A stretch of 39,408 nt of DNA from an uncultured Pelagibacteraceae bacterium (GTDB lineage: Bacteria > Pseudomonadota > Alphaproteobacteria > Pelagibacterales > Pelagibacteraceae), in the NCBI GenBank assembly GCA_902531885.1, contig CACAFZ010000006.1, positions 1-39,408 on the forward strand, in the 5' to 3' direction. The notes below the pieces were generated by a model. That model was not told the DNA's origin. It saw nothing but the letters and a program-made list of their open reading frames with translations, and did no database searches. Positions 1 to 39,408 of this stretch are shown piece after piece. Positions within the stretch are counted from its first letter, which is position 1; every line of letters begins with the position of its first letter. Position numbers and translations under genes: made by a program.

Positions 1-448
1 ATACACATATAAAAAAAATTGTAGAGCCTAATGCAACACTTGTTTGAGGAATCCAAATTAAAATTTCGTCTGCACCCTCGCTTCTTTCTTGAAAATTGTA
101 AGAAACTACTAGCATTTTAACAAAATAATATGCAAGGTATCCAGAAAAATAGGTAGCAACAATTAAACACCATAATTCTAAAATATTTTTTTTTGTTTTA
201 GAAACTTTTTCTAAAAATAATGTTATTCTTATGTGACCACCTTCAATAAATGTATAAGCTAAAGCAAAAAAAGTGGCTGCGGCCATACAATATCCTGAAT
301 ACTCTGCTAACCCCCTAATATAAAATCCAAATATTCTTGAAGATATTCCAATTAAAATAAAGATTGCAACAAAAACCAAAAACATTGAAGCAATAAATCC
401 AGAAAACTTATAAAATTTTCTTAAATTTTTATCAATTATTTTTAACAT
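1..448 (-). CDS. TRAP transporter small permease (DctQ-like), C-terminus cut by window edge
   Basis: Open minus frame from ATG (cat at 446-448), directly downstream of a DctP-family gene on the same strand; hydrophobic; position typical of dctPQM operons. Confidence 0.65.
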   Translation of the reverse strand, partial: MLKIIDKNLRKFYKFSGFIASMFLVFVAIFILIGISSRIFGFYIRGLAEYSGYCMAAATFFALAYTFIEGGHIRITLFLEKVSKTKKNILELWCLIVATYFSGYLAYYFVKMLVVSYNFQERSEGADEILIWIPQTSVALGSTIFFICV

Positions 449-455
449 GATTACG

Positions 456-482
456 ATAAGGCCATCTTAATGATGGCCTTAT
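456..482 (-). promoter_or_regulatory. Intercistronic RNA hairpin between dctP and dctQ
   Basis: ATAAGGCCATC-TTAAT-GATGGCCTTAT: perfect 11-bp stem, 5-nt loop; no U-tract on the minus strand. Confidence 0.75.
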
Positions 483-495
483 AGAATTGAAAAAA

Positions 496-1467
496 TTATT
501 TATATGCGTCTAAAACTGCTGCACCTCGAGAACCAGCCTTATCAGACCATTCTTGGGCCATTTTAGCTCCAACTTCTTCAAAATGCGCTTTTAACTGTGC
601 GTTTACTTTTCCTACCTGCATTCCAGCATCTGCTAAAGCTTTTTTATCTGCCACATTACCTTTTTTAGATAAATTCCAGCCTTTTCTTTCAGCTAAAGCA
701 GCTTGTTGCATAACTAATTCTTGAGTAGCGCTATCAAGTTTATTCCAGGCATCTTTGTTTACTATAATCATATTTTTTGGAAACCATGCTGCAATATCAT
801 AAAAATATTTTACACCATTTTCCCAAATTTTTTTATTTTTACCTGTTGTTGGTGAAGTAATCATACTTTCAACTGCGCCAGTTGAAAAAGCTTGACTGAT
901 TTCAGCAGCTTCAATTTTAGTTGGTGCCATTCCAGTAAGTTCAGCTATTCTTATGGTTGCAGAATTGTAAGCTCTAAATTTCAAACCTTTCAAATCTCCT
1001 ACACTGTTAATTTCTTTTTTACTATATAAACCTTGAGCAGGCCACGGCACAGCATACAAAAAAACTAATCCCTTAGAGTCCAAACTTTTAGCAATTTCAT
1101 CTTTTGATGCTTTATATAGTTTCATTGCATCAGAGTACGAAGTAGCCAAAAATGGTTGGGAATCTATTTCAAGCAAAGGATCTTCTTTGCCTAAAGCTGA
1201 CATGAACCTTTCTCCAATTTGAGCTTGTCCAGTCCTTACAGCTCTGAATATTTCTCCTCCCTTAAATAAAGATCCACCGGGGTGAGTAACAATTGTTAAT
1301 TTACCACCGCTTTTCTCAGTAACATTTTTTGCAAACTCTGTCGCATTTGCAGAATGAAAGTTTCCGGCTCCATAAGCTAGTGCCATATCCCATTTTTCCG
1401 CTAATGATATGTTTGAAAAAATAATTAGAGAAGCAATAATAGATAAAAAATATTTAAATAACTTCAT
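496..1467 (-). CDS. TRAP transporter substrate-binding protein, DctP family
   Basis: Signal peptide; DctP-like motifs (RAVRTGQAQIG, LKGLKFRAY, AFSTGAVESMITSP). Confidence 0.9.
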   Translation of the reverse strand: MKLFKYFLSIIASLIIFSNISLAEKWDMALAYGAGNFHSANATEFAKNVTEKSGGKLTIVTHPGGSLFKGGEIFRAVRTGQAQIGERFMSALGKEDPLLEIDSQPFLATSYSDAMKLYKASKDEIAKSLDSKGLVFLYAVPWPAQGLYSKKEINSVGDLKGLKFRAYNSATIRIAELTGMAPTKIEAAEISQAFSTGAVESMITSPTTGKNKKIWENGVKYFYDIAAWFPKNMIIVNKDAWNKLDSATQELVMQQAALAERKGWNLSKKGNVADKKALADAGMQVGKVNAQLKAHFEEVGAKMAQEWSDKAGSRGAAVLDAYK

Positions 1468-1580
1468 TTATCCTCCATTTTTAATTTCTCTATTTGATTA
1501 TGTAAAAAAAATTAAATCAATAAGAAATTTTTACTACTTTTGATTGAATACAAAATAAATTACTGTATTATAGAATTATC

Positions 1581-2192
1581 TTGTTAGAAGAATCTATAGT
1601 TTTAGTTCAGATAATTTTTATTGATGTAATAATGGCTGCAGATAATGCCATTATAATTGGAATGATTGCTGCTAGCTTTGCGCCCAAGCATAGAAATCAA
1701 ATTATACTATGGGGAGTTTTTGGTGCCCTAATTTTCAGGATTATATTTGCATTCTTTGCTTCTTATTTATTTGGTTTTCCATATATAAAAATTATTGGTG
1801 GTCTTTTATTAATTTGGATAGTGAATGATCTAAGAAGAGACTTGTTTAATGTTAAAAAAATAAAATCACCAACCAAAGTATCTAGGGAACCGTCATATAT
1901 CCAAAGTGTTTACAAAGTTCTGTTTGCTGACATCACTTTAAGTTTTGATAATGTTATTGGAGTAGTTGGAGCTGCTAAAAATAATTATAATTTAATGATA
2001 TTCGGATTATTTTTATCAGTTGTTTTAGTTGTTACTCTTGCTAGATTTTTTGCCGAACAAATTAAAAATCATCAATGGTTCGGTTATTTAGGACTTTTTG
2101 TAATTTTAATAGTAGCATTACAATTGGTAATTGGTGGCTTAGTAGATTTAAATATTCTTCGAATAAATGAAGGTTTTAAAAAATTCTTTTAA
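1581..2192 (+). CDS. TerC/YjbE-family integral membrane protein
   Basis: TTG start; multi-TM; MAADNAIIIGM and ADITLSFDNVIGV motifs with paired acidic/Asn residues typical of TerC family. Confidence 0.85.
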   Translation: MLEESIVLVQIIFIDVIMAADNAIIIGMIAASFAPKHRNQIILWGVFGALIFRIIFAFFASYLFGFPYIKIIGGLLLIWIVNDLRRDLFNVKKIKSPTKVSREPSYIQSVYKVLFADITLSFDNVIGVVGAAKNNYNLMIFGLFLSVVLVVTLARFFAEQIKNHQWFGYLGLFVILIVALQLVIGGLVDLNILRINEGFKKFF

Positions 2193-2195
2193 TAA

Positions 2196-2627
2196 TTAAG
2201 ACTCATTACTTGTATCAAAATTTTTTAATCTTTTTTTAATCGAATCCCTTTTTCCACATAGGCTAGTACAAGCAATCTCAAATTTTTTTTGAAGTTCTTT
2301 CGCTTCAGTAAAATTAGATCTTTTTAATTTTATATCTATTAACATATATAGGGCCTCTTCATTTTTTGGATCTAATAAAAGAGTAGTATTTACATTCTTT
2401 AACTCTTCATTTTCATTTTCCTCAATTTTAAAAATTTTAGCTAAATATAGATAGGAGTCTGCATGTTTTGGGTTAAAAACTATATTTCTTTGAAACAAAA
2501 ATTTTGATTTTTCAAATTTTTTTTTATCAAAATAATTTTTTGCTTCTTTAAAAAAACTCTCTTTTGATAAAACATTGCCAAAACTAAAAAAAAATAAAAC
2601 TAGAATAAATGTAAATATTTTTTTCAT
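2196..2627 (-). CDS. Small TPR-repeat exported protein
   Basis: Signal peptide; helical repeats (FNPKHADSYLYLAKIFKIEEN, LDPKNEEALYMLIDIKLKRS). Confidence 0.6.
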   Translation of the reverse strand: MKKIFTFILVLFFFSFGNVLSKESFFKEAKNYFDKKKFEKSKFLFQRNIVFNPKHADSYLYLAKIFKIEENENEELKNVNTTLLLDPKNEEALYMLIDIKLKRSNFTEAKELQKKFEIACTSLCGKRDSIKKRLKNFDTSNES

Positions 2628-2667
2628 TATATTTTTAATACAAGTTATACCTAATTCTTAAAAATAT

Positions 2668-3279
2668 CTAAAGTAAATTTTTGCATATAATAAAGTTTTC
2701 TTTTGACTCTTTTCTGCTTGCTTCTGGTTTGTATATTCGTACTTCATTAAATGTTTTTTTTGCTTCATTAATTATATCATGGAACGAAGCGCCCATGAAA
2801 ATTTTAGAAACAAAAATACCTTTGGAATTTAGAATTTCTTTTGAAAACTTGATTGCAGAGATACAAAGTTCTCCTGTTGAAGTTGAGTCTAAATATTTGT
2901 TTCCTGTAGTATTAGCTGCCATATCTGATAAAACCACATCAACTTTATTTGGAAAATAATTTTTTATTTTTTTTTGATTATTAATATCTGTAAAGTCTCC
3001 TTTGATTTGAAATGTATTTTTTATTTTATCTACATCTTGAGTATCTATAGATAAAATTTTTCCATTTTTAATTTTTTTCGCAGCGTATTGCGACCAACTT
3101 CCTGGTGCTGAACCCAAATCTATTAACGAAATTCCATTTTTAAGAATTCTATATTTTTCGTCTATTTCTTGTATTTTATAAACTGCTCTAGATCTGTATC
3201 CTTCTTTTTTAGATTTTCTAACATATAGATCTCTTTTTTGCTTATTGATCCAGTTTTTTGATATTTTGTTTTTTGCCAA
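2668..3279 (-). CDS. rlmE: 23S rRNA (uridine-2'-O) methyltransferase RlmE/FtsJ
   Basis: TTG start; SKKEGYRSRAVYKIQEID, DLGSAPGSWSQYA SAM motif, DVVLSDMAANTTG. Confidence 0.93.
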   Translation of the reverse strand: MAKNKISKNWINKQKRDLYVRKSKKEGYRSRAVYKIQEIDEKYRILKNGISLIDLGSAPGSWSQYAAKKIKNGKILSIDTQDVDKIKNTFQIKGDFTDINNQKKIKNYFPNKVDVVLSDMAANTTGNKYLDSTSTGELCISAIKFSKEILNSKGIFVSKIFMGASFHDIINEAKKTFNEVRIYKPEASRKESKENFIICKNLL

Positions 3280-4179
3280 TTAATTATTAAATCTTAATTT
3301 TTTTTTAATATTTTTTCCATCTAGAGTCTCGATTTCACTCAAATATTCTTTATTATATCTTATGTGATCATTATTTTTGCCAGCTAAATGAACTATTCCT
3401 ATCTTATGATGTGGTAAATAATATTCAACAAGAGTATTTTTTATTTGATCATATTTTAATTTATTTATTAGTGTCCAGTTACAATAAGCTGGAAGTATTT
3501 CCACGGAAAGTTTATCCACATATATTGTTATATTCATAGCGATTTGTTCTGATCCCCATATTTTTCCTTTGCTTAAAGCTTGTTTTAAATTTTTTTGCCA
3601 AACTTCCCAGTGTGGTGCGTTCTTTTCTAATGAAAATACTCCTATGTTTAAATGAGGCATTAATGCTACTTGCCTTGCAATTTTTTCTGAAAATCCTGAT
3701 GATTTTGCATGTTTGTAATTTTGCGATTTAATTGTCGCGAAACTTTTAAAAAACCACTCAGCACGTAAAACCCTTCCGTATGATCTGTCTGCAGAAGTTG
3801 CTATGGCTAATTTTTTATTATCACATCCCTTAAAATAAAGGTCTACTGCTTCCCAGGAATTAACCCAAGCATCTGCATCTATCCATAAATATTTTTCATA
3901 ATCTGGAAAATAGTTTGGAATAAAAGCTCTTGATACTTGGCTTTTTAACCATTCTTTTTGACCAATTTTATGGTTGGGGACTTTAATATCCCAATTTGCA
4001 TCTTTAATTTCATCCACTTTATTAGAAAGTGATTCAACTTCATTCTTTTTAAGTCCTGCGTTTAAAATACATATTGCTGTATTTTTACTTTCTTCAAATC
4101 TTTTTATTGAGTCTATTAGTTCATTTAACAATTCAAAATAATTAGAATCAGCAAGAGAAATAATTACATTTTTTTTCAT
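3280..4179 (-). CDS. Nucleotide-diphospho-sugar transferase-like glycosyltransferase (GT8-like fold)
   Basis: YLWIDADAWV DxD-type motif; SEQIAMNI; TAATG overlap with upstream pssA. Confidence 0.6.
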   Translation of the reverse strand: MKKNVIISLADSNYFELLNELIDSIKRFEESKNTAICILNAGLKKNEVESLSNKVDEIKDANWDIKVPNHKIGQKEWLKSQVSRAFIPNYFPDYEKYLWIDADAWVNSWEAVDLYFKGCDNKKLAIATSADRSYGRVLRAEWFFKSFATIKSQNYKHAKSSGFSEKIARQVALMPHLNIGVFSLEKNAPHWEVWQKNLKQALSKGKIWGSEQIAMNITIYVDKLSVEILPAYCNWTLINKLKYDQIKNTLVEYYLPHHKIGIVHLAGKNNDHIRYNKEYLSEIETLDGKNIKKKLRFNN

Positions 4180-4973
4180 TATAAAATATCTTCATGTTCA
4201 GTATCTTCATCTTTTATATTATATTTTTTGCTTATTTTAAGATAATGAATTGAACTTATTGGTATCATCAAAAAATATAATAAAGCAGATAAAACTATAG
4301 CATTAAAAGTATAAATTAAGATTAAACCAAAGTAAAAAACTACTCCTAGCAGTAAAAAAATTGTAAAATTTCTTTGTACTTTTATTTTTTTAAATGAATA
4401 AGTGGGTATTTTACTAATTAAAAGTATAGAAATTATAATAAAAAGAATTGGTACAAACAAATCATAATTTAATTTAATAATTTGAAACTCACTAAAACTA
4501 TAAACTAATGGCATAAGAACAAGAACTCCTCCAGCTGGAGATGGTATTCCTTCAAAGAAGTTATCTCTCCATGAAGGATCTGCTTCTGAACTTACGTTAA
4601 ATCTTGCTAATCTGAGCGCCACGCACATAACATATATCAAACAAATCAACCAGCCAATTCTTCCTATTTCGTTTAATGACCAAAAGTACATTATAAATGC
4701 TGGTGCAACGCCGAAGCTAATTACATCTGTCAAAGAATCTAATTCTTTTCCAACTCTAGATGTTCCTTTTATCAGTCTTGCAATACGTCCATCGAGACCA
4801 TCTATAATTGCTGCAACAATAATTGCTATTATTGAAAACTGAAAGTTTCCATCAAATGCAAATTTGATAGAACTTAAACCTATACATACTCCTACAAGGG
4901 TAAACATATTTGGCAATATCACTCTTGTTTTTTTATTAGAAACTAATTTGATTTTATCTTTTGGCTGTTCCAT
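4179..4973 (-). CDS. pssA: CDP-diacylglycerol--serine O-phosphatidyltransferase
   Basis: CDP-alcohol phosphotransferase motif DGLDGRIARLIKGTSRVGKELDSLTDVISFG; ATG at 4973 preferred over ORF-track start 5009. Confidence 0.93.
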   Translation of the reverse strand: MEQPKDKIKLVSNKKTRVILPNMFTLVGVCIGLSSIKFAFDGNFQFSIIAIIVAAIIDGLDGRIARLIKGTSRVGKELDSLTDVISFGVAPAFIMYFWSLNEIGRIGWLICLIYVMCVALRLARFNVSSEADPSWRDNFFEGIPSPAGGVLVLMPLVYSFSEFQIIKLNYDLFVPILFIIISILLISKIPTYSFKKIKVQRNFTIFLLLGVVFYFGLILIYTFNAIVLSALLYFLMIPISSIHYLKISKKYNIKDEDTEHEDIL

Positions 4974-4977
4974 TTCA

Positions 4978-5625
4978 TTATTTTTTCGCAAGCAATGTTT
5001 CGCCCGCAATTGTTTTTTGATTAATTTTAACTAGTGGTTTATAATTTTCAAAAAAAACATCAACTCTACTACCAAATCTAATCATTCCTATCCGTTCTCC
5101 TTGTTTTAACTCTTGATCTTTTGAAACTTCAGTAACTATTCTTCTTGCAATTAATCCTGCTATTTGTACAACAATTATTTCTTCTCCTAAATTGTTTTGA
5201 ATTTTATAGTAATTTCTTTCATTATCTTCGCTAGCTTTGTCTAATGAAGCGTTAATAAATTTTCCTGGTTTATAAGAAATTTCTGAAACAGTTCCAGAAC
5301 ATGGTGTACGATTAACATGACAGTCAAACACATTCATGAAAATACTAATTTTATGGTATTTTTTATTTTCGAGACCAAGTTCTTTTGGTCCAATTGTTTC
5401 TAATACCTGTAACACTTCTCCGTCTGCAGGACTTATTAAATAGTTTTCATCTTCAATAGAAACTCTATCTGGATCTCTAAAAAAATAATAACACCATATT
5501 GTTAAAACTAAGCCTATGAACCCTAAAAAACCATTAATGAGATATAGTACAATTGTTAATGCTATAAATATTACAATAAACCTGTACCCCTCGTTATGCA
5601 GTTTTGGAAATAATTTATCTATCAT
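4978..5625 (-). CDS. psd: Phosphatidylserine decarboxylase (small bacterial/archaeal type)
   Basis: FRDPDR, SPADGEV, FMNVFDCHVNR, RFGSRVDVF Gly-Ser cleavage motif; adjacent to pssA. Confidence 0.93.
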   Translation of the reverse strand: MIDKLFPKLHNEGYRFIVIFIALTIVLYLINGFLGFIGLVLTIWCYYFFRDPDRVSIEDENYLISPADGEVLQVLETIGPKELGLENKKYHKISIFMNVFDCHVNRTPCSGTVSEISYKPGKFINASLDKASEDNERNYYKIQNNLGEEIIVVQIAGLIARRIVTEVSKDQELKQGERIGMIRFGSRVDVFFENYKPLVKINQKTIAGETLLAKK

Positions 5626-5700
5626 GATCGTTTATTTGGTAATTTTAGAGTAATATGTATATAAGATGCTGAAATTCAACTATTAAGATATATCTAAATT

Positions 5701-6915
5701 ATGAGTAAAATTAGGGTAAAAAATCCAATTGTCGAGCTAGATGGCGACGAAATGACCAGAATAATATGGAAGTTCATCAAAGAAAAATTAATTTTCCCTT
5801 ATTTAGATTTAAAAATTGAATATTACGACCTAGGCATGAAAAGTCGTGATGATACCAAAGATCAAATTACTGTCGATTGTGCTAATGCCATTAAAAAAAA
5901 TGGTGTCGGAATTAAATGTGCAACAATAACTCCTGATGAGGGAAGAGTTAAAGAGTTTAATTTAAAAAAAATGTGGAGATCTCCAAATGGTACTATCAGA
6001 AATATATTGGGAGGTACTGTTTTTAGAGAGCCTATAATGTGTAAAAATATTCCAAAACTAGTTCCTAGTTGGACAAATCCAATATGTATAGGTAGACATG
6101 CTTTTGGTGATCAGTATAGAGCTACAGACTTTAAAGTTCCAGGTAAGGGAAAATTAGAAATAAAATGGACATCAGAAGATGGAAAAGAAAAAAAAGAATT
6201 TGAAGTTTTTGATTTTCCTGGTCCAGGAGTTGCTTTATCTATGTACAACTTGGATCAATCTATAAAAGATTTTGCAAGAGCATGTATGAATTACGGACTT
6301 AATAGAAAATGGCCAGTATATCTTTCTACAAAAAATACAATTTTAAAAAAATATGATGGTAGATTTAAAGATTTATTTCAAGAAATTTATGAAAAAGAAT
6401 TTAAGCAAAAATTTGAAGAGAGAAAAATAACTTATGAACATAGACTTATAGACGACATGGTTGCTTGTGCAATGAAATGGAATGGAAATTATATTTGGGC
6501 ATGTAAAAATTATGATGGTGATGTACAGTCTGATACAGTTGCTCAAGGATTTGGGTCATTAGGCCTTATGACAAGTGTTTTATTAACTCCTGACGGAAAA
6601 ACTTTAGAAGCTGAAGCTGCGCATGGTACAGTAACCAGGCATTACAGGTTGCATCAGCAAGGTAAAGAAACCTCGACTAATCCTATAGCTTCAATTTTTG
6701 CATGGGCAAGAGGTCTCTATCATAGAGGTAAGTTAGATGGCAATGAAGATTTAAAAAAGTTCGTAAAAAATTTAGAAGAAGTTTGTATAGAAACAGTCGA
6801 AAGTGGTTCTATGACAAAAGACTTAGCAATTTTAATTGGTCCTTCTACAAAATATCTAACTACGAATCAATTCTTAGATAAAATAGATTTCAACTTAAAA
6901 AAAAAATTAAATTAA
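5701..6915 (+). CDS. icd: Isocitrate dehydrogenase (NADP+), eukaryotic-type IDP
   Basis: [52 protein letters not shown]. Confidence 0.96.
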
Positions 6916-9573
6916 GGATTTTATCTTTGTAAAGACTTCATCAATTTTAGATGTATCTATGCCTCCAGCTTGAGCAAAATCTGGTCTTCCTCCTCCACCT
7001 TTTCCACCAACTATATCAGATGCAATTTTAACTAATTTTACTGCATCATATTTTTTTATAAGTTTGTTAGTTATTCCTATTGCTAGTCCAATTTTTTCAT
7101 CTTTAATTGCAAACACTACTATAATTCCTTCACCCAATTCTTTTTTTCCGTTATCTACTATTTTTCTTAAATCTTTTGGTGGTAGATCGTATATCTTTTG
7201 AAATCTTAACTTTATATTTTTAATATTTTTATCATTAACGATATTTTTGTTTTTATCACTTAAAATAGATTTTAATAAAAAATCTTCATATTGTTTTGTT
7301 AGGTCTTTAATTAAATCTTTTTGATTTTTTACAACTAAGTTTGGTTTTCCTCCAAGTTTTATAATTTTTTCAGCTAAATCTTTTATTTTTTCCTCTTCTT
7401 TTTGACTAGATAAATCGGATAATTTTTCTTTTTGATTTAAAAATTCTTGAAGTTGTTTGTCTCTTAATGCTTCAACTCTTCTAATTCCAGCTGCTATAGA
7501 TGATTGGCTTACAATCTTAAATTTACCAATATCTCCTGTGTTTCTAACATGGGTTCCACCGCATAATTCTGTAGAAAAATATTTTTCTTTTTCACCTCCC
7601 ATTGATAAAACTCTTACTTCATCACCATATTTTTCTCCAAATAGAGCGAGAGCACCTTGATTTACCGCTTCTTTAGGAGTCATCATTCGTGTTTTTACAT
7701 CTGACTTATTTTTAATCATTGAATTTACAAAATTTTCAATTTTTTGGATCTCTTCTGACGATATGGGTTTCATATGGCTAAAATCAAATCTTAATCTGTC
7801 TGGAGCAACTAAAGATCCTTTTTGAGTTACATGAGTACCTAAAACTCTTCTCAAGGATTCATGTAATAAATGTGTTGCTGAGTGATAAGCTCTAACATTT
7901 TCTCGTCTTTCGATATCTATCTTCATTTCAACAGTATCTTTCAATTTTATTGAACCTTTTGTTACTTTTCCATAATGTACATAAAGCTCACCCAATTTTT
8001 TTTGGACATCATTTACCTCAAAATTAAATTTATCTGATGAAATTTTTCCTGTATCACCAACTTGTCCGCCTGACTCTCCATAGAAAGGTGTTTGATTTGT
8101 TATTATCATTCCTTCATCTCCACTGTTTAAAACTGAAACTTCTTTGTTTTCTTTTAAAAGATTAATAATTACCCCTTCTGCTTCATTTGTTTCATATCCT
8201 AAAAATTCAGTTGACCCAATTTTATCTTTTATTTCGTACCAAATATCATCTATTGAAGTGTCTCCTGAACCTTTCCAATTTTTTTTCGCAAGTTCTCGAC
8301 TTTGTTTCATTAAATTATTAAATTCATTATGGTCAACTTTAAGAGATTTGTTTTTTAAAATATCCTCTGTTAAATCTAATGGAAATCCATAAGTATCATA
8401 TAATTTAAAAGCTACTTCACCTGATAAAATTTTGTCTACTTTCAGAATTTCATCATTTAAAATTTTAATTCCACGATCAAGAAGAACTAAAAATTTTTCT
8501 TCTTCCATCCTTAAAGTTTCTTTAATAAGTGATTGCGCTCTTTCTAGCTCAGGATAGTTTTTAGACATTTCCTCTTGAAGAGTTTTAAAAATATTAAAAA
8601 AGATTGGTTTTTTTGCACCTAACATATGTGAATGTCTCATACCCCTTCTCATAATTCTTCTAAGGACATATCCTCTACCTTCATTTGAAGGAAGAACACC
8701 TTCTGAAATTAAAAAAGAGCTTGCTCTTAAATGATCTGCAATAACTCTAAAGCTAGAAATATTATTATTATCTGGTTTTTTTTTTACAGCTTCAGATGTT
8801 GATTGTATCAATTTTTTAAAATGATCTGTTTCATAATTATCATGTGTTCCTTGCAATAGTGCAGCTATTCTTTCCAAGCCCATTCCTGTATCAACTGATG
8901 GTTGGGGTAAGTTAATTCTTTTTTCTTTTGATATTTGTTCAAATTGCATAAAAACAAGATTCCAAATTTCAATAAATCTATCTCCATCTTGATCTTTAGA
9001 TCCTGGCAATCCTCCTTTTAAATGTTCGCCGTGATCAAAGAAAATTTCTGAGCATGGGCCACATGGGCCTGTTTCTCCCATTGACCAAAAATTATCTGAA
9101 GTTGGTATTTTAATTATTCTTTCATCACCAAAACCTGTAATCTTTTTCCATAATTTAAAAGCTTCATCGTCTTCTTTATATACTGTAAAATAAAGCTTAT
9201 TTTTATCTAATCCAAAATTTTTAGTTATTAAATTCCATGCTAGCTCGATCGCTGTTTCTTTAAAATAATCACCAAATGAAAAATTTCCTAACATTTCAAA
9301 GAATGTATGATGTCTAGGTGTATATCCTACATTTTCTAAATCATTATGTTTTCCACCGGCCCTTACACATTTTTGTGAAGTAGTAGCTCTTTTGTAATCT
9401 CTTTTTTCTAAACCTGTAAAAACATTTTTAAATTGTACCATGCCAGAGTTTGCAAACATTAAAGTAGGATCGTTATTTGGAACTAAATTACTAGAATCTA
9501 CGATCTTATGGTTATTCTTCTCAAAATACTTGAGAAAGGTACTTCTTATTTCATTTAATGTTTTGTCTTGCAT
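6907..9573 (-). CDS. alaS: Alanyl-tRNA synthetase
   Basis: [42 protein letters not shown]-terminal [16 protein letters not shown]. Confidence 0.97.
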
Positions 9574-9621
9574 ATTTTTAAAATACAGCTTTTTTATTTG
9601 ATGTCTAGATATACAGATGGG

Positions 9622-9648
9622 AAAAAGGCGCTGAATAAGCGCCTTTTT
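9622..9648 (-). terminator. Rho-independent terminator between recA and alaS
   Basis: AAAAAGGCGC-TGAATAA-GCGCCTTTTT inverted repeat with T-tract on both strands. Confidence 0.85.
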
Positions 9649-9669
9649 TAATAACTAAAAGTCTTTCTG

Positions 9670-10806
9670 CTAATTTTTTTTACTAGGTATTTCCTCTTTT
9701 GATTCTACTTTTTCTTTTTCTATAGGATTACCCTCAATTTTCTTTGAAATTACACCAGCTTTTTCTCTTATTGCCATTTCAATTTCAGCTGCTGCTTTTG
9801 GATTTTGTTCAAGGTATAGTTTTGCATTTTCTCTACCTTGTCCAATTTTTTCGCCTTTGTACGCATACCAAGCGCCTGATTTTTCAACTATATCGGCTTT
9901 GGCCCCTAAATCTATTAATTCACCAGATTTGCTTATTCCTTTTCCATACATCAAATCAAATTCAACAACTTTAAAAGGAGGTGATACTTTGTTTTTAACC
10001 ACTTTAACTCTTGTTGTGTTTCCAATAATGCTCTCTTTTTCTTTTATTGCGCCAATTCTTCTAATATCCATTCTAACTGACGAGTAAAATTTTAGAGCAT
10101 TTCCTCCCGATGTTGTTTCTGGACTTCCAAACATTACGCCTATTTTCATTCTTATTTGATTAATAAAAATAACCATTGTATTTGTTCGAGAAATTGAGCT
10201 TGTCAATTTTCTTAGTGCTTGACTCATTAGTCTCGATTGAAGTCCAACATGATGATCTCCCATTTCACCTTCTATTTCAGCTCTTGGTGTTAAGGCAGCC
10301 ACTGAGTCAACAACCAAAACTGAAACTGACCCTGACTTAATTAATGTATCTGCTATTTCTAAAGCTTGCTCACCTGTATCCGGTTGGGAGATTAATAATT
10401 CTTCTGTATCTACGCCTAATTTTTTTGCATAAACTGGATCTAATGCATGTTCTGCATCAATAAATCCACAGATTCCACCCGTTTTTTGGGCCTCAGCAAC
10501 AACTTGTAATGCAAGTGTCGTTTTACCAGAAGATTCTGGACCATAGATTTCTACAATCCTTCCTTTTGGTAAACCACCAATTCCAAGTGCTAAGTCCAAA
10601 CTCAAAGAACCTGTTGAAACAGATTCAATGTCCATAGCTTTTTGTTGTCCAAGCTTCATTACAGAACCTTTTCCAAAATTATCCGTGATTTGGCTGATTG
10701 CTGCTTCTAAAGCTTTATTTTTTTCTTTATTTTCCAATTCTTGATTTTTTGTAGATTTAACTACTTTTAAGTTGTTTTTAGTCATTTTTTGCCTTTTTTT
10801 TTTCAT
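9670..10806 (-). CDS. recA: Recombinase RecA
   Basis: [25 protein letters not shown] Walker [28 protein letters not shown]; true start may be internal ATG at 10785 (MTKNNLKVV). Confidence 0.97.
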
Positions 10807-10835
10807 TTTTTAACATTCGAATCATACTTTTAAAT

Positions 10836-10850
10836 GTACACATTTTGTTC
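10836..10850. promoter_or_regulatory. Possible LexA-like site upstream of recA
   Basis: GTAC-ACATTTT-GTTC; one mismatch from alphaproteobacterial GTTC-N7-GTTC; 12/15 identical to the umuD site. Confidence 0.5.
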
Positions 10851-10893
10851 TCATTAGCAATATATTTTTAAAAATTAAAGAAAAAACCCTTAT

Positions 10894-12192
10894 TTATTTA
10901 AGTTTTAAATATTCGCTGTGAAGCAAACCAATAGATTTTAAAAGGTTATATTGGGAAAGTAAGTAATTTCTTTGTGAGTTAGCTAAAGAAATTTGAGCAT
11001 TAAGCAATAAAGAATTTGATTGAATAACATCTAAAGTAGACCTGGAGCCTAGCCCACTTTCATATTCTCCTGTTATACCTTCGTTAGCAATTTCAGCTGC
11101 TTCCACTTGAGATCTAACAGAAGCTAAAAGGCTTTTTGATGATTGTAAATTAGACCATGCACTTGCAACATTAGTTGCATTATTTTTTATTGCATAATCA
11201 TAGAGTAATCTTTTTCTATTTTTAATATTTTTGTTTTTATTTAAAGTGGCTAAATTTTTTCCTCCTGAATAAAATGGCCAGGAAACTGTTGCCTTTAAAA
11301 CATCTTTTTCTCTTTCATCGTATGTAGAGCTTAAATCTTCGGAATGAATTCTTTCAAAGCTTAAGCTTGCCGAGGGAGTAAGATCAGATCTAGCTATTTG
11401 AACATCTTGTTCTGATTGCTCAAATTCTATTTTAGCTAAAATTACATCAGGATTATTTGTTTTCGATAAATTAACTGCAGAAATTAAACTTTCGGGAATA
11501 CTAGCTAAAGCATTTGAAATTTTTTTTAAGTTATTTATATCCTGTAAAGGGCCAATTACATTTTCATAATTTAACTTATTAGTTACCACTTCATTTTGTG
11601 ATTGAATTAAGTTTGCCCTTGCTCCTGCAAGAGAGGATTCGGATTGTGCTAAGTCTGCAAGAGAAATTTCTCCTTTGTCTAATCTTATACTGTCAGTCTC
11701 AACTTGTCTTTCTAATAGATTTACATTTCTTTCATTTATTATTTTTTTTTCATTGGCTAGTATCAATCCCGTAAATGCTTCAATTGCTTTATATAAAATA
11801 TCTTGTTCTTTTGTTAAAAGATTTGCTTCAGCTAAAATTATTCCAGATTTATTTTTTTTGTAGTCAGCACCTCTTCCAAAATCAATTAAGGTTTGATCAA
11901 TTTTAATTGACTTGCTTAATGTATTTACATCACTAATTGATGCATTTGTTCCATCTTGATTTGTAAGCTTATTTGTTTCCTCATTACTTTTGCTTCCACT
12001 TATAGTAAAAGTTGGTAGATAATTACTTCTTGATATTTTTAAATCTTCTTTAGATACATTAATATTTTCTCTTTCTGCGTTTAACTCTTTATTATTTTTA
12101 TAGGCTAAAGATAAAGCGTCATTTAACGAAGTAGAAAAAGCATTTTGTGAATTTAAAATTATTAAACAAAATATAAATAATATTTTTTTCAT
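10894..12192 (-). CDS. tolC: TolC-family outer membrane efflux protein
   Basis: Signal peptide; two repeat halves; GEISLADLAQSESSLAGARANLIQSQN; GLGSRSTLDVIQSNSLLLNAQISLANSQRNY. Confidence 0.88.
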   Translation of the reverse strand: MKKILFIFCLIILNSQNAFSTSLNDALSLAYKNNKELNAERENINVSKEDLKISRSNYLPTFTISGSKSNEETNKLTNQDGTNASISDVNTLSKSIKIDQTLIDFGRGADYKKNKSGIILAEANLLTKEQDILYKAIEAFTGLILANEKKIINERNVNLLERQVETDSIRLDKGEISLADLAQSESSLAGARANLIQSQNEVVTNKLNYENVIGPLQDINNLKKISNALASIPESLISAVNLSKTNNPDVILAKIEFEQSEQDVQIARSDLTPSASLSFERIHSEDLSSTYDEREKDVLKATVSWPFYSGGKNLATLNKNKNIKNRKRLLYDYAIKNNATNVASAWSNLQSSKSLLASVRSQVEAAEIANEGITGEYESGLGSRSTLDVIQSNSLLLNAQISLANSQRNYLLSQYNLLKSIGLLHSEYLKLK

Positions 12193-12201
12193 TTTTTGAT
12201 A

Positions 12202-12570
12202 TTATTTTTTTTGATCTAAAGGATGGTTTTCTCCATCATTAACTGGAACATTTTCTATCTCAAATGGCTTAATACCTTCTACACAAGCAATATTTACACC
12301 GTAGATTTTTGGATTACTTCTTGGTCTGTTGTGAGTATGAATACCACAATTTGAGCAAAAGTAATGTCTGGCAGTATTTGTGTAGAATTGATAAACTTTT
12401 AAATGACCTTCTCCTTTAACTAGTTTAAAATCATCTGGTCCAATAACTCCAATGATATATCCTTTTCTTTTGCAAATAGAACAATTGCAACGCAGAACTT
12501 TTTCAAATCCCTTTTCAGGAACGTTAATTTCTGCTTCAACATTTCCACAATGACATGTTAATTTTTTCAT
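12202..12570 (-). CDS. GFA/CENP-V family zinc-binding protein
   Basis: CHCGNVEAEI, CNCSICKRKG, HYFCSNCGIHTH zinc ligands. Confidence 0.88.
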   Translation of the reverse strand: MKKLTCHCGNVEAEINVPEKGFEKVLRCNCSICKRKGYIIGVIGPDDFKLVKGEGHLKVYQFYTNTARHYFCSNCGIHTHNRPRSNPKIYGVNIACVEGIKPFEIENVPVNDGENHPLDQKK

Positions 12571-12684
12571 TTTGAACCTTTTATTAACTATATTTTTTCA
12601 CTTGTTGGTATATATTTCTTACAAACTACAACTGGTAAGAGTTATCCACAATAGCGCAAAATATGGTTTAAATGTTCACCTTTT

Positions 12685-12706
12685 GATTCACTTTCGATTC
12701 ACTTTC
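12685..12706. repeat. Tandem 11-bp direct repeat GATTCACTTTC x2
   Basis: GATTCACTTTCGATTCACTTTC, preceded by a degenerate related unit (TTCACCTTTT). Confidence 0.85.
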
Positions 12707-12726
12707 AGACTCAAAATACAACCTAT

Positions 12727-12753
12727 TTGACACTAGTGAATAACTCATATAAT
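12727..12753 (+). promoter_or_regulatory. Sigma70-type promoter for umuDC
   Basis: TTGACA (12727-12732), 15-bp spacer, TATAAT (12748-12753). Confidence 0.65.
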
Positions 12754-12758
12754 AATAA

Positions 12759-12773
12759 GAACAAAATAAGAAC
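12759..12773. promoter_or_regulatory. Predicted LexA (SOS) operator of umuDC
   Basis: GAAC-AAAATAA-GAAC, exact match to reverse complement of alphaproteobacterial GTTC-N7-GTTC; overlaps expected transcription start. Confidence 0.75.
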
Positions 12774-12777
12774 ATTT

Positions 12778-13173
12778 ATGAGACTTACTATTCCTTACTA
12801 TTTACATAAAGCTGGAGCAGGTTTTCCATCGCCTGCTACTGACTATATCGAAGAGGATATCGATCTTAATGTTCATTTAATCAAAAATGTTCCAGCAACT
12901 TTCATTATAAGAGTTCAGGGTAAATCAATGACTGATATTGGAATTAATGATGGTGATTTACTAGTTGTAGACAAAAGCTTAAATCCTAAAAATTTTTCAA
13001 CAGTGATTGCAAACGTTCACGATGAATTGGTTGTTAAAAGTTTTGTAAAATACGAGGGTAAAAAATTTTTAACATCTGGGTCTAAAAAATTTGAAGATAG
13101 GATTTTAATTAATGAAGAAGAAGATGTTTTTATTTGGGGAGTTGTAACTTATGTCATCCATTCAACATACTAG
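12778..13173 (+). CDS. umuD: UmuD-like S24 autoprotease subunit of translesion polymerase V
   Basis: [21 protein letters not shown] (Ala-Gly cleavage context), GKSM Ser, ELVVKSF Lys; start moved to ATG 12778 because upstream part of ORF is promoter/operator. Confidence 0.9.
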
Positions 13174-14431
13174 AAAAATAGCCTTAATAGATTGTAATTC
13201 TTTTTACGTATCTTGTGAAAGATTATTTAATCCTAAAATAAGAAAAAAGCCTGTTGTCGTATTATCCAATAATGATGGTTGTATCATTTCAAGATCAAAT
13301 GAGGCAAAAGCTTTAGGTATTAAAATGGGAGAGCCCTATTTTAAAGAAAAAGAAGTTATCATTAAAAATGATGTTCAGGTTTTTTCATCAAACTATTCCT
13401 TATACGGTGATATATCAAGAAGAGTAATGAGAACTCTTAAACGTTTTAATTCTGATATAGAAGTTTACTCAATTGATGAAGCATTTTTAGATTTGTCAAA
13501 TTTTTCTGATAATGAAATTGAAAATGTAGGACATGAAATTAGAAGTATAGTTTTAAAATGGACTGGTATACCAACAAGCATTGGTATCGCAAAAACTAAA
13601 ACTTTAAGCAAAGTTGCAAATCATATTGCTAAAAAAAAACAATCTGGAGTTGTCAGTTTGATAGGAATTGAAAACGTTGATCCTATATTAGAAAAAGTAG
13701 AAATTAATGATGTATGGGGAGTTGGTAAACAACTAACAAAATTTTATCATCAAAATGGAGTCTATAACGCTAAACAATTAAAAAATAAATCTAATACATG
13801 GATCAAAAAAAGTTCTAATGTTTTAAGTTCAAGAACTGCAATGGAGCTTAAAGGTATTCCTTGTATTGATCTTGAAACAAAAAGTTCTAAAAGAAAAAGT
13901 TGTGTTGTGTCACGCTCATTTGGGCAAAAAGTAGAAAAATACCAGGAATTAAAAGAAGCAATTGTGGGTTATGCCTTAAATGCTTCAGAAAAAATTAGAT
14001 CTGAGTCTTTAGTTGCAAAATCAATAACTGTTTTTGTTAGAACAAGCCCTTTTCAAAATAGATACGGCTTTTATTCAAATTCAAAAACAATTGATTTACC
14101 AATGACTACAAACAACAGCATTGAGATAGTTAAAGCGGCACTTAATGCATTAGAAGCTATTTTTAAAAATGGTTATCGTTATCAAAAAGCAGGGATTATG
14201 TTATCTCATTTGTCTGAGTCTACTAATAGCAAAAATTTATTTTCTTCAGAAAGAGATGAAAAAATAAATAGTTTAATGAAATCTATAGATAATACTAACT
14301 ATAGATATGGCAGATCAACTTTAAGTCTTGCGAGTGCTGGTGTCCATAAAAGATGGAGTTCGAGAAGACAGCATTATTCTAAAATAGATACGGCCAATTT
14401 TTATTCTTTACCAACAATAAAAACTACTTAA
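13151..14431 (+). CDS. umuC: UmuC-like Y-family DNA polymerase V catalytic subunit
   Basis: [67 protein letters not shown]. Confidence 0.95.
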
Positions 14432-14443
14432 ATCGTTCTTGTT

Positions 14444-15313
14444 TTATTTAATTTTATCAACATTAGAGATGTTAGATAAAGAATTGTTTAATTCATCTAA
14501 ATTTTCTCTACTGGAAATTACAAACACAGAAACCATTAAAGCCAAAACTAACATGGCTGGAATAACCATAATCAATGATATGTTTTGATGAATCAAAAAC
14601 ATATAAACCAAAATAAATAGTATCGATCTTATCAAAACATTTAATTTAAAAACACTAATAATAGCAAGCGAATGTAGAACCAAATTTTTAAAACTCATTT
14701 TGGAAGGTCCAAAATATCTGGTGCCTCTTTCGGATGGTATTCCTGCTCTATCTTTTGCAACTTTTGCAAGTGAACCTGAAAAACTGCTCCAAGTGGATTT
14801 TTCATTTATCATTTTTTCGACAATTGATTTAGGTAAACAACTATAATTTCCATATTTGATAGACTCTCCAGTAAAGGTAAGAGTAATTAATTTATGAATT
14901 GAGTAGCAAAATTTAAATATTAAACCTTCTGATCTTTTTATTCTTTCTCCTACAATTGATTTGTCAGGACTATAATTTAAATTATCCATAAATTGTTTAA
15001 TTTCTTCAGGTCTATCCTCTCCATCTCCATCCATTGGGATAACATAATCAAATTCTTCTTTTTCAAAAATATATTTTAAACCTGTAGCGATGCATCTTGC
15101 ATGTCCTTGATTATTTTTCATATTAATAATTTGTATAGAATTTAAGTTATCTAAACTTATTGACATTTCCGGTTTGTTTTCTGTGGTGGCATCATTAACA
15201 ATAATTACAGAAAATTCATGTGATAAGCCTGAAACTTCTGAATTTATAATTTCCAAAAGTTTAATGACTGATTGCCAATCATTGTAAACTGGAATCAATA
15301 ACTTAATTTTCAT
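14444..15313 (-). CDS. GT2 family glycosyltransferase with C-terminal TM helices (polyprenyl-phosphate sugar synthase/ArnC-like)
   Basis: LLIPVYNDWQSVIKLLEIIN, VIIVNDAT, VIPMDGDGEDRPEEI; two C-terminal TM segments. Confidence 0.8.
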   Translation of the reverse strand: MKIKLLIPVYNDWQSVIKLLEIINSEVSGLSHEFSVIIVNDATTENKPEMSISLDNLNSIQIINMKNNQGHARCIATGLKYIFEKEEFDYVIPMDGDGEDRPEEIKQFMDNLNYSPDKSIVGERIKRSEGLIFKFCYSIHKLITLTFTGESIKYGNYSCLPKSIVEKMINEKSTWSSFSGSLAKVAKDRAGIPSERGTRYFGPSKMSFKNLVLHSLAIISVFKLNVLIRSILFILVYMFLIHQNISLIMVIPAMLVLALMVSVFVISSRENLDELNNSLSNISNVDKIK

Positions 15314-15438
15314 TAATTTAATGAACCTAAAAATCTAAATAAAGATGCAAATATTCCATGTCCTGAAAGTTCAATAGCTCCTACTATTACAACAAAGAAT
15401 ATGACTTTTTTCGTCTTAGTATTAAGAAATTTATCCAT
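15313..15438 (-). CDS. Small single-TM membrane protein, 41 aa (not in ORF track)
   Basis: ATG...TAA translating MDKFLNTKTKKVIFFVVIVGAIELSGHGIFASLFRFLGSLN; TAATG overlap with GT2 start; 14-nt gap from GT39 stop. Confidence 0.65.
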   Translation of the reverse strand: MDKFLNTKTKKVIFFVVIVGAIELSGHGIFASLFRFLGSLN

Positions 15439-15452
15439 TTGTTTACTATATA

Positions 15453-16838
15453 TTACTTTAAAATCTTCTCTATTAATTTGTAATCATTTAAATATAAGCA
15501 ACTTGCAACCTTTTTTTCACCACATAACCAAATTGCTTGTGGAAATTTATCTCTAGAATGCCATTCAGTTTTCCATTTTGGTCTATCTTTTAAGTGATAA
15601 GATAAATTTCCTGCCGTCCATTCATTTCCTCCTATAACCCATTTAATTTTTTCATTTCTATTGCTGTCCCACAGCTCTTTTGCTTGTATGGCTATTTCTT
15701 TGCCTGGATAATCTGTTCTCTTATCTGTTTCATTAATCGAAACAAAGGAGTAAGCAAATGGAGAGAGTACGAATAAAATCACAAATACAGTAGTGAAATT
15801 TTTTAGTTTATTTAAATTAATTTGTGATTGAAAGATATAAATTACAAATATACCAAGGAATAAATAAAAAGGAGTCATCCACATTGTTCTAATTTTAACT
15901 CCCATAATCATAGATGTTAAAAATACTAAAGCTATTGGAACAATATTTATTGCTAATAAAAATAATAATTTATTATCATTAAATTTAAATTTAGTTTTTA
16001 ATTTTATAACTAAAAATAAAAGCATTAAAAAGAAAGGAATTAATATTCCAATTTGTTTTCCTATAAATATGAAAGGATGTTTAATATGATTTATAAAATT
16101 TGGATCTTCAGAACCTGTCCTATGAAGTCCATAGGTAAATGTTATGTAATCATTTTCGGTTAGCCAAATTAAATGAGGCCATAAAACTATTAAAAAAGGA
16201 ATAAAAGATACCAAGCATTTAAAATCGATTTTCTTTTTATAAATCATATAAATTAAAAAAATGTCTATTGCCAATCCTAAATAGATAAACAAATATTTTG
16301 ATAAAAAACCAAATGCAGCAAATAAACCAACTAGCAGCCAGTCATTGATTTTATTATCTTTAAACCCTTTCCATAAATACAATACTGTTAATGCCCAGAA
16401 AGGCATCAAGCAAACATTCACATTAAATTCAGGTGTGGTAAAATTATAAAAATAAATTCCTTCTAACAATAATACTGACAATAAACAGTAAGCTTTTTTT
16501 TTAAAAAAATCTTCTGAGAGTTTGAAAACAACAAAAAAGGAGATAATTACACAAATTTGACTTAACAAATAATATGCCCAATCTTGGGGTCCAAATATCT
16601 GATAAAAAATTTCAACTAAAAATGCACTCATTGGAGGATGCTTGTTAAAACCCCAGTCTAAATTACTTCCCCAAGCTAAAGCTTCTATTGTATCTAATGG
16701 TAAATTATTATTTACAATTGTTGGCACAAAGGTCCAGACAATTAAATGGGATGTAAGAAAAATGTAAAAAAAATTTCTTAAATTTTTTTTGTTTAAAGCC
16801 ATTTTTGGCAGTTTATACAAATAATGCTTTCTTGACAC
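15453..16838 (-). CDS. GT39/GT83 (ArnT/PMT-like) membrane glycosyltransferase
   Basis: Multi-TM GT-C; LAWGSNLDWGFNKHPPMSAFLVEIFYQIFG; ArnT-like C-terminus; alternative ATG at 16802. Confidence 0.82.
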   Translation of the reverse strand: MSRKHYLYKLPKMALNKKNLRNFFYIFLTSHLIVWTFVPTIVNNNLPLDTIEALAWGSNLDWGFNKHPPMSAFLVEIFYQIFGPQDWAYYLLSQICVIISFFVVFKLSEDFFKKKAYCLLSVLLLEGIYFYNFTTPEFNVNVCLMPFWALTVLYLWKGFKDNKINDWLLVGLFAAFGFLSKYLFIYLGLAIDIFLIYMIYKKKIDFKCLVSFIPFLIVLWPHLIWLTENDYITFTYGLHRTGSEDPNFINHIKHPFIFIGKQIGILIPFFLMLLFLVIKLKTKFKFNDNKLLFLLAINIVPIALVFLTSMIMGVKIRTMWMTPFYLFLGIFVIYIFQSQINLNKLKNFTTVFVILFVLSPFAYSFVSINETDKRTDYPGKEIAIQAKELWDSNRNEKIKWVIGGNEWTAGNLSYHLKDRPKWKTEWHSRDKFPQAIWLCGEKKVASCLYLNDYKLIEKILK

Positions 16839-16881
16839 TCATTATTTCATGGCTATATTCACCAACGTTTAAAAATAGTGT

Positions 16882-17298
16882 ATGGTTAAAATCTCTAAAA
16901 CTTACATTCCTAAAATTTCAGAAAAATATATGTGCGCAAAACATCTAGCATATTTTAAAAAAAAACTACTTGAGTGGAAAAATGATCTAAAAAGATCAAG
17001 CAACGAGGCCCTTTATAATAGCTCTATGGACGATAATAGCAGTTCAGCTGATATAGTTGATCAAGCAAGCTCATATACAGAAAAAAATGTAGAAATGAGA
17101 GCTATAAATAGACAAATAAAATTGATTACAAAAATTAATTCAGCCCTAAAAAGAATACAAGACGGTACTTATGGTTTTTGTGAAGATACTGGTGAACCTA
17201 TCGGTCTAAAAAGATTAATGGCAAGACCAGTGGCTACACTTTCAATTGCAGCTCAAGAAAGGCACGAAAAAGAAGAAAAAGTTTTTGCGGACGACTAG
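16882..17298 (+). CDS. dksA: DksA/TraR-family transcription factor
   Basis: YGFCEDTGEPIGLKRLMARPVATLSIAAQERHE; single-Cys zinc-finger remnant. Confidence 0.9.
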   Translation: MVKISKTYIPKISEKYMCAKHLAYFKKKLLEWKNDLKRSSNEALYNSSMDDNSSSADIVDQASSYTEKNVEMRAINRQIKLITKINSALKRIQDGTYGFCEDTGEPIGLKRLMARPVATLSIAAQERHEKEEKVFADD

Positions 17299-17924
17299 GG
17301 TTTGGGAATAATTTCACCTCTATTCATAAAATCGTAGCCTCTAATTACTGCTTCTCTTTTTGAAATTTCTAAATACCACCTAGTTAGATTTTTATAGTTT
17401 TTTAGTCCAACATCATGCCACTCATGTCTTGCAATCCAAGGCCATGTGGCTATATCAGCTATACTATATTTATCTCCAGCTAAAAATTTCGATTGTCCTA
17501 ATCTTTCGTCCAAGTCTCTATAAATTGTTTTTGCAATTTTAAAATATCTTTCTTCTCCAAATTTACTTTTTCCAGGATTATAATGATGAAATTGATGATG
17601 CTGACCAATAAATGGACCAACTATTGCCATTTGTATCATAAGCCACTGATTAATTTTAAGTCTATTATTTTCATTGTAATATTTTTTACTTTTTTCACCT
17701 AGATACATAAGGATTACACCAGACTCAAAAATTGCCTCTTTATTATTATTGTGATCAATAATTACCGGAATTTTACTAAAGGGACTTATTTTTCTAAATT
17801 CGGGTATAAATTGTTCGTCTTTAAAAATATTTACTTTTGTTACTTTATAGTCCCAACCGATTTCTTCTAACATTATTCCTATTTTTTTCCCGTTGGGTGT
17901 ATCAGCTGAAAATAGTTCAATCAT
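17295..17924 (-). CDS. Glutathione S-transferase family protein (YfcG/Nu-class-like)
   Basis: SADTPNGKKIGIMLEE N-terminal motif; FSKIPVIID; SIADIATWPW. Confidence 0.88.
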   Translation of the reverse strand: MIELFSADTPNGKKIGIMLEEIGWDYKVTKVNIFKDEQFIPEFRKISPFSKIPVIIDHNNNKEAIFESGVILMYLGEKSKKYYNENNRLKINQWLMIQMAIVGPFIGQHHQFHHYNPGKSKFGEERYFKIAKTIYRDLDERLGQSKFLAGDKYSIADIATWPWIARHEWHDVGLKNYKNLTRWYLEISKREAVIRGYDFMNRGEIIPKP

Positions 17925-18936
17925 TTTTTTTACCTAATCTTTGCTGAACACTTTTTGAAGTAGTTGTGAATTCAAATCTTAATTTTTCATCGGGTTTGGC
18001 GTATTTAAAACAACCTCTAGCTGCAAGAGCTCCTTCGTGAAAACCTGAAAGTATTAGTTTTAATTTTCCAGGATAAGTACAAATATCTCCTATTGCAAAT
18101 ATACCTTTTTGATTTGTTTCAAAATTTTCTGTATTAACTGGGATGTGTTTTTTATCTAGATTTAATTTCCAATTTAGAATTGGTCCAAGTTGCATAATTA
18201 GTCCAAAAAAACCTAAAATATAATTAGTTTCTATTTTTTTAATATTTCCATCATCATGCTTAATTTCTATACTTTTTATATTTGTATCTCCATCGATCGA
18301 GTTTAGCTGGTACTTTGTAAATAATTTAATTTTTCCCTTTTTAGTAAGTTCTTTAACTTTATCTAAGCTAGATTGTGCTCCTCTAAATTCATCTCTTCTA
18401 TGTATTAAATGGATTTTTGAGTTTTCTGAAAGTTCGATGGCCCAATCAAGCGCTGAATCTCCTCCACCAAATATTGAGACTATTTTATTTTTAAAAATTT
18501 TTTTATCCTTAACTGAATAAAATAATTCTTTTTCTTCAAATTTTTCACATTCTTTTATTGAAAATTTTCTCGGTTCAAAAGATCCTACTCCACCAGCAAT
18601 TATAAGACTTGAAACTTTAAATTCTTTACCTTTACTAGTTTTAATTAACCATTTATTCTTTTCCTTTTTAACTTCTTCCACTCTATCATTTAAATGAAAA
18701 TTAGTTTTAAAAGGTTTTATTTGTTCAATTAAATTTTTGGTTAACTCTTCTCCAGTGCACTCAGGTATAGCTGGAATATCATAAATTGGTTTGTCAGGAT
18801 AAAGCTCTATACATTGGCCTCCGATCTTATCTAAATTATCTACTACTTCGCTTTTTAATCCAATTATTCCTAGTTGATGAACAGCAAAAAGACCTGTTGG
18901 TCCTGCACCAATAACTAAAACATCTGAATCAATCAT
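17917..18936 (-). CDS. Ferredoxin--NADP+ reductase, thioredoxin-reductase-like type
   Basis: [68 protein letters not shown]; start at 18936 preferred over 19002. Confidence 0.92.
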   Translation of the reverse strand: MIDSDVLVIGAGPTGLFAVHQLGIIGLKSEVVDNLDKIGGQCIELYPDKPIYDIPAIPECTGEELTKNLIEQIKPFKTNFHLNDRVEEVKKEKNKWLIKTSKGKEFKVSSLIIAGGVGSFEPRKFSIKECEKFEEKELFYSVKDKKIFKNKIVSIFGGGDSALDWAIELSENSKIHLIHRRDEFRGAQSSLDKVKELTKKGKIKLFTKYQLNSIDGDTNIKSIEIKHDDGNIKKIETNYILGFFGLIMQLGPILNWKLNLDKKHIPVNTENFETNQKGIFAIGDICTYPGKLKLILSGFHEGALAARGCFKYAKPDEKLRFEFTTTSKSVQQRLGKKND

Positions 18937-19256
18937 TATGCTTGTTTTTCTGGAAGTTGAACAACTAATCCATCTAATTCGTCTGAAACAGTAAGCTGAC
19001 AACTTAGTCTGCTAAACTTGTTTGGTTTATATGCCATATCAATCATATCTTCTTCACCACTTTCTTTTTTAGTAAGTTTATTAAACCACTCTTCTTTGAC
19101 ATAAACATGGCAAGTCGCGCAAGCCATTGATCCTCCACAGTCTGCATCAATTCCAGGAATATCATTTTGTACAGCTCCCTCCATAACAGTCAGACCATTA
19201 GGAACATCTAATTTATGCTCCTTTCCACCATGTTCTATGTAAGTAATTTTAGGCAT
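18936..19256 (-). CDS. 2Fe-2S ferredoxin (adrenodoxin/ISC type)
   Basis: [17 protein letters not shown] cluster motif; RLSCQLTV. Confidence 0.93.
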
Positions 19257-19271
19257 AAGCTTTATATAAGC

Positions 19272-19312
19272 ACAAAAAAAAATAGGGCAAGTAACTTAAT
19301 ACCTGCCCTATT
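19272..19312 (-). terminator. Rho-independent terminator downstream of proteorhodopsin
   Basis: Minus-strand AATAGGGCA...TGCCCTATT stem (19304-19312/19281-19289, extended by GTA/TAC after one mismatch) followed by T-tract. Confidence 0.85.
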
Positions 19313-19340
19313 AATAATTGTTTTTAACTCCGATAAAGTA

Positions 19341-20105
19341 TTATCTTCCTCTAGAGTTTGCAACAGCGCAAGACCAAATAATAACACCAAATGCGATCTT
19401 ATTAACAAAGTCTGCTAAGTTGTAAATCACGTTAAGTGAGTTAGCATCAATACCACCTGTTAGGTATCCAAATACATAACCTAGCGGGTATATAGCCCAA
19501 CCTACTGTAACGATCATTCTTAAAGCGCCAAAAGCGGTGACTAGGGATTTGTTTCCAGATCTAGCAACTGTTTTACCAGCTTCACCTGAAAATATTTCAT
19601 AAAGAATATAAATCCATCCAGCTATCCCGATAATAAAACCAAGCATAGGTGCAATGAATCCAGCTTCTCCCATGTAACCACCTACTAGCATCACTATTGA
19701 ACCAATTAAGATTCTCCAGAAGATTCCAGTTGGTACTTTTTTAACTGCTGCAAGAATTAAATAAAATTCTATCAGCTGTAATGGTACAGTGATTAACCAG
19801 TCAATATATCTGTAAACAGTTGGAGTATCTCCTGTTTCAACCCATACTGCTCTCATATACATATAATGAATAAATGCTATACCAGTTACTAATCCAGCTA
19901 CGTTAACTGATTTTCTCCATTGAACACTTACATTGGCTTGTTCCATGAAAAAAAAAGCAGTAGCTGCTAACATACCCATTGATATTAACCAAAATGAAAT
20001 TCCAACAAAATCATCTGTGGCTAAAAAGGTAGTTGCTGCATTAGCCGCTGTAGTTGCTCCAATAAGAGCAAATAAAGCTATTGCTAACATTTTTACTTTA
20101 GTCAT
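19341..20105 (-). CDS. Proteorhodopsin, blue-light-tuned (Gln at position 105)
   Basis: Signal peptide; RYIDWLITVPLQLIEFYLI (D97/Q105/E108), FIHYMYMR (H75), DFVNKIAFG retinal Lys; start at 20105 with GGGAG Shine-Dalgarno preferred over 20120. Confidence 0.97.
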   Translation of the reverse strand: MTKVKMLAIALFALIGATTAANAATTFLATDDFVGISFWLISMGMLAATAFFFMEQANVSVQWRKSVNVAGLVTGIAFIHYMYMRAVWVETGDTPTVYRYIDWLITVPLQLIEFYLILAAVKKVPTGIFWRILIGSIVMLVGGYMGEAGFIAPMLGFIIGIAGWIYILYEIFSGEAGKTVARSGNKSLVTAFGALRMIVTVGWAIYPLGYVFGYLTGGIDANSLNVIYNLADFVNKIAFGVIIWSCAVANSRGR

Positions 20106-20134
20106 AAAAAACTCCCTCATTAGTTAGTTTTTTT

Positions 20135-20152
20135 TAGTTTAAATTTAAACTA
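20135..20152. repeat. 18-bp perfect palindrome upstream of proteorhodopsin
   Basis: TAGTTTAAATTTAAACTA. Confidence 0.85.
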
Positions 20153-20153
20153 G

Positions 20154-20188
20154 GGCACTATTCCGCAATAGAGCCTCAGCTATGGGCT
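20154..20188 (-). promoter_or_regulatory. Possible structured 5' leader of proteorhodopsin mRNA
   Basis: Minus-strand AGCCCATAGCTGAGGCTCTATTGCGGAATAGTGCC can form AGCC/GGCT or GGC-U-CUAUU/AAUAG-U-GCC hairpins sharing the same GGC. Confidence 0.4.
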
Positions 20189-20323
20189 AATTATCAAATA
20201 TAATAACTTAATTGAAGACTTTTTTACCTTTAAAAAGTATTGATTTTACTGACTTTTTAAAATTAAATGCAACCAGATTTATAAAATCATAACAATTATG
20301 ACACCAAAAAACAAATCAGTAAT

Positions 20324-22219
20324 ATGAGTTTAAAATTTGAAGAAATTTACAAAAATTCATTAAAAAATCCCCAAAAATTTTGGGAAGAAATTTCAAAAGA
20401 TATTTTTTGGTATAAAAAACCTTCAAAAATATTAAATAAATCTAATCCACCTTTTTATAAATGGTTTGAAGATGGAATTACAAACACTTGCTATAATGCT
20501 TTGGACGTCCATATTCAGAATGGCTTGGGAGACAAAACTGCTCTAATTTATGATAGCCCAATCACAAATACAAAATCTAAATTTACTTTTTTAAATTTGA
20601 GACAAAAGGTTGCTAGGTTTGCATGGGCTCTTAAAAATCAAGGAGTGAACAAAGGAGATCGTGTAATAATTTACATGCCAATGATTCCCGAAGCTGTTAT
20701 GGCTATGTTGGCCTGTGGAAGAATAGGAGCAATTCATTCTGTGGTCTTTGGTGGATTTGCAGCTAATGAGCTAGCAAGTAGAATTGATGATTCAAAAGCA
20801 AAAATATTAGTGACTGCATCATGTGGTTTTGAACCAGGCAGAACTATTGAATATAAACCTTTGGTAGATAAAGCATTAGAAATCGCAAAACATAAACCTG
20901 AAAAAATAATACTTTATCAAAGAGAAGGTCATGAAGTTAATTTAAATAATATAACTGAGATAAGCTGGGAAGATGCACTTAAAGATGCTCAAGAAATAAA
21001 TTGTGTAGAAATGAATGCAAATGATTTTGCATATATACTTTATACATCAGGAACAACAGGTATACCAAAAGGAATTGTAAGAGATATAGGTGGTCATATA
21101 GTTGCTCTCAAATGGACTATGAAAAACATCTATAATATTAATCAAGATGATGTCTGGTGGTCTGCAAGTGATATAGGTTGGATTGTGGGTCACTCATATA
21201 TTGTTTATGCTCCACTCTTTAAAGGATGTACAACTGTTTTATTTGAAGGAAAACCAGTTGGAACTCCTGATGCAGGAGTCTTTTGGAGAATAATTTCTGA
21301 ACATAAAATAAAATCATTGTTCACTGCTCCAACTGCATTTAGAGCAATTAAAAAAGAAGATCCTGAAGGAAAATTTTTCTCAAAATATGATTTGAGTTGT
21401 TTTAAATCTTTGTTTTTAGCAGGAGAAAGAGCTGACCCGGATACTCTTAAGTGGGCAGAGTCCTTATTAAAAGTTCCTGTTATAGATCATTGGTGGCAAA
21501 CTGAAACTAGTTGGGCAATTAGTTCTAATTGCACAGGTATTGAGATGAAAAAAACGAAGTATGGCTCTGCATGCATGCCTGTACCCGGATATGATGTTAA
21601 AGTTTTAAAAGCTGACAAGTCTGAAGCAAAAGAAAATGAAATGGGTGACATTGTTGTTAAACTTCCGCTTCCTCCTGGAACTTTTCCAACTCTATGGAAT
21701 GCAGATGAAAGATATAAAAAAACTTATATGTCGAATTATGAAGGCTATTATCAAACTTATGATGCTGGTCACATTGATGAGGATGGTTATGTTTGGATAA
21801 TGTCTAGAACAGATGATATTATCAATGTTGCAGGTCATAGATTGTCAACAGGTGCAATTGAAGAAGTATTATCTGAACATAAATCAGTTGCGGAATGTGC
21901 GGTTTTAGGAATAGCAGATAAATTAAAAGGACAGCTACCTATAGGTTTGTTAGCTTTAAAATCTGGAGTAAAACAAACAAATGAAGAAATTATAAAAGAA
22001 TGCATTCAAATGGTTAGGAATAAAGTTGGACCTGTTGCTGCATTCAAAATAGCTATTATTGTAAAAAGATTACCTAAAACAAGATCAGGAAAAATATTAA
22101 GAGGTACTATAAGAAAGATTGCTGATAAAGAAGAATACAAAATGCCTGCAACAATTGATGATCCTGCTATCTTAGACGAAATAAAACAAGATCTAATAAA
22201 TAATAATATTTTGAAATAA
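20324..22219 (+). CDS. prpE: Propionyl-CoA synthetase-like AMP-dependent acyl-CoA ligase
   Basis: YTSGTTGIPKGIVRDIGGH, ASCGFEPGRTIEYKPLVDKAL (PrpE-like), RTDDIINVAGHRLSTGAIEE, PKTRSGKILRGTIRKI. Confidence 0.85.
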   Translation: MSLKFEEIYKNSLKNPQKFWEEISKDIFWYKKPSKILNKSNPPFYKWFEDGITNTCYNALDVHIQNGLGDKTALIYDSPITNTKSKFTFLNLRQKVARFAWALKNQGVNKGDRVIIYMPMIPEAVMAMLACGRIGAIHSVVFGGFAANELASRIDDSKAKILVTASCGFEPGRTIEYKPLVDKALEIAKHKPEKIILYQREGHEVNLNNITEISWEDALKDAQEINCVEMNANDFAYILYTSGTTGIPKGIVRDIGGHIVALKWTMKNIYNINQDDVWWSASDIGWIVGHSYIVYAPLFKGCTTVLFEGKPVGTPDAGVFWRIISEHKIKSLFTAPTAFRAIKKEDPEGKFFSKYDLSCFKSLFLAGERADPDTLKWAESLLKVPVIDHWWQTETSWAISSNCTGIEMKKTKYGSACMPVPGYDVKVLKADKSEAKENEMGDIVVKLPLPPGTFPTLWNADERYKKTYMSNYEGYYQTYDAGHIDEDGYVWIMSRTDDIINVAGHRLSTGAIEEVLSEHKSVAECAVLGIADKLKGQLPIGLLALKSGVKQTNEEIIKECIQMVRNKVGPVAAFKIAIIVKRLPKTRSGKILRGTIRKIADKEEYKMPATIDDPAILDEIKQDLINNNILK

Positions 22220-22551
22220 TGACAAAAGCTTATATTTTTATGTTCGTTGCAATTTTTTGTGAAGTTGCAGGTACATTACTCCTTCCTTCTACACAAAATT
22301 TTACAAAAATCATTCCTACAGCTATAGCTGCTACTTGTTATTTAACGGCATTATATTGTCTTACTCATGTGTTGCACAAAATTCCTATTGCTATTGTTTA
22401 TGCAACTTGGAGTGGATTGGGAATATTTACTATTGCATTATTTGGATACTTTTTTTTTAAACAAAGCCTAAGTTGGCAAGCAGTTATAGGATTATTTCTT
22501 ATAGTCGTTGGCGTAGTTTTGGTTAATAGCTTTTCTTCAAGAGTTATTTAA
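22219..22551 (+). CDS. Small multidrug resistance (SMR/EmrE-like) transporter
   Basis: 110 aa, 4 TM; FCEVAGTLLL conserved Glu; YATWSGLGI. Confidence 0.9.
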   Translation: MTKAYIFMFVAIFCEVAGTLLLPSTQNFTKIIPTAIAATCYLTALYCLTHVLHKIPIAIVYATWSGLGIFTIALFGYFFFKQSLSWQAVIGLFLIVVGVVLVNSFSSRVI

Positions 22552-23854
22552 ATTTCATTGGTGTTCCTTCTGGTTCTCCAATTATCTTTCCATCTCTCAT
22601 TTTAATTTTGCCATTAATTATTGCTGCAATAGGACTTCCTTTAAATTTGTATCCATCAAATGGAGACCACCCACATTTACTTTCAATATTTGCATTTTTA
22701 ATCTCAATTGTTTTATTCATATCAACAATAGTAAAGTCAGCGTCATATCCTTCTTTAATAAATCCTTTATTTTTAATTCCAAAAATTTTAATAGGATTTT
22801 CACAAACAAGATTAATTAATTGATTAAGTGATAATTTTCCATCATTTACATGGTTTAACATTACTGGAATTAAAGTTTGTACCCCGGGCATTCCTGAAGG
22901 TGAATTTGGATATTTTTTTTCTTTATTTGCTTTTAAATGTGGAGCATGATCTGATCCAATTGTATCATTAAAATTATTTTTTACTGCATACCATAATCTA
23001 TCAAAATGGGATTTATCTCTTAAAGGAGGATTCATCTGGGCATAGGTTCCAAGTTTTTCATAACAATCAGGAGCATATAAAGTTAAATGCTGTGGAGTAA
23101 TTTCAAATGTAATATTTCCTTTATGTTGTGATAAAAAATCAACTTCATCTTTTGTTGTAACATGAAGAATGTGTGCTTTTTTCTTATATTTCTCGGCAAT
23201 TCTTACAATCCTTCTTGTAGATGACATTGCACATTCTACACTTCTCCAAACAGGATGGGTATGAACATCGCCTTCTTTAATTAATTTTTTATTTAAGTTT
23301 AAAATTGCTTCATCTTCCGAGTGAACAGCTACAACTTTTGAACTACTTTGAAATACCTTCTCAATATCCGCTTCATCTGCAACCAATAAATTACCGGTTG
23401 AAGAACCTGCAAAAAGTTTAATTCCACAACAACCTTCTAAATCTTTTAAATCTGATAACTCATTTGCGTTATCAGCTGTTGCGCCAAAATAAAATGCATA
23501 ATTGCAATACATTCTATTCTTTGCGAGATCTAATTTTTTTTGAAATTCTACCTTGTTAGATGTTGGTGGATTAGTGTTTGGCATCTCAAAAACACTCGTA
23601 ATTCCTCCAGCAATTGCTGCCTTACTTCCTGAATTAAGATCTTCTGTATCGGTAGATCCAGGTTCTCTAAAATGGGTTTGAGTATCTATACATCCTGGAA
23701 GAACAAGTAAATTTTCTGCGCTGTATGTTTCCTTGCATGAATCTTTAATTGACTCGTCAATAATAGATATTTTACCATTTTTTATACCAATATCTGTTTT
23801 TTGAGTTTTTCCGTCAATAAAACATTTGCCGTTTTTTATTATGAGGTCTAACAT
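22544..23854 (-). CDS. pyrC: Dihydroorotase (PyrC-like amidohydrolase)
   Basis: LPGCIDTQTHFREPG, GGITSVFEMPNTNPPT, GSDHAPH, SPSGMPGVQTLIPVML. Confidence 0.88.
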   Translation of the reverse strand: MLDLIIKNGKCFIDGKTQKTDIGIKNGKISIIDESIKDSCKETYSAENLLVLPGCIDTQTHFREPGSTDTEDLNSGSKAAIAGGITSVFEMPNTNPPTSNKVEFQKKLDLAKNRMYCNYAFYFGATADNANELSDLKDLEGCCGIKLFAGSSTGNLLVADEADIEKVFQSSSKVVAVHSEDEAILNLNKKLIKEGDVHTHPVWRSVECAMSSTRRIVRIAEKYKKKAHILHVTTKDEVDFLSQHKGNITFEITPQHLTLYAPDCYEKLGTYAQMNPPLRDKSHFDRLWYAVKNNFNDTIGSDHAPHLKANKEKKYPNSPSGMPGVQTLIPVMLNHVNDGKLSLNQLINLVCENPIKIFGIKNKGFIKEGYDADFTIVDMNKTIEIKNANIESKCGWSPFDGYKFKGSPIAAIINGKIKMRDGKIIGEPEGTPMKFK

Positions 23855-23897
23855 TTGCTGAAAAAGTAACTATATTATAAATCAGTAACAATCAATT

Positions 23898-24785
23898 ATG
23901 AATAAAAACAATATTTATACTCTTGAAGATAGAGGAATACTTTACCTGCAGGGAGAAGATATTTTAGAATTTCTTCAAAATATAATCACTAATGATATTA
24001 ACAAAGTAAAAGATAATTACAGCTGCTTTTCATCTTTACTGACTCCTCAAGGAAAATACCTTTTTGATTTCATTGTTGTAAAACATAAAAATGGCTATTT
24101 TTTAGATTGTGAAAAAAAACAAATAGATCAACTTTTTAATCAATTGAATTTGTATAAATTAAGATCAAAAATAGAAATATTGAATTTAAGTAATGAGTTT
24201 ATTGTGTCTGCAATTAGCAAGGAAAAATTTCTTTCGATAGAAAATGTTGAGGAGAAGTCTGGTTTTACTACAAAATACAATGAAGATCCTATTGTTCTGG
24301 ATCCAAGAAATAAAGAATTAGGTGGTAGACTTATAATAAACTTAGAAAAGCTTAATCTTTCTATAGAAAAATTAGAATTGGAAAGAAAAGAGAGTCATGA
24401 GTACTATAGCCATAGCCATAAACTGGGAATAGCTCAGCTAAATACAGATCAATTGCAAAATAAAATTTTTGGTATTGAATGTAATTTTGAAGAATTAAAT
24501 GGAATAGATTTTAAAAAAGGTTGTTATGTCGGACAAGAAAATACAGCAAGAATTAAACTTAAAGATAAACTTTCAAAAAAATTGCTTCCTATAGAAGTTA
24601 TAGAGGGATCTATAAAAGTAGATGATATAGTATCAATTAATAAAATAGAAATAGGCAAAATTTTAATTAATAAAAAATATCCTTTTGGATTAATTAAATT
24701 CAAAGATGAAAGTTTTGATTTTGATAAAAAATTTAATTGTGGATCGGCCTCTATAAAAATTTTAAAACCAATTTGGTTAAAATAA
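23898..24785 (+). CDS. ygfZ: YgfZ/GcvT-like folate-binding Fe-S cluster assembly protein
   Basis: LQGEDILEFLQNIITNDI, LTPQGKYLFDFIV, KGCYVGQENTARIK. Confidence 0.9.
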   Translation: MNKNNIYTLEDRGILYLQGEDILEFLQNIITNDINKVKDNYSCFSSLLTPQGKYLFDFIVVKHKNGYFLDCEKKQIDQLFNQLNLYKLRSKIEILNLSNEFIVSAISKEKFLSIENVEEKSGFTTKYNEDPIVLDPRNKELGGRLIINLEKLNLSIEKLELERKESHEYYSHSHKLGIAQLNTDQLQNKIFGIECNFEELNGIDFKKGCYVGQENTARIKLKDKLSKKLLPIEVIEGSIKVDDIVSINKIEIGKILINKKYPFGLIKFKDESFDFDKKFNCGSASIKILKPIWLK

Positions 24786-24797
24786 ATTTTTTAATTG

Positions 24798-25829
24798 CTA
24801 ATTAAATCTCTTATTGTCAATTCCACCTAAGAATTTAGGTAATATTTTTTTTATATACCATTTGAAACTCGCGATAAAAATATTTTTAGAATTATAACCA
24901 TTTTTAATCATAAAAAATTTTATATTTTTTTTTGAAAAATATTTTGCTGCTGCAATCACATTGCTATTTACACCTATTACATGTTTTAAATTACTCAATA
25001 ATAGCATATCAACAATATTCTCTTTTCCAATTTCGTATCTAATTTTCTTAGATTCTTCAAAAAAAATATTATTTTTTTTAGTAAAGTTTTTTGAGTAATA
25101 AATTAAATTTGGAAATTCATTTTTCAAGAACTTTAAATATTTTTTTTCTTCAGTTACTAAGAATATTTTATGATATTTATATTTATTATTTAATTTATGA
25201 ATTAAATTTACTATTTGACTTTTTGTAGCTGGATAAGGGTGTCTTTCTCTATTTTTATAATCTGTTCCTCTAAAATGAACTCCAAGAACCTTTTTATTAA
25301 AAAAGTTCTTTTTATAAAATATATCTTTTTCTTTAATTAAAAATTTCTTTATTTTTATAAACTTTTTAAAAATTCTTTTATGTTCTTTATTTAAATTTTC
25401 AAAACTATCAAAATAATAGTTTCCTCTTGTTTTCCCATCAGTTATTATTACATTTTTACTGGAATAGACTTCCTTTAATGAATACCTTGAAACAGGTTCA
25501 AAATAATAATTCCAAGAATTTTTTATTCCTTTAATACTTATTTTTTCATTATAAAGAGTAAAATAATTTTCCATATCAACGATAGGAATAAAGTTTAATT
25601 TTTGAGCAATATATAAATGATGTATTACATAATTCAGGTTTGAAAACATGCCACCTCCTGGTGACCTTTGAATAACATAAAATATTTTTTTTGGGTTCTT
25701 TTTTCCGTAATTCAAAACTTTATAATAAAGTTTATCATTTTCTGAAATTGATTTTTTTATTTTTTTTTTATTAAAATATACTTTTGCATCTCTTCTGTTA
25801 ATTAAATATTTCCTTAAAATTTCTTTCAT
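24798..25829 (-). CDS. Fucosyltransferase-like glycosyltransferase (NodZ/GT23-like Rossmann fold)
   Basis: VLGVHFRGTDYKNRERHPYP motif; VDMLLLSNLKHVIGVNSN; very AT/Lys/Asn/Phe-rich. Confidence 0.6.
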   Translation of the reverse strand: MKEILRKYLINRRDAKVYFNKKKIKKSISENDKLYYKVLNYGKKNPKKIFYVIQRSPGGGMFSNLNYVIHHLYIAQKLNFIPIVDMENYFTLYNEKISIKGIKNSWNYYFEPVSRYSLKEVYSSKNVIITDGKTRGNYYFDSFENLNKEHKRIFKKFIKIKKFLIKEKDIFYKKNFFNKKVLGVHFRGTDYKNRERHPYPATKSQIVNLIHKLNNKYKYHKIFLVTEEKKYLKFLKNEFPNLIYYSKNFTKKNNIFFEESKKIRYEIGKENIVDMLLLSNLKHVIGVNSNVIAAAKYFSKKNIKFFMIKNGYNSKNIFIASFKWYIKKILPKFLGGIDNKRFN

Positions 25830-25957
25830 ATTTAAATTGATTAAGATTGTTAATATTTTTTCAATTTCTAGTTATTTTATATTTTATCTAAAATTTTACT
25901 TAAGGTAAATTTAATTTTTACACTTTGTTAGATTTGTCGATTTATCCTAAATTCTTG

Positions 25958-26041
25958 TGCGGTCAGAGAGACTCGAACTCTCATGAGGAAACCCTCACTT
26001 GGCCCTCAACCAAGCCTGTCTACCAATTTCAGCATGACCGC
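25958..26041 (-). tRNA. tRNA-Leu (anticodon GAG)
   Basis: GCGGTCA/TGACCGC acceptor stem, CTTGG-TTGAGGG-CCAAG anticodon arm, long variable arm, GAGTTCGAGTCTC T-arm; CCA not encoded. Confidence 0.95.
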
Positions 26042-26096
26042 TTGTGCGTCAGAATAATTGAATGACATTTATGTTTCAACTTGATACATTTGTTTT

Positions 26097-27086
26097 ATGG
26101 AATTTACTGCTGAAATTAAAAAAGCTACTGAGCCAATTTATCAAAAAATTTCTATGGCTATTCCTGAAATCGAGTGGCCAAGTCATGCTCCATATATTTA
26201 TAAAATTAATAAATTAAAAAAAGAAAAGAATGCCGTTATACTTGCTCATAATTATCAAACCCCAGAAATCTATCATGGCATATCAGATTTTTCAGCCGAT
26301 TCGCTTGCCTTAGCTGTCGAGGCAGCTAGAACAAATGCAGATATTATTGTTATGTGTGGCGTACACTTCATGGCAGAAACTGCAAAACTAATGAGTCCGA
26401 ATAAAAAAGTATTACTTCCAGATATGAGTGCAGGTTGTTCATTATCTTCATCTATAACTGGTAGAGATGTAAGAAATTTAAAAAAGAAGTACCCAGGTGT
26501 TCCTGTTGTATCTTATGTAAATACCTCTGCTGATGTTAAATCTGAGACCGATGTATGTTGTACTTCGGCTAACGCTGTCAAAATTGTGAATTCACTCGGA
26601 GCTAAAAAAGTAATTTTTTTACCTGATGATTATTTGGCAAAATATGTAGCATCACAAACAGATGTTGAAATTATATCTTGGAAAGGAACATGCGAAGTGC
26701 ATGAGCGATTTAATGACGAAGAAATAAATGAAATTAGAAAAAACAATCCTGGCATTAAAGTAATTGCTCATCCAGAATGCCCACCTGATGTTATAAAAGC
26801 AAGTGATTTCACTGGATCTACTAGTGGAATGATTAAATATGTAAAAGATAACCAGCCAGAAAAAGTTATGATGGTAACAGAATGCTCAATGAGCGATAAT
26901 GTTCAGGTAGATAATCCAAAAGTTAAATTTATAAGACCATGTAATTTATGTCCTCATATGAAAAAAATTACTCTTCCTAAGATTTTAGATTGTCTGCAAA
27001 ACGAAACTAACGAGATTTTAATGAATAAAGATACAATTGAGAGAGCAAGAAAATCAGTGGAAAGAATGACTGAAATAGGCAGATAA
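26097..27086 (+). CDS. nadA: Quinolinate synthase
   Basis: AVILAHNYQTPEIYHGISDFSADSLALA, MCGVHFMAETAKLMSP, RPCNLCPHMKKITL. Confidence 0.96.
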   Translation: MEFTAEIKKATEPIYQKISMAIPEIEWPSHAPYIYKINKLKKEKNAVILAHNYQTPEIYHGISDFSADSLALAVEAARTNADIIVMCGVHFMAETAKLMSPNKKVLLPDMSAGCSLSSSITGRDVRNLKKKYPGVPVVSYVNTSADVKSETDVCCTSANAVKIVNSLGAKKVIFLPDDYLAKYVASQTDVEIISWKGTCEVHERFNDEEINEIRKNNPGIKVIAHPECPPDVIKASDFTGSTSGMIKYVKDNQPEKVMMVTECSMSDNVQVDNPKVKFIRPCNLCPHMKKITLPKILDCLQNETNEILMNKDTIERARKSVERMTEIGR

Positions 27087-27091
27087 AATCT

Positions 27092-27925
27092 GTGTCAAAA
27101 ATAATATTAAGCAAAAATTTTATTAAAAAAGTTTGTAAATCAGCATTAAAAGAAGATGTGTATCCATTAGGAGATATTTCCTCAAAGCTTTTAAAACAAA
27201 ATATAAAAAAAAAATTAAAATTAATTTCCAATCAAACAGGAATAATTGGAGGTTTAGAGTTTGCAATACAAACATTTAAATTAATTGACGAAAAAATTAA
27301 AATTAATTTTAAAAAAAAAGAAGGAGATAAAGTTAAAAAAGGAGATTTAATTGCTGTAATCGAAGGCAATATAAGACATATATTAACAGGTGAAAGAGTT
27401 GTATTAAATTTCTTGTCCCATATATCCGGAATAGCCACTAAAACAAATCAATTTGTAATAAAAGTAAGAAAAAAAAGTAAGATCTGTTGCACAAGAAAAA
27501 CAATACCAAATTTTAGATTGATTCAGAAATATGCTGTAAAATTAGGAGGTGGTACTAATCATAGATTTAATTTGAGTGATGAATATTTAATAAAAGATAA
27601 TCATATTGCAAGTACAGATATAAATAAACTAATCCAATTAGCTATAAGAAGAAAAAGAAATAAAATAATAACAGTAGAAATAGACAGTTTTGATCAATTA
27701 AAAAAAATAATTGGTTTAAAATTTGATAGAATATTATTCGATAATATGAGTCCTAAAATTTTAAAAAAATGTGTTAAACTTTCAAAAAAACTTTATGAAA
27801 CAGAAGCATCAGGTGGAATTACATTAAAAAATGTAAAAAAAATTTCTAACACCGGTGTCGAAAGAATTTCTGTTGGATCGCTTACACATTCTTTTAATTC
27901 TTTAGATTTGAAGTTAGAAATTTAA
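27092..27925 (+). CDS. nadC: Nicotinate-nucleotide pyrophosphorylase (quinolinate phosphoribosyltransferase)
   Basis: GTG start; ERVVLNFLSHISGIAT, CTRKTIPNFRLIQKYAVKLGGGTNHRFNLSD, EASGGITLKNV. Confidence 0.95.
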   Translation: MSKIILSKNFIKKVCKSALKEDVYPLGDISSKLLKQNIKKKLKLISNQTGIIGGLEFAIQTFKLIDEKIKINFKKKEGDKVKKGDLIAVIEGNIRHILTGERVVLNFLSHISGIATKTNQFVIKVRKKSKICCTRKTIPNFRLIQKYAVKLGGGTNHRFNLSDEYLIKDNHIASTDINKLIQLAIRRKRNKIITVEIDSFDQLKKIIGLKFDRILFDNMSPKILKKCVKLSKKLYETEASGGITLKNVKKISNTGVERISVGSLTHSFNSLDLKLEI

Positions 27926-30582
27926 TTTTTTTTTAATTCTGCTTGAGCAGCAGCTAATCTTGCAATAGGTACTCTGTAGGGTGAGCATGACACATAATTT
28001 AATCCAGTCTTAGAGCAAAAATCTATACTCTTTGGGTCTCCACCATGTTCTCCACATATTCCTAATTTGATTTTTTTATTTTGTTTTTTACCTTTGGATA
28101 CAGCAATCTCAATTAAATCTCCTACCCCATCATCAATCGATACAAATGGGTCTATATCAAATATTTTATTTTCAATATAATCGTTTAAAAATTTTCCACT
28201 ATCATCTCTACTGATTCCAAATGTAGTCTGAGTTAAGTCATTAGTTCCAAAACTAAAAAATTCAGCATGTTTTGCAATATCTTTTGCTTTTATTGCAGCT
28301 CTTGGAAGTTCAATCATCGTACCAACCAAAAACTTTATTTTAATCTTGTTTTCTATTTGAACTTGTTTTGCTACCCTTATTACTAATTCTTTCATTATTT
28401 TTATTTCTGACTCTGTAGAAACCAGAGGTATCATTATTTCCGGAATAATTGATTTATATTTTTTATTTTTACATTCAACTAAAGCTTCAAATATAGCTCT
28501 ACATTGCATTTCATAAATTTCTGGAAAAGATATTCCCAACCTACAACCTCTATGACCAAGCATAGGATTATGCTCGTGTAGTTCATTAATTCTTCCTTCT
28601 ACTTCATTTACTGATAAGTTTAATGATTTTGATACATCATCTATTTCTTTTTTGTTTTTTGGAAGAAATTCATGAAGAGGTGGATCTAATAGTCTTACAG
28701 TAACTGGAAGACCGTTCATTGTTTTAAATATCTCAGTGAAATCACTTTTTTGATGAGGTAAAAGTTTTGATAAAGCTCTATGTCTGTCATCTTTAGATTT
28801 TGATAGTATCATTTGTCTAACAGATAGAATTCGTTCCTCATCAAAAAACATGTGCTCAGTTCTACAAAGACCTATACCTTCGGCCCCAAATTCTCTTGCT
28901 GTTTTAGAATCTGATGGAGTCTCTGCATTGGCTCTAATTTTTAATTTTTTAAATTCTTCAGACCATTTCATTATTTTAGAAAAATCACCTGAAATTTCTG
29001 GTTTAACTGTTTTTACCTCTCCTAGAATCACTCTTCCAGTGGAACCATCGATAGTTATTACATCTCCTTCTTTAACTTCAAAATTTTTTGATTTAAAAAT
29101 TTTATTTTTATAATCAATTTCGATCTCACTAGAACCAGAAACACAAGGTCTTCCCATTCCCCTTGCGACAACAGCTGCATGACTTGTCATTCCTCCTCTT
29201 GCCGTTAAAATACCTTTTGCGGAATGCATTCCATGAATATCTTCGGGAGAAGTTTCTATTCTGACTAATATAGTATTCTGCATCATCTCATTTAATCTTA
29301 CTGCTTCCTCAGAAGTAAATACAACTTTTCCACTTGCGGCTCCTGGCGAAGCTGGCAAGCCTGTGGCGATAACTTTAAATTTTGTATTTTCATCTAGTGT
29401 TGGATGCAATAATTTATCAAGAGAATTAGGATCTACTCTTAATACTGCTTCTTTTTTTGAAATAAGTTTTTCTTTGTACATATCAACTGCAATTTTTACT
29501 GCAGATTTTGCTGTTCTTTTTCCCGATCTGGTTTGAAGCATCCATAGCTTTTTATTTTCTACAGTAAATTCAACATCTTGCATATCTTTGTAATGTTTTT
29601 CTAAAATTCTTAAATTTTTTTTAAGTTCATTGAAAACTTTGGGAAAGGACTCTTGCATTGATTTTCCATTTGAATTTGAAACTTTGTTTGCTTTTTTTGT
29701 AATGTGTTGTGGTGTTCTTGTTCCAGCTACTACATCTTCGCCTTGAGCATTAATTAAGTATTCTCCATAAATTTCATTTTTTCCGTTTGAAGGATCTCTA
29801 GTAAAAACTACACCAGTGGCACAATCATCTCCCATGTTTCCAAAAACCATTGATTGAATATTTACAGCAGTTCCCCAATTTGAAGGTATTTGATTTAATT
29901 TTCTGTAAACTTTTGCTCTATTGCTGTTCCATGAAAGAAATACCGCACCAATAGCTCCATTTAATTGCTCAAAAACATTTTGGGGAAAATCTTTTTTAGT
30001 TTTATTTTTTACTAAATCTTTAAAATCATTAATCAAACCTTCCAAATCATTTTCATCTAAATCTGTATCTAATAAGACACCTTTGGTTAATTTAAAATTT
30101 TCAATTAAATCCTCAAAATTATAAGACTCTACACCAAGAACAACATCTGAATACATCTGTATAAATCTTCGATAACTATCTTTTGCAAATCTTATATTTT
30201 TAGTTTTATTTGCTAGGGCAATTACAGTTTGATCATTTAATCCTAGGTTTAAAATAGTGTCCATCATACCGGGCATTGAAACTCGAGCACCCGATCTAAC
30301 TGAGACCAGTAAAGGATTTTTTATACAACCAAATTTTTTTTCAGTATCCTTTTCTATTATTTTTAATTCTTTTTTTATTTCATTGAATAATCTTGAATTA
30401 ATTTTCTTCTTGTTTTTGTAAAATAATTCACAAGCTGCTGTAGAAATTGTAAAACCTGGTGGAACTGGAAAACCTAGCTTGCCCATTTCAGCAAGATTTG
30501 CACCTTTTCCACCTAAAATATTTTTTTGATTAATAAATTTTTTAGTTTCTTTAGATTTAAAGTTAAATACTATTTTTTTCAC
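27922..30582 (-). CDS. ppdK: Pyruvate, phosphate dikinase
   Basis: GGKGANLAEMGKLGFPVPPGFTI, GGMTSHAAVVARGMGRPCVSG, LGICGEHGGDP; GTG start overlapping glyS TAG. Confidence 0.97.
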   Translation of the reverse strand: MKKIVFNFKSKETKKFINQKNILGGKGANLAEMGKLGFPVPPGFTISTAACELFYKNKKKINSRLFNEIKKELKIIEKDTEKKFGCIKNPLLVSVRSGARVSMPGMMDTILNLGLNDQTVIALANKTKNIRFAKDSYRRFIQMYSDVVLGVESYNFEDLIENFKLTKGVLLDTDLDENDLEGLINDFKDLVKNKTKKDFPQNVFEQLNGAIGAVFLSWNSNRAKVYRKLNQIPSNWGTAVNIQSMVFGNMGDDCATGVVFTRDPSNGKNEIYGEYLINAQGEDVVAGTRTPQHITKKANKVSNSNGKSMQESFPKVFNELKKNLRILEKHYKDMQDVEFTVENKKLWMLQTRSGKRTAKSAVKIAVDMYKEKLISKKEAVLRVDPNSLDKLLHPTLDENTKFKVIATGLPASPGAASGKVVFTSEEAVRLNEMMQNTILVRIETSPEDIHGMHSAKGILTARGGMTSHAAVVARGMGRPCVSGSSEIEIDYKNKIFKSKNFEVKEGDVITIDGSTGRVILGEVKTVKPEISGDFSKIMKWSEEFKKLKIRANAETPSDSKTAREFGAEGIGLCRTEHMFFDEERILSVRQMILSKSKDDRHRALSKLLPHQKSDFTEIFKTMNGLPVTVRLLDPPLHEFLPKNKKEIDDVSKSLNLSVNEVEGRINELHEHNPMLGHRGCRLGISFPEIYEMQCRAIFEALVECKNKKYKSIIPEIMIPLVSTESEIKIMKELVIRVAKQVQIENKIKIKFLVGTMIELPRAAIKAKDIAKHAEFFSFGTNDLTQTTFGISRDDSGKFLNDYIENKIFDIDPFVSIDDGVGDLIEIAVSKGKKQNKKIKLGICGEHGGDPKSIDFCSKTGLNYVSCSPYRVPIARLAAAQAELKKN

Positions 30583-32651
30583 TATGCGCTTTCAATTTTA
30601 GAAAAATTTAAATAATTATCGAAAGTTTTACATAACATTTGCAAAAGTTCCAAACGATTTTTTTTAATCGAAATATCTTTATCATTAACTATAACGTTAT
30701 CAAAAAAATCAGAAACTTCTTTTTTTGTAGAAGCTAGATTATTTAAAGTTTTTTCATAGTTTTCTTCTCTTCCTATATTTGAAAAATATTTTCTTAAACT
30801 CTGTATTTTTTGATATAAATACTTTTCATAATCATTATTGAAAAGAATTGGATCAGTAGAATTAGAAAGTTCAATAGTTTTGTCTTTTAGCTCATCATTT
30901 AGAATATTTGAAGCTCTCTTGTAGCTAAACATAACATCGTCACCAACATTTTTATTTATTAACTTGTTAAGAGTAATTGATTTTTTGTAAATTTTAAGAA
31001 TATTTTCTATACCATATGAAGATACCGCAGATTCTATAATATCAGGTCTGATATATTTTTCTTTCATATAATTTTTTACTCTATCAACAAAAAAAATATT
31101 TAAATCTTTATTAATTTCTTTTTGATTAAATTTCTTTCCTTGTTCTTCATATAAGGTACAAGAATAATTAATTAATTCCTTAAGATTAAAATTTTTATTA
31201 TTTTCTATGATTAATCTCATTAATCCAAGTGCAGATCTTCTCAATGCAAAAGGATCCCTTGAGCTAGTTGGTTTTAACCCAATCCCAAAAAAACCTACTA
31301 AAGTATCCAATTTATCACTAAATGATAATGCTAAACTGTAAGATTTTTTTGGTAGTTTGCTTTCCGGTCCTAATGGTAGATAATGTTCACTCACTGCTAA
31401 ACAAACTTCTTTTTCAAAACCCTGTTCTTCGGCAAAATATCCTCCAAGAATTCCTTGTAGCTCAGGAAATTCTCCAACTAAATCTGATAGCAAATCTACC
31501 TTGCAAATTGAGGATGCAATTTCTATTTTTTCTTTACTTATTAATAGTTCATCAGAAATTAAACCGCTAAGTTTTCTAATTCTATAAACTTTATCTAAGT
31601 AAGTGCCTAAACCTTTAAAAAAATTAATATTTTTAAGTTTGGCTACTTGTTTAACTAAGCTCTGTGATTTATTTTTTTTCCAAAAAAATTGAGCATCGTT
31701 TAACCTTGCTTCTACAACCCTTTGATTACCAATTTTAATTAACCCCTTAGTATCCTTAATGTTTGCTACAACTAGAAAACTATTGGTTAAGTTTTTTTTT
31801 TCATCAAAAGTGGGAAAGTATTTTTGATGAGATTTCATAGTAATAATTAATATTTCCTTAGGAATTGACAAAAATTTTGAATCAAATTCACAAAGAATTA
31901 TGTTTGGACATTCTACTAAATTGGTTACTTCTGTTAAAAGTTTTTGATCTATTTCTATTCCAAGTTCTTTTTTTTTAGAAATTTTATTTAATTGATTTTC
32001 AATAAATTTTTTTCTTATGTTGTGGTCAAGTATAATACCTTTTTTTTTAAGACAAGAATTATAGTCTTTAAAATTAGTAAACCTTTTCGTTTTATCTTCA
32101 AATTCTTTATCTAAAAAAGTAAAATAAGAACTTTCCAAATGATGAAGCTTAAATTTTATCAAAGATCCGTTAAATACAGCCAAAATAGATTTCAATGGTC
32201 TTCCCCAATACAGCTCATTTTCACCCCATTTCATAGATTTTTTCCAAGATACTTTTTCTAAAATGGAAGCTAGGTTCTTTTCAAGTAAATCAATAGTTTT
32301 AATTTTATTGGCAGAAGTTTTAAAAAAATAAAAACTCCCCTTTTCTGTTTCTTTTTTATATATATCTTGTTGGTTTATTTTATTTGATTTTAAAAATCCA
32401 TCTATAGCTTCTTTGGGTGCATTTATACTTGGTCCTCTAATTTCTTTGGCCTTTTTTGTTAAAGTTGATTCAATATTTTCAAAATAAATTACAAGTCTAT
32501 TTGGAGTTGAATAGCTTTCAGATTTTCCTTTATAGGAAATATCTTCCTTATCAAAAAAATTTTTAATGCTTAATATTAAATTTTCTCTAGCGTTTATCTG
32601 CAAATTTGTAGGAATTTCCTCAGTGAATAGTTCTAAAAACAATTCTGCCAT
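30582..32651 (-). CDS. glyS: Glycyl-tRNA synthetase beta subunit
   Basis: ELFLELFTEEIP, KSMKWGENELYWGRPLKSI, TSSRDPFALRRSALGLMRLI. Confidence 0.97.
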   Translation of the reverse strand: MAELFLELFTEEIPTNLQINARENLILSIKNFFDKEDISYKGKSESYSTPNRLVIYFENIESTLTKKAKEIRGPSINAPKEAIDGFLKSNKINQQDIYKKETEKGSFYFFKTSANKIKTIDLLEKNLASILEKVSWKKSMKWGENELYWGRPLKSILAVFNGSLIKFKLHHLESSYFTFLDKEFEDKTKRFTNFKDYNSCLKKKGIILDHNIRKKFIENQLNKISKKKELGIEIDQKLLTEVTNLVECPNIILCEFDSKFLSIPKEILIITMKSHQKYFPTFDEKKNLTNSFLVVANIKDTKGLIKIGNQRVVEARLNDAQFFWKKNKSQSLVKQVAKLKNINFFKGLGTYLDKVYRIRKLSGLISDELLISKEKIEIASSICKVDLLSDLVGEFPELQGILGGYFAEEQGFEKEVCLAVSEHYLPLGPESKLPKKSYSLALSFSDKLDTLVGFFGIGLKPTSSRDPFALRRSALGLMRLIIENNKNFNLKELINYSCTLYEEQGKKFNQKEINKDLNIFFVDRVKNYMKEKYIRPDIIESAVSSYGIENILKIYKKSITLNKLINKNVGDDVMFSYKRASNILNDELKDKTIELSNSTDPILFNNDYEKYLYQKIQSLRKYFSNIGREENYEKTLNNLASTKKEVSDFFDNVIVNDKDISIKKNRLELLQMLCKTFDNYLNFSKIESA

Positions 32652-32653
32652 TT

Positions 32654-33532
32654 TTAATTTTGACTATTTACCCAAATTTGTCCAATTGATTTTGTAAGCT
32701 CTCTTATTTTTGAAATATATTCTGCCCTTTGTGCAACACTTATTGCTCCTCTGGCATCTAGTAAATTAAATACATGGCTTGCTTTTAAACATTGGTCGTA
32801 CGCAGGTAAAGAAAGTTTTTTTTCAACTAATAATTTTGCTTCTTTTTCCACTATTTCAAAAACTTTAAAAAGATTTTCTGTATTCGCATGTTCAAAATTA
32901 TAAGCTGAGAATTCTTTTTCTGCTTGATGAAATACTTCTTTATATAAAACTCCTTCGTTGTTCCAAACTAAATCAAAAACATTTTTTTTTTCTTGAGTAA
33001 ACATACATATTCTTTCAAGTCCATAAGTTAGTTCAACAGATATAGGATTGCATTCTATTCCAGCCATTTGTTGAAAGTATGTAAATTGAGTAATTTCCAT
33101 TCCATCACACCACACTTCCCATCCCAAGCCAGCTGCACCTAATGTTGGGCTTTCCCAGTCATCCTCTACAAACCTAATGTCATGTTCATGATGTTTTATT
33201 CCAATAACGCTCAAACTATTTAAATACAATTTTTTTATATTTTTAGGAGAAGGTTTAATTAATACTTGAAATTGATAATAGTGTTGCAGTCTGTTTGGAT
33301 TGTCTCCATATCTACCATCTGTTGGTCTTCTTGAGGGTTGAACATATGCTGCTTTCCATGGTTTAGGTCCTAAAGATCTTAATGTAGTAGCAGGATGGAA
33401 AGTTCCTGCTCCAACTTCCATATCGTAAGGTTGTAAAATTACACAACCTTTTTTACTCCAGTATTTTTGAAGATTTAATATAGTGTCCTGGAAAGTTTGT
33501 ATTATTTTTTTTATTTTTTTTTTAGAGGCCAT
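32654..33532 (-). CDS. glyQ: Glycyl-tRNA synthetase alpha subunit
   Basis: [58 protein letters not shown]. Confidence 0.97.
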
Positions 33533-34331
33533 ATCTTTGCCAGATAGATCTTTCTTCTAAAATACTTATCACTTGTTCTGCATTGTTTTCTGATGATGAT
33601 AATCTTTTAGCTAACCAACCTTTTGGTTTTTCAAATTTTTTAATAACAACATTTTCTCCAAATTTTTCTCTTAGTATTTCATCCGCATTTCCAATTCCAT
33701 CTATTAAACCTAATTCTTTTGACTTTCTTCCAGACCAAAACTCACCCGAAAATAATTCAATTTCAGTATCTTTTTTTAATTTAGTTGATCTACTTTTTTC
33801 AACAACTTCTATAAAATCTTTGTGTAAATCCAGTTGAATGCTTTTTAATCTTTCTATATCCTCTTGCTTTTCTTCCATAAATGGATCCAAGGTGCTTTTA
33901 TTTTTTCCAGCTGTATAAACTCTCCTTTGCACTCCTATTTTTTTAATTAAATCTTTAAAGCCAAATGAAGAATAAATTACTCCTATTGAACCAACTATTG
34001 AACTTTGATTTGCATAAATTTCATCTCCTGCGCAAGCAATTAAATATCCGCCAGATGCAGCTACATCTTCAGCAAAAACTATAACTTTTTTCTTATTCTT
34101 TTTTGCCTGTTGTCTTATTAAATCATGTATTAAATGAGATTGAACAGGTGAACCACCGGGTGAATTTATTGATATTGCCACAGCCGGTGCCTTTTTAATT
34201 GCAAAAGCTTTTTTTATTATTTCCTCTTGCCCAGAAAAATCTATTCCTTGCTTAAATTTACCAACATTTCCTATTACTCCGTTTAGTTTTATATGTGGAA
34301 TAATTTTCTTTTTTTTGAAAAATGAAATCAT
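33522..34331 (-). CDS. sppA: S49-family signal peptide peptidase (SppA-like)
   Basis: [45 protein letters not shown]. Confidence 0.9.
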
Positions 34332-34440
34332 ACTAATGCTTATAAAATTTTTAGTTTAATATAAAGTCTCCTTATAGTTGTAGTTTCGGGTGCGTCAATT
34401 GATAAGTATAATATTGTGTCAATTGTACTAACTTATTCTA

Positions 34441-35454
34441 ATGGGAACTGTTGTTCAGTTAAAAAATCGAATAAATAATTCATATCTGGAGCTCAAAAAT
34501 TCTGTTGATGATAAGCTAATTTTAGTTGAAGAAAAAATTAAAACGAAATTATTAAGCAAAGTAGAGTTGGTAGAAGAGATGACAAAATATCATCTTAGAA
34601 CAGGAGGTAAAAGATTAAGAGCATTGCTTACCTTGGGTTCAGCTAAAATTTGTGGATACACAAAAGGATCAAGGGATATTAACTTAGCAGCTTGCGTAGA
34701 ATTAATACATGCGGCAACATTGATGCATGATGATGTTATTGATAAAGGAGAAATTAGAAGGGGAAAAAAAACCTTAAATTATATTTGGGGAAATAAATCA
34801 TCAATTTTAGTTGGAGATTATTTGCTGAGTAGGTGTTTTGAAATGATGGTTGAAGATGGAAACAACGAAGTTTTAAAACTTCTTTCATCTACTTCTGCTG
34901 AAATCTCTCAAGGAGAAGTGTTACAGCTGCAATATGAAGGAGAAATTGATATGTTGGAGGAAACTTATTTAAAAATAATATCTGCTAAAACTGCTTCTTT
35001 ATTTGCCGCAGCAACTAAAGTTGGATCAATAATTGCAAATAAAGAAAATAAAGTTAAAGAGGCACTGGAGTTCTATGGAAAAAATTTAGGTTTAACATTT
35101 CAAATAGCAGATGATACTTTGGATTATAATTCTGAACTTAAATTGTTTGGCAAAGAAATTGGAAATGATTTTTATGAAGGCAAAATAACTTTACCTATAA
35201 TTCTTCTATATCAAAAATCAAAAAATGAGGAAAAAAGAGAACTAAAAGAACTGTTTAAAAAAAAAGAAAGATCAGAAGAAGAATTTAAAAATATTCTATC
35301 AATGATTAAAAAATATAATATAATTTTTGAGTGTTATAGAAAAGCTGAACATTTTATAAATCTTGCTTCAAATTCTTTAAGCGTGTTTGGTGCTACAAAA
35401 GAAAAAGAAATACTTCAAAATTTAACATCTTTTAGTTTGGGAAGAACTTTCTAA
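34441..35454 (+). CDS. ispB: Polyprenyl (octaprenyl/decaprenyl) diphosphate synthase
   Basis: GGKRLRALLTLGSAK, HAATLMHDDVID, LTFQIADDTLDY. Confidence 0.93.
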   Translation: MGTVVQLKNRINNSYLELKNSVDDKLILVEEKIKTKLLSKVELVEEMTKYHLRTGGKRLRALLTLGSAKICGYTKGSRDINLAACVELIHAATLMHDDVIDKGEIRRGKKTLNYIWGNKSSILVGDYLLSRCFEMMVEDGNNEVLKLLSSTSAEISQGEVLQLQYEGEIDMLEETYLKIISAKTASLFAAATKVGSIIANKENKVKEALEFYGKNLGLTFQIADDTLDYNSELKLFGKEIGNDFYEGKITLPIILLYQKSKNEEKRELKELFKKKERSEEEFKNILSMIKKYNIIFECYRKAEHFINLASNSLSVFGATKEKEILQNLTSFSLGRTF

Positions 35455-36077
35455 GGATTTAGTAAGAATTTTTCCCAACTTTCATTTTTTTTTTTGATAT
35501 ATTTTAATCTTTGGTGAATTCTGTCTTCTCCGTCAAGCCAGAACTCTATGCTGCTCGGCTCCAAGTTCCATCCTGACCAGTGTCCTGGTCTCGGAACATT
35601 TTTTTCATCTTGATATTTTTTTTTAAAATCTTCAATTGATTTATATAATTCATCTCTACTTTCTAAAATTGAGCTTTGTTGGGAAGCCCAGGCACCAATT
35701 CTGCTACCGTATGATCTTGTTGCATAATATGTGTCCGCTTCTTTATCTGATACTTTTGAAATTTTTCCTGAAATTCTAATTTGTCTTAAAAGACTCTTCC
35801 AATGGAAGCACAAGGCTGCATTCGGATTTTCTTTTAAGTCACTGCTCTTTTTGCTGTTAAAATTTGTATAAAAAACGAAACCTTTATTACCAAAGCTTTT
35901 TAGCAAAACCATTCTTACATCTGGAATACCATTTTTATCTGCGGAAGCTAAGGCTAGTGCATTCGGATCATTAATTTCTGTTTTTTTGGCTTCAATAAAC
36001 CATTCCTCAAAAAGAATTATGGGATCGGCCATATCCTTAAAGCATTTATCTAGTCCAAGTGAGTTTTTTTGATTCAT
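35451..36077 (-). CDS. pdxH: Pyridoxamine 5'-phosphate oxidase
   Basis: [50 protein letters not shown]. Confidence 0.95.
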
Positions 36078-36110
36078 AATTTCAACAAAATAACTTATAT
36101 AATATATTTA

Positions 36111-37196
36111 ATGTCATTTAATACTTTTGGAAAGTTATTTCGCTTCACAACTTGGGGTGAATCTCATGGACCTGCTATAGGATGTGTGGTTGATGGCTGT
36201 CCTCCTAATATAAAGATTAGGGAACAGGATATTCAGATTGAACTGAATAAAAGAAAGCCTGGACAATCAAAATTCACAACACAAAGAAAAGAAGACGATA
36301 AAGTAAATATTTTATCTGGAATATTTGAAGGCAAAACTACGGGTACACCGATATCAATGATTATTTACAATAAAGATATGAGATCTAGAGATTATGAAAC
36401 TATAAAAAACAAATTTAGACCTGGTCATGCTGATTATACCTATTTTAAAAAATATGGAATTAGAGACTATAAAGGAGGTGGCAGACAATCAGCTAGAGAA
36501 ACTGCCGCAAGAGTTGCTGCAGGATCTATAGCAAAAAAAGTTTTGGAAAATAAAATTGGAAAAAAATATAAAGTAATAGGAGCAGTCACTCAACTTGGGA
36601 TACTTGGCTGTGATTCTAAAAATTGGAATGACAAATTTATAAGCAGAAATCCTTTTTTCTGCCCAGATAAATCTATAATAAAATTATGGGAAAAGTATTT
36701 ACTAGCAATTAGGAAAGCTGGGTCTTCTTGTGGTGCTGTAATTGAAATTAGAGCAAGAGGAGTTCCGGTAGGTTTGGGAGCCCCAATATATTCGAAATTG
36801 GATATGGATTTAGCATCTGCAATGATGAGTATAAATGCTGTTAAAGGAGTAAACATTGGTTCAGGAATGAGTTCAGCTCAGCTAACTGGAGAACAAAATT
36901 CAGATGAAATAATTAAAAAAGGTAAAAAAATAAAATTTATATCAAATAATGCAGGTGGAATATTAGGTGGTATTTCTAGTGGACAAGAAGTCGTAATATC
37001 TTTTGCCGTTAAACCCACTTCTTCAATTTTAAGTTCTAGAAAAACAATAGATAAGTTTGGAAAAAATACAAATATATCAGTAAGAGGAAGACATGACCCA
37101 TGTGTAGGTATTAGAGCGGTACCTATAGGTGAGGCAATGATGCATTGTGTTATTTTAGATCATTACTTAATGAATAAAGCTCAATGTCAAAGCTAA
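36111..37196 (+). CDS. aroC: Chorismate synthase
   Basis: [69 protein letters not shown] 36111 preferred over 36069. Confidence 0.97.
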
Positions 37197-39106
37197 TTCT
37201 TTTTTTGAAGAAGAACATTTGAATTTAATAGATCAATCACTTTAGACTCAATTCCTTTTGAATCTAAACCTATAGACTTATACATTAAATCTGGCTTGTC
37301 TTGATCTATAAATTTATCTGGTAAAATCATTGATCTAAACTTTAATTTCCCATTAAGTAAATTGTTTTCAGATAAATAATGGCTAACATGTGATCCAAAT
37401 CCGCCTATGGATCCTTCTTCAATTGTAATTATAGAATCATGGTTTGTAGCTACTTGCCATATAAGATTTTTATCTAGTGGTTTTGCAAACCTAGCATCAA
37501 TAATAGTTGGATAAATTCCTTTTTTATTTAGATTTTCTTCAGCAATTAAACATTCTTTTAATCTTGCACCAAAATTAATAATTGCAATACTTTTTCCTTC
37601 TTTAATTACTTTACCTTTTCCAATTTCAATTTTTTCGTTAATATTTGGTAGTTCAACACCTATTCCGTTACCTCTTGGGTACCTAAATGCAGATGGCTTA
37701 TCATTAATATATATAGATGTATTTATCATTCTTACTAATTCTGCCTCATCGCTTGCTGCCATAACAACAAAATTTGGAAGAGTAGATAAATAAGTAATAT
37801 CAAAAGAGCCTGCATGAGTTGGTCCATCCGCGCCAACTAGGCCTGCCCTATCAATTGCAAATCTTACTGGCAGACTTTGAATAGCTATATCGTGAACCAC
37901 CTGATCGTAAGCTCTTTGCAAAAAAGTTGAGTAAATAGCGGCATATGGTTTATATCCTTCTGTTGCTAGACCTCCAGCAAAAGTAACGGCATGTTGTTCT
38001 GCAATTCCCACGTCAAACATTCTGTTGGGAAATTTTTTTCCAAATAAATCCATTCCTGTTCCTGATGGCATTGCAGCAGTAATACCTATTATTTTACTAT
38101 CATTTTCTGCATGTTTAATAAGAGTTTTTGCAAAAACTTTTGTGTAAGAAGGTGTATTTGATTTTGATTTTTCTTGTTCTCCTGTTTGCACATTAAATTT
38201 AGAAACTCCATGAAATTTATCTTCAGATTTTTCCGCAAACTTATACCCTTTTCCTTTCTCAGTTTTTATGTGAATCATTATTGGTCCACTATAATTTGAC
38301 TGTTTTGCATTTCCTAATACTGACAATAATGTATCTAAGTCATGACCATCAATTGGACCAATATAATAAAAACCTAAAGAATTAAAAAATGTTCCACCTG
38401 TAACAGCTGATCTTATAAAATCTTCTGCTTTAGCAGCTTTATTGCTAAATCTTTTTGAAAAAGCTGAAGTAATTAATTTAATTGTTTCTCTTAAACTAAA
38501 ATAAATTTTTCCAGATAACATTTTTGCTAAATAAGTTTTCATTGCACCAACTGGTTTGGCTATCGACATATCATTATCGTTTAAAACCACAATTAGTTTT
38601 GTTTTATTATATCCAGCATTATTCATTGCTTCATAAGCCATGCCTGCACTTATTGCTCCATCCCCTATTACAGCTACTACATTACTAGAATTTTTTGAAA
38701 GTTTATTTGCAACTGCAATTCCAAGTGCAGAAGATATTGAAGTTGAGCTATGTGCGGCACCAAAGGGATCGTACTCACTTTCAGATCTTTTTGTAAATCC
38801 TGAAAGTCCCTCACTTTTTCTTAGAGTTCGTATTTTATCTTTTCTACCAGTTAGTATTTTGTGAGGATAAGATTGGTGACCTACATCCCAAATAATTTTA
38901 TCGTTTGGAGTGTCAAAAATATAATGAAGAGCAACAGTTAGTTCAACAACACCTAGTCCTGCTCCAAGATGTCCTCCTGTTTCAGAAACAGCATCTATCA
39001 TTTCTGTTCTGACTTCCTCAGCAAGAGTTTTTAATTCAGTATTTGAAAATTTTTTAATATCAGTGGGAAAATTAACTTTATCCAAATAAATATACTTTTT
39101 TTTCAT
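37193..39106 (-). CDS. dxs: 1-deoxy-D-xylulose-5-phosphate synthase
   Basis: [71 protein letters not shown]. Confidence 0.97.
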
Positions 39107-39115
39107 CTTTCTCTC

Positions 39116-39408
39116 TTAATTATAAAATTTATTGTCTCTTTCAAGTCCTCTGATTTTTTTCCAAATTTATTTAATTTATTAAATATTTTATTTTTTAAAC
39201 TTTTAACATACATAAGGGTGTAATCATAACCAAGCAAATTAATCAACGTTGCTTTACCTTTTCTTAGATCTTTTTTTGTTTTTTTTCCTGCTATTTTTGA
39301 ATTACCCCTATAATCAATTAGGTCATCAACAATTTGAAAAAGTAAACCTATGTCTGTACCTAAATTTTTAAAATTATTTATTAGTTTATGTTTTTTAGAA
39401 ATTAATAC
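39116..39408 (-). CDS. ispA: Farnesyl/geranyl diphosphate synthase (IspA-like), C-terminal part, cut by window edge
   Basis: Minus-strand translation ends ...GLLFQIVDDLIDYRGNSKIAGKKTKKDLRKGKATLINLLG...INFIIK*; immediately upstream of dxs. Confidence 0.88.

Follow-up and report, generated by a model that had tools for sequence, protein, structure and literature searches.

A predicted LexA switch at umuDC

The 51 bases that precede ATG 12778 in the 39,408-nt stretch of SAR11 (Pelagibacteraceae) DNA analysed here (the window) very probably hold the promoter and the LexA operator of a umuDC operon, whose first product, UmuD, begins at that ATG. On the + strand, TTGACA (12727-12732) is followed by 15 bp, TATAAT (12748-12753), GAAC (12759-12762), AAAATAA, a second GAAC (12770-12773), ATTT and ATG (12778-12780). 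GAAC-AAAATAA-GAAC (12759-12773, +), which reads GTTC-N7-GTTC on the other strand, is the predicted LexA box. The mechanical ORF call starts at TTG 12727, in frame with ATG 12778 and 17 codons upstream of it. The first-pass annotation had instead read this TTG as the start of TTGACA, the first 17 'residues' as likely promoter and operator DNA and the GAAC repeat, four bases before the ATG, as a LexA box, and the comparison with relatives supports this reading.

umuD (12778-13173, + strand) encodes 131 aa from the ATG (Pfam Peptidase_S24, E 1.7e-22) and has the S24 peptidase domain with both the cleavage region and the Ser/Lys dyad; its alignment with E. coli UmuD includes GFPSPA and G-x-SM. umuC (13151-14431, +), with Pfam IMS, IMS_C and DUF4113 domains, overlaps the end of umuD, as befits an operon. 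The window also has an outer-membrane efflux gene and a GFA-family gene. Started at the ATG, which is aligned in relatives, the protein shows similarity to E. coli UmuD beginning at residue 3, in agreement with the start at 12778 proposed earlier.

A protein search of 118 genomes of the family gave matches in 110, some of them to LexA only, and 61 umuD loci from many genera were read for a promoter box. An exact GAAC-N7-GAAC is present in 60 of these 61 promoters, with all eight repeat bases invariant across the 60, and the box of the remaining locus (L067) has one mismatch. The core has the form GAACAAA, then A/T-rich letters, then GAAC. In a second family of the order, GAACAAAACAAGAAC stands 17 nt before the ATG at all seven umuD loci. 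Within the first family, 0, 3, 4, 7 or 9 nt separate the box from the aligned ATG, and because this distance varies, the frame of the box differs between loci: it would be read as NKIRT at some and as EQNKN at others. Moreover, an in-frame stop lies within the 17 upstream codons at 37 of the 61 loci. Codon conservation of the 17 'residues' was looked for and is absent. Given the differing frames and the stops, the umuD box is conserved as DNA, not as codons. Since the ATG-started alignment points the same way, the 17-residue extension is, on this comparative evidence, outside UmuD.

The motif alone would not have sufficed for this conclusion. GTTC-N7-GTTC has one match in the window, where shuffled sequences average 0.57 and give at least one in 41 of 100 cases; in the whole source genome there are nine matches versus 11 for a reversed control pattern. 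Thus, neither the window nor the genome counts show an excess of GTTC-N7-GTTC over control, and motif enrichment was discarded as proof of a LexA box. With counts at the control level, chance could account for the motif by itself, but not for where it lies or for its conservation in relatives. A genome-wide scan of the order gives roughly one exact GAACAAAAYAAGAAC per genome; where the position of umuD is known, most of these matches lie there. One might still suppose that TTG 12727 is the true start, that the 17 residues belong to UmuD and that the hexamers and the repeated GAAC arose by accident in A/T-rich DNA. Besides the chance expectation just given, this is favoured by the frame being open in the window's species and in L019-L021 (LTLLYNSCTNKNKTRTL). 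It is nevertheless extremely improbable in view of the stops in most relatives, the differing frames of the box and the ATG aligned at all loci; in addition, lexA is preceded by the same box, there too outside the gene.

In most relatives, a TTGAC-type hexamer lies 17-18 bp 5' of a TATAAA-like hexamer; the best pairs of hexamers in 59 distinct upstream regions are mostly 17 bp apart (18 bp in nine), and in the commonest promoter classes the -10 element ends 0-3 nt before GAAC. The closest relatives sharing TTGACA have TATTAA (L022) or TACTAA/ACTAAT (L019) in the 17-18-bp register. The window has a perfect TATAAT at 15 bp (12748), overlapped by TAATAA at 17 bp (12750) and AATAAT at 18 bp (12751), so that its -10 region spans 12748-12756 (+) and the exact -10 hexamer is ambiguous. 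Across these regions, the TTGACA-15-TATAAT pairing is specific to the window's species. As relatives prefer the 17-18-bp spacer, TATAAT was probably not the ancestral -10; the earlier description of the promoter as TTGACA, 15 bp and TATAAT thus holds for the letters, though probably not for TATAAT as the ancestral element. Whichever -10 is used, the predicted transcription start falls within the box (about 12759-12763), which would give a umuD leader of roughly 15-19 nt with no evident Shine-Dalgarno sequence. As part of TTGACA (12727-12732, +), the predicted -35 element, TTG 12727 would be no start codon.

These features suggest a simple switch. RNA polymerase would use TTGACA together with the A/T-rich -10 region at 12748-12756 and start at about 12759-12763, and LexA bound to GAAC-N7-GAAC would block transcription by covering the start site along with the short leader. 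Upon DNA damage, RecA filaments would provoke LexA self-cleavage, and UmuD and UmuC would then be made, along with the products of lexA, recA and probably nrdA. UmuD itself or another S24-type repressor might be imagined to bind the box in place of LexA, as UmuDAb, a UmuD relative in Acinetobacter, is reported to repress umuDC promoters. The 131-aa UmuD of the window, however, has a short N-terminal arm, no DNA-binding domain and Peptidase_S24 as its only Pfam match, and relatives possess a full LexA whose promoter carries the same box. We therefore give such a repressor almost no credence and retain LexA as the predicted ligand.

A putative small SOS regulon

A LexA gene had been sought as a prerequisite of this reading, and the source genome, an 875-kb assembly that is 71% complete, does contain one on a contig other than that of the window (G000:C25:2-634; LexA_DNA_bind, E 3.4e-9). 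Its N-terminus is cut by the contig end, which makes its own promoter unreadable. In relatives within the family, GAAC-N7-GAAC precedes lexA at 33 of 33 loci, 19-40 nt before the first ATG of the ORF, or at a greater distance where the ATG chosen was an internal one (L078). A box of the same type is also found in the lexA promoters of second-family loci. In genus g2 (L054-L057), umuD and lexA share a strand and are about 2 kb apart, each gene with its own LexA box.

recA is present in the window itself (9670-10806, - strand; Pfam RecA, E 1.5e-142) and is preceded, at a distance of about 30 bp, by a putative degenerate LexA box, GAACAAAATGTGTAC (10836-10850, -), with one mismatch. All 10 recA loci read, which represent six genera and have divergent flanks, carry the corresponding one-mismatch box GAAC-N7-GTAC, RGAACAAAATRTGTACAT. 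Just 3' of the degenerate box lies a GANTC site (10819-10823), again present at all 10 recA loci (L199-L208) and always followed by G on the recA strand, as GATTCG or GAGTCG; a link to CcrM is possible.

Most exact boxes are intragenic, both in the source genome and in four complete relatives. In the latter, umuD, lexA and nrdA/phosphomannomutase are the recognisable repair or dNTP genes with an intergenic box. The box between the divergent nrdA and phosphomannomutase genes occurs in all five genomes (L010, at 1319-1333 of contig C30 in the source genome, and L169, L172, L186 and L197), suggesting that ribonucleotide reductase probably belongs to the SAR11 SOS regulon. The genome search for GTTC-N7-GTTC proposed in the first-pass annotation did turn up a further intergenic site, even though it revealed no overall excess. 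Boxes at an aspS-like gene, named by eye (G003:906736 and G043:209479), were rejected as regulon members; they extend across the point where the coding region begins. The SOS regulon that can be recovered from promoter boxes would thus be very small: lexA, recA, umuDC and probably nrdA.

Two published SAR11 transcriptomes agree with this predicted regulon. During HTVC027P infection, recA, lexA, umuD, umuC and nrdAB rise (PMC12753301), and in late iron stress lexA, recA and mucA cluster (PMC2864753). Other causes may lie behind nrd induction during infection. The available portions of these expression papers name no operator (PMC12753301, PMC2864753), and our literature search found no SAR11 LexA motif, although such an absence proves little.

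In E. coli, LexA operators are of the CTG-N10-CAG type. The SAR11 operator, unlike that of E. coli umuDC, is of the alphaproteobacterial type, and judging by its repeat the umuD box is a member of an already known class of LexA boxes, for which the Caulobacter motif is GTTCN7GTTC (PMC12700426). As in other alphaproteobacterial LexA promoters, e.g. those of Caulobacter, there is a GTTC-N7-GTTC direct repeat, one box per promoter, that overlaps or adjoins the promoter of the SOS gene, and both LexA and RecA are present. The SAR11 boxes differ from their alphaproteobacterial counterparts in the fixed A/T core (AAAAYAA at umuD, TTTTRTA at lexA) and in their very short distance to the start codon, which can be as little as 0 nt, and the recovered regulon differs in its very small size. 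Like umuDC/mucAB (DNA polymerase V), the operon has two genes under predicted SOS control, one for an S24 protease whose cleavage region is A-G-FPSPA and one for a Y-family polymerase, except that its UmuD starts about 10 residues later than the E. coli protein. The mechanism of the predicted umuDC switch is the expected arrangement. Two things are gained: a start-codon error that automated pipelines might make again in SAR11 genomes is corrected, and a very small SOS regulon is defined by sequence for a group that is among the most abundant bacteria in the sea.

The adjoining RF01827 element

Divergent from umuD and outside the LexA switch lies a match to Rfam RF01827, the SAR11_0636 'sRNA' (12634-12723, - strand; 89.6 bits versus a gathering score of 67); this match identifies the DNA as that of a SAR11 bacterium. 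Meyer et al. 2009 placed the SAR11_0636 element beside an SOS repressor/S24 peptidase gene, with LexA unmentioned in the text (PMC2704228). The element starts only 36 bp from the box, and any RF01827 promoter would overlap the umuD promoter, so the box might in principle mainly control RF01827 or its transcript, with umuD a mere neighbour. Genomes in which the two are separated make this very unlikely. None of the 20 RF01827 copies located away from umuD has a LexA box within 300 bp, whereas umuD keeps its box in genera where RF01827 has moved (L039, L041-L045, L054-L057) and also in the second family, whose listed genomes have no RF01827 match. Because the moved copies have none, the box belongs to umuD rather than RF01827, and RF01827 was dismissed as a second LexA target. 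Where the two adjoin, LexA might still affect the divergent transcript.

Several properties suggest that RF01827 is a DNA element rather than an sRNA. Although its score is above the Rfam gathering score, the helices tested lack the compensatory changes of a folded RNA: among 60 distinct copies (columns 9-56), two-sided change is confined to, at most, a lone cell at pair 9-56, and six helix pairs never vary. Folding energies of four copies are near those of shuffles (z 0.15, -1.45, 0.05 and -1.65). At the same time, the element carries three GANTC sites 11-12 bp apart (12685, 12696 and 12708 in the window); in the 60 distinct copies, their spacing is invariant, only N varies (three cases), and GAACA is invariant as well. 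The window has no other GANTC triple within 30 bp, and sampling of the complete genome G026 gave just one besides it, inside a malic-enzyme-like ORF identified by eye. A DnaA box, TGTGGATA, is found in 60 of 64 full-length distinct copies, that of the window being TTATCCACA (12642-12650), and a CcrM homolog is present in SAR11 (PMC3973325). We tentatively propose, as one possibility, that RF01827 is a DNA site with three GANTC sites for CcrM methylation and a DnaA box; in most SAR11, one intergenic region would then house both an SOS operator and a site controlling replication or the cell cycle. An origin of replication, which GANTC sites and a DnaA box could also bring to mind, was rejected, as the element does not coincide with the GC-skew switch: sampled skew in G026 shows no switch at 622 kb, and its minimum falls at about 360-410 kb, in the vicinity of dnaA (399 kb).

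The distribution of the element shows further peculiarities. In nine Pelagibacter assemblies RF01827 was not found. Eight of them (G156, G171, G194, G195, G201, G204, G205 and G216; completeness 93-96%) also lack umuD, lexA being found, and in the ninth (G187) umuD is at a contig end; the joint absence in the eight may reflect a shared loss or an assembly gap. Genomes of genus g4 (G018, G004, G036, G052 and others) carry RF01827 twice. In G018, the weaker copy is in the ancestral neighbourhood, some 3 kb from recA, the stronger one is elsewhere, and umuD has moved away from both.
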